This document shows positions 1-64,000 of a stretch of 64,000 bases of DNA, one piece after another. A program made the position numbers and the translations under genes. The notes beneath the pieces are model-generated. The model was not told the origin of the DNA. It did not search any database and worked only from the letters and a program-made list of their open reading frames with translations. Source of the DNA: Nostoc sp. FACHB-280 (GTDB lineage: Bacteria > Cyanobacteriota > Cyanobacteriia > Cyanobacteriales > Nostocaceae); assembly GCF_014697615.1 (NCBI RefSeq), contig NZ_JACJSD010000012.1, forward strand, positions 62,001 through 126,000, read 5' to 3'. How positions within the stretch are numbered: the stretch's first letter is position 1; each line of letters begins with the position of its first letter.

Positions 1-1
1 C

Positions 2-3000
2 CAGGGAGGCAGGGGAGCAGGGAGCGGGGAGCAGGGGGAGAATCTTTCCCCTCCGCTCCCTGCACCTCTCCCCCCTGCTTCTTCGGTCACGGAAGTCACG
101 ACTGAGAACCTCGCCTATGTGATTTATACCTCTGGTTCCACAGGCAAACCCAAAGGTGTACAAATTCCCCATCTTGCCTTGACTAACTTTTTGTACTCTA
201 TGCAGCAAGCCCCAGGCTTAACTGCTGAAGATACATTACTGGCAGTTACCACCTACTCTTTTGATATTGCCGCCTTAGAATTATTTTTACCGATGATTGT
301 CGGCGCAAGGTTGGTAATTGCCAGCCAAGAAATTATCTCCGATGGTGTGCAGTTGGCGGCAAAAATCGCTGAGTGTCAAGCCACAGTTATGCAAGCCACA
401 CCAGCCACATGGCAATTACTGTTAGCCGCAGGTTGGGATGGTAATCATCAATTAAAAATTCTCTGTGGTGGGGAAGCTTTACCAGAACAATTAGCTAATC
501 AGTTGCTAGAGAGATGTCGGTGTTTGTGGAATATGTACGGCCCCACAGAAACCACAATTTGGTCAGCCGCTTGTCAAGTAAAAACCGTTGATCACACCGT
601 ACCCATTAGTTCTCCTATTGCCAATACCCAACTTTATATCCTCGACCAAAATCACCAATTAATGCCCGTGGGTGTAGCCGGAGAGTTGTGCATTGGTGGT
701 TTGGGACTGGCGAGGGGTTATTTCCAGCGTCCAGATTTAACCGCCGAAAAATTTATCCCCAATCCTTTTAGCGAAACAGCCGCACGTCTGTATAAAACCG
801 GAGACTTAGCGCGATACTTACCCAACGGAGACATTGAATACCTGGGACGGATTGATCATCAAGTCAAAATCCGGGGTTTCCGCATTGAATTGGGAGAAAT
901 CGCTGCTGTCATCAGCCAACACCCAGCCGTCAGAGAAACTGTGGTGACGGTTCATGGTTCCGCCGCCGATACTCAACGAATCGTTGCCTATATAGTCCCG
1001 CACACAGGGCAAACTTTTACATCTGCGGAACTGCGGGATTTGTTAGCAGCCAAGTTGCCTAACTACATGATGCCAGCAGCTTTTGTGACTTTGGAAGCAC
1101 TACCATTAACACCCAATGGTAAAGTTGACCGCAAAGCCCTCAAACCGCCGGAATTTACACCGGGATCAGCATCCAGTCTGACTCCAGCCACACCCATAGA
1201 GAATTTATTAGCCGGGATTTGGGCGGAAATCCTGGGTATAGATAAAGTCGGGATTGATCAGAATTTCTTTGAATTAGGCGGACATTCTTTAATCGCCACC
1301 CGTGTGATTTCCCAAATTCGCCAAGTTTTTCAAATCGAGTTACCTTTACGTTATTTATTTGAAAAACTCACCATAGCCGGGTTAGCGAAAGAAATTGAAA
1401 AAGCAATTCAGGCAGATTTGACAATTGCCACGACCAAGATTGAAAAGATAGCGCGATCGCCACAATTACCTTTATCATTTGCTCAACAAAGATTGTGGTT
1501 TTTATCCCAACTAGAACCAAATAGCCCGTTCTACAATATCCCGGCAGCAGTCAGGCTACAAGGACAGTTAAATGTCGCCGCCTTAGCCCAAAGTTTCAGC
1601 GAAATTGTCACCCGTCATGAAGCACTGCGAACCAATTTTGTCACCACCGCCGGACAAGTTGTAGCTGCGATCGCACCAGAAAAGCCCCTCAACTTATCCA
1701 CCATTGATCTCAGCGACCTGGAGACCAATGAACAAGCAGCCAAAATCAAACACCTCGCTGACTTAGAAGCACAACAACCCTTTGACATCAGCCGCGACCA
1801 TCTCCTCAGAGTCAAACTCTTACGTCTGAGTGAACAAGAACATATTGTTTTAGTGACCATGCACCATATTGTCTCTGACGCTTGGTCAATTGGCATCCTG
1901 GTACAAGAATTAGCCGCCCTTTATCCAGCTTTTTGTGATGGACAACCCTCACCATTACCTGCCCTACCAATACAGTATGTAGATTTTGCTGCGTGGCAAA
2001 GACAATGGTTACAAGGACAAGTCCTGGAAACCCAAATATCTTATTGGCGCAAGCAGTTAGCAAACGCCCCCACAGTTTTAGAATTACCCACTGATTATCC
2101 CAGACCAGCAATCCAGACCTTTCAGGGTGCAACCTACTCATTTGAATTATCTATAGAACTATCAACAGCCCTTCAGAAATTCAGCCAACAGCAGGGAAGT
2201 ACTTTATTTATGACCTTGTTGGCAAGTTTCCAAATCTTGCTATGGCGTTACACCGGACAGAAAGATATTGTGGTTGGTTCACCCATCGCTAACCGCAACC
2301 GAGCCGAAATAGAAGGGTTAATTGGCTTTTTTGTCAATACTTTAGTCCTGCGAACTAACTTAGGCGGAAATCCCAGCTTTGTAGAACTGCTCAAACAAGT
2401 GCGAGAAATGGCATTAGGCGCTTACGCACATCAGGATGTGCCGTTTGAGTTGTTGGTTGAGCAATTGCAACCCCAGCGCGATTTGAGCCATACGCCACTG
2501 TTTCAGGTGATGTTTGTGCTGCAAAATGCGCCAATGTCTGCATTAAAATTACCGGGTTTGACTTTAACGCCGGAAGATAGCAGCAGTGATAGTGCTAAGT
2601 TTGATTTAACTCTTTATGTCACAGAAACCGATTCAGGGTTAGTTGCCAGTTTAGAATACAACACTGATTTATTTAAAGAAAGTACAATTTGCCGGATGGC
2701 AAGTCATTTACAAACGTTGTTAGCAGGAATTGTGGCAAATCCACAGCAGCGTTTGTCAGAGTTACCATTGTTGAATAAATCTGAGCAGCATCAATTACTG
2801 CGGGAGTGGAATGATACCGCCGTTGCTTATCCACAACATCTATGTATTCATGAATTATTTGAACAACAGGTAACTAAAACACCGGATGCAGTAGCCGTAG
2901 AATTTGCAAATCAGCAATTAACTTACCAAGAATTAAACACCAAAGCCAACCAATTAGCCCATTATTTGCGATCGCTGGGAGTTAAACCAGAGGTGTTGGT

Positions 3001-4684
3001 GGGAATTTGCGTGGAGCGTTCTTTAGATATGATCATTGGACTACTCGCCATCCTCAAAGCGGGTGGTGCATATATCCCCCTCGACCCCAACTATCCTAGT
3101 GAACGCATTGCCTATATCCTGGAAGACACACAAGCACCAGTCTTACTCACTCAAACTGCACTTCTGGCAGTCATGCCCCTACACCAAGCCAAGGTAATCT
3201 GTTTAGATACTGACTGGCATAATATCAGCCAACACAGCCAGGAAAATCTGGTCACGGACGTCACGCCTGAGAACCTCGCCTACATTATCTATACCTCTGG
3301 TTCCACAGGTAAACCCAAAGGTGTGATGATTCAACACGCCAGCACCGTGGCAATGTTAGATTGGGCAGACAAAACCTTTAGCCGAGAAGCAAGGGCGGGA
3401 GTTTTAGCATCCACCTCTATTTGTTTTGACTTGTCGGTATTCGAGATGTTTGTGCCTTTGTGTTGTGGTGGCAAGGTAATTTTAATCGAGAATGCACTAT
3501 ATATCAGCAATCTCCCCGCAACCTGTGGTGTAACTTTAATTAATACTGTCCCCAGCGTGATTGCACAGTTACTCCAAACAGATAATATTCCCGCCTCTGT
3601 GCAAACTGTGAATATTGCGGGAGAACCACTGCAAAATCAACTCGTGCAGAAACTTTACCAACAAGCTCACATACAACAGGTATTTAACTTGTATGGCCCT
3701 TCGGAAGATACCACTTATTCTACGTTTGCCTTGATACAGAAGGGCGCAAGCGGTACACCACCAATTGGTAGACCAATTCACAACACCCAAGCTTATTTGT
3801 TAGATGAAAATTTACAACCAGTGCCTGTCGGTGTACCAGGGATGTTGTACCTTGGTGGGGCTGGTTTAGCCCGTGGTTATCTCAATAAATTAGAACTCAC
3901 GGCGGATAAATTTATTCCTCATCCATACGCCAATGTCCCAGGAGAACGATTATATAAAACTGGGGATTTGGCACGCTATTTGCCGAATGGAGAGATTGAA
4001 TACATTGGACGCATTGACAACCAAGTAAAAATTCGTGGTTTCCGCATTGAATTGGGCGAAATTGAAGCACTGACAATTCAGCATCCAGGCGTAGAAGCTG
4101 CTGTCGTTACGGTTGTGGATGCCCAACAAATAATAGCCTACGTAGTTTTCAACTCAGAACAACCGCCAACCATTGCGGAGTTACGCGGCTTTTTAGAAGC
4201 AAAGTTACCAAACTACATGATTCCCGCAGCTTTTGTGACTTTGGCAGCACTACCATTAACACCCAATGGTAAAGTTGACCGCAAAGCACTACCCGCACCA
4301 GACACAACCCATCCAGAATTAACAGCCGTTTATCAACCACCCCAAACTGAGTTAGAAAAAACCATTGCGGATGTTTGGCAAGCAGTATTGAATATTGAGC
4401 GTGTAGGAATTCATGACAATTTCTTTGAACTGGGTGGTCATTCGCTGCTGTTAATTCAAGTTCACAGTCAATTACAAAAAATACTCCAGAAAGATTTTCT
4501 GTTGGTAGAAATGTTTCAATATCCAACTGTGAGTCGTTTGGCTAGATATTTTAGTCAGGAATATACAGTTGCTACATCTACTATCCCAAATTCCCATCGT
4601 GCGGAACAGCGAACTGCTTCGACTCAGCGTCGTAAACAAGCCAGGAAGGAATATCGTGCTGCTACTAATCAAACAGGGGAGTGA
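2..4684 (+). CDS. Nonribosomal peptide synthetase, 5'-truncated: (A)-PCP-C-A-PCP
   Basis: The reading frame is open to the window edge, so the start lies upstream. Order seen: C-terminal part of an A domain (YTSGSTGKPKG at nt ~125), PCP (ELGGHSL, nt ~1265-1290), condensation domain with HHIVSD (nt ~1863-1880), full A domain (YTSGSTGKPKG again near nt 3290) and PCP (ELGGHSL, nt ~4425-4445). Aligned by eye to the GrsA specificity positions, the first A domain gives DILQLGMIWK, a code I associate with Gly, and the second gives DLFNNALTYK, associated with Ala. There is no epimerase, methyltransferase or thioesterase. After the last PCP comes a basic Arg/Gln/Lys-rich tail that could dock to the next megasynthase, since the chain must be passed on. 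The cognate partner is probably the PKS module beginning at 6730. The substrate predictions are inferences. The NRPS assignment is certain. Confidence 0.97.
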   Translation, partial: QGGRGAGSGEQGENLSPPLPAPLPPASSVTEVTTENLAYVIYTSGSTGKPKGVQIPHLALTNFLYSMQQAPGLTAEDTLLAVTTYSFDIAALELFLPMIVGARLVIASQEIISDGVQLAAKIAECQATVMQATPATWQLLLAAGWDGNHQLKILCGGEALPEQLANQLLERCRCLWNMYGPTETTIWSAACQVKTVDHTVPISSPIANTQLYILDQNHQLMPVGVAGELCIGGLGLARGYFQRPDLTAEKFIPNPFSETAARLYKTGDLARYLPNGDIEYLGRIDHQVKIRGFRIELGEIAAVISQHPAVRETVVTVHGSAADTQRIVAYIVPHTGQTFTSAELRDLLAAKLPNYMMPAAFVTLEALPLTPNGKVDRKALKPPEFTPGSASSLTPATPIENLLAGIWAEILGIDKVGIDQNFFELGGHSLIATRVISQIRQVFQIELPLRYLFEKLTIAGLAKEIEKAIQADLTIATTKIEKIARSPQLPLSFAQQRLWFLSQLEPNSPFYNIPAAVRLQGQLNVAALAQSFSEIVTRHEALRTNFVTTAGQVVAAIAPEKPLNLSTIDLSDLETNEQAAKIKHLADLEAQQPFDISRDHLLRVKLLRLSEQEHIVLVTMHHIVSDAWSIGILVQELAALYPAFCDGQPSPLPALPIQYVDFAAWQRQWLQGQVLETQISYWRKQLANAPTVLELPTDYPRPAIQTFQGATYSFELSIELSTALQKFSQQQGSTLFMTLLASFQILLWRYTGQKDIVVGSPIANRNRAEIEGLIGFFVNTLVLRTNLGGNPSFVELLKQVREMALGAYAHQDVPFELLVEQLQPQRDLSHTPLFQVMFVLQNAPMSALKLPGLTLTPEDSSSDSAKFDLTLYVTETDSGLVASLEYNTDLFKESTICRMASHLQTLLAGIVANPQQRLSELPLLNKSEQHQLLREWNDTAVAYPQHLCIHELFEQQVTKTPDAVAVEFANQQLTYQELNTKANQLAHYLRSLGVKPEVLVGICVERSLDMIIGLLAILKAGGAYIPLDPNYPSERIAYILEDTQAPVLLTQTALLAVMPLHQAKVICLDTDWHNISQHSQENLVTDVTPENLAYIIYTSGSTGKPKGVMIQHASTVAMLDWADKTFSREARAGVLASTSICFDLSVFEMFVPLCCGGKVILIENALYISNLPATCGVTLINTVPSVIAQLLQTDNIPASVQTVNIAGEPLQNQLVQKLYQQAHIQQVFNLYGPSEDTTYSTFALIQKGASGTPPIGRPIHNTQAYLLDENLQPVPVGVPGMLYLGGAGLARGYLNKLELTADKFIPHPYANVPGERLYKTGDLARYLPNGEIEYIGRIDNQVKIRGFRIELGEIEALTIQHPGVEAAVVTVVDAQQIIAYVVFNSEQPPTIAELRGFLEAKLPNYMIPAAFVTLAALPLTPNGKVDRKALPAPDTTHPELTAVYQPPQTELEKTIADVWQAVLNIERVGIHDNFFELGGHSLLLIQVHSQLQKILQKDFLLVEMFQYPTVSRLARYFSQEYTVATSTIPNSHRAEQRTASTQRRKQARKEYRAATNQTGE
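3..80. repeat. In-frame G/C-rich palindromic repeat inside an NRPS A domain
   Basis: A purine-rich arm made of variants of GGGAGCAGG (3-40) is followed after a few bases by the complementary pyrimidine-rich arm (46-80); both arms share GCAGGGAGCGG or its complement. This type of sequence is usually intergenic in Nostoc. Here it carries no stop in the NRPS frame and encodes a Gly/Gln/Glu-rich then Pro-rich stretch just before the A3 core motif of the adenylation domain. Confidence 0.75.
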
Positions 4685-4727
4685 GTTTGGGAGAAGGCAG
4701 GAGGGTTTGAGGTTTGGTGATTTTTTT

Positions 4728-4780
4728 ACGAACCGCCAAGTCGCCAAGAACGCCAAGAAATTTTAGAGTCTGCGTAAGTT
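4728..4780. repeat. Dispersed intergenic repeat (gcgtaagt/cgaaccgcc family)
   Basis: CGAACCGCCAAGTCGCCAAG and the following bases up to TGCGTAAGTTTT match, in inverse orientation, the repeat at 32752-32800. The family resembles the elements at 16939, 45686 and 51301, which join a (G)ACTTACG-like end to a GCGGTTCG end. It lies between the NRPS and the decarboxylase gene. Confidence 0.6.
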
Positions 4781-4831
4781 TTAATCAGGTTAGAAGTAAC
4801 AGCATCAATATTAGTAATTAAAGGAAAATCC

Positions 4832-6475
4832 ATGACATTAAGTGAAACAGAAATTTTATCTCGAAACAATCTTCCTCCCACAGATAAAATCGTACAAACT
4901 GATATTGGTGAGTATGTTAAACAAATATTTGCCCCAAATCAGGGGAAATATCTAGAAAATCAACTCGATGAAATAGTTGATGATTTATCGACTGATTTTT
5001 TAATGGCTGAAGATGCCAATACAAATGCTGAGATTGACTGGATTATTAGCAAATTTGGCAATAGTCAAATCCCTACCCAACCTACTGATTTTGATAGTTA
5101 TTTTCAATCTTTGAATGAGAATGTTGTTGCTCATTCTATACATACATCTGCGCCGCAGTTTATCGGTCACATGACTTCGGCGTTACCTTCATTTGTGCGC
5201 CCTTTGGCAAAGTTGATGACAGCGATGAATCAAAATGCTGTCAAAATCGAAACGGCTAAAGCTTTGAGCTTTTGTGAACGGGAAGCTTTGGCGATGATGC
5301 ACCGTCAAATTTATCATTTATCTGATAATTTCTACAATCAACATATTCAGAATAATCAAAGTACCTTGGGTGTTTTGGTTTCTGGTGGGACAACAGCCAA
5401 TATCACGGCTTTGTGGTGCGCTCGTAATAAATCTTTAGGCGCGACTCATGATTTTTTAGGTATAGAAAAAGAAGGGTTAACAGCAGCGTTAAATTATTAT
5501 GGTTATGAAGGGGCGGTGGTCATTGGTTCGGAATTGATGCACTTCTCTTTTGATAAAGCTGCGGATTTAATGGGAATCAGTACTAAAAATTTGATTCGTG
5601 TCCCAGTCGATGCTAATAATCGCGTTAATATCCCAGCATTACGCCAAACTGTTGCAGAATGCCGCGCCAAAAACTTACATATTATCGCCATTGTTGGTAT
5701 TGCTGGAACAACCGATTCTGGTAGTGTTGATTCGTTAACAGAAATTGCTGAAATTGCCCAAGAAAATCATGTACATTTCCATGTCGATGCTGCTTGGGGT
5801 GGCCCTGTTATTTTTTCGCGTAAATACCAACATAAACTGGCGGGAATTGCACAAGCTGATTCTGTGACAATTGATGGGCATAAGCAATTGTATTTGCCAA
5901 TGGGTATTGGGATGGTATTTTTCCGTGACCCTTATTTAGCTTCAGCAATTGAAAAACAAGCCAGCTATACGATGCGTAAGGGGTCATTTGATTTAGGTAA
6001 AAGGGCTTTAGAAGGTTCTCGTCCAGGGATGGCGTTGTTTTTACATGCTGGTTTGCAGTTAATTGGGCTGAATGGTTATGAGTTTTTGATTGATGAAGGT
6101 ATCCGCAAAACCCAATATATGGCAGCACAAATTGAGGAATTACCGGAGTTTGAATTGTTAGCGCAACCTGATACAAATTTGTTAATTTATCGTTATATTC
6201 CTGAGCAATTTCGAGATGTAGTTAGTAATAAAAAATTAACTGAATCTGATAATCAAATTATCAATGATTTTAATGAACGCTTGCAGAAAAAGCAGCGTCA
6301 GATTGGACGGACTTTTATTTCCCGAACGACGAAAACAACTATTAGTTTAGATAAGGAAATACCAGTGATTGCGATGCGTGCGGTGATTGCAAATCCTTTA
6401 ACTACTGAAGGAGATATTGATGCAGTTTTACATGATCAAATTCAGATTGCGGCGGCAATGCCACTGACATATTGA
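4832..6475 (+). CDS. PLP-dependent group II decarboxylase, likely aspartate 1-decarboxylase (PanP/CrpG-like)
   Basis: 547 aa, group II PLP amino-acid decarboxylase. Seen: SGGTTANITALW for cofactor phosphate binding (~res 183-194), FHVDAAWGG with the cofactor-contacting Asp (~res 317-325), and TIDGHKQLYLP with the Schiff-base Lys (~res 346-356). The N-terminal signature HTSAPQFIGHMTSALP and the length fit the PanP-type aspartate 1-decarboxylases better than glutamate or aromatic decarboxylases. A related enzyme, CrpG of the cryptophycin cluster, decarboxylates beta-methylaspartate. The start has AAAGGA 8 nt upstream. It sits between the NRPS and PKS genes, and the terminal NRPS module has a beta-alanine-like code, so I infer that it makes beta-alanine (or 2-methyl-beta-alanine) for the product. 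The substrate is not proven by sequence; the family is secure. Confidence 0.85.
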   Translation: MTLSETEILSRNNLPPTDKIVQTDIGEYVKQIFAPNQGKYLENQLDEIVDDLSTDFLMAEDANTNAEIDWIISKFGNSQIPTQPTDFDSYFQSLNENVVAHSIHTSAPQFIGHMTSALPSFVRPLAKLMTAMNQNAVKIETAKALSFCEREALAMMHRQIYHLSDNFYNQHIQNNQSTLGVLVSGGTTANITALWCARNKSLGATHDFLGIEKEGLTAALNYYGYEGAVVIGSELMHFSFDKAADLMGISTKNLIRVPVDANNRVNIPALRQTVAECRAKNLHIIAIVGIAGTTDSGSVDSLTEIAEIAQENHVHFHVDAAWGGPVIFSRKYQHKLAGIAQADSVTIDGHKQLYLPMGIGMVFFRDPYLASAIEKQASYTMRKGSFDLGKRALEGSRPGMALFLHAGLQLIGLNGYEFLIDEGIRKTQYMAAQIEELPEFELLAQPDTNLLIYRYIPEQFRDVVSNKKLTESDNQIINDFNERLQKKQRQIGRTFISRTTKTTISLDKEIPVIAMRAVIANPLTTEGDIDAVLHDQIQIAAAMPLTY

Positions 6476-6481
6476 CCGAAG

Positions 6482-6675
6482 AAGGCAGGAGGCAGGAGGC
6501 AGGAGGCAGGAGGAAAAAATATATTTTTTTCCTATGTAATATTGTCACAAGCCCCTGAAAATAAATTGATTTATGAACATTAAGTAAGTAGTTGGGAAAA
6601 AAACTATATTCAGAAAGGTTAATTAAGCCAAAATCTTCTTCCCTCCTGCCTTATGCCCCCTGCCTTCTGCCTTCT
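6482..6675. repeat. GGCAGGA tandem repeats with inverted partner
   Basis: About four head-to-tail GGCAGGA heptamers (6482-6514) are mirrored by CCTGCC/CTGCCTT copies at about 6640-6675. The arms could pair across about 120 nt. It is the same low-complexity family as the insertion at 3-80. It occupies the 254-bp gap between the decarboxylase and the PKS gene. Confidence 0.7.
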
Positions 6676-6729
6676 CTCAACTACAAAATGTCGCTCTACA
6701 CCGTTCTATTTACTGTCAGGTTTTGAATT

Positions 6730-9700
6730 ATGGATATGGCTAATAATTTTATTGATAGCTTAAATAATCAAGATGCGATCGCTATTATTGGAATGGCAGG
6801 TCGGTTTCCTGGAGCTAATAAAGTTGATAGCTTTTGGCAAAACCTGAGAAATGGTGTAGAGTCAATTTCTACTTTCACTGATGAGGAGCTAATTGCTGCT
6901 GGGGTAGATGCTAAATTGCTCAACAATCCCAATTATGTGAAAGCCAGCGCCATATTAGAAAATATTGATTTATTTGATGCGGCTTTTTTTGGTTTTTCTC
7001 CTAGAGAAGCTGAAGTTACAGACCCACAGCACCGCATTTTTCTAGAGGCTGTTTGGTCAGCTTTAGAAAATGCGGGTTATAACTCTGAAATTTACCGCGA
7101 TCGCATCGGTTTATTTGCTGGTGTTGCTGCTAGTGATTATCTACTTTCTAACTTATATAACAATCGCAGTTTTCTCGAATCAGCCGACAGCTATCAAGTT
7201 TTAATCGGCAATGACAAAGATTTTTTACCGACTTTAGTTTCTTATAAATTAAACTTAAGAGGGCCAAGTATTAATGTTCAAACAGCTTGTTCGACATCAT
7301 TGGTAGCTGTACATTTAGCTTGTCAAAGTTTACTCAATGGTGAAAGTGATATAGCATTAGCTGGCGGTGTGACGATTGCAGCTAAACCCAAAACTGGATA
7401 CGAATATCAACCAGGGGGAATTAAATCTCCTGATGGTCATTGTCGAGCTTTTGATGTTAATGCCAACGGTACTGTTTTTGGCAATGGTGTGGGGGTTGTC
7501 GTCTTAAAACGCTTGGAAGATGCAATTAATGATGGTGATTTTATTCATGCAATTATTAAAGGTTCAGCCGTTAATAATGATGGTTCTTTAAAGGTAGGAT
7601 ATACCGCCCCTAGTGTTGATGGTCAACGGGAAGTGATTTTAGAAGCTTTAGCTTTGGCTGGGGTGGAAGCAGAAACTGTCAGTTATATCGAAACCCACGG
7701 TACAGGAACGGCTTTAGGCGACCCGATTGAAATTCAGGCGTTAACCCAAGCTTTCCGCCATAGTACAGATAAAACAGGTTTTTGTGCCATTGGTTCTGTC
7801 AAAACGAATATTGGTCATTTAGATACAGCCGCCGGTGTGACAGGATTAATCAAAACTGTCTTGGCTTTAAAACATCAGCAAATCCCTGCAAGTTTACATT
7901 TTCAGCAGCCAAACCCCCAAATCGATTTCGCCAATAGCCCTTTTTACGTCAATACCCAATTATCAGAGTGGAAAACCAACAGCACACCCCGTCGAGCTGG
8001 TGTAAGTTCTTTTGGTATTGGTGGGACTAATGCCCATATCATCTTAGAAGAAGCTCCTGTCATTCCTCCTTCTAGTTCTTCCCGTCCTTGGCAATTGTTA
8101 CTGTTGTCGGCGAAAACCAGCACAGCTTTAGAAACAGCAACAGCCCAACTGCGCGATTATTTGACGCAAAATTCTGATGTTCCCCTGGCTGATGTGGCTT
8201 ATACTCTGCAAGTTGGTCGTCAGGCTTTTGATTATCGCCGCATTATGATTTGTCACAACCATGCTGATGCAGTGAAATTGCTGGATAATCAAGACTCACA
8301 ACGTATTTTTAATCACCACTATCAGCCGAGCCACTGTCCTGTCATCTTCATGTTTTCGGGACAAGGAGCGCAGTATGCAAACATGGGTCGGGAATTATAT
8401 GAACTAGAGCCAGTATATAAAAAACAGGTAGATACTTGCGCTGAAATTTTACAGCCTTATCTTGGTTTAGATATTCGCTCTCTACTTTACCCCCATCCAG
8501 AGGCGACGGAAGCGACTGCAAATCAATTACAACAAACATTCCTCACTCAAAGCGTCTTGTTTGTCACAGAGTACGCCTTGGCGCAGTTATTGATGTCTTG
8601 GGGTGTGCATCCAGAGGCGATGATTGGTCATAGTATAGGCGAATATGTCGCGGCGGCGATCGCTGGTGTATTTTCTTTAGAAGATGCTTTGGCAATTGTG
8701 GCAAAAAGAGGACAGTTAATGCAGCAACTACCCCCAGGCAGTATGCTGGCAATTAAGTTACCCGCCAAAGATGTGCAGTCGCTCCTAGATACATCCGATT
8801 TGTACAGAGCATCTCTGCAAATTGCGGTTATTAACAGTCCATCTGCTTGTGTAGTGTCAGGAATCAGCAGTGTAATTACAGCCTTGGAACAACAATTAAC
8901 TGTGCAAGCAGTTGAATGTCGGCGGTTGCACACATCTCACGCTTTCCATTCGCTGATGATGGAACCAATATTGCCAGCATTTCGGGAAACTTTCAAAACA
9001 GTTAAACTCAATCCACCAAAAATCAGCTTTATTTCTAATGTAACTGGTACTTGGATTACTCCAGCACAAGCCACAAATCCTGATTACTGGTGTCAACATT
9101 TACGCCAAACTGTCAGATTTTCTGAAGGAATATCACAACTAATTCAGCAGTTTGATGGTGTGTTTTTAGAAGTGGGGCCGGGACGGACTTTAAGCACACT
9201 CACCACACAGCATTTAGGCAAAAATTCTCAGCAACAAGTATTAAGTTCGTTACGCCATATCAAAGACCAACAATCTGATATTTGCTTTTTATTACAAACA
9301 GTAGGTCGGCTGTGGCTGGCGGGTATAGAAATTGATTGGTCAGGGTTTTATCGTCATGAACAGCGTCATCGTCTGCCTTTACCGACTTACCCATTTGAAG
9401 GTAAAAGATACTGGATTAATCCCCAATCTTCATCTGCTGTTGTAAATGATTATAAACAAGATATTGCTGACTGGTTTTACATTCCTTCTTGGCAACGTTC
9501 TTTACTCACTCATTCATCCACAGCCGTCGAAGAATCAACATGGCTATTGTTTGTAGATGATTTGGGAGTGGGTGAGCAAATATTTGATAAGTTGAACAAT
9601 CAAGGTAAAACTGTTTTTACTGTTCGCCAAGGTGATGAATTTAAGAAAATCAGTACAACGAGTTATCAAATTAATCCCTACTCAAACTCAGACTATGAAT

Positions 9701-11310
9701 TATTAATTAAAGAATTAATATCATCGGGACAACAACCGGAAAATATTGCTTACTGTTGGAGTTTAAATCAGTCTGAAAATTCTCAACCTGACAAATATTT
9801 AGAATGCAAGAGTTTACTATCTTTAACTCAAAGTATTAGTAAGCTGAAAAACCGCCTACAAATCAAGGTGATAACCAGTAACATTCTAGAGGTGAATGGG
9901 AATGAAAAAATAAACCCAGAAAAAACGCCAATCTTAGGTTTATGTCAGGTAATATCCCAAGAATACTCCAATATTAGTTGCCAGTGTATTGATATTGTTT
10001 TAAATAGCGATCGCAGCAATAATCAGATTATTCAACAACTATTAAATGAGCTAAATTCTGCATCTTTAGATCATGTAATTGCTTACCGCGATCGCCATCG
10101 TTGGGTACAAACATTTACACCAGTTCATTTAGATGCCATTGTTGACAAAAACATCCCTTTCCGCAATCGGGGTACTTACTTATTTGCAGGTGGTTTAGAT
10201 AATCTAGAATTTGTGCTGGCGAAACATTTAACAACAACTTGCCAAGCCAAGCTGATATTTATTGAAAGTTCTCAATTTCCTGAAACAGAGAAATTTTCAC
10301 AATGGCTAGAAACTCATCCGTCAGATGATACTATCAGCCAGAAAATTCAACATTTTATCGCCTTAGAAGAACTCGGTGCGGCAGTTTTATTGTTGCGTGC
10401 CGATAAAACTAATTCTGAGCAAATGCAGCAAATACTTACAGAAAATGTTGAACAAATTAATGGTGTGATTTATGCCACTGGAATTAAGCACGAACAAATA
10501 TTTGGTTCTTTGGCAGAAATTACAGCCATAGAGTTAGAAAATCTCTTAAAATCACAACATAGTCAAATTACTGTCTTAGAAAAAGTATTACAGAACTACA
10601 ATCTAGATTTTGGCTGTATTTTTTCTTCCTTAACTGCGATTTTAGGAGGATTTGGTTTATGTTTAGATGCCGCAGTTTATCAATTAATTGATAGTTGGGG
10701 CAATCGAAGTAACCAAAACAATTCTTATCCGTGGTATATTATTAACTGGGATAATATACAACTAAATCCAGCCCAAGAATCAACAATATCTGAGCAAGTT
10801 TCTGGAACAACATTAGCAATTACACCAACAGCAGCAATAGAAGTATTTCAGCGAGTTCTTGCTTGTCCGCAAGGAACTCAGATGATTATTTCTCCAGTTG
10901 ATATTAATACCAGAAAAACTCAAACAATTAACCTTGATTCTTGGCAAAATACACAATCTACTCATCAATTAGATTCATCCCCGCGATACTCTAGACCTAG
11001 CCTGAATAATTCATACATTGCGCCGACGAATGAGTTAGAAAAGCAAATTACAGAAATTTGGCAAGCGGTACTAGGAATTGCAGAAATTGGTATTTACGAT
11101 AACTTTTATGAGTTAGGAGGAGATTCGCTAATTGCAACTCAATTAGTTTCTCGTTTGCGGGCTAAGTTCCCTGTGAATTTGCCTTTGCGTGACCTGTTAT
11201 TAGAAGCAATGACTCCAGTGAAGCAGGCAGAATTTATTGAACAGTTGATGTTAGAAAAAATTGCTGAATTATCGGAGGAAGAGGTAGCTTTACTCTTAAG
11301 TAATGTCTAA
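6730..11310 (+). CDS. Type I polyketide synthase module: KS-AT-KR(degenerate)-ACP
   Basis: 1526 aa. KS: QTACSTSL with Cys187, HGTGT His323, NIGH His363, a complete triad. AT: GHSIGE with Ser635 and HAFH at 737-740, the pattern for malonyl-CoA. Residues ~1145-1330 align with a ketoreductase but the Rossmann loop reads GGLDNLE (1154-1160) instead of GGLGGIG, and the Tyr and Asn of the YxxxN motif are Asp1313 and Tyr1317. The KR is therefore expected to be inactive. ACP: GGDSL with Ser1466. No DH, ER, methyltransferase or TE is present. The module should add one malonate unit and leave a beta-keto group. It starts at ATG 6730, with an alternative ATG at 6736. The next gene starts 61 nt downstream. 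It probably receives the Gly-Ala chain from the upstream NRPS and passes it to the NRPS at 11372. Confidence 0.96.
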   Translation: MDMANNFIDSLNNQDAIAIIGMAGRFPGANKVDSFWQNLRNGVESISTFTDEELIAAGVDAKLLNNPNYVKASAILENIDLFDAAFFGFSPREAEVTDPQHRIFLEAVWSALENAGYNSEIYRDRIGLFAGVAASDYLLSNLYNNRSFLESADSYQVLIGNDKDFLPTLVSYKLNLRGPSINVQTACSTSLVAVHLACQSLLNGESDIALAGGVTIAAKPKTGYEYQPGGIKSPDGHCRAFDVNANGTVFGNGVGVVVLKRLEDAINDGDFIHAIIKGSAVNNDGSLKVGYTAPSVDGQREVILEALALAGVEAETVSYIETHGTGTALGDPIEIQALTQAFRHSTDKTGFCAIGSVKTNIGHLDTAAGVTGLIKTVLALKHQQIPASLHFQQPNPQIDFANSPFYVNTQLSEWKTNSTPRRAGVSSFGIGGTNAHIILEEAPVIPPSSSSRPWQLLLLSAKTSTALETATAQLRDYLTQNSDVPLADVAYTLQVGRQAFDYRRIMICHNHADAVKLLDNQDSQRIFNHHYQPSHCPVIFMFSGQGAQYANMGRELYELEPVYKKQVDTCAEILQPYLGLDIRSLLYPHPEATEATANQLQQTFLTQSVLFVTEYALAQLLMSWGVHPEAMIGHSIGEYVAAAIAGVFSLEDALAIVAKRGQLMQQLPPGSMLAIKLPAKDVQSLLDTSDLYRASLQIAVINSPSACVVSGISSVITALEQQLTVQAVECRRLHTSHAFHSLMMEPILPAFRETFKTVKLNPPKISFISNVTGTWITPAQATNPDYWCQHLRQTVRFSEGISQLIQQFDGVFLEVGPGRTLSTLTTQHLGKNSQQQVLSSLRHIKDQQSDICFLLQTVGRLWLAGIEIDWSGFYRHEQRHRLPLPTYPFEGKRYWINPQSSSAVVNDYKQDIADWFYIPSWQRSLLTHSSTAVEESTWLLFVDDLGVGEQIFDKLNNQGKTVFTVRQGDEFKKISTTSYQINPYSNSDYELLIKELISSGQQPENIAYCWSLNQSENSQPDKYLECKSLLSLTQSISKLKNRLQIKVITSNILEVNGNEKINPEKTPILGLCQVISQEYSNISCQCIDIVLNSDRSNNQIIQQLLNELNSASLDHVIAYRDRHRWVQTFTPVHLDAIVDKNIPFRNRGTYLFAGGLDNLEFVLAKHLTTTCQAKLIFIESSQFPETEKFSQWLETHPSDDTISQKIQHFIALEELGAAVLLLRADKTNSEQMQQILTENVEQINGVIYATGIKHEQIFGSLAEITAIELENLLKSQHSQITVLEKVLQNYNLDFGCIFSSLTAILGGFGLCLDAAVYQLIDSWGNRSNQNNSYPWYIINWDNIQLNPAQESTISEQVSGTTLAITPTAAIEVFQRVLACPQGTQMIISPVDINTRKTQTINLDSWQNTQSTHQLDSSPRYSRPSLNNSYIAPTNELEKQITEIWQAVLGIAEIGIYDNFYELGGDSLIATQLVSRLRAKFPVNLPLRDLLLEAMTPVKQAEFIEQLMLEKIAELSEEEVALLLSNV

Positions 11311-11322
11311 TTCAAGAATAAT

Positions 11323-11356
11323 TAACTGCCGATGCACGCAGATGAACGCCGATGAA
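11323..11356. repeat. Dispersed repeat (GCACGCAGATGAACGCCGATG type) before an NRPS start
   Basis: The sequence is of the common cyanobacterial intergenic type that also appears at about 32680-32720, 50448-50475 and 59685-59712. Its presence between the PKS stop (11310) and ATG 11372 argues that the open frame from 11303 to 11371 is not coding. Confidence 0.6.
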
Positions 11357-11371
11357 GGAAATTTTATAATT

Positions 11372-14300
11372 ATGGATAAACAATACTCTAATTTATCACC
11401 AGCGAAAAAAGCTCTTTTAGAAAAATGGAAGGGAGGAAAACTAAAAGCTGATGTTATTCCTAAGCGCCAAAATATTTCAAACAGTCCCTTATCTTTTTCG
11501 CAACAAAGACTATGGTTTATTGATCAGCTTTATCATGGGAGTGATTTCTACAATATCCCTCTTGCTTTTCATATCCAAGGAAATTTAAATATTCCCGCCC
11601 TTGAACAAAGTTTAAATGAGATTCTCAAGCGTCATGAAGTGTGGCGGACAAATTTTAAGGTTGTTAATGGAGAACCTGTCCAAGAAATTACGCATCAATT
11701 AAATTGGGAATTATCGCTTATTAACTGTGAACATTTATCTCGTAAAAATTGGGAATCGGAAGTTAAATTATTGGCGGCGGAATTTGCCAGAAAACCTTTT
11801 AACTTAGCGAAAGAATTGTTAGTTAGGGCGAATTTATTGCGCTTGAGTGCAGAATCACATATTTTGCTGGTGACTATGCACCACATTATTACCGATGGCT
11901 GGTCTTGCGGGGTATTTTTGCGGGAGTTATCCGCGCTGTATGGGTCTTTTTCGACAAATCAACCGCCAACTTTACCAGAACTTCCAATACAGTATGCGGA
12001 TTTTGCAATTTGGCAACGCGATCGCCTGCAAGGTGAATTACTCGCCAATCAATTACAATATTGGCAAGCACAACTCCAGGGTGAATTACCTGTATTACAA
12101 CTACCTACAGACCGTCCGCGACCTCAAATTAGTAATTTTGCTGGGGCGAAGCAATATTTTAGATTATCAAAATCTCTGACAAACGCCCTCAAACAATTAA
12201 GTCAGCAAACAGATACAACTTTATTTATGAGTTTGCTGGCGGCGTTTAATATCCTTTTATATCGCTACACAAATCAAGAAGATATCTTAATCGGTTCGCC
12301 AATTGCTAACCGCAACCATCCAGAATTAGAAGGAATGCTGGGTTTATTTGTCAATACTTTAGTATTGCGTAATAACCTCAGTGGAAATCCAAGTTTTCGG
12401 GAATTTTTACATCGAGTCAGGGAAGTAACTCTGGGTGCGTATGCTCATCAAGATTTACCATTTGAGATGCTTGTCGAACAATTGCAACCCGAACGAGATT
12501 TAAGCCGAAATCCTCTTTATGAAGTCATGTTTGTGTTGCAAAATACGCCTAGCACTGTGGAGGAAGTAGCGGGGTTAACTTTGCAAACTTTAGAGTTTGA
12601 TAGCGGGACATCTCAATTAGATATCTTTCTTTCTATGTCTGAATTTGAAACAGGATTGACAGGCTTTCTGGAATACAACACCGACATTTTTGATGCGTCA
12701 ACCATTACGCAATTTATCAATCATTTTCAAACTTTATTAACAAATATAATTGCTAATCCAGAACAGCGCCTGAGTGAATTGTCGCTGTTAACAACTTCAG
12801 AGCAAGAACAACTATTATATAAGTTTAATCAAACTCATACAGATTATCCCCAAACTGCATCTCTACATCAATTATTTGAGCAGCAAGTTGAACTCACACC
12901 AGATTCCATCGCCTTAATTAGCGAGTTTGAACAAATTACTTATCGTCAACTAAACCAAAGAGTTAATCAGCTTGGGCATTTTTTACAAAAACAAGGTGTA
13001 ACACCCGCAACTTTGGTGGCTCTATGTTTAGAACGCGATATAGATATGGTAGTGGGGATTTTAGCTATTCTCAAAGCTGGTGGTACATACATTCCCCTCG
13101 ATCCGAGTTATCCAGTAGAGCGTTTAAATTTTATGCTCTCTGATTCCCAAGCAGAACTGTTAATTACCAAGCAAGTAATATTAGAAAAACTATCATTATC
13201 TGCGGCTCAAATTATTTGCTTAGATACTCACCAAGAAGAACTGGCGCAAGAAAGTACAGAAAATCCGATTCACATTTATTCATCGGATGATATCGCTTAT
13301 ATTATCTACACTTCTGGTTCTACTGGTAAACCTAAAGGTGTTCTTGGTACTCATCGCGGTACAGTCAACGGCTTACACTGGTTATGGAAAACCTATCCTT
13401 TTAAGCCAGGAGAAGTTTGTTGTCAAAAAACAGCTATTAGTTTTGTTGATTCTGTCTGGGAAATTTTTGCGCCTTTACTACAAGGAATCCCCACGGTAAT
13501 TATCAGCAATACAACTTTAATTGACCCACAATTATTTATCGAGTCTCTAGCACATCACAAAGTTAGTCGAATTATCCTTGTACCTTCATTACTCCGGTTA
13601 ATTCTAGATAATTATAGCCATCTGATTCATAAATTATCACACCTCAAATTCTGGATAACGAGTGGAGAAGCATTATCGGTTAAACTGGTGCAGAGTTTCC
13701 GTGAATTAATGCCATTTGCCAAGTTAATTAACCTTTATGGCTCATCAGAAGTTTCGGCAAATGCAACTTACTACGATACTAGTTTATTACCTATTCAAGC
13801 CCAGAATGTACCTATCGGTCGTCCAATTGATAACACCCAAACTTATGTTTTAAATAGTGATTTGCAACCAACACCGATAGGAGTAGTGGGAGAACTGTAT
13901 ATTAGTGGTGATGGGTTGGCGAAGGGATATTTATATCGTCCAGATTTAACCAAAGAAAGATTTATTGATCATCCTTGGATGACTGGAGATAAACTGTATA
14001 GAACAGGCGATTTAGTTAAATATTTACCCGATGGCAATTTGGAATATTTAGGCCGCCGTGATGAACAGGTAAAAATCAGAGGTTTCCGGGTAGAATTAGG
14101 AGAAATAGCAAGTGCGATCGCTCAACATCCAGATGTCCAAGAAGCAGTTGTAATTACTAGCAATAATCATCTCGAAAATCCCCGTTTGCTTGCCTATATC
14201 GTTACCGATAAGTCAGATATAATTCCCGACTTATCATACTATTTGCAACATAAATTACCTAATTATATGTTGCCTTCAGCTTTTATTTTACTGGATGCTC

Positions 14301-15478
14301 TGCCACTTACACCTAATGGTAAAGTCAACAAAGCTGCCTTACCTCAAACTGAAATTATCCAGCAAAATTCCCAGATATCAAAAATTGCTGCCCGAAATTT
14401 CAACGAATTAGCTTTAGTTAAAATTTGGGAAAATATCTTAAACACTCATCCTATCGGCATCAAAGATAACTTTTTTGAATTAGGCGGACACTCCTTTTTA
14501 GCTGTACGGGTGATGGCGCAAATTTATGATAAATTTGGTCACAACCTTCCTTTATCGACTTTATTTGAAAACCCAACAATTGAAGAACTAGCCGAAATTG
14601 TTAGTCAACCATTGCGAGAAACTTCTAATTCTCCTTTGGTAGCCATTAACTCAACTGGTAATCGGCTACCTTTCTTCTGTATACATGGTGCTGGCGGTAA
14701 CATTAGCCCCTATTTTAAATTATCAAGAATCTTGGGCGAGGACTATCCATTTTATGGATTAGAATATCAGCCAGACCCCGAACAACCTGATATAATTTCC
14801 GTAGAAAAACTAGCAACTCGCTACCTCAAAGAAATTCGCCAACTTCAACCCAATGGCCCCTATCTTTTAGGCGGACATTGTTACGGTGGAATACTGGCTT
14901 TTGAAATAGCCCAGCAACTACAAAAACAAGGTCAAAAAGTAGGCTTGGTGGCAATTATTGATGCTATTTTACCAGAAACAACTATTGTTACAAGTCCTGA
15001 TGATGATGCCAAGTTTTTGCTGCGGTTGGCGGAAGAAACAAAAATTTGGAATGACATAAATTTATCGCTATCTTTTGAAGAAATGCGAGATTTATCACTC
15101 CATGAGCAATTTAATTTAATTAATCAAAAAGCCAACTTTATTTTCTCTGAAGCTGAGATTCAAGATTTTCTACATCATTACAAAGTTTTCAAGGCTAATG
15201 TCCAAGCGATGCGAAATTATGTACCGCAAGTTTATCCTGATGCCTTAACTATTTTGCGAGCCGAAGAAGAAATTGTTCATGATTTTGATAATCCTGAATG
15301 GACTACTAATGATCCCTTTTTAGGTTGGGGTAAATATGGTAGTGCATCTACACAAGTGATTGAAATTCCTGGCAATCATTTCTCAATTTTACTGGAACCT
15401 CATATTCATGAATTAGCCAAACAATTAAAAATTTGTATTGATGATGCTGTTTGTAATTTCACTATCTCAAAGGAGTAA
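11372..15478 (+). CDS. NRPS terminal module: C-A-PCP-TE, beta-alanine-like A domain
   Basis: 1368 aa from ATG 11372. An ATG at 11303 would read through a repeat, so the internal start was chosen. Domains: C with HHIITDGWS (~res 170-180), A with YTSGSTGKPKG, PCP with ELGGHSF, and a C-terminal thioesterase. The A-domain specificity positions read VDWLISLANK. Loss of Asp235 with Asp shifted to 236 is seen in beta-amino-acid A domains, and the code closely resembles the published beta-alanine code VDWVISLADK. The TE motif is GHCYGG, so the nucleophile is Cys1170 instead of Ser; a later GNHF supplies the His. The C domain should join a PKS-derived beta-ketoacyl chain to the beta-amino acid, and the TE then releases it by hydrolysis or cyclisation. 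The substrate call is an inference supported by the decarboxylase gene at 4832. Confidence 0.96.
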   Translation: MDKQYSNLSPAKKALLEKWKGGKLKADVIPKRQNISNSPLSFSQQRLWFIDQLYHGSDFYNIPLAFHIQGNLNIPALEQSLNEILKRHEVWRTNFKVVNGEPVQEITHQLNWELSLINCEHLSRKNWESEVKLLAAEFARKPFNLAKELLVRANLLRLSAESHILLVTMHHIITDGWSCGVFLRELSALYGSFSTNQPPTLPELPIQYADFAIWQRDRLQGELLANQLQYWQAQLQGELPVLQLPTDRPRPQISNFAGAKQYFRLSKSLTNALKQLSQQTDTTLFMSLLAAFNILLYRYTNQEDILIGSPIANRNHPELEGMLGLFVNTLVLRNNLSGNPSFREFLHRVREVTLGAYAHQDLPFEMLVEQLQPERDLSRNPLYEVMFVLQNTPSTVEEVAGLTLQTLEFDSGTSQLDIFLSMSEFETGLTGFLEYNTDIFDASTITQFINHFQTLLTNIIANPEQRLSELSLLTTSEQEQLLYKFNQTHTDYPQTASLHQLFEQQVELTPDSIALISEFEQITYRQLNQRVNQLGHFLQKQGVTPATLVALCLERDIDMVVGILAILKAGGTYIPLDPSYPVERLNFMLSDSQAELLITKQVILEKLSLSAAQIICLDTHQEELAQESTENPIHIYSSDDIAYIIYTSGSTGKPKGVLGTHRGTVNGLHWLWKTYPFKPGEVCCQKTAISFVDSVWEIFAPLLQGIPTVIISNTTLIDPQLFIESLAHHKVSRIILVPSLLRLILDNYSHLIHKLSHLKFWITSGEALSVKLVQSFRELMPFAKLINLYGSSEVSANATYYDTSLLPIQAQNVPIGRPIDNTQTYVLNSDLQPTPIGVVGELYISGDGLAKGYLYRPDLTKERFIDHPWMTGDKLYRTGDLVKYLPDGNLEYLGRRDEQVKIRGFRVELGEIASAIAQHPDVQEAVVITSNNHLENPRLLAYIVTDKSDIIPDLSYYLQHKLPNYMLPSAFILLDALPLTPNGKVNKAALPQTEIIQQNSQISKIAARNFNELALVKIWENILNTHPIGIKDNFFELGGHSFLAVRVMAQIYDKFGHNLPLSTLFENPTIEELAEIVSQPLRETSNSPLVAINSTGNRLPFFCIHGAGGNISPYFKLSRILGEDYPFYGLEYQPDPEQPDIISVEKLATRYLKEIRQLQPNGPYLLGGHCYGGILAFEIAQQLQKQGQKVGLVAIIDAILPETTIVTSPDDDAKFLLRLAEETKIWNDINLSLSFEEMRDLSLHEQFNLINQKANFIFSEAEIQDFLHHYKVFKANVQAMRNYVPQVYPDALTILRAEEEIVHDFDNPEWTTNDPFLGWGKYGSASTQVIEIPGNHFSILLEPHIHELAKQLKICIDDAVCNFTISKE

Positions 15479-15487
15479 AAGAGGCTG

Positions 15488-16867
15488 ATGAAACTACCCC
15501 CTGGGCCAAAAACTCCTGCTTGGTTGCTGGCTTTGCAATTCGAGGCTGATTTCTTTGGCTATATGGATACTATTGCTCAACGTTATGGTGACATTGTGAC
15601 TGTAATGTTTGATTCAACACCGACAATTTATGTGAGTAATCCTTCTGGGATCAAGGAGATTTTTACCCACACTAAAGAAGTTGTAGCGAAGGGAGAATTA
15701 AACCAAAATTTTGCTTTATTAACAGGAGAACAAGGAGTTTTACAAATAGATGGATTACGTCATAAAAATCGACGCAAGCTGTTAATGTCGGCTTTTCATG
15801 GTGAACGGATGCAAACCTGTGGGAAACGCATCTGCGAACTAACAGCAAGAATCATGAATCAACAAACCATTGGTAAACCTTTTCTGGCTTACTCAGCTTT
15901 AGAAGAAATTACTTTGGCGGTAGGTATAGAAGTGGTGATGGGATTGCGTGAAGGAGAACGCTATGAAAGAGTAAAACATTTATTCGCTACTGTTTTTAAA
16001 CATGAACTCTCGCCATTGATACAACTGCTAACAAAACTACCCTTTTGGGGATGGGATTTAGGGAGGTGGAGTCCCCAAGGAAATTTGCTTTCCCTGCGAG
16101 AAGAAATGTTTCAAGTGTTGTCGGATGAAGTGCAAGCACGCCGCCAGCAAGCAGATTTATCGCGCACAGATATTCTCTCAGATTTAGTATTAGCGAGTGA
16201 TGAGATGGGGGAAGCGATCGCAGATGAAGAAATCAGAGACTTATTAATTTCACCTATCGGGGCGGCGCAAGGTGCTTCAGCCACAGCGATCGCTTGGGCT
16301 TTGTACTGGATTCACCGTTTACCTGATGTGTGCGATCGCCTGCGGGAAGAACTTACCAGCCTTGGCGAAAACCCAGATATCACCAGCATCTTAGCCTTAC
16401 CTTATCTCAACGCTGTGTGTAACGAGGTTTTACGCATTTACCCAACTCAACTGTTTGCATTTCCCCGAATTGTAGAATCTCCAGTGGAAATTATGGGCTA
16501 TCAATTAAGTCCAGGAACTATATTAATTGCCAACATTTATTCTACACATCAGCGCGAAGATTTATACCCAGAACCAAAACAATTCAAACCAGAAAGATTT
16601 CTAGAAAAACAATTTTCTACCTACGAATTTTTACCCTTTGGCGGTGGTTCTCGTGTTTGTATTGGTGGCACATTTGCTTTATTTGAAATGAAATTAGTAT
16701 TAGCCACAATTCTTGCCCACTATCAATTAAAGCTCGTGAGTCAACAACCAGAAAAGCCAAAATTTGATGGTCTTCTTTGTTACCCTTCTAGTGGCGTTAA
16801 GATGGTTGTATCTGCTCAAAATCAACATCAGCGATCGTCGGTATCTCTTGTTTCTGGCAGGTTTTAG
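15488..16867 (+). CDS. Cytochrome P450 with atypical I-helix
   Basis: 459 aa. Heme loop FGGGSRVCIG with Cys391 as thiolate ligand; ExxR at Glu313-Arg316. The I-helix, usually AGHETT, reads AAQGAS (259-264), so both the acidic residue and the conserved Thr used for dioxygen protonation are missing, while the following ATAIAWALYW is normal. No membrane anchor is evident. The start lies 9 nt after the NRPS stop, with AGGAG overlapping that stop, so it is translationally linked to the megasynthase. Likely role: tailoring oxidation of the peptide/polyketide, or an unusual peroxygenase, isomerase or dehydration reaction given the I-helix. Possible redox partner: the [2Fe-2S] protein at 17951. Confidence 0.95.
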   Translation: MKLPPGPKTPAWLLALQFEADFFGYMDTIAQRYGDIVTVMFDSTPTIYVSNPSGIKEIFTHTKEVVAKGELNQNFALLTGEQGVLQIDGLRHKNRRKLLMSAFHGERMQTCGKRICELTARIMNQQTIGKPFLAYSALEEITLAVGIEVVMGLREGERYERVKHLFATVFKHELSPLIQLLTKLPFWGWDLGRWSPQGNLLSLREEMFQVLSDEVQARRQQADLSRTDILSDLVLASDEMGEAIADEEIRDLLISPIGAAQGASATAIAWALYWIHRLPDVCDRLREELTSLGENPDITSILALPYLNAVCNEVLRIYPTQLFAFPRIVESPVEIMGYQLSPGTILIANIYSTHQREDLYPEPKQFKPERFLEKQFSTYEFLPFGGGSRVCIGGTFALFEMKLVLATILAHYQLKLVSQQPEKPKFDGLLCYPSSGVKMVVSAQNQHQRSSVSLVSGRF

Positions 16868-16938
16868 GAATTATGCAGAAAAGAGAGACAAGGGGGACAA
16901 GGTAGACAAGGGAGAAAGATGGTTGTAAATCATTTAAT

Positions 16939-17010
16939 AGGACTTACGTAATAACTCTCTTAAACTCCTATCTCTTCTTCGCGCCCTTTGCGTCCTTTGC
17001 GGTTCGTTTT
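16939..17010. repeat. Dispersed repeat, (G)GACTTACG...GCGGTTCG family
   Basis: It runs from AGGACTTACGTA through TAACTCTCTTAAACTC to CGTCCTTTGCGGTTCG. Near-copies: 45686-45750 and (inverted) 51301-51393. This copy lacks the ~26-bp palindromic insert present at 51321-51349. A GACAAGGG-type tandem tract precedes it at ~16890-16915. Confidence 0.65.
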
Positions 17011-17076
17011 ATCATACTTATTATTTATACCGTGATTTGGAAATCAAAAATATATTTTATCTGGGAGTAATTAAAG

Positions 17077-17958
17077 ATGAATCAAAGTAATAAAGGCGCA
17101 GTTGTCATCACAGGAACATCAACAGGTCTTGGTCGAGCCACCGCACTTTTCCTAGACAAAAAAGGATATCAAGTTTTTGCCGGAGTCCGTACCGAAAAAG
17201 ATGCTGAGTCACTCAAACAAGCTGCGTCTGGTAACTTAATACCAATCATTTTGGACATCACCAAACCAGAACAAATTAAATCAGCTTTGGATTTTGTTTC
17301 ATTAGCAGTTGGCGAACAAGGATTATTTGCTTTAATTAATAATGCTGTTGTCGCTGCTAATGGAGCAATTGAATGTACAACTATCGAAGATATTAGATTA
17401 AACTTTGAAGTCAATGTGATTGGTCAAATCGCCGTGACTCAAGCATTTTTACCAATGCTACGCAAAGCCAAGGGCAGAATCATCAATATTAGTGGTGTTT
17501 GTGGCAGAGTCGCTGTACCATATTTTGGAATTTTATCCGCAACAAAAGCCGCCTTGGAATCACTGACAGATTGTTTAAGAATGGAGTTAAAATCTAGCGG
17601 TGTTGAGGTGCTTTCGATATTGCCAGCCGATGCCTTAATAACCCCAGAACAAGCGGATAAACAAGAACTAAATTACCAGAAAACCTTGGCTAACATTTCC
17701 CCAGAACATCAAGCTTTATATGGCAAAAACCATAAAATTCATATAGACAATGTTATCAAGCATAATCGGGAAGTTGGCTCACCCCTGGAGATTGTAACCG
17801 AGGTAATTTTAGAAGCTTTAGAAGCGAAAAAGCCAAAAAGACAATATTTCCCCACTAAATATCCTTGGTCATTAAGACTATTTGCAGTATACAAAAGACT
17901 GCTACCATATCAATATTTTCATGATCAAGTCTACTTTAAGAGCTTTAACTATGATTAA
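17077..17958 (+). CDS. SDR-family protein with degenerate catalytic residues
   Basis: 293 aa, classical short-chain dehydrogenase fold with an intact N-terminal cofactor loop TGTSTGLG (res 13-20). The active site is altered: the NNAG motif is NNAV, the catalytic Ser position in the NISS motif is Gly140 (NISGVCG), and the YxxxK motif is L153-S-A-T-K157, so Tyr is Leu. The frame is intact and codon use matches the neighbours, so this is a conserved-looking but probably non-reducing protein, not an obvious pseudogene. ATG 17077 follows GGGAG by about 10 nt. The last 8 nt overlap the next gene (ATG at 17951), so the two are translationally coupled. Possible roles: NAD(P)-binding scaffold, or an altered catalyst acting on the cluster product. 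Confidence 0.9.
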   Translation: MNQSNKGAVVITGTSTGLGRATALFLDKKGYQVFAGVRTEKDAESLKQAASGNLIPIILDITKPEQIKSALDFVSLAVGEQGLFALINNAVVAANGAIECTTIEDIRLNFEVNVIGQIAVTQAFLPMLRKAKGRIINISGVCGRVAVPYFGILSATKAALESLTDCLRMELKSSGVEVLSILPADALITPEQADKQELNYQKTLANISPEHQALYGKNHKIHIDNVIKHNREVGSPLEIVTEVILEALEAKKPKRQYFPTKYPWSLRLFAVYKRLLPYQYFHDQVYFKSFNYD

Positions 17959-18964
17959 CAACACAATAGATTGCCGTTTTTGTTCTGTAGTTTCTAAAGC
18001 CAATAAAGAAGATCCAATTGGTACAGCCATAGCTTGCGACCATTGGCTAATTATGGAAGTTCCCCAACCTTGGCCGCAAGAAATTTATCAACAAAACCCC
18101 ACTATCAAATCATTAATTAGTGCATATCAGGAGTTAGTTTTTAAATATAAAATTCAGTTGAAACCAGTATTAATCGCCCCTGACCGCGAATATTCTGAAC
18201 CTGGTTTGACTCGTATATTGTATTACTATCGTCCTGCACATTTGTTTTCTAAGTTTGAAAAACAGGAATTTATTGTTCCTGAAAATCAAGCTGCCGCTTT
18301 AGTAACAGCAATATTTCAGCAGTTAATACAAAAACCCAATAATTTATCAGATTTTCAAAAATATCAACAACAAACAAGTCATATTCGTGAATTAATGATT
18401 TGTACCCATGCTCAAGTAGACTTAGCTTGTGGGAGATTTGGTAATCCTTTATATCGACAACTACGCAAACAATATGCTCCTATTAGCAACGGAAACTTAA
18501 GAGTCTGGCAATCATCTCATTTTGGTGGTCATCAATTTGCGCCAACTCTTATTGATTTACCACAAGGATATTTTTGGGGACATCTGGAGTCATCTGTATT
18601 AGATTTACTAGTCGAACAAAATGATTCAGTTCTGGGTTTGCGTAAATATTACCGAGGATGGGCAGGTTTAAACCAACTTGAGCAAATTGCCGAACGTGAA
18701 ATTTGGATGCAGTCTGGTTGGAGTTGGCAGAAATGTTTAAAAGCCGGAAAAGTACTAGCAATGGAAAAAGTTGCGGAAGAATGTCAGCCTGACTGGGCAG
18801 AAGTTCAAATTGATTTTATAGATCCTCATACTCAAACAAAAGGTAGCTATCAAGTCAGAATAGAAACCTGTGGTGAGGTGATGACGGTATGTAACTCAGC
18901 AACAGTCATGGAATTAGAACCAGTTAAGCAGTATCGCGTTAGCCATTTGGTTAGGCTGGAGTAA
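17951..18964 (+). CDS. Sucrase/ferredoxin-like (Apd1-type) thioredoxin-fold [2Fe-2S] protein
   Basis: 338 aa from ATG 17951, which overlaps the SDR stop codon; an upstream start at 17882 would overlap the SDR by 77 nt and is less likely. The sequence matches the Suc_Fer-like family: CTHAQVDLAC gives C151-X8-C160, and SSHFGGHQFAPT gives H190-X3-H194. In yeast Apd1/Aim32 this CX8C plus HX3H pattern binds a [2Fe-2S] cluster with two Cys and two His ligands. Its position two genes after a P450 and overlapping an SDR suggests a dedicated electron-transfer partner in tailoring of the NRPS/PKS product. Family assignment is good; the electron-donor role is an inference. Confidence 0.85.
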   Translation: MINNTIDCRFCSVVSKANKEDPIGTAIACDHWLIMEVPQPWPQEIYQQNPTIKSLISAYQELVFKYKIQLKPVLIAPDREYSEPGLTRILYYYRPAHLFSKFEKQEFIVPENQAAALVTAIFQQLIQKPNNLSDFQKYQQQTSHIRELMICTHAQVDLACGRFGNPLYRQLRKQYAPISNGNLRVWQSSHFGGHQFAPTLIDLPQGYFWGHLESSVLDLLVEQNDSVLGLRKYYRGWAGLNQLEQIAEREIWMQSGWSWQKCLKAGKVLAMEKVAEECQPDWAEVQIDFIDPHTQTKGSYQVRIETCGEVMTVCNSATVMELEPVKQYRVSHLVRLE

Positions 18965-19130
18965 AAAAATGATTTCATAAATACAATCTCAAATTAAAAG
19001 ATAAATCTAATGTTTCGCTTCTCTATCTAATAATTGTTTCTAAATATTTCAAAACTTTGGCAATCTCATAATTATGAGTATTTCAGAGTTATTGATAATA
19101 AAGTTCTGCAAGTATCATGTGAGGTAAATT

Positions 19131-19358
19131 ATGTATCAAAATGAGAAAGAAGACACAACAATCTACAAAGTTGTAGTTAATCATGAAGAACAATATTCTA
19201 TTTGGCTATTAGAGAGAGAAAATCCCCTTGGTTGGCAGGATGTAGGCAAAAATGGACTCAAACAAAAGTGTTTAGATTACATCAAAGAAGTTTGGACTGA
19301 TATGAGGCCTCTGAGTCTCAGACAAAAAATGCAAGCTACTTCTAGCAATATTCAGTAA
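19131..19358 (+). CDS. MbtH-like protein
   Basis: 75 aa. It shows the family pattern: NHEEQYSIW, then PLGWQDVG, then [18 protein letters not shown]. MbtH proteins bind NRPS adenylation domains and help folding or activity. The usual W-P after the QYS motif is W-L here. A short leader with GTGAGGTAA precedes the ATG. It lies within the cluster and should serve the three A domains at 2-4684 and 11372-15478. Confidence 0.95.
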
Positions 19359-19359
19359 C

Positions 19360-19510
19360 TATAGCAATCCTAAATCATTTGTGAAACTTTCTCTCTTTTT
19401 TTTATTCTCTTTCTTTGTGTCCTACCCTGCGGGAAGCCGCTATCGCGTCTATGCGTCCTTTGCGGTTCGTTAAACAGAATATTTTTCACAACTCAGAGAG
19501 GATTGCTATA
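19360..19510. repeat. MITE-like element with 12-bp perfect terminal inverted repeats
   Basis: Left end TATAGCAATCCT (19360-19371) and right end AGGATTGCTATA (19499-19510) are perfect inverted repeats; the element is 151 bp. The interior holds the CGTCCTTTGCGGTTCGTT block and one palindromic micro-element (19423-19451). A second, inverted copy lies at 54643-54820. No coding capacity. Confidence 0.8.
19423..19451. repeat. Palindromic micro-element flanked by TA
   Basis: CCCTGCGGGAAGCCGC followed by TATCGCGTC, bounded by TA on each side. Other copies: 32802-32829, 51321-51349, 54687-54714 and 54729-54757. The related repeat at 45686-45750 lacks it at the equivalent site. Confidence 0.75.
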
Positions 19511-19612
19511 TGAGAAGTTGAATTTATAAATACTGTAGAAAAGTTGCACACAACATATCTACAACAACCGATAAATTACATTATCAACAATTTAAAAAAA
19601 CGGAGAATAGCG

Positions 19613-20500
19613 ATGGTAAAACAAACAAGAGTATGGTTTATTACTGGTTGTTCTAGTGGTTTTGGTCAAGCCTTGGCAGAAACAGTACTGGAGAAGGGTG
19701 AAATAGTGGTGCTAACAGCACGAAACCCTCAAAAGCTAGAAGATTTGGCCACCAGCTTTCCAGAACAGACATTAGCATTGCAACTTGATGTGACAAAACC
19801 CGAACAAGTCAGAGAATCTGTCAAAAATGCGATCGCTCGCTTTGGCAGAATTGATATACTCGTCAACAATGCTGGATGTGAAGTTGCCGGCATCCTGGAA
19901 GAAGTCAGTGATGATGCCATCAGACGGCAATTTGAGACGAATTTTTTTGGTGTTATAGATATGCTGCGAGTTGTCATACCTTATATGCGTCAGCAGCGTA
20001 GTGGGCATATTCTCAATATCTCATCAGCAGCTTGCTTTATGTCTGGTGCAGGCGGGGGAATTTATATCAGCAGCAAGTTAGCTTTAGAAGGAATTTCTGG
20101 CTGTTTAGCTAACGAAGTTGCCCACTTGGGAATCAAAGTCACAATGGTTGAACCTGGTGCATTCAGCACCGACTTTTTCAACAAATCTCATGTCTTAGTT
20201 GAAACAAAAATCCCAGAATACCAACCCATTATTAAAGATATGAGCCAATGGATACAAGATGTCAAAGAGCAGAAAATTAAATTAATTGGTGATCCCAAAA
20301 AAGCGGCTCTAGCAATGATTAAAGCAGTTGATAGCGATGTCCCACCACTCAGATTAGCTTTGGGAAGCGATGCAGTAGAAACCATTGATGGTGCATTGCA
20401 ATTTATTAAAGAAGGGTTGGACGCTTGGAAAGAAGTATCAACAAGTACCGATTTTGATGAGGTGGCAACAGATAAAATGCAAGTTGCTGCGGTTAATTAA
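19613..20500 (+). CDS. SDR-family NAD(P)-dependent oxidoreductase
   Basis: 295 aa from ATG 19613, which has CGGAG 9-13 nt upstream; an upstream in-frame start at 19544 looks non-coding. Motifs are complete: TGCSSGFG cofactor loop, NNAG, NISS and Y-I-S-S-K. It should therefore be an active ketone/alcohol oxidoreductase, in contrast to the SDR at 17077. It may reduce the beta-keto group left by the inactive PKS KR, or act on the P450 product; both are inferences from location between the MbtH and thioesterase genes. Confidence 0.92.
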   Translation: MVKQTRVWFITGCSSGFGQALAETVLEKGEIVVLTARNPQKLEDLATSFPEQTLALQLDVTKPEQVRESVKNAIARFGRIDILVNNAGCEVAGILEEVSDDAIRRQFETNFFGVIDMLRVVIPYMRQQRSGHILNISSAACFMSGAGGGIYISSKLALEGISGCLANEVAHLGIKVTMVEPGAFSTDFFNKSHVLVETKIPEYQPIIKDMSQWIQDVKEQKIKLIGDPKKAALAMIKAVDSDVPPLRLALGSDAVETIDGALQFIKEGLDAWKEVSTSTDFDEVATDKMQVAAVN

Positions 20501-20560
20501 AGGGTTTTTCCCAACAACACTAAAGAAGCATCAACCACCCTGCAAAAATTACGATTGAGA

Positions 20561-21367
20561 ATGAGGATTATGACCAATAGACAAACATTCAACTCTTACA
20601 TAACTTGTCCTAAACCTAATCCTCAAGCTCAATTTAGATTATTTTGCTTTCCTTATGCCGGTGGTAGCTCGTTAATTTTTCGGACATGGTATGCAAGCTT
20701 ACCTGAAAATGTGGAAGTTTGCCCCATAGAACTTCCCGGACGAGGAAAGCAGATGAAATTACCTGCATTTACGCAAATGGAAACTTTGGTAAAGGCGATC
20801 GCACCCATCTTACTACCATATTTAGACAAACCATTTGCTTTTTTCGGTCATAGTATGGGTGCATTAATCAGTGCCGCACTAGCTTATCATCTTCGTCAAG
20901 AGTATGACAAACAACCATCGCACCTATTTGTTTCTGCTAGTCGCGCTCCCCAAATTCCACTATCAAAGCCACCAATCCACACCCTACCAGAACATGAATT
21001 TAAACAAAAACTGCGTCGTCTGAATGGTACCCCTGCTTCAGTATTAGAAAATGACGAATTAATGCAGTTATTAATCCCTATATTACGGGCAGATTTGACA
21101 CTTTCCGAAACTTATCTTTACACCCAACAGTCCCAAGAAACACCGCTAGAATGCCCAATTACCGCCTTTGGGGGATTAGAAGACCAAGAAGTGAGTATTC
21201 AAGAACTAGAAGCGTGGCGATCGCTCACCAAAAATTCCTTCCAACTAGAAATATTTCCTGGAGACCACTTTTTTATACACTCATCTCCATCACTCTTACT
21301 CGCAAATCTAACCGCATACTTCAAAGCCTCTGATTTAAGTTTACCAATAACAATAAATCGACTTTAA
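20561..21367 (+). CDS. Type II thioesterase (alpha/beta hydrolase)
   Basis: About 268 aa. Features of external NRPS/PKS thioesterases: FCFPYAGGSS near the N-terminus, ELPGRGKQM, nucleophile motif GHSMGA, GGLEDQEV carrying the acid and GDHFFIH with the catalytic His. Such enzymes clear misprimed or stalled carrier proteins. Start is ATG 20561 or 20570; a TTG at 20555 is also in frame. It lies 60 nt after the SDR stop, within the same + strand run. Confidence 0.93.
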   Translation: MRIMTNRQTFNSYITCPKPNPQAQFRLFCFPYAGGSSLIFRTWYASLPENVEVCPIELPGRGKQMKLPAFTQMETLVKAIAPILLPYLDKPFAFFGHSMGALISAALAYHLRQEYDKQPSHLFVSASRAPQIPLSKPPIHTLPEHEFKQKLRRLNGTPASVLENDELMQLLIPILRADLTLSETYLYTQQSQETPLECPITAFGGLEDQEVSIQELEAWRSLTKNSFQLEIFPGDHFFIHSSPSLLLANLTAYFKASDLSLPITINRL

Positions 21368-21516
21368 ATCAGAGTAATATAAAAAGTCTATCTATAAAAA
21401 CAGCACTACAAAACTATAGTAATCAGCAATAACTGATCAACATTTCTTTACCTTGTCTCAGTTATTCACATATCAGACTAATATATAAAAATTCATATCG
21501 GGGGCATCCCACTTTT

Positions 21517-21556
21517 TTATATGTCATTGCGAGGAACGAAGCAATCGCAAAAACTG
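21517..21556. repeat. Short dispersed repeat (GTCATTGCGAGGAACGAAGC type)
   Basis: TGTCATTGCGAGGAACGAAG followed by CAATCGC is a widespread short repeat of bacterial intergenic DNA. It sits in the thioesterase-MFS gap, where I see nothing else apart from AT-rich sequence. Confidence 0.45.
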
Positions 21557-21647
21557 ACTATCCTGAACGATTTTAAATACTGATTTATGAGTCCTCAATC
21601 CTTACTCAAAAACTCATTTTCTATTTCCCAGTAACCCAATAATTGTA

Positions 21648-22982
21648 ATGTCAAATTTAATGTCAGAACAACCAACTAACACCAGTCTGCGGAACTTTCT
21701 CATCATTTGGCTAGGTCAACTAGTTTCGGGGATTGGTAGCCAAATGACCGGCATTGCTTTAGAAATTTGGGCATGGGAAACCACCGGACAAGCAACTACT
21801 CTCGCCCTCGTAGGCTTTTTCAGCTTACTTCCTAGCATTATTATTACTCCCATTAGCGGTGTAATTGTAGACCGTTATAACCGGAAATTATTAATGATGT
21901 TTGGTGATACTGTTGCTGTTCTTGCAACTATTACCCTTCTATTTTTATATATCAACAATTCCTTACAAATTTGGCATCTTTATGTGGCAGCTGCTTTTGT
22001 AGGGACTTTTAGCCAATTTCAATATCTGGCTTACTCTGCATCAGTATCATTAATGATACCTAAACAACACTATACTCGTGCCAGCAGTCTTGAGTTTTTA
22101 TCTCATCACAGTGCCATTATTATTGCACCTGCTTTAGCAGGATATTTTTATAAAGTAATTGGTTTATTTGGCATTTGGCTAATTGATATTTCTACTTTTA
22201 TTGTTGCCATTTCCAGCATTTTGTTTATACCTATTCTCCAGCCTGCCCAAACAGCAGAAAAACAAGAAGATTTTTGGCAAAATTTAGGGTATGGTGTGCG
22301 TTACCTAACTACTCACAAAAGCCTTCTATTACTATTAATAACTAACTTATTATTTTTCTTTGCCCATGACCTGGGAGGTTCACTTTACATCCCCATGATT
22401 CTCGCCCGCACAGGTAATGATACTTTAGTGCTGGGTAACTTAATCACAGCCGCAGGATTTGGTGGTGTGTTGGGAGCCTTAATTGTGAATAAGTGGGGAG
22501 GTTTCAAAGACAAAATTAGAGGTATTTTACTGGGAATGATGGGTGTTGGTTTAACAAAAATAGTATTTGGTTTAGGTCGAACTTTATGGGTGTGGATTCC
22601 TCCACAATTTTTGTGTTCTTTAAGTTTTACAGCCGGTGGAAGCGCCGATAACGCAATCTGGTTATCTAAGGTAGCTCCTAATGTGCAAGGAAGGGTTTTT
22701 GCTGCACGCTCTTTGCTTTTACAATTAGCTTCAGCTGTTGCCGTTTTAGTTGCTGGCCCCTTAGCAGATAAAGTGTTTATCCCCGCTTTTACTCAGGAAA
22801 GTAGCATAGCGGTTATTTTTGCAGGAATATTCGGTGCTGGTACGGCTGGGGGACTGGCGATGTTATACGTAATTTGCGCTGTGTGTATGTTTTTGGTAGG
22901 GTTAGCTGGATTGAGTGTGCCACTGCTCCGAAATTTGGAAAAGATTCTACCCGACTATGAAGAAAAAGTGTCTGCTGAATGA
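21648..22982 (+). CDS. MFS transporter, probable product exporter
   Basis: 444 aa with about 12 hydrophobic segments. The N-terminal half shows the DHA3-type motif GVIVDRYNRKLLMM after TM2-3 and a GGVLGALIVNKWGG loop later. MFS efflux pumps of this type end many NRPS/PKS clusters. A 280-bp gap separates it from the thioesterase gene, so it may have its own promoter. An alternative ATG lies four codons in. Substrate is unknown; export or self-protection is inferred from context. Confidence 0.9.
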   Translation: MSNLMSEQPTNTSLRNFLIIWLGQLVSGIGSQMTGIALEIWAWETTGQATTLALVGFFSLLPSIIITPISGVIVDRYNRKLLMMFGDTVAVLATITLLFLYINNSLQIWHLYVAAAFVGTFSQFQYLAYSASVSLMIPKQHYTRASSLEFLSHHSAIIIAPALAGYFYKVIGLFGIWLIDISTFIVAISSILFIPILQPAQTAEKQEDFWQNLGYGVRYLTTHKSLLLLLITNLLFFFAHDLGGSLYIPMILARTGNDTLVLGNLITAAGFGGVLGALIVNKWGGFKDKIRGILLGMMGVGLTKIVFGLGRTLWVWIPPQFLCSLSFTAGGSADNAIWLSKVAPNVQGRVFAARSLLLQLASAVAVLVAGPLADKVFIPAFTQESSIAVIFAGIFGAGTAGGLAMLYVICAVCMFLVGLAGLSVPLLRNLEKILPDYEEKVSAE

Positions 22983-22988
22983 GGATTG

Positions 22989-23100
22989 TATAGCAATCCT
23001 AAATGATTTATAAACATTCCTCTCCCTTGTCTACCCCCTCCTCCTTGTCTCCCTTGTCTCCCTTGTTTTTGTTATTCACACACCAACTAAGGCTGCTATA
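22989..23100. repeat. MITE-like element, TATAGCAATCC family, variant interior
   Basis: Left end TATAGCAATCCT is identical to the elements at 19360 and 54643. The right end AAGGCTGCTATA is imperfect. The interior is a CCCTTGTCT tandem tract instead of the GCGGTTCG block. A similar interior is found inverted at about 54845-54919 and at 16890-16930. Confidence 0.65.
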
Positions 23101-23142
23101 GTGGCTCAATATATCGCACTGAGTCAGAAATAATTGTGTGTT

Positions 23143-23168
23143 AGCCTGCAAACGCAGGCTTTGTTTGT
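23143..23168 (+). terminator. Candidate terminator hairpin after the NRPS/PKS cluster
   Basis: AGCCTGC-AAAC-GCAGGCT is a perfect 7-bp stem followed by TTGTTTGT. It lies 160 nt past the MFS stop and before the convergent gene at 23230. The same motif is a dispersed Nostoc repeat, so it may be both. Confidence 0.4.
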
Positions 23169-23229
23169 ATAGCCCCACCAGACTGTCAGTTTGAGGGGTT
23201 TATTTTTACCTCTGGTTAGTGAGTGTAGC

Positions 23230-23517
23230 CTAACGGTTGGCGAGCGTAGTCGAACCACTATCTTCTGTCCTACCATTAATTTCTAAAGATTTCTTGATTT
23301 GTTTCAATTGCTTCCAAAGTTGGTGAATTTGTTTGTAAGCTTCTTCAGCAGAAATTTTTCCTCCTGTTTGTAGACTACAAATATAGTTAACTCGTTGAGA
23401 AAAATCTTGTAGATGTGCATTGAACGTTATATTCTCTGCTTTTAATTGTCCATGATATGGATTACGAGGATAGAGAAAGTCACATAATTCAGCTAAAAAA
23501 TCAGAGTTAGTATTCAT
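23230..23517 (-). CDS. Conserved small cyanobacterial protein of unknown function
   Basis: 95 aa, soluble, with an FLYPRNPYHG segment and a Lys-rich helical C-terminal half. I recall similar small proteins in other cyanobacteria but cannot name a function. The last residues, SGSTTLANR, are encoded by a dispersed repeat (GGTTCGACTACGCTCGCCAA type, ~23231-23256), so the C-terminus has been altered by a repeat. It is last in the - strand iron-stress run, 69 nt after the preceding gene. Confidence 0.7.
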   Translation of the reverse strand: MNTNSDFLAELCDFLYPRNPYHGQLKAENITFNAHLQDFSQRVNYICSLQTGGKISAEEAYKQIHQLWKQLKQIKKSLEINGRTEDSGSTTLANR

Positions 23518-23586
23518 CAGAGTTAATTAAAAATAGGTTAAATACGCAGTTTCCCAAGTTCTAGCCATACAAAATTAATTTGCTGA

Positions 23587-23871
23587 TCAGCCGTTTTTAT
23601 CTAATTTCCAAATGCGCCCTGACTGACAAGCATTACAAGCAGCCGTTTTTGGCTCAAAATCAAGACAGCTAATCGCCTGTTCAGAGCAGGCTTTTTTTGG
23701 GTGTACTGTACATTTAAGCCGATAGTCATTCGTGAAAAACTCGCACTTATGGCAAGGAATTTGATGTAATCTCCACAAAAAAATAATTCCTTTTTCGAGA
23801 GTTGTCCAAACACTCCAAAATAATAAAACCATGATTGTCCAGGCTGATAAGGCACATAAGATGATAGCCAT
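23587..23871 (-). CDS. Small membrane protein with Cys pairs, unknown function
   Basis: 94 aa: one N-terminal hydrophobic segment (~res 4-32) followed by a Cys-rich domain with CHKC (40-43), isolated Cys residues and CNAC (78-81). The spacing suggests metal or Fe-S binding, but I do not recognise the family. It is 118 nt downstream of the isiA paralogue on the same strand, which suggests a role in the iron-stress response. Confidence 0.7.
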   Translation of the reverse strand: MAIILCALSAWTIMVLLFWSVWTTLEKGIIFLWRLHQIPCHKCEFFTNDYRLKCTVHPKKACSEQAISCLDFEPKTAACNACQSGRIWKLDKNG

Positions 23872-23989
23872 CGCTATTTATTACTCCAAAAAAGTTTTAA
23901 GAAATTGCCTACAGTTCAAAAATTCAACCGTAGGCAAAGGAAGGAACATGAGAATAGCTAATGTTGAGGAAAGAGGAAAATAGAAATAA

Positions 23990-24952
23990 TTAAGAAATGC
24001 TACGCGCTCTCCAACTGTGCCAAACATAGCCCACAAAGGCTAAGACTCCGAGAATTAATTGGGTAGCTGTTGCAACAAAATGTTCGGAGCCGTAAAACTC
24101 TGTGGGGAAAACTGTAGTGTTGTATCCCACAAAACTAGCAGAAATCCAAGCCATTAAAGCTAAACCAAGCAAACTGTAAGCTAGAATTTCTTCCCCGTTT
24201 TTGATTGGTAAAAATTTTCTGACCCAAGCAAATGGCTGTAGGAGAATATGCCAGATACCACCCAGAATTAAAATTCCGCCAACCCAGATATGACCGCCAA
24301 TGACATCTTCGAGGTTATCAACGCTGGCGATTCCTAAAGGATGCCAAACATGATCTTTTAACCCTACTAAATAACTAAAAATTACGATGGGGTTGAGAGT
24401 CGGGCTAGTAACTAGGCGGACATCACCTAAATGAGTATCATAAATACCACCAACAAACATGGATTTGATAACAAGTAAGAATGCTCCTAAACCTAAAATA
24501 ATTAAATGATGTCCTAAAATTAAACCTAACTGTTTAGGGTCATTCCATTCATAGTGAAATCTTGCAGTTCTGCCACCGTTGTTGTGTAAAATTGCTGGGG
24601 CGCGAAATACATGAAATAGTCCACCTGCACCCAAAACCGCAGATGCAATTAAATGCAATACACCAATTACAAAATAAGGATAGGTATCAACTACTTTACC
24701 CCCAGCACCCACTCCCCAACCTAAAGTTGCTAGATGTGGTAATAAAGTCAAACCTTGTTCATACATAGGAATATCAGGAACAAAGCGCAGAACTTCTGAG
24801 ATAGTAGTTGTACCAGCCCAAAACATAATTAATCCTGCATGAGCCAGATGAGCGCCTAATAATTGACCAGATAAATCGGTTAAACGCGCATTACCAATTA
24901 ACCAAGTTAATTTTGTATTGGTTACAAAGGTTTTATCAGTAGAAATTACCAC
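23990..24952 (-). CDS. IsiA/Pcb-family chlorophyll-binding protein (isiA paralogue)
   Basis: 320 aa, about six transmembrane helices, with conserved chlorophyll-ligand His segments such as [39 protein letters not shown] and GIWHI. It is clearly homologous to the next gene but differs at the N-terminus, has an insertion around KDHVWHPLG, and has a shorter last luminal loop. It lacks the large loop of PsbC, so it is an antenna protein, not CP43 itself. The gap to isiA is 107 nt, so they are probably co-transcribed. Confidence 0.93.
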
Positions 24953-25059
24953 TGTTATCTGTCCTCTCTAGAAAGGTGCTGAGTTTGTCTAGACTCAGCA
25001 CGTTAAACTGATCCTTATCACTCAGAGATCGATGTCAGAAATTGACAACTGACGACTGA

Positions 25060-26094
25060 TTATTCAACACTGCTAATGGCGTTCAATGATTTTTCAACTT
25101 CTTTAAAGTCAACACCAATAGCTCGTAGGGCGTGCCACAAATGACCTTGTAAGAAAAAGAAAGCTAAGAAGAAGTGGGCGTTAGCTAACCATGCTCTGGA
25201 ACTAAAATCACCATTGGCTAACTTAACAGTATCGGCAAAATAAGGAGTTACACCTAGTTTCAGTTCTAGGGGCGCACCATAAAACTCTACAGGATAAGCT
25301 AAGGTGTTGACAGCACAGAAGTAAGCAGCAACAAATCCAGCTAAGGCAATACCACCTAAAGAGTAAGAAAGAATTGCTTCTCCAGAAAAGATTAAGAGCT
25401 TTTTCGCCCAAGGTAAAGGTTCTTGAATAATGTGCCAGATCCCGCCACCAATGAGGATTAAACCTACATAGATATGACCACCAACTAAGTCTTCTAGGTT
25501 ATTAACATCTACAAAATGGGTTTGATAGCCATAGATAACTAACGGGTTGAGGGTAGGGTTAGTCACTACTCTGACAGCATGAGTTACGGAGTCGTATAGC
25601 CCGCCCCAGAACATAGCTTTGCCAACTAGTAACAAAGCTGCTGCACCCAAAAATAGGAGATGATGACCTAAAATCAACCCTAGTTGTTTGGGATCATTCC
25701 ATTCAAAGTGAAATTTACGTGCAGCACCAGTTGTATTTTTTAAGTTGCGTGGTGCTTTGAAGGTATGAAATAGCGCACCTGCTCCCAGAACGGCGGACGA
25801 GATTAAATGCAAGGCTCCAATGAGGAAATAAGAGTAGGTATCGACTATCTGACCACCTGCACCAATACCAATACCCAAAGTAGCTAAATGGGGAAGCAGG
25901 ATGAGTCCTTGTTCTCCCATCGGAATTTCAGGCTTGTAACGAGAAATTTCAAACCATGTAAATGCCCCTGCCCAAAACATCGAAAGTGCGGCTTGGGCTA
26001 CGTGTGCGCCGATAAATAAGCCAGAGAGATTGGCAAAGCGGGCATTACCAACCCACCAACCATATTTGACGTTGGGATTATCGTATGTCTGCAT
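25060..26094 (-). CDS. isiA: Iron-stress-induced chlorophyll-binding protein IsiA (CP43')
   Basis: 344 aa, the usual IsiA length. Six hydrophobic helices with His ligands: [59 protein letters not shown] and [11 protein letters not shown]. IsiA forms rings around photosystem I under iron limitation and dissipates excess light energy. It has a long AT-rich leader (26095-26588) with a candidate Fur box. The neighbouring flavodoxin supports the assignment. Confidence 0.96.
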
Positions 26095-26180
26095 TGGTTT
26101 CTAATCTATGAGTTGTTGCCAAAAATACTCAAGTAGTGACTAATTAACTTCAAAGTTCAACAGTTGACACAATAACTGGC

Positions 26181-26286
26181 ACAACAAGGCAAAAGTCAAA
26201 GGGCAAAAGGAAAAAGAAGGAATATTGATACCACAAGCCTTTGAGCAATTTCTTATTGTCTGTTTATTTACGCCAACCTGTACTAG
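26181..26286. repeat. Dispersed repeat, copy 1 of a pair
   Basis: It starts ACAACAAGGCAAAAG and ends with ACGCCAACCTGTACTAG. The copy at 36482-36621 has the same ends and the same middle (GATACCACAAGC) but carries an extra ~40-bp insert. Confidence 0.7.
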
Positions 26287-26340
26287 AGAGAATTTTAAGC
26301 TTGAAGTTAATAGTTGGTTTGTTGCTTACAAATCTAATTT

Positions 26341-26359
26341 ATTGAAAATTATTCTTAAT
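26341..26359 (-). promoter_or_regulatory. Candidate Fur (iron) box upstream of isiA
   Basis: ATTAAGAATAATTTTCAAT, read on the - strand, is an imperfect dyad resembling the 19-bp Fur consensus with a central AATAAT. It lies about 250 nt upstream of the isiA start. IsiA genes are known Fur targets; the exact site is a guess. Confidence 0.3.
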
Positions 26360-26588
26360 AGCAAGATGTATTACAAAACTTAACAATTAAAAATTAGGAG
26401 TAATTAAACAGCAAAAAACAGACGACAAGAGTTGATTTTGTCGCTGTCTAAATGTTAGATAAAAATTAACTAGGGAAGTATTTATGACCCTAGAGTATGT
26501 ATGGAAGTTCTATTTGGGAAATAGAGGAAGGAGACAAGGGAGAGAAGTTTGTTTGAGAAAGTTTGGAGAATAAATAAAGTGTCTGTGG

Positions 26589-27341
26589 TTAATTTTTCAA
26601 AGTGCTAGAAAATAGTTGATTTTTAGCTATGACTGGTGAATGATATGGTTGCCAAAAGCGTAATATGGCTTGACCAACTGGCTGGGGGTAGAAGTAATGA
26701 AAAAAATGATATCCTTGGGAATACTCCCAAAAATCATCTTCTGGTTTAAACATTTTTATCCATTTTTCTAATGTTGGAGAATTGACAATCGGATCATTCT
26801 GACTCCCACAAACCATCATTGGCATAGAAACTCCACCTTTAGGTAATTCAATTAACTTAAATAGAGAGTGGGATAAAGGTGTTTGTTCCAAGTCTCGCTT
26901 TAATACAGCAATTAATTTTTTGGTAGTGTTATGTGGTTGTTCACCAAATAGATGACGAACGGTATTTGCTAATATCTGGTCACGACTGAGAGGAAATAAT
27001 TGTCTTTGCAGGTAATAGTGGACATGCCAAGTATGTGCGGGTTGAGAGGGGACAGATAAAAGCACAAGCGATCGCACTTTTTCGGGATATAGCCGCGCAT
27101 AAGTCAGAGCGATCGCACCACCCGCACCATGACCTGCTAAATTTATTGGGTAAGCACATTCTGATAAAAACTCATCCAATAAATCTACAGCCTCATCTAT
27201 AGAACTGCCTTCATCTTTACCGGAACGATATTCCCACTGAGCTACATTTACATATTGCGATATGTATTGTAATAAGGGTTTATCAAAACGCTGTAATACA
27301 GGACTAGAACTAATCCAGGCTACATCAATATCATCATACAT
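26589..27341 (-). CDS. Alpha/beta-hydrolase-fold protein lacking the Ser nucleophile (isiC-like position)
   Basis: 250 aa. The fold is clear from NLAGHGAGGAIALTYARLYPEKV (nucleophile elbow and following helix). The elbow reads GHGAGG, so the nucleophile Ser is Gly72 where GHSxGG is expected. The C-terminal region has YHFFHY, near where the catalytic His would be. Genes of this family follow isiB in several cyanobacteria (often called isiC), and here it is 128 nt downstream of isiB. It may be non-catalytic, or use a different residue. Confidence 0.85.
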   Translation of the reverse strand: MYDDIDVAWISSSPVLQRFDKPLLQYISQYVNVAQWEYRSGKDEGSSIDEAVDLLDEFLSECAYPINLAGHGAGGAIALTYARLYPEKVRSLVLLSVPSQPAHTWHVHYYLQRQLFPLSRDQILANTVRHLFGEQPHNTTKKLIAVLKRDLEQTPLSHSLFKLIELPKGGVSMPMMVCGSQNDPIVNSPTLEKWIKMFKPEDDFWEYSQGYHFFHYFYPQPVGQAILRFWQPYHSPVIAKNQLFSSTLKN

Positions 27342-27403
27342 AAAAACTCTATAACCTCAAAGATTTATGACATTTAATCATCAGGCATATAAATTGTTAG
27401 AAT

Positions 27404-27448
27404 CAGAACTTACGCACCAAATTTGTCTATATTTGTGCATAAGTTCTG
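27404..27448 (-). terminator. Stem-loop between isiB and the hydrolase gene
   Basis: CAGAACTTACGCAC (27404-27417) pairs with GTGCATAAGTTCTG (27435-27448), a 14-bp stem with one G-T pair and a 17-nt loop. It starts 22 nt after the isiB stop. There is no T-run, so it may stabilise or process the mRNA instead of terminating it. The ACTTACGCA motif also ties it to the dispersed repeat family. Confidence 0.45.
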
Positions 27449-27469
27449 TCCTAAATTAGGATACTCAAA

Positions 27470-27982
27470 CTATAAACCAAACTCTCTTTTTAACTGAGAT
27501 ACCCAATCTTTTATCCGCTTATCGGTTAAATCAGCTTGATTATCCTCATCAATTGCTAACCCGACGAATTTGCCATTTTTTAATGCTTTAGAATCGTTAA
27601 AGTCATAACCATCAGTTGACCAATAGCCGACAGTTTTTCCCCCGCGTTGGGAAATCTTTTCTTCTAAAATTCCCATTGCATCCTGAAAATTATCAGCATA
27701 GCCAATCTGATCACCAGTACCAAAATAGGCAACTACTTTACCACTAAAATTTATGTCGTCCAGTTCAGGGAAAAAGCCTTCCCAATCACTTTGTAATTCA
27801 CCCACATTCCATGTAGGACAACCAATAATCAGATATTGATACTCGTCAAAATCAGCAGTATCCGCTTGAGAAATGTCGTGTAGTTCCACCACACCATTAC
27901 CAAATTCATCCCGAATGATTTCTGCTACAGATTCAGTCTTACCTGTTTGAGTACCGTAGAATAAGCCAATTTTTTGCGACAT
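27470..27982 (-). CDS. isiB: Flavodoxin IsiB
   Basis: 170 aa from ATG 27982, giving the length of known Anabaena flavodoxin. A TTG two codons upstream is unlikely as start. Phosphate loop GTQTGKTES, flavin-stacking loops GCPTWNVGELQ and YFGTGDQIGYADNF, with the long-chain insertion. Flavodoxin replaces ferredoxin in photosynthetic electron transfer when iron is scarce. It is first in the - strand iron-stress run (isiB, hydrolase, isiA, isiA paralogue). Confidence 0.98.
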   Translation of the reverse strand: MSQKIGLFYGTQTGKTESVAEIIRDEFGNGVVELHDISQADTADFDEYQYLIIGCPTWNVGELQSDWEGFFPELDDINFSGKVVAYFGTGDQIGYADNFQDAMGILEEKISQRGGKTVGYWSTDGYDFNDSKALKNGKFVGLAIDEDNQADLTDKRIKDWVSQLKREFGL

Positions 27983-28406
27983 CTTCAACCCCGATATTGA
28001 GAAAATTTACTATTGATAATCAACAAATATCTAGCTCTTGGCGATGATATTTGCAGCAAAATAAACTATGTCTGTTGTTCTTAACAGACAAAACGCAGTT
28101 CTGCATCTTATTAGCTAAAGCTTCTGGGCTTTGGATGCAATATCTGATGTTAGCTATATAATTGCAGAGCTTATTGAATATACATCTCAATAAGCTTTGA
28201 GCATATCTTATCAGATTTATTGAGATACTTTGTCAGTAGAACTAAAAAAAATTTTGTAAAAATGCAATATGAATAAGACTGATGTGTATAAAGATGGTTT
28301 GTGGAGAATGGGTGTAAGAGTATCAGGATGTAGGAGTGTATGTATCTAAAACCCTTTCACCCCTAAACCCAATCGCCGCAGATCATCTTGGTGCGTAAGT
28401 CTTACA
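27983..28406. promoter_or_regulatory. isiB upstream region with inverted repeats
   Basis: 424 bp between isiB and the acylase stop. Seen: an AT-rich TTGATAATC patch at ~28012-28021 that may be part of an iron box, a hairpin GTCTGTT/AACAGAC (28070-28089), and another GCTTATTGA/TCAATAAGC (28169-28195). No gene. Regulatory roles are not established. Confidence 0.4.
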
Positions 28407-30494
28407 TCAGAAAACTGTACGCGCTTCTAAGTGGGCTGTAATTTCTTTGCGGGTGCGCCAAACAGGACGCAATTCTTGACGAGCAAATAATGGTAGTTGA
28501 TCGCCAACATGGGGTGAATTTGGTTGTGTAGCATTACCATAACTAGTAAGAGCTTTGGCTTTCACTGGCTGGGAAAACTCTACAGCCGCAACAAAAGAAT
28601 CACCATTAAATGCTTGAAAGCGTCCATTATCCGCCGGGGCAAAATAGACGGTGCGGAAGATACCTTTTGTGCCATCGCCACCATTAGCAGGTAGGTCTAA
28701 ATTGCCATACCGCAATCTAAAAACCTCGCCCCAAGGTATGTCCAGAGTTCCATAGGTCTGTTCTATTTTTGTGGCTGCATCTACTAAGGCTTTGACTGCA
28801 CTTTCAGAATCAGCTAAACCATCTGGTGTGCTGAGGGGAGCTTTTTCATTCCAAGGAGTACTAAATACTGTATTCAAATCGAGATTATCTACCCAAGCGT
28901 TAAATAGTACAGCACCTCGACTATTGGCATTCGCCTGACGATCCCATTTTGTTAGTACTTCCGCAGCGCGACGTGCTATTTGATTTTCTTGTTTTTGGGC
29001 AGCAGGAATCAAATCATCGAGGATGCGGTCTGCTAGTTCCATTCGCGTCGAATGTTTGTAGGTAATCATTTCCTCAAAAGAAATACTCTCATCCTCCGCT
29101 AACATTTTGGCAGAACGTTGGGCGCGGAAATCCATTGGCCATTGTGGTGCCATATAAGGTGGATAATTTTCGGCTTTGATGGCGACAGGAAAGGTCGTAG
29201 TCCAAGGTGGGTCATTGGCATTTTGCAACCATCCACTAGGCGGGTCTATGACTCTGGGTAAGTCTCGATATGGGTGCGTTTTTGTCCAGAGAGTTTTTGA
29301 GGTATCACCAGGGATAACGTTTTGCCAGTATGCAAAGTCTCCTTGTTGACGTACAGGTACTAGACCGTTGAATAGGTGCATAATATGACCTTCACGGTCG
29401 GCATACATCACAGTAAACATGGGTATTTGCAAGCGTTGTAATGCTTTTTGAAATTGGGTGAGATTTTTGGCGCTTGCCATATCCCACCACTGTTCTAAAA
29501 TGCCGGGACTGTTTTGACCGACAACACGCAACGCGAGGGTTTTTCCTTCTTTGGCGCTAACTACAGGCCCATGAACCGAACTTTTGACTGTGAAAATTTG
29601 CTCTTGAAAAGAGCCATCTTTTTGCTTGATTTTTAAGGGAAGGTTTGTTGTTTCAAAAGGGCGGATTTTGTTATCGAAAAGATAACCATCTTGTTGTAAT
29701 TTCAGTTCGTAAGCATCCCAACCATCATGGGTGTTGACGGTATGAGTCCAACCTAAATTATCGTTGAAGGCGATCGCTAAAACAGGAACACCGACCAATG
29801 TTGCCCCATAGGCATCAATTCCAGGGGCAGTAATTTGGGCTTCATACCATAAAAATAAATCGCTCCAAGGCAGGTGGGGATTAGCTAATAGCATTGCTTT
29901 ACCACTGGCTGACCGTTTTGGTGCGATCGCCCAACCATTAGAACCAGGGGCAGACTGTGTACGATGTATATTAGCTACCTGTCCTGGATCGACAACAAAA
30001 GTAAACAACATAACTCGCTGTAAATGTGCGAGTACATCTTGTGGTGTAACTGGTAGTACTACTTTGACTTCGTTGTCAATTAAATCGGGATACTTTTTAG
30101 CATAGTTATTAATGCCGTTGGCAAAAGCCTGGAGATAATTCCGAAATGCGGGACTTTGCGCTGTGTACCAAGCATCAGCACGTTTGGGTACACCCATTGT
30201 CAAAACCCATTGATCTGATTCGAGATAATCTTCTCCCCAATATTCTGCTGCTTTACCTCGCGCTTGTCCGTAGAGACGCAATAGTAAGTTTCCGTGACTT
30301 TGCATCTGCGCCCACCCAAAAGCCTGAAAAGCATTTTGAGGATTATTGCCATAAATATGCGGTACGCCGTAAGTATCCCAAAGAATTTCTGTGGGTTTGG
30401 CGAGAGAAGCAATACTTTGACTACTGAGAACCAAAGTCAAAACCAGACAGAGTAGAAAAGGTAAGAATCTACGTGATATTTTGTGCCACTGCAT
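28407..30494 (-). CDS. Penicillin acylase family (Ntn-hydrolase), secreted; possible AHL acylase
   Basis: 695 aa. N-terminal signal peptide (hydrophobic ~res 10-31, then SIASLA). Peptidase S45 architecture: alpha region with WDTYGVPHIYG, then the autoprocessing site PGSNGWAI where Ser185 becomes the N-terminal nucleophile of the beta chain, then LLANPHLPW and HTVNTHDGWD. This family cleaves amides; cyanobacterial members include N-acyl-homoserine lactone acylases that quench quorum signals, a possible role here. No obvious operon partner: NDH-2 lies 270 bp upstream. The family is secure, the substrate is not. Confidence 0.93.
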   Translation of the reverse strand: MQWHKISRRFLPFLLCLVLTLVLSSQSIASLAKPTEILWDTYGVPHIYGNNPQNAFQAFGWAQMQSHGNLLLRLYGQARGKAAEYWGEDYLESDQWVLTMGVPKRADAWYTAQSPAFRNYLQAFANGINNYAKKYPDLIDNEVKVVLPVTPQDVLAHLQRVMLFTFVVDPGQVANIHRTQSAPGSNGWAIAPKRSASGKAMLLANPHLPWSDLFLWYEAQITAPGIDAYGATLVGVPVLAIAFNDNLGWTHTVNTHDGWDAYELKLQQDGYLFDNKIRPFETTNLPLKIKQKDGSFQEQIFTVKSSVHGPVVSAKEGKTLALRVVGQNSPGILEQWWDMASAKNLTQFQKALQRLQIPMFTVMYADREGHIMHLFNGLVPVRQQGDFAYWQNVIPGDTSKTLWTKTHPYRDLPRVIDPPSGWLQNANDPPWTTTFPVAIKAENYPPYMAPQWPMDFRAQRSAKMLAEDESISFEEMITYKHSTRMELADRILDDLIPAAQKQENQIARRAAEVLTKWDRQANANSRGAVLFNAWVDNLDLNTVFSTPWNEKAPLSTPDGLADSESAVKALVDAATKIEQTYGTLDIPWGEVFRLRYGNLDLPANGGDGTKGIFRTVYFAPADNGRFQAFNGDSFVAAVEFSQPVKAKALTSYGNATQPNSPHVGDQLPLFARQELRPVWRTRKEITAHLEARTVF

Positions 30495-30652
30495 CAGGGA
30501 CAGTGTTTTTTTTTAACAAAAGAGAACATTAGAGTTTGATTGTGCGTTGGTTCGCCAAACTAATTGAGACTATTTCTCAATTTCTCAATCACTTTAGTAC
30601 CTTTCTGACAAATGATCAATATCTATTTAAAAATATTCTCAATAAAATTATT

Positions 30653-30700
30653 CCCCGGACTGGAAGTCTGGGGCTATACAAACGCCTGCCTGCCTAAGCT
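30653..30700. repeat. Palindromic repeat (CCCCGGACTGGAAGTCTGGGG type)
   Basis: A self-complementary core at 30653-30673 is followed by CTATACAAACGCCTGC. The related arrangement, TTGTTTGTATAGCCCC, occurs at 23160-23176. Intergenic, between the acylase and NDH-2 genes. Confidence 0.55.
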
Positions 30701-30763
30701 ATCGGCAACGGCAAAGCTGAACTCAGGTTATATGGGTGCAGGAGTTGTAACTCACCTATACCC

Positions 30764-32140
30764 CTAAATATTTTGGTCTTTCTTACCCTCATCTGCTAAC
30801 ATTCGCAGTAATTTTCGCGCAACTAAAACACTAACTACCCCAGCACCAACTAATTCCACAGCTTGTACGACTGTTTTACCGATAGCGTGAGTGTCTAAAT
30901 GGTGATGAAATATTTCTTCATCTAGCCATTCTGTCGTCGCTTTAAAGTCATGAATTGGGGTTGGTAATAGTGTTAAATAAGTACCTTGACGGATGAAATG
31001 TGCAGGTTCACCTGTAACTTCAAAAACATTAAATAGGTTTGCAGCAGCGTCATTAATTCCTAACTTTAATAGAGTACCTCGGATATTTACTCTAGCTGGT
31101 TTGGGGTCTTCTCCTAAAGCCAGTGCTTTCAAATTATGAGCAATATTTGCGCCTTGTTGATAAGCGACTTGTGCTGTGGGTGGTAGGGAACTATCAACAA
31201 CTGCTGCACAATCACCACCTGCAAAGACTTCTGGAAAATCGAGCAATTGCATCGTGGGAGTAACTAAGGGACGGTGATGCGCATCACGATGTTCTTTGGG
31301 GATGGGTAAATCTTGAATTAGGGGATGGATTGAAGTACCAGCAGTCCAAACTGTAGTGTGTGTTGCTAGAGTTTTAATTTCATTATTAGTTTTATATTCA
31401 ATTGCATAAGGATGAACAGCAGTAGCTTCTGCTTGTGTCAAAATTTCTATAGCTGTGCTACGTTTTTGTAATTCTTCTTCAGCAATTGGACGCAAAGGAT
31501 CGTTAATATCTCCATCCAGGATGTTGTGACCATGATTGAGTAAAATTACCCGAATTTCTTGAGAATTACCACCTAAAGCTTGATACCAATGTGGCAGAAA
31601 ATCGGCTAAAGTTGCAGCCATTTCCACACCAGAAGCACCACCACCAACTACAACTACTGTTAATAGTTTGCGGCGTTGTTCTATATCTTGTGTTTGGATT
31701 GCTGTTTGTAAACAATCACGTAGATGTTTATCAAGTGCGATCGCATCTGCTTGTGTCCAAAACGGAAAGGCATTTTCTTTAGCACCTGTAACTTGATGAT
31801 AGCCAGTTACACTACCCAAAGCTAATACTAAGTTACTGTATTTGTAAGAGTTACCCGAAGCTGATTTGACTTCTCGTTGATGCAAATCTATTGACTGTAC
31901 TGTATCTTGAACAAAGATAACTCCGCTTCCTTTTAGTAATTCCGAAAAACGCGGTACTACTTGAATAGAATCCAGCTCGCCATCAAAATATTCATACAGT
32001 AGTGGCTTAAAGCAAAATCGCTCATTGCTATCAATTAAAATTACAGAACGCGGATAATGTTCGTGTGCTAAATGTAAGGCAGTAAATAATCCAGTAAAAC
32101 CACCACCGATAATAATAGTTTGATAAACACTGCTATTCAT
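30764..32140 (-). CDS. Type II NAD(P)H dehydrogenase (NDH-2)
   Basis: 458 aa. FAD-binding GGGFTGLFTA near the N-terminus, ERFCFKPLLYEY typical of NDH-2, a second Rossmann motif VVVGGGASGVEMA (~res 164-176), and TVWTAGT then EVFAGGDCAAV for the FAD C-terminal motif. The C-terminal ~40 residues are amphipathic to hydrophobic and may bind the membrane. Such enzymes oxidise NAD(P)H to quinone without pumping protons and are thought to sense or adjust plastoquinone redox state. Which ndb paralogue this is cannot be decided here. Confidence 0.92.
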   Translation of the reverse strand: MNSSVYQTIIIGGGFTGLFTALHLAHEHYPRSVILIDSNERFCFKPLLYEYFDGELDSIQVVPRFSELLKGSGVIFVQDTVQSIDLHQREVKSASGNSYKYSNLVLALGSVTGYHQVTGAKENAFPFWTQADAIALDKHLRDCLQTAIQTQDIEQRRKLLTVVVVGGGASGVEMAATLADFLPHWYQALGGNSQEIRVILLNHGHNILDGDINDPLRPIAEEELQKRSTAIEILTQAEATAVHPYAIEYKTNNEIKTLATHTTVWTAGTSIHPLIQDLPIPKEHRDAHHRPLVTPTMQLLDFPEVFAGGDCAAVVDSSLPPTAQVAYQQGANIAHNLKALALGEDPKPARVNIRGTLLKLGINDAAANLFNVFEVTGEPAHFIRQGTYLTLLPTPIHDFKATTEWLDEEIFHHHLDTHAIGKTVVQAVELVGAGVVSVLVARKLLRMLADEGKKDQNI

Positions 32141-32218
32141 AAAAATTAGAATTTCTACAAATTGTTTTCATCGAGAGACATAGAAGAGCTAAAATTTATG
32201 CTCTTGACTATTGACCAA

Positions 32219-32458
32219 TCAAATAAATAAAAAGAAAGCTATCAATACTGCACTCAAAGCAATGGCAAACATAATAGCGTATTCCACTCGGCGGCTAAAA
32301 AATCCGACAGCCGCAACGAGAGCGATCGCTAGTCCTATAATGCCCACATATTGACCTTTCTGTAAATTTTTGGCTATCAGTGGGTCTTGGTTTGTCCCAG
32401 GTGGTGGAGTTTCTTTAATTGCTCTTGGTGGTGGTAATTCTTGTGCTAATAACTTCAT
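32219..32458 (-). CDS. Small membrane protein of unknown function
   Basis: 79 aa from ATG 32458, chosen because AGGAGA lies 7 nt upstream; a longer frame to 32497 has no RBS. Pro-rich N-terminus (QELPPPR, then TPPPGTN), then two hydrophobic helices (~res 38-55 and 60-79) separated by SRRVEYA. No family recognised. It is 78 nt upstream of NDH-2 on the same strand and may be co-transcribed. Confidence 0.65.
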   Translation of the reverse strand: MKLLAQELPPPRAIKETPPPGTNQDPLIAKNLQKGQYVGIIGLAIALVAAVGFFSRRVEYAIMFAIALSAVLIAFFLFI

Positions 32459-32902
32459 AAATTTTCTCCTAATATTAATTTTAAATATAGTCCTCAATAA
32501 ATATTTGAGGAAAAATCAAACTTTAAAAACTATCTTAGGGATGATTATTTATAAAAATTTTGAAGCAAGTGAGGTACACCATAAGTATTAAGTAATGATT
32601 AATAAGTAATGAGTAATTTTATTACTTATTCCTTTTTTCAACCAGTTGCTGTACCTCATAAACATCGAATCTATCGACTCATTTATCTGCATCCATCCGC
32701 GTGCATCTGCGGTTAGTTATTCCTGCCTAATATCTCACCAGAGTAATTAATAAGACTTACGCAAACTCTACGATTTCTTGGCGTTCTTGGCGACTTGGCG
32801 GTACCCTGCGGGAAGCCGCTTCGCGTCTACGATAAATTAAGCTTTTGGGCAATTTTTGCGTAAGTCCTGATTAAATGCTAATTCCTGAGTTAGAAGCGAT
32901 GT
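32459..32902. other. Repeat-filled intergenic region
   Basis: 444 bp. Contents: a leader for the small membrane protein, an AT-rich inverted patch (AGTAATGAGTAA/TTATTACTTATT, ~32600-32630), a repeat of the GCATCTGCGG type (~32685-32717) and a MITE-like element (32752-32868) with a nested micro-element. No gene seen. Confidence 0.7.
32752..32868. repeat. MITE-like element with AGGACTTACGCAA-type inverted ends
   Basis: Left end AAGACTTACGCAA (32752-32764) and right end TTGCGTAAGTCCT (32856-32868) are near-perfect inverted repeats. The interior has CTTGGCGTTCTTGGCGACTT, shared with 4728-4780, and a TA-flanked micro-element at 32802-32829. Confidence 0.7.
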
Positions 32903-35080
32903 TTATCTTTTCGTTGTTTGACAAACTTCTAGGCGTGAGAACAGATTAACGCATAATTGCCACCAATTAGCTGTGGCGATCGCACTATGCCATTCCCAAA
33001 CGCCTAAGACTTTGACGCGCCAAACCGACTCAAAAAAGCCAAAAAACGGCAAATGTCCCATCGGTGCATCTTCCGACCAAGTGAGGTTATCATAACTCAG
33101 CCAAGCATCTTTCAACCGCCAGCCAACTCGGTTAGCAAAATCAATGCAAGTTTCCGACGCTGCAACTTTGGCACTACCCAGCATTAAAGATAACACCGGG
33201 TCTGATGCAGAACTCGCAATGCTTTGGTAAATGCGTTGCTGGACACTGAAACCGAAGTTTCCGTGACTGTATTTTACCCACAAGCGATCGATAGTCAGTA
33301 AATCAACACAAGGTAAGTTTTCTAAACTCGGTAAATCAAGGTGGCGTTGTTGTTCCCTTTCCACCATTTTTAATATCAGATTTGTGGTTTCTGCATCCGC
33401 CTCTAACCATCTACCAGCTTGTAATAAATCTCGCAATTGAGAGTAATCTATGCCTAAAGATGAACTTAAATCATCATCTTCTGTTGGTTGAGTAGAACTT
33501 TCAGTGAAAAATGAATGCTTCTCTGGGAAAACTTCAATAATTCCTTGGGAACCAGATAACCAAAAGTATAATTTAACTTCAGTGGATGCCAAATTTATTT
33601 GTAATTGGGTAATTAAACTAGCGGCTGTGAGTCCAGAAGCTTGCTTATCTTGACTGAAGATATCTAATAAAGTCTTAGCAAAAGTTTCACTCGCATTATC
33701 TGATGCGGCACAAGCTATTAAACATTGTCCGGCATCTGTACCTAGTTGTAGTTCTTCTACCCAATCACGAATATTATTATCTGGAACCGGACAATCTAAA
33801 ATAATAATTTGTTGTGACTTACACAGGCGTAATTGTTTGCGTAACCAAGCACGATTAATTACTGTATCATCAGCCAATACCAATACTGCTTCACCTGTGG
33901 GTGTTTCTTGAATTTGTCCGCGTAAATATAAAAATATGGTGGAAATTTCTTGGATTTGGTATTCTTTGGGAGATTCAGAGAAAGATTCTGAGAGTAAGCA
34001 TTTTTGAATGGCTTTGCGGACATCTGACTTTATACTATTGCTACGCCCGTTCCAATAATTAATTTCAAAATTCCCCGAATTGCTGAGTGTTTTGATGAAA
34101 GCCGAAGCACTTTTTATCTGAGAAAATCCATCAATAATTAAACCTTGGCGGGGATGACGTGTGACACCTTTTTGATTTGGTTTTAGCCCTAAAATTACCT
34201 CACCTACACCTTCAACAATTCGCTTTGGTGTTTGCAAAGTATATTCCGAATGAATTTGATTTTCGCCTCTACCTTTTTTGAGTTGATTAATAACTCGCAA
34301 TTGTTGATTAGCTTTATCTATATATGCCAGTGTTTGGTGATAAACATAGCGGTACAATCCATCAGATTCAATAATTCCTTGAGCATCTGCGGCTTCTCCT
34401 CGCAATCCGCGAATTAAATAGTAAGTAAAAACCCCGTGACCTAATTGGGGAAATTCCCAAGATTGTTGACCGCGATCGCAAGATAATAAAGCATAAAATC
34501 CCTTTCTCTTTGCTGCCCGTTGGCGGAGAATTTCTACTAATTCTTGTGTAGAATCCAGTAAAGGATTTTTTTCGCCCCTCGCCCCCACAAAAGTCAAATC
34601 ACCACTATGACAAGCATCTAACCAGACTAACTGTTGTTGGGCAGCACTATTTTCTAATATTTGCAATAATTCTTGTAATTGCAAGCCAGTATTAATTAAA
34701 TTATCTTGTTGAGTATCTTGCAAACACAAAACCACCTGTTTATCAGATGGTTCTAACATTCCATGACCAGAAAAATAAACTAATACCGTATCTATAGCTT
34801 GAGCCGCCGCCGCAATTTCTTTTAAACTATTGCGGACATTTTCTAATAAAGGTAAATGCTCACTATGATCACAATAAACTCGCAATTCTTTTTGAGGAAA
34901 TCCAGCCGTTGCTGTACTCAAAGCTGCACTTAAACCTTGGCAATCTTGTGCAGAATAACGTAAACAAGGTATGCGCTCATCTTGATATTGATTAACTCCA
35001 ACTAACAACAGCCACAGTTTTGCTGCACCAGTTTCTAGGTTGCGCGTAGAGTTACTAGTCCGAACACTTACTGGACACAT
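32903..35080 (-). CDS. Caspase-like (orthocaspase/metacaspase) protein with long C-terminal region
   Basis: 725 aa. The N-terminal ~260 residues form a peptidase C14 domain: KLWLLLVGVNQYQDE, LVYFSGHG with His106, and LVWLDACHSG with Cys157. The catalytic dyad is intact, so it should cleave after Arg/Lys as other metacaspases do. Residues ~300-725 are not recognised; they contain a second caspase-like or Rossmann-like segment (EAVLVLADDTVINRAWLRKQL) and a Trp-rich tail. Cyanobacterial orthocaspases are linked to stress and cell death. No partner genes are nearby; it is divergent from the binding protein at 35440. Confidence 0.88.
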   Translation of the reverse strand: MCPVSVRTSNSTRNLETGAAKLWLLLVGVNQYQDERIPCLRYSAQDCQGLSAALSTATAGFPQKELRVYCDHSEHLPLLENVRNSLKEIAAAAQAIDTVLVYFSGHGMLEPSDKQVVLCLQDTQQDNLINTGLQLQELLQILENSAAQQQLVWLDACHSGDLTFVGARGEKNPLLDSTQELVEILRQRAAKRKGFYALLSCDRGQQSWEFPQLGHGVFTYYLIRGLRGEAADAQGIIESDGLYRYVYHQTLAYIDKANQQLRVINQLKKGRGENQIHSEYTLQTPKRIVEGVGEVILGLKPNQKGVTRHPRQGLIIDGFSQIKSASAFIKTLSNSGNFEINYWNGRSNSIKSDVRKAIQKCLLSESFSESPKEYQIQEISTIFLYLRGQIQETPTGEAVLVLADDTVINRAWLRKQLRLCKSQQIIILDCPVPDNNIRDWVEELQLGTDAGQCLIACAASDNASETFAKTLLDIFSQDKQASGLTAASLITQLQINLASTEVKLYFWLSGSQGIIEVFPEKHSFFTESSTQPTEDDDLSSSLGIDYSQLRDLLQAGRWLEADAETTNLILKMVEREQQRHLDLPSLENLPCVDLLTIDRLWVKYSHGNFGFSVQQRIYQSIASSASDPVLSLMLGSAKVAASETCIDFANRVGWRLKDAWLSYDNLTWSEDAPMGHLPFFGFFESVWRVKVLGVWEWHSAIATANWWQLCVNLFSRLEVCQTTKR

Positions 35081-35439
35081 CTATGAGAAGTTCCTCAACA
35101 AGAAAGCTAAGTGCATTGTATCTAGAGAAACCTATCTTAACGTATAACTCATATCCCGCAAGCCACTCAAGTTACTGGTTGAGAGCAAAATTCATCTGAA
35201 GATGGCTCAATATACCCGAAATTTTTGAGTCTACTTGAGTAGAGTTCAGCTATTAGCCTTGAACTTGAGTTCAAAGCGAGTAAACACAAAAGTAAATACC
35301 TGCTTGCCTTAGCTTGCAATTGTCGGCTATTTGTGTGAGTATGCTATAAAACTACGGTTAATTGCTCGACTTGACGTATTATCAAATCAAATATAGCTTG
35401 AATGTGCCTATGTTAATCAAGTATCTATCAAATAGATTG

Positions 35440-36480
35440 ATGAAGATGTTCAGCAGTGTACTGCAAAATTATGAACTATTGAGAATTAACACATTTGCTT
35501 TATTCTTTGCTGGCGGGTTGACGTTGGCTTTGGTGATGTCTGCGTGTTCTGCCAACAACGCGAGTAACTCCACCGCAACACCAACAGCTAATTCCAGTCC
35601 AACCAATCAAGGTGTAGTCATTCGTATTGGCTATCAAAAAGCTGCAACTATTCTCAGCGCGATGAAAGCCCAACAAGATTTAGAAAAGGCTTTTGCAGCG
35701 ACTGGTGCTTCCGTAACATGGTCAGAATTTCCTTCTGGCCCCCCAATGTTAGAAGCGATGAACGCTGGAAGTATTGATTTTGGCTACACAGGTGAATCAC
35801 CACCAATCTTTGCCCAAGCCGCAGGTAATCCCTTAGTATATGTTGCTTACGATCCTTGGAGTCCCAAAGCCGAAGCAATTATTGTGCCAAAAAATTCCCC
35901 TATTCAAAGCGTTGCAGACTTAAAAGGTAAACGAGTTGCGTTTGCAAAAGGTTCTAATACTAACTATTTATTAGTCAAAGCTTTAGAAAAAGGCGGAGTA
36001 AATTACAACGATATCAAACCTGCTTTTCTGCAACCGCCTGATGCGCGTGCAGCATTCGAGGGTAATAATGTTGATGCTTGGGCGATTTGGGACCCTTATT
36101 TAGCGGCGGCGCAAGCTGCTACAGGCGCACGCACCTTAACTGATGCAACTGGTTTAGCACCAAATCGCGGTTATTATTTAGCGGCGAAATCTTTTGTAGA
36201 CAAGAACCCTGATGCTTTAAAAACAGTATTGGAAGAAGTCAAAAAAAGAAGTGACTGGGCAAAAAATAATCCTACAGAAGTTGCCAAATTTCTTTCACCA
36301 GCCTTGGGAATTGATGCTGGAGTTTTAGAAGTGGCAGAAAAACGCCGAGACTATGACGTATTACCGCTAACAGACGAAGTAATTCGCGCACAGCAGGAAA
36401 TTGCCGATACTTTTTACAAAATCAAGCTGATACCGAAATCTGTCAATGTGAGCGAAATTGTTTGGAAGGCTAGAGGCTAG
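35440..36480 (+). CDS. ABC transporter substrate-binding lipoprotein, sulfonate/nitrate/taurine type
   Basis: About 346 aa from ATG 35440 (alternatives: ATG 35446, ATG 35410, or TTG 35362). Hydrophobic signal ending LVMSAC, a plausible lipobox. The mature part has the SsuA/TauA pattern: RIGYQKAATILSAM, MNAGSIDFGYTGESPPIFAQA, and VDAWAIWDPYLAAAQ. Such proteins bind alkanesulfonates, taurine or similar organosulfur anions. No permease or ATPase gene is in the window, so the receptor is orphaned from its transporter. The next gene is an AprA-like flavoprotein, which supports a sulfur role. Confidence 0.88.
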   Translation: MKMFSSVLQNYELLRINTFALFFAGGLTLALVMSACSANNASNSTATPTANSSPTNQGVVIRIGYQKAATILSAMKAQQDLEKAFAATGASVTWSEFPSGPPMLEAMNAGSIDFGYTGESPPIFAQAAGNPLVYVAYDPWSPKAEAIIVPKNSPIQSVADLKGKRVAFAKGSNTNYLLVKALEKGGVNYNDIKPAFLQPPDARAAFEGNNVDAWAIWDPYLAAAQAATGARTLTDATGLAPNRGYYLAAKSFVDKNPDALKTVLEEVKKRSDWAKNNPTEVAKFLSPALGIDAGVLEVAEKRRDYDVLPLTDEVIRAQQEIADTFYKIKLIPKSVNVSEIVWKARG

Positions 36481-36481
36481 T

Positions 36482-36621
36482 ACAACAAGGCAAAAGGCAA
36501 AAGAAAAAATCACGATACCACAAGCTTTTTAGCAATTACAGCCTGTCACTGAGCTTACTTGTACTGAGCGCAGCCGAAGTAGTCGAAGTGTGGTCTGTTT
36601 ACTTACGCCAACCTGTACTAG
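36482..36621. repeat. Dispersed repeat, copy 2, with nested insert
   Basis: Same ends as 26181-26286, but with an extra block (~36548-36592) carrying TACTGAGCGCAGCCGAAGTA and GTCGAAGTG, itself a widespread Nostoc repeat. It occupies most of the gap between the binding protein and the flavoprotein. Confidence 0.7.
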
Positions 36622-36659
36622 TAATTGTAATTTCCACTCCCCATTCCCCACTCCTACTT

Positions 36660-38369
36660 ATGGATATCAATACTCAACGCATAAAAACTGATGTACTCGT
36701 CATTGGTGGCGGTACTGCTGGCACAATGGCAGGTATTAAAGCCAAGCAGGCAAATCCAGATGCAGAGGTGCTGATATTAGAAAAGGCTAACATCCGGCGG
36801 AGTGGTGCGATCGCAATGGGGATGGATGGAGTCAACACCGCAGTCATCCCCGGACACTCCACACCAGAACAATACGTCCGGGAAATCACCCTCGCCAACG
36901 ATGGCATTCTCAACCAAAAAGCTGTCTATCAAACCGGTAAATTAGGTCACGAAGTCATCCAAGAATTAGAAAGTTGGGGTGTAAAGTTTCAAAAAGATGC
37001 CCAAGGTAACTATGACTTAAAACAAGTGCATCGTGTGGGTAAATACGTCTTACCTATGCCAGAAGGTAAAGACTTAAAAACCATTCTCACCCGCCAAGTC
37101 AAGCGCCACAAAGTCAAAGTTACGAACCGAGTGATGGCTACCCGTGTCTTAGTCAAAGACGGACGCGCTATTGGTGCGGTAGGATTTGATGTGAGAAACG
37201 GCGACTATATAATCATTCAAGCCAAAGCCGTCATCCTCTGTACAGGTGCTTGTGGCAGACTAGGCTTACCCGCTTCCGGATATCTCTACGGCACTTATGA
37301 AAATCCTACCAATGCTGGCGATGGCTATTCAATGGCTTATCACGCAGGCGCAGAACTCAGTAACATTGAATGCTTTCAAATTAACCCCTTAATTAAAGAT
37401 TACAACGGCCCTGCCTGCGCCTATGTCGCCGGGCCTTTTGGCGCACATACAGCCAACGCCGAAGGAAATCGCTTCATTAGTTGCGACTATTGGAGTGGGC
37501 AAATGATGTTGGAAATTTGGAAAGAATTAAACTCAGGAAAAGGGCCAGTCCAACTCAAAATGACCCATCTTGATGAAGATACAATTGCTGAAATTGAATC
37601 CATACTTTGGGCGAATGAAAGACCAAGTAGAGAACGCTTTCATCAAGGTAGAAATGAAGATTACCGCACCCACGGCGTAGAAATGCACATTTCCGAAATC
37701 GGCTTATGTAGCGGTCATAGTGCTTCTGGTGTGTGGGTAAACGAAAATGCCCAAACTACAGTCCCAGGTTTATATGCAGCCGGAGACATGGCCAGCGTTC
37801 CCCATAATTATATGATTGGCGCTTTTGTCTTCGGTCGCATAGCTGGAACTCATGCCATTGAATATATCCAAGATTTAGATTTTGTCGAACCAGATGCCGA
37901 GTTTTTAGAAACAGAAAAAGCCAGAATTTATGCCCCATTAACTCGACCCAATGGTGTACCTCATACCCAGGTAGAATATAAACTCAGACGCTTAGTTAAT
38001 GATTATCTCCAACCACCCAAATCAGGCAACAAAATCGAAATTGGTTTAAAACAGTTTATTCAATATCAACAAACCTTAGATTTAATGGGTGCGCGTGACC
38101 CCCATGAATTAATGCGTTCTCTGGAAGTGCATTTTATTCGAGACTGTGCAGAAATGGCAGCCAGAGCATCATTATATCGCCAAGAAACTCGTTGGGGTCT
38201 ATATCATTACCGCTTAGATTATCCAGAAAAAAATGATGATGAATGGTTCTGTCATGTCAATTTAAAGAAAGATGAATCAGGACAAATGGTATTGTTCAAG
38301 CGTCCTGTAGATCCTTACATTGTCGAAGTAGACACAACCAAAGAACTATACAATGTAACTATGAAGTAA
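36660..38369 (+). CDS. FAD-dependent oxidoreductase, AprA/fumarate-reductase-like flavoprotein
   Basis: 569 aa from ATG 36660; an in-frame ATG at 36588 reads through repeat DNA and was rejected. N-terminal VLVIGGGTAGTMAGIKA binds FAD; EKANIRRSGAIAMGMDGVN is the flavin-contacting loop with the RSG motif of adenylylsulfate reductase alpha subunits; GLYAAGDMASVPHNYMIGAFVFGRIAG is the C-terminal FAD motif. It belongs to the succinate dehydrogenase/fumarate reductase superfamily on the AprA side. The partner is probably the ferredoxin at 41346, whose spacing resembles AprB. Substrate unknown. The preceding sulfonate-binding protein suggests organosulfur or sulfite chemistry. It could also be a general FAD reductase. 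Confidence 0.88.
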   Translation: MDINTQRIKTDVLVIGGGTAGTMAGIKAKQANPDAEVLILEKANIRRSGAIAMGMDGVNTAVIPGHSTPEQYVREITLANDGILNQKAVYQTGKLGHEVIQELESWGVKFQKDAQGNYDLKQVHRVGKYVLPMPEGKDLKTILTRQVKRHKVKVTNRVMATRVLVKDGRAIGAVGFDVRNGDYIIIQAKAVILCTGACGRLGLPASGYLYGTYENPTNAGDGYSMAYHAGAELSNIECFQINPLIKDYNGPACAYVAGPFGAHTANAEGNRFISCDYWSGQMMLEIWKELNSGKGPVQLKMTHLDEDTIAEIESILWANERPSRERFHQGRNEDYRTHGVEMHISEIGLCSGHSASGVWVNENAQTTVPGLYAAGDMASVPHNYMIGAFVFGRIAGTHAIEYIQDLDFVEPDAEFLETEKARIYAPLTRPNGVPHTQVEYKLRRLVNDYLQPPKSGNKIEIGLKQFIQYQQTLDLMGARDPHELMRSLEVHFIRDCAEMAARASLYRQETRWGLYHYRLDYPEKNDDEWFCHVNLKKDESGQMVLFKRPVDPYIVEVDTTKELYNVTMK

Positions 38370-38523
38370 GGTATTCAAAATGAACCCGCAACCAGTCTGT
38401 ACAGTTCTTGAATCTGACGATCGCACTTACGTTCGTCTTACTCTACACGATGAATAAATCCAGTATACTCAATTAATTATTAATATGTTATTTCCAAAAA
38501 TATAACTTGCAATTTAACTAAAA

Positions 38524-39153
38524 ATGACAGATTTATCACAAATTAGAATATGCTTTCTTGGTGAGTCATTTGTTAACGGTACTGGCGACCCAGAGTATCT
38601 AGGTTGGACAGGCAGAGTATGTGTTTATGCTAATAAAAATGGCTATGATATTACCTACTATAATTTAGGAGTGAGACGAGAAACCAGTACAGAGTTAAGA
38701 CAGCGTTGGTTAAGAGAAACCGTTTATCGTTTACCAAAAGAATATGATGGTAGAGTTGTATTTTCGTTTGGCGTAAATGATACAACTATTGAAAATGGTA
38801 AAACTCGTGTCGAACTTTCAGAATCAATTGAGAACGCCCGGATTATCTTAAGTGAAGCAAAGAAGTTATATCCTGTTTTAATGATTAGTCCTCCACCATG
38901 TGCAGATAATCAGCAGGATGAAAGAAATCAACGAATAGCAAATTTATCTCAGGAATTTTCTTTAATATGTCATGAACTGAATATACCTTACCTTGATGTT
39001 TTTACTCCTTTAAAACAGTCCAATATTTGGGTAGAGGAGGCAAAATCGTATGATGGCGCACATCCCAGAACCGCAGGATATACAGAGTTTGCCAATCTTG
39101 TGCAGAATTGGAGTGGCTGGTTAAATTGGTTTCCTCATCTTTTGGTCAAATAA
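38524..39153 (+). CDS. SGNH/GDSL-type hydrolase
   Basis: 209 aa. Block I is GESFVNGTG with the nucleophile Ser, block III is FGVNDT, and block V is DGAHP with the Asp-x-x-His pair, so the active site is complete. No signal peptide is seen, so it acts in the cytoplasm; esterases/lipases of this type act on acyl or acetyl esters. First of four small + strand enzymes that separate the flavoprotein from its likely ferredoxin partner. The next gene starts 13 nt later. Confidence 0.88.
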   Translation: MTDLSQIRICFLGESFVNGTGDPEYLGWTGRVCVYANKNGYDITYYNLGVRRETSTELRQRWLRETVYRLPKEYDGRVVFSFGVNDTTIENGKTRVELSESIENARIILSEAKKLYPVLMISPPPCADNQQDERNQRIANLSQEFSLICHELNIPYLDVFTPLKQSNIWVEEAKSYDGAHPRTAGYTEFANLVQNWSGWLNWFPHLLVK

Positions 39154-39166
39154 TAAGTAGTAATAA

Positions 39167-39859
39167 ATGTCTTATAAAGCCATAATTTTCGACCTCGATA
39201 ATACACTATTAAATTTTGAACTATGTGAACGTCAAGCTATCCTTGGTGCGTTATCAGATTGTGCAGTATCTTTAGATATATATGAAATAACTGAAGCTAA
39301 TTTTTTAGAAGTATTTGAGACTTATAACTCTCAGTATTGGAGAAAGAGAGATGTTTTATCACCTATCGAAATAACAGAATTGTCTTATCAAAGTACACTT
39401 GCTCAATTAAATATAAAAACAGATAAAACTAATCACCTCAGTCAAAGCTTTTGGCATATTTTTAATCATTCAGCCGTAACAGAATATGGTGTATATGAAC
39501 TTTTAACCGTCCTGGAACGCAATTATCGGTTAGCTGTCATTACCAACGGTTTTGTATCAGCACAAGTACCAAGGATGCAGGCTGCGGGAATTGATCACTT
39601 TTTTGAGGAGGTGGTAGTTTCGGAAGCAATTGGTTTTGCTAAACCATCTCCTGAAATATTTCATCATGCCTTATTGAAATTAGATTTAACACCCGCACAA
39701 GTTCTTTACGTTGGAGACTCTCTTAATCATGACTATGCAGGAGCAAGACAAGTCAATATTGATTTTTGTTACTACAACAGAAAAAATCAAGCCTTACCAC
39801 AGGAAGTTAAACCAAAATTTATCGTCAATCAACTTTTAAATTTACTAGAGGTTGTTTGA
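39167..39859 (+). CDS. HAD-superfamily hydrolase, YjjG/YfnB-like
   Basis: 230 aa. Motif I FDLDNTLLNF, motif II VITNG, motif III Lys in FAKPSPEIF, and motif IV VGDSLNHDYAGA. The length and cap region fit the YjjG-type pyrimidine nucleotidase group, which dephosphorylates nucleotides including damaged ones. The final residues (EVV-stop) overlap the start of a dispersed repeat at 39848. It begins 13 nt after the SGNH gene, so both are probably co-transcribed. Confidence 0.9.
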   Translation: MSYKAIIFDLDNTLLNFELCERQAILGALSDCAVSLDIYEITEANFLEVFETYNSQYWRKRDVLSPIEITELSYQSTLAQLNIKTDKTNHLSQSFWHIFNHSAVTEYGVYELLTVLERNYRLAVITNGFVSAQVPRMQAAGIDHFFEEVVVSEAIGFAKPSPEIFHHALLKLDLTPAQVLYVGDSLNHDYAGARQVNIDFCYYNRKNQALPQEVKPKFIVNQLLNLLEVV

Positions 39860-39900
39860 AAAGTGGTTGGTTGTGATTATTAGCACTTCTTGATCCCCCT
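39848..39900. repeat. Dispersed repeat, GTTGTTTGAAAAGTGGTTGG type
   Basis: From GAGGTTGTTTGAAAAGTGG to CACTTCTTGATCC. An inverted copy with a longer middle lies at 62283-62457. It overlaps the 3' end of the HAD gene. Confidence 0.65.
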
Positions 39901-39966
39901 AAATCCCCCTTAAAAAGGGGGGAAATACTTCAAAGTCCCCCTTTTTAAGGGGGATTTAGGGGGATC
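39892..39966. repeat. 75-bp near-perfect palindrome
   Basis: Arms GATCCCCCTAAATCCCCCTT (39892-39911) and its reverse complement (39947-39966) continue inward through AAAAAGGGGG and CCCCCTTTTT; a short AT-rich loop (~39922-39936) separates them. It could form a very stable hairpin and may stop or block transcription between the HAD and methyltransferase genes. Confidence 0.85.
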
Positions 39967-40054
39967 TAAAATGTTTTGCTACCAACAAGAAGACTTTTAA
40001 AACATCCTCCTAGAACTCGTTAAATAATGTTTAACCATTGAATATTTCAAAAAA

Positions 40055-40840
40055 ATGCCTATTTATAATTCCATTGGTAAACAATATTCCCAAACTCGTG
40101 TTCCTGATAGTCGCATTGTCAATGCAATAATTAATCTACTCAATTTACCAAAGGGTAGCATTATCGCTGATATTGGTGCTGGTACTGGTGGTTATAGTGT
40201 AGCTTTGGCTAACCAAGGATTGTTTGTTTATGCTGTTGAACCTTCTATCGTGATGCGACAGCAAGCAGTTGTACATCCTCAAGTTGAGTGGTTTACTGGC
40301 TATGCAGAAAATTTAGCTTTACCAGATAAATCTGTGGATGGCGTTATCAGTATTTTAGCGATACATCACTTTTCGCATCTCGAAAAATCTTTCCAAGAAA
40401 TGCAAAGAATTATTAGAGATGGAACAATCATTTTACTAACTTTTGATATTAGACTCGCGCAAAGAATTTGGCTCTATGATTATTTTCCTTTTTTATGGGA
40501 AGATGCTTTACGATTTTTAACCCTTGACGAACAAATTAATTTACTTCAGAAGAATACTAAAAGGCGCGTTGAAGCCATACCATTTTTATTACCACACGAC
40601 TTATCTGATTTATTCGCCGCCGCAGCCTGGAGACGACCAGAATTATATCTGAAAGCCGAAGTACGTGCAGGTATATCATCTTTTGCGTTAGCTAATCAAG
40701 ATTTAGTAGAAAAAGGATTAGAGTTACTTACAGCCGATTTAAATAGTGGAGAATGGATAAAAAAATATGGTGAAATTCATAATCTGCAAGAGATTGATAT
40801 AGGCTATCGCTTTATTTATACAACAGTCGATAAATCATGA
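40055..40840 (+). CDS. Class I SAM-dependent methyltransferase
   Basis: 261 aa. SAM-binding motif I IADIGAGTGGYS (~res 37-48), post-I YAVEPS, and the motif IV region ISILAIHHFSHLEKSFQEMQRI. It resembles the UbiE/COQ5-like small-molecule methyltransferases, not DNA or rRNA enzymes. The substrate is unknown. The following acetyltransferase starts 12 nt later, so both are likely translated together. Confidence 0.9.
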   Translation: MPIYNSIGKQYSQTRVPDSRIVNAIINLLNLPKGSIIADIGAGTGGYSVALANQGLFVYAVEPSIVMRQQAVVHPQVEWFTGYAENLALPDKSVDGVISILAIHHFSHLEKSFQEMQRIIRDGTIILLTFDIRLAQRIWLYDYFPFLWEDALRFLTLDEQINLLQKNTKRRVEAIPFLLPHDLSDLFAAAAWRRPELYLKAEVRAGISSFALANQDLVEKGLELLTADLNSGEWIKKYGEIHNLQEIDIGYRFIYTTVDKS

Positions 40841-40852
40841 TGGGTAATAATT

Positions 40853-41314
40853 ATGGTAAATAAAGTTGCTTTGGTTAAAGAAGTTACAATTAAACAAGCT
40901 AATATTAAACATGCAGAAAGAATTACTATCCTTGGGGAACAACTAGGATATTCTCTCACAATTCAACAGGTGGAGCAACGTCTGAATAAATTTCAAAACA
41001 ATGCAGAACATATTGTTTATGTTGCAACTTTAGCAAATGAATATGTAATTGGTTGGGCGCACGCTCATATTTGTGATTTACTCATTATGCCAAAGCAAGC
41101 AATTCTTTTAGGTTTAGTGGTAGATAAAGATTATCGTCATCACGGAATTGGACGTTATTTAATGCAGTATATTGAACAATGGGCTGTCTTAAAAGAATGT
41201 GATGGAGTAATTTTACGTTCTAATATTAAACGCAAGGAAGCACATTTATTTTATGAAAAAATTGGTTATACAAATATAAAACAGTCATTAGCTTTTTATA
41301 AGCCATTAGTTTAA
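40853..41314 (+). CDS. GNAT-family N-acetyltransferase
   Basis: 153 aa. Acetyl-CoA-binding motif A is LGLVVDKDYRHHGIGRYLMQ (Q/RxxGxG/A variant RHHGIG), followed by LRSNIKRKEAHLFYEKIGY typical of motif B. The substrate cannot be predicted. It ends 31 nt before the ferredoxin start. Confidence 0.9.
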   Translation: MVNKVALVKEVTIKQANIKHAERITILGEQLGYSLTIQQVEQRLNKFQNNAEHIVYVATLANEYVIGWAHAHICDLLIMPKQAILLGLVVDKDYRHHGIGRYLMQYIEQWAVLKECDGVILRSNIKRKEAHLFYEKIGYTNIKQSLAFYKPLV

Positions 41315-41345
41315 TGTCTAAATTACAAAGTTGGGGAATGATGTT

Positions 41346-41573
41346 ATGGCTTTAGTTAATCAAAGAGTAGATGTACCTGTTATTGTTGATGAATCGAAAT
41401 GTTTGGAAAAATGTACGGCTTGTATTGAGGTTTGTCCTTTAGATGTGTTGGCTAAGAATCCAGAGACTGGGAAAGCATATATGAAATATGACGAATGTTG
41501 GTTTTGTCTACCTTGTGAAAAGGAATGTCCTACTAATGCTATTACGGTGCAGATTCCTTTTTTGTTGCGGTAA
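41346..41573 (+). CDS. 4Fe-4S ferredoxin, AprB-like
   Basis: 75 aa from ATG 41346; a TTG at 41331 is also in frame. Two cluster motifs are visible: KCLEKCTACIEVCPLDV and DECWFCLPCEKECPTNA, that is, two sets of four Cys each ending CP. This resembles the N-terminal ferredoxin region of adenylylsulfate reductase beta subunits. It probably takes electrons to or from the AprA-like flavoprotein at 36660, although four genes lie between them. The HEAT and Mrp genes follow on the same strand. Confidence 0.92.
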   Translation: MALVNQRVDVPVIVDESKCLEKCTACIEVCPLDVLAKNPETGKAYMKYDECWFCLPCEKECPTNAITVQIPFLLR

Positions 41574-41674
41574 TTATGCCGTTAGAGTAATGTGAATTTC
41601 ACGCAGAGGCGCATACTTCGACTTCGCTCAGTAACCATAGGTGCGGAGAGTAAGAGTTTGAGAGAGGATTTAAG

Positions 41675-42652
41675 ATGTCTATAAGTGCTGATTCTGAATT
41701 AAATCAATGGTTGGAAATGTTGCGATCGCCTGATGTCAATGACCGCTTAGTAGCTGTTAAAACTTTACAACATCTTGGCGAGGAAGAGACAATTGATGCT
41801 TTAATTATTGCCCTTAAGGATGAAAATATAGCTGTCCAGAAAATAGCTATATCTGCTCTTTGGGAAATTGCCAATCCTGTGGCGATTCCTGCTTTAATTG
41901 AATGTTTGAGTTCGCAAGATGAAGATATTCGGGCTGAAGCTGCATCAGCTTTAAATGAGTTAGTTAGTCAAGATGATTTATTGCTTTTACTAGATAAAGT
42001 ACAAATTGATAATATCAATACACAACTCAATATTTTAGTGCTGTTGCGTAAAATTCATGATATTCAATCTCTACCATATATATTACCATTTTTACAATCA
42101 AATAATCCCGAATTAAGGGAAACTGCAATAACTACATTGCGCTATCTCAATCAACTAGAAAAATGCCCCGAAGCTTTAAATTTAATCTTTGATGAATCAG
42201 CCGTTGTGCGACGTGCTACAGCTTTAACTCTGGGACATTTGCAAGATACAGAAGTAATTACTAAACTCAGTCAAGCACTGACTAATGATCATGATTGGCA
42301 AGTGCGGCGTAATGCGGCTAAATCTCTAGCTATTCATGCAAATCATCAAGAAATTTTTGCCTTAGAAACTGCTTTAAGTGATGAACATTGGCAAGTCAGG
42401 AAAGCAACAGCACAAGCCTTACAAAAAATTCCAGATATTCAAGTTATGCCGCAATTAATTCAAGCATTAACAGATGAATATGCAGATGTCCGCAAAGAAG
42501 CTGTAATTGCTCTGGGTAATTTCGCTCATTCTGATGTTATCATCCCACTACAACAAGCTTTAGATGACCCTGATAGGGAAGTTGCTATTCAAGCGCAACG
42601 AGCGATTAACAAGATACAAACAGATATTGTTTTTAACGCAGAGTCACGCTAA
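41675..42652 (+). CDS. HEAT-repeat (PBS-lyase-type) protein
   Basis: 325 aa composed of about nine ~31-residue helical repeats such as DEHWQVRKATAQALQKI and DEYADVRKEAVIALGNF. Repeats of this type occur in phycobilin lyases and in protein-interaction scaffolds. No lyase-specific residues are apparent and no phycobiliprotein gene is near. Placement between a ferredoxin and an Mrp-type Fe-S carrier suggests a scaffold or assembly factor for the flavoprotein/ferredoxin pair (inference). Confidence 0.88.
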   Translation: MSISADSELNQWLEMLRSPDVNDRLVAVKTLQHLGEEETIDALIIALKDENIAVQKIAISALWEIANPVAIPALIECLSSQDEDIRAEAASALNELVSQDDLLLLLDKVQIDNINTQLNILVLLRKIHDIQSLPYILPFLQSNNPELRETAITTLRYLNQLEKCPEALNLIFDESAVVRRATALTLGHLQDTEVITKLSQALTNDHDWQVRRNAAKSLAIHANHQEIFALETALSDEHWQVRKATAQALQKIPDIQVMPQLIQALTDEYADVRKEAVIALGNFAHSDVIIPLQQALDDPDREVAIQAQRAINKIQTDIVFNAESR

Positions 42653-42731
42653 GTAAACGCGGAAAAACGCAGAGTGTTTTTAAAGTTAGTCTGCTATGGT
42701 TTCATGAAACTTTTTAAGAGGTTTGGCAATA

Positions 42732-43763
42732 ATGGTGCAAGCAGAAGTTAATTCTTATCAGCAAGAAGTCGTCAAACTACTTAAACAAGTCATTGAACCA
42801 ATTTTAAAAAATGACATTGTCAGTTTGGGAATGGTGCGGAATCTTCGCATAGTTGATGACTACGTTTACTTGCGTTTATATATTGGTTCTCATCAACAGC
42901 ACTTAAAAACAGAAGTTGAAGCTAAATTAGCAGCTTTATCTTGGTGTAAAAAGACTTATATTCAAATTTGTACAATTCCTGGTGTGAAAATCACTCTGGG
43001 AATTTCTAGTGGTAAAGGTGGTGTTGGTAAATCAACAACTGCTGTAAATATAGCCGCCGCTTTAAGCTTACAAGGGGCAAAAGTTGGGCTATTGGATGCG
43101 GATGTTTATGGGCCAAATGTGCCGCAAATGTTGGGTTTAGAACAAGCTGATGTGGAAGTAATTCAGACTCCTACAGGTGAGAAGTTTTTACCTTTAGAAG
43201 TGCAAGGAATTAAATTAATGTCGGTGGGTTTACTGGCAGAAAAAAATCGTCCTTTGGCTTGGCGGGGGCCTGTACTGCACAAAATTATTACCCAATTTAT
43301 TAATGATGTGGAATGGGGAGAATTAGATTATTTATTAATAGATTTACCTCCTGGTACGGGTGATGCTCAAATTACGATTATTCAAGAAAGCCCAATTTGT
43401 GGGGTGATTTTAGTGACGACTCCGCAGCAAGTAGCTGTTGCAGATGTTCGACGTAATATATATATGTTCCGCCAAGTCGGTGTTCCGGTGCTGGGGATTG
43501 TAGAAAATATGAGTTACTTAAGCTGTGGGGATTGTGGTTCACGCACTTATATTTTTGGTAGTGGTGGTGGTGAACAACTTGCAGCCGAATTACAAGCACC
43601 ACTGTTAGGACAAATCCCCATTGATTCGCGTATTTGTAGTGGTGGTGATAGCGGAAATCCTATAGCTATGAGTGAACAAGCTTCCCCAGCAAGTGAGGTT
43701 TTTAGGAAAATTGCGATCGCACTTCACACCACTTTCAAGACAACCACAAAAAAACCCTCATAA
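42732..43763 (+). CDS. Mrp/NBP35-family P-loop ATPase (Fe-S carrier), MIP18-MRP architecture
   Basis: 343 aa from ATG 42732. N-terminal MIP18-like (DUF59) domain (~res 10-85), then SSGKGGVGKSTTAVN deviant Walker A, LDADVYGPNVPQMLG, LIDLPPGTGDAQ, and a C-terminal LSCGDCGSRTYIFG with the CxxC pair that binds a bridging [4Fe-4S]. It probably delivers Fe-S clusters; the adjacent two-cluster ferredoxin is a natural client. Its 3' end overlaps the arsR terminator hairpin. A second general Mrp gene elsewhere would make this a specialised paralogue. Confidence 0.94.
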   Translation: MVQAEVNSYQQEVVKLLKQVIEPILKNDIVSLGMVRNLRIVDDYVYLRLYIGSHQQHLKTEVEAKLAALSWCKKTYIQICTIPGVKITLGISSGKGGVGKSTTAVNIAAALSLQGAKVGLLDADVYGPNVPQMLGLEQADVEVIQTPTGEKFLPLEVQGIKLMSVGLLAEKNRPLAWRGPVLHKIITQFINDVEWGELDYLLIDLPPGTGDAQITIIQESPICGVILVTTPQQVAVADVRRNIYMFRQVGVPVLGIVENMSYLSCGDCGSRTYIFGSGGGEQLAAELQAPLLGQIPIDSRICSGGDSGNPIAMSEQASPASEVFRKIAIALHTTFKTTTKKPS

Positions 43764-43769
43764 AGAGGG
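43748..43769 (-). terminator. Rho-independent terminator of the ArsR gene
   Basis: On the - strand the sequence is CCCTC-TTTAT-GAGGG followed by a T-run, 19 nt after the arsR stop. It lies inside the 3' end of the convergent Mrp gene. Confidence 0.7.
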
Positions 43770-43787
43770 CGCAAAAGTAATATAATT

Positions 43788-44138
43788 TCAACGACTGCGT
43801 AAAGCTTCTAGTTGTTTTAACTGTGCCGTTTGTTGTTCTAAACGAATGGAAAGGCGATCGCACACCAGTTCGCAAATTTCAAAAATTAAAGGGTCAACAA
43901 TCTCATAGTAAATACTGACTCCTTGAGGTTGGCGATGAACAATACCTGCTTGTGCCAAAATTTTTAAATGTTTAGACACATTGGCTTGTCCCAGTCCGGT
44001 AGCTTCGATAATTTCTGAGACGTTTTTGCTACCCGATTTTAAACTGCATAAAACCTGGAGTCTGCTAGTTTCTGAAAGTACTTTAAAATAATCTGCAATT
44101 GGCCCAAGGGCAGCAGGTGAATTTTCTAACATACTCAT
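43788..44138 (-). CDS. ArsR-family regulator, candidate persulfide sensor (BigR/SqrR-like)
   Basis: 116 aa. Winged helix with recognition region TGLGQANVSKHLKILAQAGIVHRQ and wing YYEIVDP. Cys31 in the helix before the recognition region and Cys93 (also Cys89) in the last helix resemble the Cys pair of BigR/SqrR persulfide sensors; the metal-binding CVC motif of ArsR/SmtB is absent. The neighbours are a MBL persulfide-dioxygenase-like gene, a rhodanese and TauE, as in bigR operons. A palindromic site sits 22-38 nt upstream of its start. I infer that it represses the cluster and itself. Confidence 0.88.
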   Translation of the reverse strand: MSMLENSPAALGPIADYFKVLSETSRLQVLCSLKSGSKNVSEIIEATGLGQANVSKHLKILAQAGIVHRQPQGVSIYYEIVDPLIFEICELVCDRLSIRLEQQTAQLKQLEALRSR

Positions 44139-44159
44139 GGCTAAATATATCTATCTACT

Positions 44160-44176
44160 ATATTACTATATAGTAT
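44160..44176. promoter_or_regulatory. Operator-like site upstream of arsR
   Basis: ATATTACTATATAGTA shares 16 nt with the palindrome at 46521-46556. It lies 22 nt upstream of the ArsR start and overlaps the end of TauE. It is the expected place for autorepression. Confidence 0.65.
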
Positions 44177-45038
44177 TGGTATTATCATACTTGTTCGCAG
44201 AAACATAAAGTCGATCACGAATGTTAGGCGTGTATTCTGATACTTTGCTGGATTGAAAAGAATGGCGATTTTGGAATAGTACTAAAGCTGCAACTGCTAA
44301 TAAAAAATAGCCAAAGCTTTTTTGCAGTCTATAAGCAGGAACAAATTCTGCCAGATATGCACCGAAAATTGTTCCAGCACTAGCAGCCACAATAAAAGAT
44401 AACATCAACTGCCAATTAAAAGAAATATGTCCCCAATAGCTTAAAAAGCCAGCAATTGAATTCAACACAATAATCAAGAGTGATGTACCAATTGCTTTTT
44501 TCATCGGTACTTTTCCTAAAAGTACTAAAGCTGGAACAATGGCAAATCCACCACCAACACCAATCAAGCCAGTGAGTATTCCCACACCTAATCCTTCAGT
44601 CATTAACCATAACCAGCAATATTGACAAATTGGTGGAGGATACAAAGCTAACTGATCATCTGGGGCTACTTTTTGAGAACTACGGCGAATCATGAATACT
44701 GCTGCCAATAACATCATGATGGCAAACAGCAACATTTGGAAAGTGTCGGTGACAAAGGGTAGCAAGGCTATTTTTGCCCCGATAAATGCTCCCAACATAG
44801 TGGCGGAACCGAAAATCAATGCTGTTTTCAATTGAATATTTTTGGCTAGCCAGTGAGGAATTATACCCAGTAAACTCACAGTCCCGACGATCGCCAAAGT
44901 CATAGCGATCGCAGATTTTGTGGGTATACCCATAACATAAACTAAAACTGGCAACGCCAATACAGAACCACCGCCACCAATCAAACCTAAACTCAACCCA
45001 ATACAAGCAGCTAGTATATGTCCAATTATCCAGGTCAT
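44166..45038 (-). CDS. TauE/SafE-family sulfite/sulfur-anion exporter
   Basis: 290 aa with about eight membrane segments and the two family signatures LGLIGGGGSVLALPVLVYVMG and GLIGVGGGFAIVPALVLLG. The family exports sulfite, sulfoacetate or similar anions. It overlaps the rhodanese gene by 4 nt, so the two are coupled. In this set it would remove sulfite made by the persulfide dioxygenase-like protein. Confidence 0.94.
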   Translation of the reverse strand: MTWIIGHILAACIGLSLGLIGGGGSVLALPVLVYVMGIPTKSAIAMTLAIVGTVSLLGIIPHWLAKNIQLKTALIFGSATMLGAFIGAKIALLPFVTDTFQMLLFAIMMLLAAVFMIRRSSQKVAPDDQLALYPPPICQYCWLWLMTEGLGVGILTGLIGVGGGFAIVPALVLLGKVPMKKAIGTSLLIIVLNSIAGFLSYWGHISFNWQLMLSFIVAASAGTIFGAYLAEFVPAYRLQKSFGYFLLAVAALVLFQNRHSFQSSKVSEYTPNIRDRLYVSANKYDNTNTI

Positions 45039-45580
45039 ACACTACTCCGTTGATTATAAGGCAGTTTTGCTAGTAGCATTCCTAACGCGCAGGTGTCTGT
45101 AATTCCCGCAAACATCAATCCGGCTCCGACAAAGCCACTGAGAATCAAAAACCAAGGAGAAACAAAAGCACCCAGCAATGTGCCTGTAACCACCAATGAA
45201 CCTGCAACAATTTGCACTTGCCGCATTAAACTAATTGGGGCATTTTGGTTAATTTTGGTGGGATAACCTGCCGCTTTCCAAGCTGTCATCCCGCCGTTAA
45301 GATGGGTGACTTCTGTAAATCCCGCATCAAATAGTTTTTGCGCCGCCATTGTTGAACGATTCCCAGAACGACAGTAAAGAACTACTTGGGTGTCTTGGGT
45401 TTGCGGTACTTTGCGCGGATCAAATTTGGACAGGGACATTAGTGTGGCATTGGGGATATGTTCTCCAGCATATTCAGATGGTTCACGCACATCTATCAGA
45501 GTGACAGTTTGTTGTTTGAGTAACTGTTGGAGAGTTTGAGCGTCAATGGTTTGTAATTTGCTTGTATGAGAAGTGGTCAT
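45035..45580 (-). CDS. Rhodanese with C-terminal membrane domain (YgaP-like)
   Basis: 181 aa. Rhodanese domain (res ~10-110) with LYCRSGNRS, catalytic Cys70. Residues ~120-165 contain two hydrophobic helices and CALGMLL, the DUF2892 region of YgaP-type membrane rhodaneses. It probably moves sulfane sulfur to or from low-molecular-weight thiols at the inner face of the membrane. TauE follows with a 4-nt overlap. Confidence 0.93.
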   Translation of the reverse strand: MTTSHTSKLQTIDAQTLQQLLKQQTVTLIDVREPSEYAGEHIPNATLMSLSKFDPRKVPQTQDTQVVLYCRSGNRSTMAAQKLFDAGFTEVTHLNGGMTAWKAAGYPTKINQNAPISLMRQVQIVAGSLVVTGTLLGAFVSPWFLILSGFVGAGLMFAGITDTCALGMLLAKLPYNQRSSV

Positions 45581-45685
45581 TATTGTTTACCTTTGAGGAA
45601 TATTTTTAAACGCAGAGATATGGTGAAATCTGAAAATTTTTTGTCTCACGCAGAGGCGCAGAGAAAAGCACGCCGAGATTCTATT

Positions 45686-45750
45686 AACTTATGCAAGAAC
45701 TCTCTCTAACTGTTATAACTTTGTGTCCTATGCGTCCTTTGCGGTTCGTT
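45686..45750. repeat. Dispersed repeat without micro-element ('empty' copy)
   Basis: It runs from AACTTATGCAAGAACTCTCT to GCGGTTCGTT. The segment GTGTCCTATGCGTCC is uninterrupted here, whereas 19423-19451 and 51321-51349 carry a TA-flanked insert at this exact point. It lies between the MBL and rhodanese genes. Confidence 0.7.
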
Positions 45751-45807
45751 TTTTCATATTTGTGCGAGTAGGTTACAAAAATTTCTTCCCCCTACTCCCT
45801 TTATTAA

Positions 45808-46500
45808 TTACGCCGCCACGTTACCGCAGCGTTGGTTAGCGGGTACGGCTTCCATGATTTTTTTCGGGTTGGGTAAATTCAGGTTTGCCATTAACTGGAT
45901 AAATTCTTCGCGGTTACGCCCTGCAAACCGAGGGTTTAATTGTTTTTCTTCGCCAATGGTGGAAACTGTATGACCACGATAGTCATGACCAGGATAAACT
46001 AAGGTTTCGTCGGGCAATGTGAATAATTTTTGGGTGACAGCATCGTACATCATTCCCGCATTGCCACTTTGAAAGTCTGTTCTTCCACAACCACGAATAA
46101 ATAGTGAGTCTCCGGTGAGTAGGTGAGTACCATTCACTAAATAGGCATTATGGCTATCAGTATGACCGAGGGTGGCGATCGCTTCTAATTTCACACTGCC
46201 TAATTCTATAACTTCGCCATCTTTCATAAATCTATCGGCACATCCGGCTTGGGCATTTTCTGGCACAATTCCCAAACAACCTGTTATTTCCCGTAATTTA
46301 GCAGTTCCCGTAATATGATCAGCGTGGATGTGGGTTTCTAAACAGTATTTGAGCGTTAGTTCTAATTCTTGCAACAATTGGCGATCGCGCTCCACTTGTT
46401 CTAATACCGGATCGACCAAAATCGCCGTTTTTGTTCTTAAATCTGCAATTAAGTAAGTATATGTACTAGTCTCTACGTCAAATAGTTGTCGGAATAACAT
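45808..46500 (-). CDS. MBL-fold protein, ETHE1/persulfide-dioxygenase-like
   Basis: 230 aa. Metal motif THIHADHITG (His57, His59, Asp61, His62), then GHTDSHNAY, GDSLFIRGCGRTDFQ and PGHDYRGHTVSTIGEE, matching the ETHE1/Blh persulfide dioxygenase subgroup more than glyoxalase II. Its reaction would be glutathione persulfide plus O2 to sulfite and glutathione. It is first in a - strand set with rhodanese, TauE and ArsR, and its start is 21 nt from a perfect palindrome. A 227-bp gap with repeats precedes the rhodanese gene, so co-transcription is likely but not certain. Confidence 0.92.
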   Translation of the reverse strand: MLFRQLFDVETSTYTYLIADLRTKTAILVDPVLEQVERDRQLLQELELTLKYCLETHIHADHITGTAKLREITGCLGIVPENAQAGCADRFMKDGEVIELGSVKLEAIATLGHTDSHNAYLVNGTHLLTGDSLFIRGCGRTDFQSGNAGMMYDAVTQKLFTLPDETLVYPGHDYRGHTVSTIGEEKQLNPRFAGRNREEFIQLMANLNLPNPKKIMEAVPANQRCGNVAA

Positions 46501-46520
46501 TATGCCTAAACTCCACTATT

Positions 46521-46556
46521 TATTCACAATATTACTATATAGTAATATTGTGAATA
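46521..46556. promoter_or_regulatory. 36-bp perfect palindrome: probable ArsR operator
   Basis: The 36 bases equal their reverse complement (core ATTACTATATAGTAAT; ends TATTCACA and TGTGAATA). It is AT-rich without a T-run outside the stem, so it is not a normal terminator. It lies 21-56 nt upstream of the MBL start; the core recurs upstream of arsR. Confidence 0.8.
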
Positions 46557-46582
46557 GCGTCTAGTAGATTGAAAAATATCAA

Positions 46583-48757
46583 TTAAAATGCTTGTAATTC
46601 AAGAATGGCGTTAATTAACTCTTCTGGTTCGACAGGTTTAGAGATATGGCGGTGGAATCCAGCTTGAATTGCTTGTTGAGCGTTGATTTCTCCAGCATAA
46701 GCAGAAAGAGCGATCGCTTTAATATTGCCGCCCTGGTCTGGGGGTAAATTTCGTACTTGCTGCATTAATATATAGCCATCTACTTGCGGCATTCCAATAT
46801 CGCTTAACAAGATATCTGGTTGGAAGTACTTCAAAGTTTGTAAGGCTTCTGTTGCAGAATTGGCCATTGCGACTTTTGCGCCTTCTTGTTCCAGAACAAA
46901 AGCCAAAAACTCACAGTTATCAGCATCATCATCAACCACTAAAAGCTTGATGCCATTTAAGCTTAAGGCTAACTCCTGCCGCTGGCTAGGTTGATGTAAT
47001 TGCTGGTAAGTTGGAATGAGTGGTAGCTTGACTTTAAAAGTTGCGCCTAGTCCTTCTCCAAAACTCTGAGCCTGAACTGTGCCACCATGTAACTCAATTA
47101 AATGACGCACAATGGCTAGTCCTAAACCTAAACCACCAAACTTTCTAGTTGTTGCACTATCAGCTTGGCGGAAGTAATCAAAAACATAAGGTAAAAATTC
47201 GGGAGAAATACCTTTGCCATTATCACTGACTGTAATTTGAGCAAATGATTCTAAGCGTTCTAGACGAACCTCTACCTGTCCTCCTGATGGCGTAAACTTA
47301 AGGGCGTTGGATAGCAGATTCCACACAATTTGTTGTAAACGGCTAACATCCCCAGCTACTTGCCCCACATTGGATGCCAAAATCGTCCGTATGCTAATAA
47401 ACTTTGCCTGTGCTGCCAATTTAACTGTTTCGATTGCACCTTTAATTACTGTGGTCAAATCTACAGAGGTAACACTCAGACTGAGTTTGCCTTGTAAAAT
47501 TTGAGAAATATCCAATAAATCTTCAATTAATTGGGCTTGGAGTTTGGCATTACGCTCAATAGTTTTCAGGGCTTCGGTGGTTTTTGCTGGGTCTAGCTGT
47601 TGAGATTGTAGTAACCGCGACCAGCCAAGAATCGGATTGAGGGGTGTACGCAATTCATGAGATAAGACTGCCAAAAATTCATCTTTAATGCGGTTGGCGG
47701 TTTCTGCTTGTTCTCTAGCGGCTTGTTCTTGTTGCAGCAGCCGAATACGTTGCTGTTCTAGTTGTTTTTGGTCTTCAATATCTGTAGCTGTTCCAAACCA
47801 TTTAACTACTTGACCCTGGTCATTCTTTAACGGTATTGCTTGGTGTAAATGCCATCGATATGTCCCATCAGCCCGGCGCATTCTGCCTTCTGCTTGATAA
47901 TAACTGCCATTTTGTTGAGCCATTGCCCAATTTTGAGTTAGTCTAGGCGCATCATCAGGATGAACCACTGCTTCCCAGCCTTCTGTGTGTGCTTGTGCTA
48001 GTGTCAACCCAGTAAAATTACACCAACGTTGATTGACATCAACAAGTACTCCATTGGTATCAGCTGTCCAAACTAATTGGGGAATAGATTCAGCCAAATA
48101 TCGATAGCGTTCTTCACTGTCCAACAAGGCTGCTTCCGAGAGTTTGCGCTCTGTAATATCCAAAGCAATTCCCGTCATCCGAATAGGCTGATGATTGTCA
48201 TCGTAAAAAGTTTTGCCAATGGCGGTTAGCCATCGTTCTCCTTTTTCGGGATGAATGATGCGAAATTCTACATTTAGGTCAGTGCGGTTTTCTAGGGCTT
48301 GATGGGCTGCTTGATCAGTGCGATCGCGGTCTGGTTCAATAATCGATGAAATCCAGTTTTCATAAGAAGCTGGTATTAAGGTGGGATCAAGACCATAAAG
48401 TTGATAATATTCTGCCGACCAGGTAACTTGATTAGTGGTAATTTCCCAGTCCCACACACCAGCATTAGCCGCTTGTTGAGCAATTCTCAGTCGCTCTTCA
48501 CTTTGATAAAGTGTTTTTTCAGTTTGTTGGCAGTGAGTATTGCCAGGATGGTTTTCATTTGTGAACTGTACAGTTTGTTGTTCTGGCTGAATCAAACTAC
48601 GAGCAAACTGTTCAATCACCTCCGAGCGCGAAGTTCCTTGCTTTTTTGCCTGTTCATCTAATAATTGCCAAGCAGTGGCGGTTAGTGTCACACTAAATCG
48701 CTGTTTAGTTTCACCATCGCAATTACTCACAAATTGACCCGCGCTATTTCGCTTCAT
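46583..48757 (-). CDS. Hybrid histidine kinase: RHH-PAS-PAS-HisKA-HATPase-REC
   Basis: 724 aa. N-terminal segment RFSVTLTATAWQLLDEQAKK with a following GTSRSEVIEQFARSL has the strand-helix-helix pattern of CopG-type ribbon-helix-helix DNA-binding domains. Then two PAS domains (~95-210 and ~220-330; WDWEITTNQVTWS and WTADTNGVLVDVN), HisKA with SHELRTPLNP (His367), HATPase with NGKGI and GLGLGLAIV, and a receiver with VDDDADN and phosphoacceptor Asp653. It may sense redox or sulfur through PAS. An inverted repeat at its promoter (48768-48798) could be its own target. No partner regulator is adjacent. Confidence 0.93.
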   Translation of the reverse strand: MKRNSAGQFVSNCDGETKQRFSVTLTATAWQLLDEQAKKQGTSRSEVIEQFARSLIQPEQQTVQFTNENHPGNTHCQQTEKTLYQSEERLRIAQQAANAGVWDWEITTNQVTWSAEYYQLYGLDPTLIPASYENWISSIIEPDRDRTDQAAHQALENRTDLNVEFRIIHPEKGERWLTAIGKTFYDDNHQPIRMTGIALDITERKLSEAALLDSEERYRYLAESIPQLVWTADTNGVLVDVNQRWCNFTGLTLAQAHTEGWEAVVHPDDAPRLTQNWAMAQQNGSYYQAEGRMRRADGTYRWHLHQAIPLKNDQGQVVKWFGTATDIEDQKQLEQQRIRLLQQEQAAREQAETANRIKDEFLAVLSHELRTPLNPILGWSRLLQSQQLDPAKTTEALKTIERNAKLQAQLIEDLLDISQILQGKLSLSVTSVDLTTVIKGAIETVKLAAQAKFISIRTILASNVGQVAGDVSRLQQIVWNLLSNALKFTPSGGQVEVRLERLESFAQITVSDNGKGISPEFLPYVFDYFRQADSATTRKFGGLGLGLAIVRHLIELHGGTVQAQSFGEGLGATFKVKLPLIPTYQQLHQPSQRQELALSLNGIKLLVVDDDADNCEFLAFVLEQEGAKVAMANSATEALQTLKYFQPDILLSDIGMPQVDGYILMQQVRNLPPDQGGNIKAIALSAYAGEINAQQAIQAGFHRHISKPVEPEELINAILELQAF

Positions 48758-48767
48758 AAGGCTTTGC

Positions 48768-48798
48768 CCGTATATAGATCAGCCATATACATATACGG
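48768..48798. promoter_or_regulatory. Inverted repeat upstream of the hybrid kinase
   Basis: CCGTATAT (48768-48775) and ATATACGG (48791-48798) form an 8-bp perfect inverted repeat 11 nt upstream of the kinase start, with further TATA-rich sequence between. Could be an operator, possibly for the kinase's own RHH domain. Confidence 0.4.
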
Positions 48799-48959
48799 TT
48801 ATTTCTATTCAAGCCTAATTTTTCTGTATCACAATCTCTCTCAAGGAAGATGATTTTGTATTTAATGCTGATGATTTATGGCAGGAGGATAAGTCTTATT
48901 ATTCGTGGCATTCACGATTTCAAATCGTCCTAACATATCTGACTACTGGACTGTCTATC

Positions 48960-50360
48960 CTAAAAAAAGGTTCTTGCACTCACAGTCCGTTGGAGATTAG
49001 CTAAAGCCCGATTGTAGTCTAAAATTGCGGTGACTCGATTACCTTCGGCTCTGGTTAAGTCATTTTCTGCTTCGATGACTTCTGTTTGTGTACCAACACC
49101 AGCTTGATATCTAATTCTGGCGATATTGAGTGCTTCTCTAGCTTGTTCTAAACCCACAGCAGAAGTCTGCACATTATCTAAATTAGCGCGTAGTTGAGCG
49201 TAGTATTGTTCAACATTAAAGCGAATTTGGTCGCGCTGATTGGCAAATTGAGTTTCGGCGATCGCTATATTAGTTTTAGCCTGCGCCGCTCTAGCTCTGG
49301 CTGCGCCACCATCAAATAAATTCATACTGGCTTGCAATCCAATAGAATAACCATCAGTGACGCTGACACTATCGTTAAAGCGATCGAGTAAGTTATAACT
49401 TGTAACTAAACTTACTTGCGGTCTGACTTGTGCGATTGCTTGTCGTCGTTGTTGTTCGTAAATATTTCTTTGCGCTACTTGTTGGCGCAATTCTGGTCGA
49501 TTTTGAAAAGCTTCAACAATAGTTTGTTCTAAAGTTGGTTGCCAAAGTCCTGCCAGTGCCACTGTATCTGCGGCTGTAATATCTACTGATTGGGGTAAAC
49601 TCAGCAATGTCCCAAGTTGACGACGAGCAATTTGTTGGTTTGATAGGGAATTAGTCAAGTCTTGTTGGGCGTTAGCCAAGTTTACCTGAGCTTGTAGGAC
49701 ATCAAATCTTGTCCCTACACCTGCTCTTTCTCTGGCTTGAGCATCTTGTAAACTGGCTTGAGCATTGGCTACCGCCGATTGATTAATTCTGACTTGTTCA
49801 TCAGCTTGTTGCAAATTGTAATATTGAGTTTTGACACTTAGTTCAATTTCTCTAGATTGGTTTTCGACATCTAACTCATCTATGCGTAACTGTTCTTCAG
49901 CTTGTTTAATAGTTGCTTGACGATTACCGGATGTGTAGAGGTCATAATTCAGTTGTGCTGTACCGTTAAAAGAAGTACTCGGTTGAGAAGAATTGCTACT
50001 AAAGCCATTACCACTGTTAGTTACACTCCCGTTGATATTAAGACTAGGAAACAAACTCGCTTGAGATTCTCTCAGTGCTGCACGACTGCGTTCTAACTCT
50101 AAAATTGTGACTTGTAAAGTGCGATTATTGCGTCTGGCTAATTCTAAAGTCTGCGCCAAACTCAAAGGTACAGTTCTTTGAATTTGTACCTCTTCTGGTT
50201 TAGTGGGAAATTGTAAAGGATTGGCACTAGGATTTAAGTTTTCTGCGGGAATTTGTGGTGTTGTTTGCGATGGAGTTTGAGCATCAACACTCTTGGGTAC
50301 AGCAGAAATTAAAAGAGCGATCGCCACAACAAACCAGGTAGAATGCACTGAAGATAGCAT
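48960..50360 (-). CDS. TolC-family outer-membrane efflux protein
   Basis: 466 aa. Signal peptide (~res 1-27, ending SVDAQ), a Pro/Gln-rich linker, then paired TolC repeats with typical helical segments (ARRNNRTLQVTILELERSRA; YQAGVGTQTEVIEAENDLTRAEG). It forms the outer-membrane channel of a tripartite pump. It is last in the - strand run MFP-permease-ATPase-TolC, 132 nt after the ATPase gene. Confidence 0.95.
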   Translation of the reverse strand: MLSSVHSTWFVVAIALLISAVPKSVDAQTPSQTTPQIPAENLNPSANPLQFPTKPEEVQIQRTVPLSLAQTLELARRNNRTLQVTILELERSRAALRESQASLFPSLNINGSVTNSGNGFSSNSSQPSTSFNGTAQLNYDLYTSGNRQATIKQAEEQLRIDELDVENQSREIELSVKTQYYNLQQADEQVRINQSAVANAQASLQDAQARERAGVGTRFDVLQAQVNLANAQQDLTNSLSNQQIARRQLGTLLSLPQSVDITAADTVALAGLWQPTLEQTIVEAFQNRPELRQQVAQRNIYEQQRRQAIAQVRPQVSLVTSYNLLDRFNDSVSVTDGYSIGLQASMNLFDGGAARARAAQAKTNIAIAETQFANQRDQIRFNVEQYYAQLRANLDNVQTSAVGLEQAREALNIARIRYQAGVGTQTEVIEAENDLTRAEGNRVTAILDYNRALANLQRTVSARTFF

Positions 50361-50492
50361 AGAGTTTACTAATTGGAAAATCGAGAGTAGAGATTAGTTA
50401 ATTCAGTTTAAATCACTTAATTTTGTCTGACTATCACCTGAGTGAATGATATCCGCGTGCATCTGCGATTAATTATTTTGTCATTACCCAAC

Positions 50493-51164
50493 TCAACCAA
50501 CAATTAAACCATCTTGGACGCGAATAGTTCTTTTAGTTTGTGCTGCAATATCTGGTTCATGGGTAACAATCACAATAGTGATACCTTGTTCATTTAATTC
50601 TGTGAGCAAATTCATCACTTCATAAGAAGTTTCTGTATCTAATGCACCTGTTGGTTCATCTGCTAAAACCAATGCGGGTCGATTTACTAAAGCACGCGCG
50701 ATCGCAACTCGTTGTTGTTGTCCTCCAGAAAGTTGACTCGGACGGTTGAGAATGCGTTCAGCTAGTCCTACTCTGGTTAAAGCTGCTAAGGCTCTTTCCC
50801 GGCGTTTGTTTTTGGGTAAATTAGCATAAACCATCGGTAACATCACATTTTCTAGTGCTGTGGCTCTTGCTAATAAATTAAATTGTTGGAACACAAAACC
50901 TATCCTTTGATTGCGGATATAAGCTAATTCATCATCATCAAAAGTAGTTAAATTTCTGCCTTCAAAAATATAATTTCCATTAGTAGGTCTATCTAAACAG
51001 CCCAAAATGTTCATGAGTGTAGATTTACCGGAACCTGATGCACCCATAATTGCAACATATTCCCCCTCTTCTATGGATAGGTGAATACCTTTGAGAATCG
51101 GAACGCTCATTTCTCCGAGTTGGTATGTTTTTGTAATAGATTCCATCCAAATCATTGTGGTCAT
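50493..51164 (-). CDS. ABC transporter ATP-binding protein, MacB/LolD type
   Basis: 223 aa. Walker [11 protein letters not shown]-loop FVFQQFNLL, signature [15 protein letters not shown], Walker [13 protein letters not shown], and H-loop VIVTHEPD. It powers the adjacent permease (52732-51443). A 278-bp gap with a repeat separates the two, but the order and strand fit one operon. Confidence 0.96.
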
Positions 51165-51300
51165 ATTTTTTAGTGTTGAGTAATGAGTAGTGAGTAATGA
51201 GTAAAGATATTAGACCTCTTGCATAAATCAGATTATGACTAATAATATCTCTTTGCGTCTTTGCGCCTTTGCGTGAGTCATAAAATTGAAAGTATGAAAA

Positions 51301-51393
51301 AACGAACCGCAAAGGACGCATAGACGCGATAGCGGCTTCCCGCAGGGTAGGACACGAAGATATAAGAGTTTTAGAGAGTTATTGTGTAAGTTA
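51301..51393. repeat. Dispersed repeat with nested micro-element
   Basis: Inverse orientation: AACGAACCGCAAAGGACGCA, then a TA-flanked palindromic insert (51321-51349), then GGACACGAAG and TTATTGTGTAAGTT. It matches 16939-17010 and 45686-45750 except for the insert. It lies between the ATPase and permease genes. Confidence 0.75.
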
Positions 51394-51442
51394 TATTAAT
51401 ATATGAATAGAAGAGACAAGGGAGAAGCTTTTATTTCTCAAA

Positions 51443-52732
51443 TTAATCACTTCGTAAAGCTGTAATCGGGTCTAATTTCGCCGCATTACGAGCCGGAATC
51501 ACACCAGCAACTAGCCCAACAAATAACGAAAGTCCAAAACCGACAATTACTGATGCCACGGAAATTACAAAGGGAAATTTAAAAATACTCGATGCACCAA
51601 AGGCAATTAAAATACCACTGCCCATACCAATACCACCACCGACAATTGAAATCACGATCGCCTCGGCTAAAAATTGATTGAGAATCGCTGAATTAGTTGC
51701 CCCGACTGCTTTACGAATGCCAATTTCTCTGGTTCTTTCTACTACGGAAACTAGCATAATATTGGCAATTCCGATGCCACCGACTACCAGAGAAATTCCG
51801 GCGATCGCCACCACCATAATCGTAAATAAACCAACCACATTAGTAAAGGTACTAACAATATCAGCTTGATTTGTAATCCGAAAATCATCAGCTTGGGGGG
51901 GATAAATTTCGTGACGTAAGCGCAAAATATTAGTAACTTGAAATTGCGCTGCTTCTAACTTATCTTGATTACTAGCTTTGATTAAAATTCCATTAACTGA
52001 AACACCAGTTAAAGCATTATTTCCTACTAGTCTTCCCGACATACTAGTTAAAGGAATAAAAATTTGATCATCTCTATCCATCGGCCCTTGAGCGCCTTTC
52101 GGTTCCATAATGCCAATTACTTCATAAGTCTCTCCTTGAATGCGAATTTGTTCACCAATGACTTTATTACTATTGCCAAATAATGTTCTTTTGACTGTCG
52201 GGCCAATCACCGCCACTTGCTTACTAGAATCAAGTTCTTCTTGAGTGAAAAATCGCCCTTCTTGGGGATGAGTATTGCGTGCTTCGGGATAATTTAAGTC
52301 TGTACCGTAGATTGTGGTGGAAGTATTTTCGCCACCATATACTACTTGAGCATTTCTTTGCAGATATGCCGAAACTAAATCGGCTGATGGGGCTTGTTGA
52401 GCGATCGCTTTAGCATCTTCCCAAGTTAAGGTACTAGTAGAACCCACACCTTGACGGATATTTCCACTCCTGGCTGCACCCGCTAAAACCTGCAATACAT
52501 CTGTTCCTAGTGCTTGAATTTGGTTTTCAACACTTTTCTGCACCCCTTGACCAACAGAAGTAATCGCAATCACAGAAGCAATACCAATAACCACCCCCAG
52601 CATCGTCAGCCCTGTGCGTAATTTATTACTCCACAGCGTTTCCACCGCCATTGATAATATCTCTGTGAATGGCACTGTAGACTTACTAGGTCTTTTTTGA
52701 AGTTTGGGAATTTTAGATAAACTCTGAAGCAT
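51443..52732 (-). CDS. ABC transporter permease, MacB type
   Basis: 429 aa from ATG 52732; a longer frame to 52804 reads through a repeat and was rejected. MacB periplasmic core (~res 40-270) after the first membrane segment (TMLGVVIGIASVIAITSVGQG), and three C-terminal membrane segments with FTIMVVAIAGISLVVGGIGIANIML and TREIGIRKAVGA. Works with the ATPase at 50493, the MFP at 52857 and the TolC at 48960 to export a compound or peptide. The gene order MFP-permease-ATPase resembles devBCA, but the permease is of the longer MacB kind. Confidence 0.95.
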   Translation of the reverse strand: MLQSLSKIPKLQKRPSKSTVPFTEILSMAVETLWSNKLRTGLTMLGVVIGIASVIAITSVGQGVQKSVENQIQALGTDVLQVLAGAARSGNIRQGVGSTSTLTWEDAKAIAQQAPSADLVSAYLQRNAQVVYGGENTSTTIYGTDLNYPEARNTHPQEGRFFTQEELDSSKQVAVIGPTVKRTLFGNSNKVIGEQIRIQGETYEVIGIMEPKGAQGPMDRDDQIFIPLTSMSGRLVGNNALTGVSVNGILIKASNQDKLEAAQFQVTNILRLRHEIYPPQADDFRITNQADIVSTFTNVVGLFTIMVVAIAGISLVVGGIGIANIMLVSVVERTREIGIRKAVGATNSAILNQFLAEAIVISIVGGGIGMGSGILIAFGASSIFKFPFVISVASVIVGFGLSLFVGLVAGVIPARNAAKLDPITALRSD

Positions 52733-52856
52733 ATTAATATAGAATGGCGTAAATATTTGTAGTTTGGGAAAAGCAGGAGGCAGTGGTTCGACTTCGCTCA
52801 CCAACCATTCACATATATCTCTCCCTTGTCTCCCTTATCCCCCTTGTCTCTCAACA

Positions 52857-54404
52857 TTACTGACCAGAACGCCCACCGCCACCAGAACGACCACCGCCAC
52901 CGCCAACGCCAGGAAAGACACCTCCCCGTGGCGTTGACTGGGGTCGAGAACCAGGGGGGAAACTTAGCAAGACTTTTTCATCACCTGTTAAGCCAGATTT
53001 CACTTCTGTAAAGTTATTCACAGTCACGCCAGTTTCAATACGAGTAAATACAGGTTGATCATTCGCACCTAAAACATAGACTCCTGTAGCTCTTTCTCGG
53101 CGCACAACTGAGGCTGTGGGGACAACTAAAGCATTTTCTAACTCACCAACTTGAAATTCTGCATCAACATTCATCCCTGACCGCAGTAGGTTTTCTGGGT
53201 CAGAGAGAGATGCTTTGACCTGAAAACTAGTCACGTTCTGTTCGACGGTTGCTTGAGCTGCAATTTGACTGACTTTCCCCTCAAAAACCTTTCCTGGATA
53301 AGCATCAGCTTTAATTGTCACTGGTTGACCAAGGCTTATTTTGGCAATGTTTGATTCTGATAAATTAGCAACAACTTCATTCACGGAAGCTAAAGCCAAA
53401 ATCGAAGAAGAAGTGGCGGAAGAAACAGCACTCCCGGAAGTGGTAGGAGTCACGAAAGCACCAGGATCAGCAAATTTTTGCGTTACGACTCCATCAAAGG
53501 GGGCGCGGATAATGGTGTCGTTGATTTGGGCTTGGATGTTTTGCAGTGAACCACGGGCGGAAATAACTTGAGCGCGAGCAACTTCAATATCTTCTGGGCG
53601 GTTTCCGGCTTTTAATAATGCTAAAGCTTCTTCTCGCTGTTTCACAGTCGCCCTAGCTTGTTGAATATCTTCTGAACGTGAACCAGCTTGTTGCAAGGCT
53701 AATGCTTGTTGTGCTTCATTAACTTGGGCTTGGGCGCTATCACGGGCTGACCGTTTTTGAATAACCGTTTGCAGCGAAATAGCCCCGGAGTTGTATAGCT
53801 GTTGATTGCGTCGTAAATCATCTTCGGCTTGGACTAAGCTGGCTTGGGCGCTTCTTAGCCTTGCTTGGGCTTGGGCGATATCTTGGGGACGGTTCCCGGC
53901 TTCGACTTTTTGCAGATTTGCTTCGGCTTCGTCAAGTTGGGCTTGGGCTTGGGCGATATCTTGGGGGCGATTCCCGGCTTGGGCTTTTTGGAGATTTGCT
54001 TCGGCTTGGGCTAACTGTCCTTGGGCTTGCACTAAACTACCTCGCAGGTTGGAATCATCCATATAAGCGAGAATTTGGCCTTTCTTGACTGTATCGCCTT
54101 CTTTAGCCAGCAGAGTTTTGAGTACACCCGAATTTTTGGGACTAAGGTTAATGGAGCGTTCTGGTTTGACTGTACCATTAGCCGAAACTGCGATCGCTAA
54201 ATTTCGTCTTTCTACCGACTGTGTCAATATTTTTTGTCTAGCTTCTTGGCGCGGCACTACCGCCACTCGATAATAAACTCCATAGCCAATTCCACCCAAC
54301 AGACCAAGCATTAGTAGCCACAGTAGCCAATTATACTTTTTTCGTTGTTTTTGTTCTAAGGGTAGAGATGATGAATCTACAGGGGTTGATGTATCAAGTT
54401 TCAT
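52857..54404 (-). CDS. Membrane fusion protein (HlyD/MacA family) with internal repeats
   Basis: 515 aa. One N-terminal membrane segment (~res 27-47), lipoyl halves (NGTVKPERSINLSPKNSGVL and IIRAPFDGVVTQKFADPG), and a long coiled coil between them. The coil has an internal repeat: AGNRPQDIAQAQAQL and AGNRPQDIAQAQARL in tandem (~26 residues apart), then degenerate AGSRSEDI and AGNRPEDI copies. The C-terminus is Gly-rich (GVGGGGGRSGGGG). It links the inner-membrane MacB-type permease to TolC. First gene of the operon. Confidence 0.95.
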   Translation of the reverse strand: MKLDTSTPVDSSSLPLEQKQRKKYNWLLWLLMLGLLGGIGYGVYYRVAVVPRQEARQKILTQSVERRNLAIAVSANGTVKPERSINLSPKNSGVLKTLLAKEGDTVKKGQILAYMDDSNLRGSLVQAQGQLAQAEANLQKAQAGNRPQDIAQAQAQLDEAEANLQKVEAGNRPQDIAQAQARLRSAQASLVQAEDDLRRNQQLYNSGAISLQTVIQKRSARDSAQAQVNEAQQALALQQAGSRSEDIQQARATVKQREEALALLKAGNRPEDIEVARAQVISARGSLQNIQAQINDTIIRAPFDGVVTQKFADPGAFVTPTTSGSAVSSATSSSILALASVNEVVANLSESNIAKISLGQPVTIKADAYPGKVFEGKVSQIAAQATVEQNVTSFQVKASLSDPENLLRSGMNVDAEFQVGELENALVVPTASVVRRERATGVYVLGANDQPVFTRIETGVTVNNFTEVKSGLTGDEKVLLSFPPGSRPQSTPRGGVFPGVGGGGGRSGGGGRSGQ

Positions 54405-54572
54405 AACTTTGTCCGTTGTCCAAAAAGGCTACCAAGCTAGTTATCTAAGTCCCAGCACTTAGATGCTCGGACTATAAATTGCCTAATCTTATACCATCGC
54501 TATAGTGACTAGATAAGTAGAAAATTTCAAGTTTGCATTTTATTATCAGCTAAAATGGACTGTTTTCTTCTA

Positions 54573-54618
54573 TGACTAAAGTCACTAATAATTTCTGATT
54601 GCTCTATGACTAAAGTCA
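54573..54618. promoter_or_regulatory. Two copies of the dyad TGACTAAAGTCA
   Basis: The motif TGACT-AA-AGTCA appears at 54573-54584 and 54607-54618, each preceded by CTA, 34 nt apart (about three helical turns). It lies about 170-215 nt upstream of the efflux operon start. A paired operator for a dimeric regulator is plausible. Confidence 0.45.
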
Positions 54619-54642
54619 TTAAATTGTCATACCAAATCTATA

Positions 54643-54820
54643 TATAGCAATCTTATCTGAGTTATGAAAAAGTATTCTTTTTAACGTAGACGCGAAGCGG
54701 CTTCCCGAAGGGTACTGCAAAGGACGCATAGACGCGATAGCGGCTTCCCGCAGGGTAGGACACAAAGAAGGAAAAGAAAGAAAAGAAAGAGAATTTCACA
54801 AATGATTTAGGATTGCTATA
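54643..54820. repeat. MITE-like element, second copy (inverted), two micro-elements
   Basis: Ends TATAGCAATCTT (54643-54654) and AGGATTGCTATA (54809-54820). The same interior as 19360-19510 in inverse orientation, but 178 bp instead of 151: it carries micro-elements at 54687-54714 and 54729-54757, and the extra one accounts for the 27-bp difference. Confidence 0.8.
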
Positions 54821-54919
54821 GCATTTTTATTTGATATTTGAACAACAGAGACAAAGGAGATAAGGATGACAGGGTAGACAAGGGAGAAAGATGTTTATAA
54901 ATCATTTAGTATTGCTATA
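54817..54919. repeat. MITE-like element, TATAGC family, tandem-tract interior
   Basis: It begins TATAGCATTTTT and ends AGTATTGCTATA, with an interior GACAAGGG-type tract like that at 22989-23100 (inverted). It abuts the previous element and shares its last bases. Confidence 0.55.
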
Positions 54920-55107
54920 GCTATAATTTTATTTTTAATTGCATATCTACTGCAAATATTTTCTAGATTGACATTATTCAAAAATCTAGAAAAACCAGGA
55001 ATATCTAGGAGCATATAAATCAATTATTCAGTATTATCGCTGAATAAATCTATAGCAAATTTAGCTATAATAATTCTGTAATTAGGACAAAATTTAGACA
55101 TTAAAAT

Positions 55108-55572
55108 ATGAATTATTTACTGAAATTTTTGACAATTTCATCTTTGCTACTATCTACAAGTTTGCCATCTTTCGCCACCAATAAATCCTTCGTCACTGAG
55201 AAACACTTCCAAGGTGATATGGAGCCAAAAAACTGCCCTCTCCAAAAAAGGAAAAAAGGTATTTTTATATATAATCTTTGCCAAGTTAAAGGTAAGCCAA
55301 TATCTTTATATATCCAAAGTGTTGAATCATCTGATGGCAGTGAGAATGACGCTCTGGATGTTGCTGTATTAAAATACAAAAATGGAAAATTAATTCACGT
55401 CAGTGCTGAAGATTTTCACAGATATGGTTTCCGCAATCAAAAATTAGTTGCAGCTTGGCATCTAGATAACACCATTGAAAATGTATCAACATCTCAATAT
55501 CGCGCCATAGAAAAGCGTTTTTTAACAGAGTCTCGCAAGGGTTTAGAACTATTTGGAATTAAGCAAAAATAG
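55108..55572 (+). CDS. Small secreted protein of unknown function
   Basis: 154 aa. Signal peptide (~res 1-23, LLLSTSLPSFA then cleavage). The mature part is basic, with a Cys pair (CPLQ and CQVKG) and no recognised domain. No neighbours on the same strand. A GC-rich hairpin followed by T-rich sequence lies 36 nt after the stop. Confidence 0.65.
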   Translation: MNYLLKFLTISSLLLSTSLPSFATNKSFVTEKHFQGDMEPKNCPLQKRKKGIFIYNLCQVKGKPISLYIQSVESSDGSENDALDVAVLKYKNGKLIHVSAEDFHRYGFRNQKLVAAWHLDNTIENVSTSQYRAIEKRFLTESRKGLELFGIKQK

Positions 55573-55576
55573 CTAT

Positions 55577-55675
55577 TTAGGGATTTCCAAGAAATAAATT
55601 ATCCAATCTTGTGGGGCGGACAAGATGTCCACCCCACAAGAAAAATTGTATGTTTTTTTATTTGGAAGTCCCTTA
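55577..55675. repeat. MITE-like palindromic element with central hairpin
   Basis: Outer arms TTAGGGATTTCCAAG and (inverse) GGAAGTCCCTTA; central hairpin CTTGTGGGGCGGACA/TGTCCACCCCACAAG (55608-55640) followed by a T-rich stretch, so it may also terminate the gene at 55108. A partial relative lies at about 62390-62425. Confidence 0.65.
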
Positions 55676-55728
55676 CTCAACTTCAACCCAAGGTAACAAC
55701 TGTGTAGAGATTTTTAGGGAACAAAAGG

Positions 55729-55780
55729 CAAGAATATCTAGTACGGTGGGCAGAGTTTATCACCACACTAGATATTCTTG
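55729..55780. terminator. Large inverted repeat downstream of adhE
   Basis: CAAGAATATCTAGT (55729-55742) and ACTAGATATTCTTG (55767-55780) are perfect 14-bp arms with an inner GGTG/CACC pair. It lies 65 nt past the adhE stop, between convergent genes; either a bidirectional terminator or a dispersed palindrome. Confidence 0.5.
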
Positions 55781-55844
55781 ACCCTTGGCAGACCTCACAC
55801 CAGAATATTAATCTAGATGCGTATCAGCTTATTTTGAATTGTTA

Positions 55845-58532
55845 CTACACCTCTACCTTGTGAAGTCTGACCTCACCATCGGAAAAGTCCGGTGTGGTGT
55901 GATAGAGTGCGGCCTCGATACGACAACCTTGATAGGCTAGAACATATAATTCTTTCAGGTCGTTCATGAGTGGATAACGGGGGTTTGCACCTGTGCATTG
56001 GTCATCAAAGGCTTGTTCTGCCATTTCTTCCAGCTTGGCATAAAAGTCTTGCTCTTCATCTCCCAACGCTTGTTTAATCGTGGCCGGAATATCAATTTGA
56101 CGTTTGAGATTTTCGATTTCCCTAATCAATAATTCCACTTTTTCATCAGATGTATCGCCACCTAAGTGCAAGTGGTCGGCTATTTGAGCATACCTATCCT
56201 TGGCATTAGGATATCTGTACTGCGGGAATATTGCTTGCTTAAAGGGAATATCTGTAGCGTTGTAGCGGATGACGTGGGAAATCATCAAGGCGTTAGCGAG
56301 TCCGTGGGGAACATGAAAAGTAGAACCGAGTTTGTGCGCCATTGAGTGACAAATACCCAAGAAGGCATTCGCAAAGGCCATACCTGCAATTGTGGCGGCG
56401 TAATGTACTTTTTCCCGTGCTTTCGGGTCGTTCACACCATTTTTGTAAGCACTAGGTAAATATTTGAACAACAGCCTGATTGCTTGTAGTGCTAAACCAT
56501 CTGTAAATTCGGTTGCCATTACTGATACGTAGGCTTCTAAGGCATGAGTTAACGCATCAATACCACCATAAGCCGTTAATTTTTTGGGCATATTTAACGT
56601 CAGTTCCGGGTCGGCGATCGCAATATTCGGAGTTAGGGCATAATCTGCTAAGGGGTATTTCACGCCTACTCTGTCATCTGTCACCACAGCAAAGGGTGTT
56701 ACTTCTGAACCAGTACCCGAAGTTGTAGGAATCGCTACCATGATGGCTTTTTGTCCCAAAGGTGGTAATTCATAAACCCGCTTGCGAATATCCATAAACC
56801 GCATCGCCAAGCCTTCAAACTCCACATCGGGATGTTCGTACATCAACCACATAACTTTGGCTGCATCCATTGGCGAACCCCCACCAATGGCAATAATCAC
56901 ATCTGGTTGATAACTTCTAAGTAAAGCTAAACCTTTATTGACATTGGATAATGTGGGATCAGGTTCAACATCGTGAAATACATCATGTTTCACGCCAATT
57001 TCGTCTAAAACCTGAGTAACTTTATCGACTATTCCTAAATCAAATAATGGTTTATCTGTAACTATAAAAGCGCGTTCTTTACCTACTAAATCGCGTAAAG
57101 CTACAGGTAAACACCCATATTTGAAATAGACTTTAGGTGGAATTCGGAACCACAACATATTTTGCCGACGTTGGGATACCGTTTTAATATTCACTAGGTG
57201 ATGGGGTGTGACGTTATCGGAAACTGTATTACCTCCCCAAGTCCCACAACCTAAAGTTAAAGATGGGTCAAGTTTAAAGTTATATAAATCGCCAATTGCA
57301 CCTTGAGAAGATGGCGTATTAATCAAGACACGCCCAGTTTTCATCTTATTCTCAAAATAAGCAATGTCATCTAAATTCGCGGGGTTTGTATACAGTACCG
57401 ATGTATGTCCTAGCCCCCCAAATTCTATCAATTGTTCGGCTGTATCTACTGCTTCAGAGAAATTTGAGGCTCGATACATAGCCAAAATTGGCGACAATTT
57501 TTCATAAGCAAAAGCTTCACCTTCTCCCACTGTTTCAACTTCACCAATTAAGACTTTATAAATCTTTGGTGCTTGGGAAGAATCGGTATTATTTGGTAGA
57601 GAAAATCCGGCTAATTTAGCTAAATTGTCAACTGACTGTCCCACAATAGCAGGATTTAATCTGCCTTCTTTTAAAATTACACTACCTAGCTTTTGTTTTT
57701 CCTCATCATTGAGAAAATATGCACCCCGGCTGATAAATTCCTGTTTGACTTTTTCGTAAATATCATCAACTACAACAACTGATTGTTCCGAAGCACAAAT
57801 CATCCCGTTGTCGAAGGTTTTACTTAATAAAATCGAACTCACAGCAGTTTGAATATGTGCGCTGCTGTCAATGACGGCGGGAGTATTACCAGCACCCACA
57901 CCTAATGATGGATTCCCAGAAGAATAAGCAGCACGTACCATTCCTGGCCCGCCAGTGGCTAAAATTAATTTAATTTCTGGATGCTGCATTAAGGCTTTGG
58001 ATAACTCCACCGTTGGCTGATCAATCCAACCAATAATATCTTCTGGCGCACCTGCGGCTATTGCAGCTTTCAGAATAATTTTTGCTGCTTCTACAGTACA
58101 TTTTTTAGATTTGGGATGAGGGGAAAAAATAATAGCGTTACGAGTTTTCAAAGCAATTAACGCTTTAAAAATTGTTGTCGCAGTAGGGTTAGTTACAGGG
58201 ACAATTCCGGCAACAATTCCTACAGGCTCAGATATTTTTTGAATACCAAATGTATGGTCTTCTTCGATGATCCCGCAAGTTTTTTCATGCTTGTATTTAT
58301 TGTAGATAAATTCCGATGCAAAGTGATTTTTAATCACTTTATCCTCTACAATACCCATACCTGTTTCTGCAACTGCTAACTTTGCTAGGGGAATCCGTTC
58401 AGCATTAGCAGCTAATGCCGCCTTTTTAAAGATGACATCGACTTGTTCTTGAGAGTAATTTGAGTATTTAGCTTGTGCAGCTTTAACTCGTTGTACAAGT
58501 AATTCTAATTCTTCGATATTAGTGACCAGCAT
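55845..58532 (-). CDS. adhE: Bifunctional acetaldehyde/alcohol dehydrogenase AdhE
   Basis: 895 aa, usual AdhE length. N-terminal aldehyde dehydrogenase half with GGPGMVRAAYSSG, FDNGMICASEQSV (catalytic Cys) and GEGEAFAYEKLSPILA; C-terminal iron-dependent alcohol dehydrogenase half with AIGGGSPMDAAKVMW, TTSGTGSEVTPF and the metal-binding HSMAHKLGSTFHVPHG. It converts acetyl-CoA to acetaldehyde and ethanol with NADH. It follows pflA by 82 nt, so with pflB and pflA it forms a dark-fermentation set. The enzyme family is oxygen-sensitive in bacteria. Confidence 0.97.
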   Translation of the reverse strand: MLVTNIEELELLVQRVKAAQAKYSNYSQEQVDVIFKKAALAANAERIPLAKLAVAETGMGIVEDKVIKNHFASEFIYNKYKHEKTCGIIEEDHTFGIQKISEPVGIVAGIVPVTNPTATTIFKALIALKTRNAIIFSPHPKSKKCTVEAAKIILKAAIAAGAPEDIIGWIDQPTVELSKALMQHPEIKLILATGGPGMVRAAYSSGNPSLGVGAGNTPAVIDSSAHIQTAVSSILLSKTFDNGMICASEQSVVVVDDIYEKVKQEFISRGAYFLNDEEKQKLGSVILKEGRLNPAIVGQSVDNLAKLAGFSLPNNTDSSQAPKIYKVLIGEVETVGEGEAFAYEKLSPILAMYRASNFSEAVDTAEQLIEFGGLGHTSVLYTNPANLDDIAYFENKMKTGRVLINTPSSQGAIGDLYNFKLDPSLTLGCGTWGGNTVSDNVTPHHLVNIKTVSQRRQNMLWFRIPPKVYFKYGCLPVALRDLVGKERAFIVTDKPLFDLGIVDKVTQVLDEIGVKHDVFHDVEPDPTLSNVNKGLALLRSYQPDVIIAIGGGSPMDAAKVMWLMYEHPDVEFEGLAMRFMDIRKRVYELPPLGQKAIMVAIPTTSGTGSEVTPFAVVTDDRVGVKYPLADYALTPNIAIADPELTLNMPKKLTAYGGIDALTHALEAYVSVMATEFTDGLALQAIRLLFKYLPSAYKNGVNDPKAREKVHYAATIAGMAFANAFLGICHSMAHKLGSTFHVPHGLANALMISHVIRYNATDIPFKQAIFPQYRYPNAKDRYAQIADHLHLGGDTSDEKVELLIREIENLKRQIDIPATIKQALGDEEQDFYAKLEEMAEQAFDDQCTGANPRYPLMNDLKELYVLAYQGCRIEAALYHTTPDFSDGEVRLHKVEV

Positions 58533-58614
58533 ATTTTTATCCTGTTGCGGAGTTTACTACAGAGATTCCAGTTGTTGAGTAATTAATCACACTTTATCCC
58601 AGAGGATTTATGTA

Positions 58615-59418
58615 TCAAATGGCAAAGATTTCTCGACTACGAAAAATATCTAATGCTGCTTGTACTTGTTCTGGAGTTGGTGGAAGGGTATTTTCTAATA
58701 GGTACTCTAAACCCAACTCTTGCCATTTGTATTCACCCATTTTATGAAATGGCAAGACTTCTAATCTTTCTACGTTATTGAATGGGGCGATAAAATCAGC
58801 TAAACCAGTAATATTCTCTGGAGCATCTGTTAGACCGGGAACTAACACAAATCGTATCCAAGTAGACTGATTAATTATGTTGAGATATTTCGCTAAATCT
58901 AATGATGGATTGATATTAGCTCCTGTAACTTGAGTGTAAGTTGCTGGATCAAAAGATTTAATATCTAGCATGACTAAATCTACAAATTCTAATACGGATT
59001 TAGCAGATTCTAAGTTACAAAATCCAGAAGTATTTAAGGCTGTATGAATACCTAATTCTTGACAACGTTTAAATATTTCTCGCACAAATCCAGGTTGCAT
59101 TAATGGTTCACCACCACTGATTGTCACACCTCCACCAGAAGATTGCATATAAGATTTATACTTCTGAATTTCTGTCACCAGTTCGTCAACGCTGACTTGT
59201 TTACCATTTTCCAGATAGCGACAATCAACATTACTGCAATAAAGGCAACGCAGAGGACAACCAGATGTGAAAATTACGAATCGAATCCCTGGCCCGTCAA
59301 CTGTTCCACAACTTTCTACTGAATGTATGTAGCCAGAATTAATTATTTCTGGAGTTATATGACTATTTTCTATTGTGTGATGTTCGATTTTAGGAATTGG
59401 AAATTGTACATTTTGCAT
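58615..59418 (-). CDS. pflA: Pyruvate formate-lyase activating enzyme (radical SAM)
   Basis: 267 aa. Radical SAM motif SGCPLRCLYCSN (CxxxCxxC), SGGEPLMQPGF, and the conserved FVLVPGLTD. It installs the glycyl radical on PflB. It lies between pflB and adhE on the same strand, with a 431-bp gap to pflB. The start has no strong RBS; the N-terminus is slightly longer than in E. coli PflA. Confidence 0.96.
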   Translation of the reverse strand: MQNVQFPIPKIEHHTIENSHITPEIINSGYIHSVESCGTVDGPGIRFVIFTSGCPLRCLYCSNVDCRYLENGKQVSVDELVTEIQKYKSYMQSSGGGVTISGGEPLMQPGFVREIFKRCQELGIHTALNTSGFCNLESAKSVLEFVDLVMLDIKSFDPATYTQVTGANINPSLDLAKYLNIINQSTWIRFVLVPGLTDAPENITGLADFIAPFNNVERLEVLPFHKMGEYKWQELGLEYLLENTLPPTPEQVQAALDIFRSREIFAI

Positions 59419-59849
59419 GAAGTTTACCTAATTTGGCATCACTCATCAATTTGTCTTTTGCATCTAACTATGAGTTATAGATAACAAATGTGAGGAAGTT
59501 GTGGGGATTCATGACTGTACACAATCAATTTCAGGAATTAAATTTGATTTATAGTGATCCCCCTTAGATAGTTATCAAAATAGCAAGGTGTAACTTTAAG
59601 GTTTGGTTAAAGAGTCATGATATTTTGAATTTTTGATGATTCTATAGCAATTCCCATTCCAGTGATGTACAGTCGGAATTAAACGCAAATGGACGCAGAT
59701 AAAATTTGTGATTTATTTAATTTTTGTCATTTAAGATATCCAAAATATATACCTCCAAAAAATAAATATCCCCAACTGTTGAGATAAGCTGGGGATATCA
59801 TAGGTTTTAAGATGTGATTTATCGCGTTTCTACAACAGGTTTATAACAC
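59419..59849. other. Intergenic region between pflB and pflA
   Basis: 431 bp. AT-rich, with a short GGACGCAGATAAAATTTG repeat fragment (~59693-59712). No ORF or clear hairpin was recognised. A promoter for pflA-adhE could lie here. Confidence 0.6.
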
Positions 59850-62147
59850 TTAAAATCGTTCGTGGAATGTCCGCTTAATTACGTCAAGTTGCTGTTCTCG
59901 CGTCAATTTAATAAAGTTGACGGCGTAACCGGAAACTCTAATAGTTAATTGCGGATATAACTCAGGATGTTCCATTGCATCTAGCAACATTTCCCGCTTC
60001 AAGACATTAACGTTGATGTGGTGTCCGCCATCATGGAAGTAACCATCCAGCATTCCCACAAGGTTGTTGATTTGGTCAACTTCTAATTTACCTAAAGCCG
60101 ATGGTACAACTGAGAAAGTGTTGGAAATTCCATCTTGTGCGGATTCATAGGGAATTTTGGCTACTGATTCTAAAGAAGCGATCGCACCTTTACTATCGCG
60201 TCCGTGCATGGGATTTGCACCTGGCGCAAAGGGTTCACCGGCTTTTCTCCCGTCGGGTGTGTTACCTGTTTTCTTGCCATAGACCACGTTTGATGTGATT
60301 GTTAATACTGATTGCGTGGGTGTAGCTTGGCGATAGGTAGGATGTTTACGCAGTTCCTCCATAAACTTAGTCACTAAATTGACGGCGATTTCATCAACTC
60401 GATTGTCGTTGTTACCGTATTTGGGGAAATCGCCGCTAATTTCGTAATCAACGGCTAATCCGGTTTCATTTCGTAAGACTTTGACTTTTGCGTACTTAAT
60501 TGCTGATAAAGCATCTGTTACTACCGATAAACCTGCAATCCCGCAAGCCATTGTTCGTAAAATATCGCGATCGTGCAGTGCCATTTCGATGCGTTCGTAG
60601 CAGTATTTATCGTGCATATAATGAATGACGTTGAGGGTATTGATATAAGCTTTCGCCAACCACGCCATCATGATTTCTAGTTGATCCCACACCTGTTGGT
60701 AGTCAAGATACTCAGAAGTAATCGGTGCGATCGCGCTTGCAACTTGTTCCCCTGATTTTTCATCCTTACCGCCATTGATCGCATACAGCAAGCACTTAGC
60801 TAGATTGACTCGCGCACCGAAAAACTGCATTTGTTTCCCAATTCGCATCGCAGAAACGCAACAGGCGATCGCATAATCATCTCCCCAATACGAACGCATT
60901 AAATCATCGTTCTCGTATTGGATAGAGCTAGTATCAATTGAAACCTTTGCACAATAACGTTTAAAGTTATCTGGCAAGTTTTCCGACCACAACACAGTTA
61001 AATTTGGTTCTGGTGCTGCACCTAAATTATACAAAGTATGCAGGATACGGAAACTATTTTTAGTTACCAAAGGTCTACCATCTTCACCTACACCACCAAC
61101 ACACTCTGTTACCCAAGTGGGATCGCCGGAAAAGAGTTGATTGTAATCTGGTGTTCGCAAAAATCTCACCATTCGCAGTTTCATCACGAAATGATCCATG
61201 AGTTCTTGCACTTGGGACTCGGTGATTGTCCCTTGCTGTAAGTCCCGTTCAAAGTAGATATCGAGGAACGTCGAAACTCTTCCCAAGGACATCGCCGCAC
61301 CGTTTTGTTCTTTGACAGCTGCGAGATAACCAAAATATAGCCACTGTACAGCTTCTTTAGCTGTAGCTGCGGGTTTGCTAATATCAAACCCGTAGCTTGT
61401 AGCCATTGTCTTTAATTCAAATAGTGCTTTGATTTGTTCAGAAATTTCTTCACGTAGGCGAATGATATCTTCGGCGATGACATCTAATTCTAAGGATTGA
61501 AGTTGTGATTTTTTGTCTTCAATCAGAGCATCAACACCATATAAAGCTACACGCCGATAATCGCCAATAATTCTGCCGCGTCCGTAAGCATCTGGTAATC
61601 CGGTGATAATACCATAGTGACGACATAAGCGCATTTCGCGGGTATAAGCATCAAATACGCCATCGTTATGAGTTTTGCGGTATTTGGTAAATATCTCTGC
61701 GGTTTTAGGATTTAGCTCGTAACCGTAAGCTTTGAGCGCATCTTGAACCACACGAATCCCGCCTAGCGGCATAATTGCACGTTTTAGCGGTTTATCTGTT
61801 TGCAATCCTAATACTTGTTCTATGTCGCGGTTAATATAACCTGGTTGGTGGGAGGTAATTGTCGAGACAACCTCTGTATCTGTATCGAGAATTCCTTTTT
61901 CGCGTTCAACTGACATTAAGTCCTTGACTTGATCCCAGAGGTTTTGAGTAGTTGAAGTTGTACCTGCTAAAAAAGATTCATCACCATTGTAAAGAGTGTA
62001 ATTGTTTTGGATGAAGTTACGGACGTTGATTTCTTCTATCCATTTACCACTATTAAAGCCTTGCCATTGTGCCAACATCTTTGAGATATCCCCCAGTTGA
62101 TGAAGCTGATAATTGACTGCGGTATCTTTTGCGTGATAACTTAGCAC
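59850..62147 (-). CDS. pflB: Formate C-acetyltransferase (pyruvate formate-lyase)
   Basis: 765 aa from GTG 62147; an alternative ATG at 62078 gives 742 aa, and the E. coli enzyme is about 760 aa. The catalytic Cys pair is visible in [20 protein letters not shown], and the glycyl radical site in [11 protein letters not shown] near the C-terminus, so it is complete. It splits pyruvate with CoA into acetyl-CoA and formate in the absence of oxygen. pflA and adhE follow on the same strand. PFL is unusual among filamentous cyanobacteria, but it is a known fermentation enzyme. Confidence 0.97.
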
Positions 62148-62529
62148 ACCTAGCTTTTATATTCAATAATATTGCCAAAAAAGAGTATGAAGAGATATTT
62201 CTTAGTTGACAATTTTATAGACAAAAGTATATACACATAGACAAACATTTGTAGGATATTTAGGCGTAAACCTTGTTTTTAAGGAGGGATCAAGAAGTAC
62301 TAAGTGAGTTCCAATAAAAAATATATAATCACGTTAATGGCAAGGGAGTAGGGAGCAGAGAGCAGAGAGAAAGACAGTTGTTTGAAGCAGATAAATTGGA
62401 TAATTTATTATCTGGCAGTCCTTAATCATCACAACCAACTACTTTTCAAACAACCTCTGAGATAGAATTATGACTGTGAGAATTGCTTAACTGCTCCTCG
62501 GACATCAGAAATCAAATCAAATTCCTATC
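62148..62529. other. pflB upstream region
   Basis: 382 bp. Two ATAGACAAA motifs 20 nt apart (62217-62225 and 62237-62245) lie 70-100 nt upstream of the pflB start. The rest is a dispersed repeat (62283-62457). No gene seen. Confidence 0.55.
62283..62457. repeat. Dispersed repeat, inverted long copy
   Basis: It starts GGAGGGATCAAGAAGTACTA and ends CTACTTTTCAAACAACCTC, the reverse complement of the ends at 39848-39900. The interior is longer and includes GATAATTTATTATCTGGCAG, related to 55577-55675. Confidence 0.6.
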
Positions 62530-64000
62530 TTAAACAGGAATTAGCAAGATAAATTCTGTACCTTCACCCAACACAGAGTTACAAATTAATTTGCCATTGT
62601 GAGTTTCTTCCACAATTTGACGGGCGATCGCTAATCCTAATCCTGTACCTTTACCGACTGCTTTGGTAGTAAATAAATGGTCGAATATTTTTTGCTTGAC
62701 TTGTTCTGTCATTCCTTTACCATTGTCAGCAATTGATATAATTACTTGCTGCTTTACTACAGAGGTTTTAATTTTAATTTGATTGGGTTGAGCTTCAATT
62801 TCGGCAAAGTCTCGCCCAATATTTGATTCATCTAAAGCATCAATCGCATTTGCTAAAATATTCATAAACACTTGGTTTAACTGTCCAGGAAAGCACTCAA
62901 TATTGGGCAATTTACCATAATCAGTAATCACGACAATGGCAGGACGTTGGTTATTAGCTTTGAGGCGATGTTTGAGAATTAGAATTGTACTGTCGATACC
63001 TTCATGAAGATTGCATAAGACTTTGCAATCTCTATCAGCACGGGAGAAAGTACGTAAACTAGTGCTGATATTTTTTAAGCGATCGCAAGCCAAAATCATA
63101 GCAGAAATCATCTGTGGGATGTCTTCTAGCATGTAATCTAAATCTATTTCTTTGGCATGTTTAATGATATTTGGATTACAAGGCTTTGAGTTTTCTTGGT
63201 ACATATTTAAATGTTGAATAATATCTTTCAACATCGGTTTAGCCTGTTCCAAACTCGCAGAAATAAATCCTAGAGGATTATTCATTTCATGTGCTACCCC
63301 AGAAACTAAGTTACCCAAGGCAGACATTTTTTCATGTTGGACTAATTGCAGTTGAGTTTGCTGAAGATGTTGGAGTGTTTGTTCGAGTTGGGTGGCTTGT
63401 TTTTGCGTTTCAATTAATAAATCTGCTTGCTTGATAGCAACTCCCATTTGTACACCAACTTGTTGAGCAAATTGAATTTCAAAAGATTGCCAATTACGTG
63501 GGCGATCGCATTGATGAATGCAGAGTAAACCCCAGAGTTCATCATCTTGCATAATTGGTACTACCAACGATGCTTTAACTTGGAACCGCACTAAAATTTC
63601 TCTATGACAATCAACTACTGCATCTGTATTGACATCATCAATGACACAATAGCGCCCTTGTTTATATAAAGTAGCAAATTGTTCTCCAAAACAATGATCT
63701 TGAACTTTTACAGCTAAAGCTGAAGTAAATGAAGGTAAAACATCCTCGGCGATAAATTCACCATATTCATAATTAGTTTCTCGGTGAAATTGATAAATTC
63801 CCACCCGATCAGTATGGAGAATTTGGCGGATATTTTGGGTAACGGCGCGAAAAATTGCCTCTAAATTTAAAGATTGTCGAATCTGCGTTACCACCTCAAA
63901 TAAGGTTTGTTGCTGCTGGAGAGTTTGTTGCAGTAGTTGGGCTTTTTCTTGGGATTCTCGATACAGTCGGGCATTTTCTAAAGAAATCGCCGCTTGGGCT
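62530..64000 (-). CDS. GAF-domain sensor histidine kinase, 5'-truncated
   Basis: The frame is open to the window edge, so the gene continues upstream. From the edge: a coiled-coil segment rich in Gln (AAISLENARLYRESQEKAQL), a GAF domain of phytochrome-like type (~160 residues; HTDRVGIYQFHRE, VPIMQDDELWGLLCIHQCDRPR), a second coil, HisKA with VSGVAHEMNNPLGF (His phosphoacceptor), and a complete HATPase (NILANAIDAL, DNGKGM, GKGTGLGLAIARQI). Nostoc has very long Ser/Thr kinase-AAA-GAF-histidine kinase proteins with this C-terminal end, so the missing part may be large. It could be involved in light or redox sensing, but no ligand Cys is evident. Confidence 0.92.
   Translation of the reverse strand, partial: AQAAISLENARLYRESQEKAQLLQQTLQQQQTLFEVVTQIRQSLNLEAIFRAVTQNIRQILHTDRVGIYQFHRETNYEYGEFIAEDVLPSFTSALAVKVQDHCFGEQFATLYKQGRYCVIDDVNTDAVVDCHREILVRFQVKASLVVPIMQDDELWGLLCIHQCDRPRNWQSFEIQFAQQVGVQMGVAIKQADLLIETQKQATQLEQTLQHLQQTQLQLVQHEKMSALGNLVSGVAHEMNNPLGFISASLEQAKPMLKDIIQHLNMYQENSKPCNPNIIKHAKEIDLDYMLEDIPQMISAMILACDRLKNISTSLRTFSRADRDCKVLCNLHEGIDSTILILKHRLKANNQRPAIVVITDYGKLPNIECFPGQLNQVFMNILANAIDALDESNIGRDFAEIEAQPNQIKIKTSVVKQQVIISIADNGKGMTEQVKQKIFDHLFTTKAVGKGTGLGLAIARQIVEETHNGKLICNSVLGEGTEFILLIPV

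Follow-up and report, generated by a model that had tools for sequence, protein, structure and literature searches.

The window, by which we mean the whole stretch of 64,000 nucleotides of Nostoc sp. FACHB-280 that was analysed, carries a cluster of genes on its minus strand in the order PDO, a 227-nt gap, rhodanese, TauE and ArsR, together with two candidate operator sites. The features are as follows.

46521..46556, no strand: operator 1, a perfect 36-bp palindrome 5' of the PDO gene, its core at 46529-46548 being ATATTACTATATAGTAATAT
45808..46500, minus strand: type I persulfide dioxygenase (PDO), with an ETHE1-like metallo-beta-lactamase fold, 230 aa
45035..45580, minus strand: rhodanese with a C-terminal YgaP-like transmembrane domain, 181 aa
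44166..45038, minus strand: TauE/SafE-family transporter, 290 aa
44160..44179, no strand: operator 2, the operator copy 5' of arsR, with 16 nt exact at 44160-44175
43788..44138, minus strand: predicted ArsR-family repressor, 116 aa, with Cys31 in helix 2 and Cys89 and Cys93 in the last helix
43754..43770, minus strand: terminator-like hairpin and T run directly 3' of arsR, a consensus match (5 in the region vs 2.9 expected)

Judged from its sequence, the first of these proteins is a type I persulfide dioxygenase, far nearer to PDO/ETHE1 (solved structures 4ysb, E = 7e-83, 280 bits, and human ETHE1 4chl, 2e-66, 227 bits) than to glyoxalase II (1qh3, 3e-20, 76 bits). The rhodanese has both PF00581 and PF11127 above their cut-offs and matched the YgaP structures 2mpn and 5hbl; its ORF overlaps that of tauE by 4 nt, and TauE, by analogy with its family, probably exports sulfite or a similar anion. 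An earlier note on this DNA, made from the letters alone, had named a persulfide dioxygenase-like protein, a membrane rhodanese and TauE, and these identities hold by profile and structure-sequence matches. The gap between the PDO and rhodanese genes (45581-45807) contains sequence similar to an interspersed repeat of Nostoc genomes.

Operator 1 is symmetrical over all 36 bp, with the arms TATTCACAATATTACTAT and ATAGTAATATTGTGAATA. The runner-up among the window's perfect palindromes measures 16 bp, and the longest in 100 dinucleotide shuffles of the window was 22 bp, seen once. An exact 16-nt core, ATATTACTATATAGTA, is common to both sites (44160-44175 and 46529-46544). The earlier note had described this palindrome before the PDO (MBL) start and the repeat of its core before arsR, and both are real, but the spacings it gave were one nucleotide too long: 20 nt, not 21, separate the palindrome from the PDO start codon (an ATG beginning at 46500 on the minus strand), and 21 nt, not 22, separate the operator 2 core from the listed arsR ATG (44138). 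Read on the minus strand, operator 2 is CCAATACTATATAGTAATAT; its outer side towards tauE is asymmetric and the site overlaps the last codons and the stop codon of that gene. A promoter-like TTCACA-17-TATTGT lies inside operator 1, a weak match in that 5 such matches occur in the region vs 7.6 expected by chance. The palindrome was also considered as a terminator or attenuator; its richness in A+T and its position ahead of the gene under both gene orders led us to set this reading aside.

The conserved unit is shorter than 36 bp, as the closest relatives retain a perfect palindrome of at most 20-22 bp and their outer arms are variable. The arsR-DUF442 interval of one relative (L096, the same place as L178) holds a 40-bp perfect palindrome whose outer arms are unlike those of the window, so the arms vary and the core stays.

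Since many unrelated copies would have spoken against a shared operator, the earlier note had proposed a genome search, and this was run over the strain's own genome (G000; 7,642,597 bases, 7.64 Mb). ATATTACTATATAGTAATAT at up to 3 mismatches occurred in three places, namely both window sites and one site inside an ORF (C1:315756) that we took as chance, the reversed control giving 1 forward and 1 reverse match. A degenerate operator pattern gave 5 places vs 5 forward and 5 reverse matches for its control, while the gapped half-site ATATTAC-N6-GTWATAT at 1 mismatch gave 7 strand matches at 5 places (control 1 and 2). In this 7.64-Mb genome no further credible operator copies were found, and the two window sites are the only credible places.

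The ArsR protein has HTH_5 above its cut-off and a structure model with a pLDDT of 90.5, which matched the folds of BigR (3pqj, Z 13.1) and SqrR (6o8l, Z 12.0), although metal-sensing ArsR folds scored as high or higher. Cys31 lies within a predicted helix at 24-32, and Cys89 and Cys93 within one at 84-115. Across 72 aligned ArsR proteins (that of the window and 71 from the 80 loci of named genomes described below, nine having been excluded for a non-ATG start in the gene call), Cys31 was present in 70, Cys32 in 21, Cys89 in all 72 and Cys93 in 55, being absent from the other 17. Residues 8-99 of the model align to 18-109 of 6o8l over 92 positions at a constant offset of 10, and therefore Cys31 corresponds to SqrR Cys41 and SqrR Cys107 falls on position 97, where none of the 72 aligned proteins has a cysteine. 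The second cysteine is thus predicted to be offset from SqrR Cys107 by one or two turns of the helix. With Cys31 on the Cys41 position and the last-helix cysteine off that of Cys107, the thiol pair is a shifted version of that of SqrR. Persulfide sensors are described in part of PMC10509353 as ArsR proteins whose two cysteines are placed in helices 2 and 5, respectively, and which are encoded beside rhodanese and sulfur-transport genes, and sulfurtransferase and sulfur transport genes adjoin arsR in the window and in relatives.

Family scores leave the signal of this ArsR unsettled. It reached 42 bits against the NCBIfam BigR equivalog (NF040642), far below the 155-bit cut-off, and the sole NCBIfam model above cut-off was the broad metalloregulator ArsR/SmtB. 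The label 'bigR-type' given earlier to the cluster thus fits its gene content and probable mechanism but not the strict family, given this score and the missing cysteine at the SqrR Cys107 position. It is conceivable that ArsR instead senses arsenite or metals and controls the sulfur genes in addition, since arsenite or metal sensing has reportedly been suggested, in a 2014 title by Nagy, for sqr-linked genes of Synechocystis, where the ArsR protein is named SuoR. That broad model would agree with such a sensor, as would the fold comparison, in which SmtB and CzrA tie with BigR and SqrR, and the two last-helix cysteines, atypical As(III) sensors being described as drawing cysteines from the last helix (PMC10509353, in part); arsR-sqr-arsB neighbourhoods are also known elsewhere in cyanobacteria (PMC5061849 and PMC11304991, both in part). 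However, a helix-3 CxC is absent in all 27 proteins of one alignment, and Cys93 is not universal, which leaves Cys31 and Cys89, two thiols instead of three. The recurrent neighbours, read partly by eye, are sulfur, photosynthesis and other genes, with no arsenic pump or reductase recognised among them. We therefore consider a metal sensor unlikely.

A peroxide or general redox sensor would have a precedent in RexT of Nostoc, a Nostocales ArsR with a thiol switch, but the part of PMC8960804 that describes it places neighbouring Cys40-Cys41 in helix 3 and gives ATTCG-N15-CGAAT as the bound sequence. The predicted helix 40-47 of the window ArsR has no cysteine and so no such neighbouring pair, its cysteines being in helix 2 and the last helix, and its operator is unlike that of RexT, all of which makes this explanation very unlikely.

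The ArsR protein was searched in 145 Nostocaceae genomes, with 118 matches among those listed at E <= 1e-37 (the window's own included), and 80 of the others, in 79 loci, were fetched and read, one wrong region (L111) being left out. PDO, rhodanese or TauE genes were linked to 39 of the 80, with a same-direction arrangement like the window's in 11 cases and a divergent one in 28. An upstream operator match with up to 5 mismatches, never equalled in more than 2 of 100 shuffles, preceded 38 of these 39 linked arsR genes, the sole exception (L060) being a fragmentary ArsR call; among the 41 unlinked genes such a match was present in many and absent in others. Divergent loci have a single site between the arsR and PDO genes. 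Same-direction loci have a site at up to 4 mismatches before arsR in 11 of 11 cases and before PDO also in 10 of 11 (counted without shuffles), no site having been found before PDO in L040. This distribution suggests that the second operator accompanies the relocation of arsR downstream of the operon. Whichever of the two gene orders a locus has, the site thus stays with arsR and the PDO operon, and the arrangement foreseen in the earlier note, in which one regulator controls two promoters and its own synthesis, is predicted by the comparative evidence as well. What the sequences show directly is the pair of sites and how well they are conserved, the association of the sites with these genes, and the conservation of the cysteines.

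Operator sites and ArsR also occur together at the level of genomes. A blind scan with the pattern ATAYTACYATATAGTAATAT, one mismatch allowed, covered 140 family and 291 order genomes, and in the family it found 40 distinct places in 30 genomes: where ArsR matched at E <= 1e-37, 29 of 83 genomes had a site, vs 1 of the 57 lacking such a match (Fisher p = 4.5e-7), counts that overstate the number of events because related sequences are not independent. A different repressor might bind the palindrome, the neighbouring arsR being incidental, and in favour of this the ArsR copies read in three site-bearing genomes, G009 (L093, L108), G048 (L096) and G049 (L106), lack Cys31, with the site before PDO in G009 and G049 and before arsR and DUF442 in G048. 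Either Cys31 is therefore not always needed, or the site is recognised by a further ArsR copy. Against a different repressor, 29 of the 30 site-bearing family genomes have the ArsR match, the exception (G044) has a non-sulfur target, and arsR itself is preceded by a site in both gene orders; we judge this explanation very unlikely.

The order scan gave a match in 38 of the 291 genomes and added 35 places, one of which was dropped as a duplicate, giving 74 distinct sites in total. The reversed control pattern gave one forward match in each scan, in G000 itself. Genes for PDO, ArsR, DUF442, rhodanese, sulfide:quinone oxidoreductase (SQR), CoA-disulfide reductase (CoADR), Rieske PetC or HdrC followed 71 of the 74 sites. 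Seventy were placed by script, at most 400 bp upstream of a reference gene, and for one more (L233) the ORF was identified by eye. L169 had no match other than to its own reference (plastocyanin) and was left out and so counted as non-sulfur, together with L240 and L241. The script tallies, in which one site may precede several genes, were PDO 39, ArsR 18, SQR 11, DUF442 10, CoADR 7, PetC 6, rhodanese 3, HdrC 1 and TauE 1, where three of the SQR matches (L231, L244, L249) are weak at 21-23% and three of the CoADR matches (L178, L238, L250) are weak at 32-36%. The 21% match of L249 was confirmed as a type II SQR, and PetC was counted as sulfur-linked because it adjoins SQR or PDO at those sites. 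In G044, the sole site-bearing family genome without the ArsR match and the bearer of the sole non-sulfur target among the 40 family sites, a near-perfect operator (L169, 3022) stands before the plastocyanin gene, among cytochrome-like genes. The gapped half-site ATATTAC-N6-GTWATAT at 0 mismatches was found in 39 of the 140 genomes vs 5 for its control; because many of its matches had unrelated centres, the half-site was not used to define a regulon.

Loci chosen by ArsR alone were assessed with 100 shuffles per upstream region and a threshold of p <= 0.01. This was reached by 97 of 136 ArsR genes (paralogs included), 45 of 57 PDO and 10 of 10 DUF442 genes, by 5 of 6 D1' psbA genes, 1 of 4 other psbA and 0 of 1 cut psbA, and by 4 of 9 PetC, 3 of 9 SQR, 2 of 3 type II SQR, 2 of 3 CoADR and 1 of 1 HdrC genes. 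From these counts the predicted operator link is strong for the PDO and DUF442 genes, good for D1' psbA, though on few genes and with 3-6 mismatches, and partial for the SQR and PetC genes. The D1' genes carry A286 and P144 (by script), which are present in the microaerobic PsbA2 of Thermosynechococcus, and the L035 protein has the further D1' marks F147, M173 and M199, read by eye against the same source (PMC9709244, in part). The D1' sites of L035-L037 are looser matches in which the half-sites are kept but the centre is not, and 3 of the 6 D1' genes (L084, L102, L112) adjoin an ArsR paralog of 64-66% identity. In L037 (7087-10112) an HdrC gene with its own operator copy lies behind the D1' psbA, and by eye the ORFs after it resemble HdrB and HdrA; another HdrC gene preceded by an operator site was seen in L173.

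PDO uses oxygen as a substrate. This bears on whether the real signal is low oxygen, the sulfur genes following since sulfide accompanies anoxia, as might be supposed from the looser operator before D1' psbA in relatives, D1' being the form expressed under microaerobic conditions (PMC4582080 and PMC9709244, both in part). An oxygen-requiring enzyme would be odd in a regulon for low oxygen only, and sulfur or linked genes stand behind 71 of the 74 scanned sites, so we assign low oxygen a very small probability. Paralogs 57-69% identical to the window ArsR (L080, L084, L102, L112, L105, L092, L107 and others) mostly have Thr, Ser or Ala at position 31 together with Cys32, Cys89 and Cys93, and several bear a different upstream palindrome resembling AATAACTAATTAGTTATT. 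They are often near a low-oxygen type psbA, a nitronate monooxygenase, a pentapeptide protein (by eye) and a rubrerythrin-family protein that by eye resembles AcsF; this group may be a separate low-oxygen switch.

The system had been presented earlier as lying inside a cyanobacterium, and it does, but it is not one strain's oddity, being widespread in cyanobacteria. A profile search of named genomes gave 568 passing loci, of which the best 80 were taken; their genera include Nostoc, Calothrix, Pseudanabaena, Microcoleus, Nodosilinea and Leptolyngbya, and the closest named relative by ArsR among these 80 is Nostoc spongiaeforme FACHB-130 (100%), in which arsR is flanked by genes for D1' psbA and SQR. 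The upstream match beat all 60 shuffles in 58 of the 80 loci and did not in 22. A sulfur gene (at least 30% identity) was found in the fetched flanks of 49, a few of these being generic rhodaneses of 32-37%, and was not found in those of the other 31. Relatives of the window ArsR also occur on plasmids (8 records), from Pseudanabaena, Chroococcidiopsis, Nostoc, Kovacikia and the actinobacterium Rubrobacter (46-49% identity).

For FACHB-280 itself the regulon is predicted to comprise nothing beyond the PDO operon and arsR. Close homologues of type I SQR (best 1.3e-7), type II SQR (best 6.7e-6) and CoADR (best 3.4e-14) were not found in its genome; neither was a D1' psbA, the best psbA match being of the standard type (the genome also has a broken psbA copy and, at contig ends, short psbA fragments, all untyped). 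In this strain the PDO operon probably serves internally produced or imported persulfides.

Taken together, we regard it as likely that ArsR is a SqrR/BigR-like repressor, released by persulfide, which controls the PDO operon and itself through both sites, with binding, repression, inducer, direction of control and enzyme activities modelled on the named families. Reduced dimeric ArsR would bind the palindrome over the PDO promoter and the second copy over the arsR promoter and block both. When persulfide or polysulfide rises, sulfur would link Cys31 of helix 2 to a last-helix cysteine (Cys89, perhaps Cys93), and the dimer would leave the DNA, allowing PDO, the membrane rhodanese, TauE and ArsR to be made. 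PDO would then convert glutathione persulfide to sulfite, the rhodanese would shift sulfane sulfur, TauE would carry sulfite or a related anion out of the cell, and newly made ArsR would shut the circuit again.

More tentatively, and as a proposal that falls somewhat short of probable, a repressor of SqrR-like type whose thiol pair is shifted may read one operator before sulfide and persulfide detoxification genes across cyanobacteria and, in some lineages, also before the genes for the low-oxygen D1' of photosystem II and an alternative cytochrome b6f Rieske protein. If true, sulfane sulfur would directly gate how the photosynthetic electron chain is remodelled when cells live in sulfide. Cyanobacterial sulfide sensing and photosystem subunit switching are little known, and a defined operator with a regulator of near-invariant cysteines makes the system directly testable. 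The rise of psbA and petC with polysulfide in Synechococcus PCC 7002 (PMC12466478, in part) would fit the proposed regulon. Beyond what the earlier note had claimed, the operator appears to be common across cyanobacteria and to reach D1' and sulfide-oxidation genes in relatives. We recognised no description of this operator or regulon in a literature search of open-licence papers, which is a weak negative.

Among known systems, the sqr-linked cyanobacterial arsR genes (SuoR type; Geitlerinema) are similar in that arsR is next to sqr and an alternative psbA is near sqr. The part of PMC5061849 that describes them notes the proximity of arsR, sqr and the low-oxygen psbA and calls their expression a target for further study; unlike that account, which concerns gene proximity, the present analysis finds an operator common to these genes. 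RexT resembles the window ArsR as a Nostocales ArsR with a thiol switch, and differs in its neighbouring helix-3 cysteines, its operator and its H2O2 signal (PMC8960804, in part). In some relatives a DUF442/BLH_phosphatase gene is transcribed divergently from arsR, and in several loci PDO comes after it. This recalls the Blh protein of bigR operons (BLH phosphatase domain and PDO), but in relatives the two domains are separate genes and the window has PDO only. The closest parallels are with SqrR of Rhodobacter capsulatus, BigR of Xylella and YgaV of E. coli, with which the window ArsR shares the winged helix, a helix-2 cysteine equivalent to SqrR Cys41 and a last-helix cysteine, as well as linked genes for PDO, a YgaP-like rhodanese and TauE, and probable autoregulation; YgaV too has a Cys31, together with a late Cys98 (PMC9774250, in part). 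Unlike SqrR, the window protein has Cys89 and Cys93 and no cysteine at the Cys107 position; unlike BigR, it falls under the NCBIfam BigR cut-off; and, unlike all three, its predicted operator in relatives also precedes the D1' psbA and Rieske petC genes.
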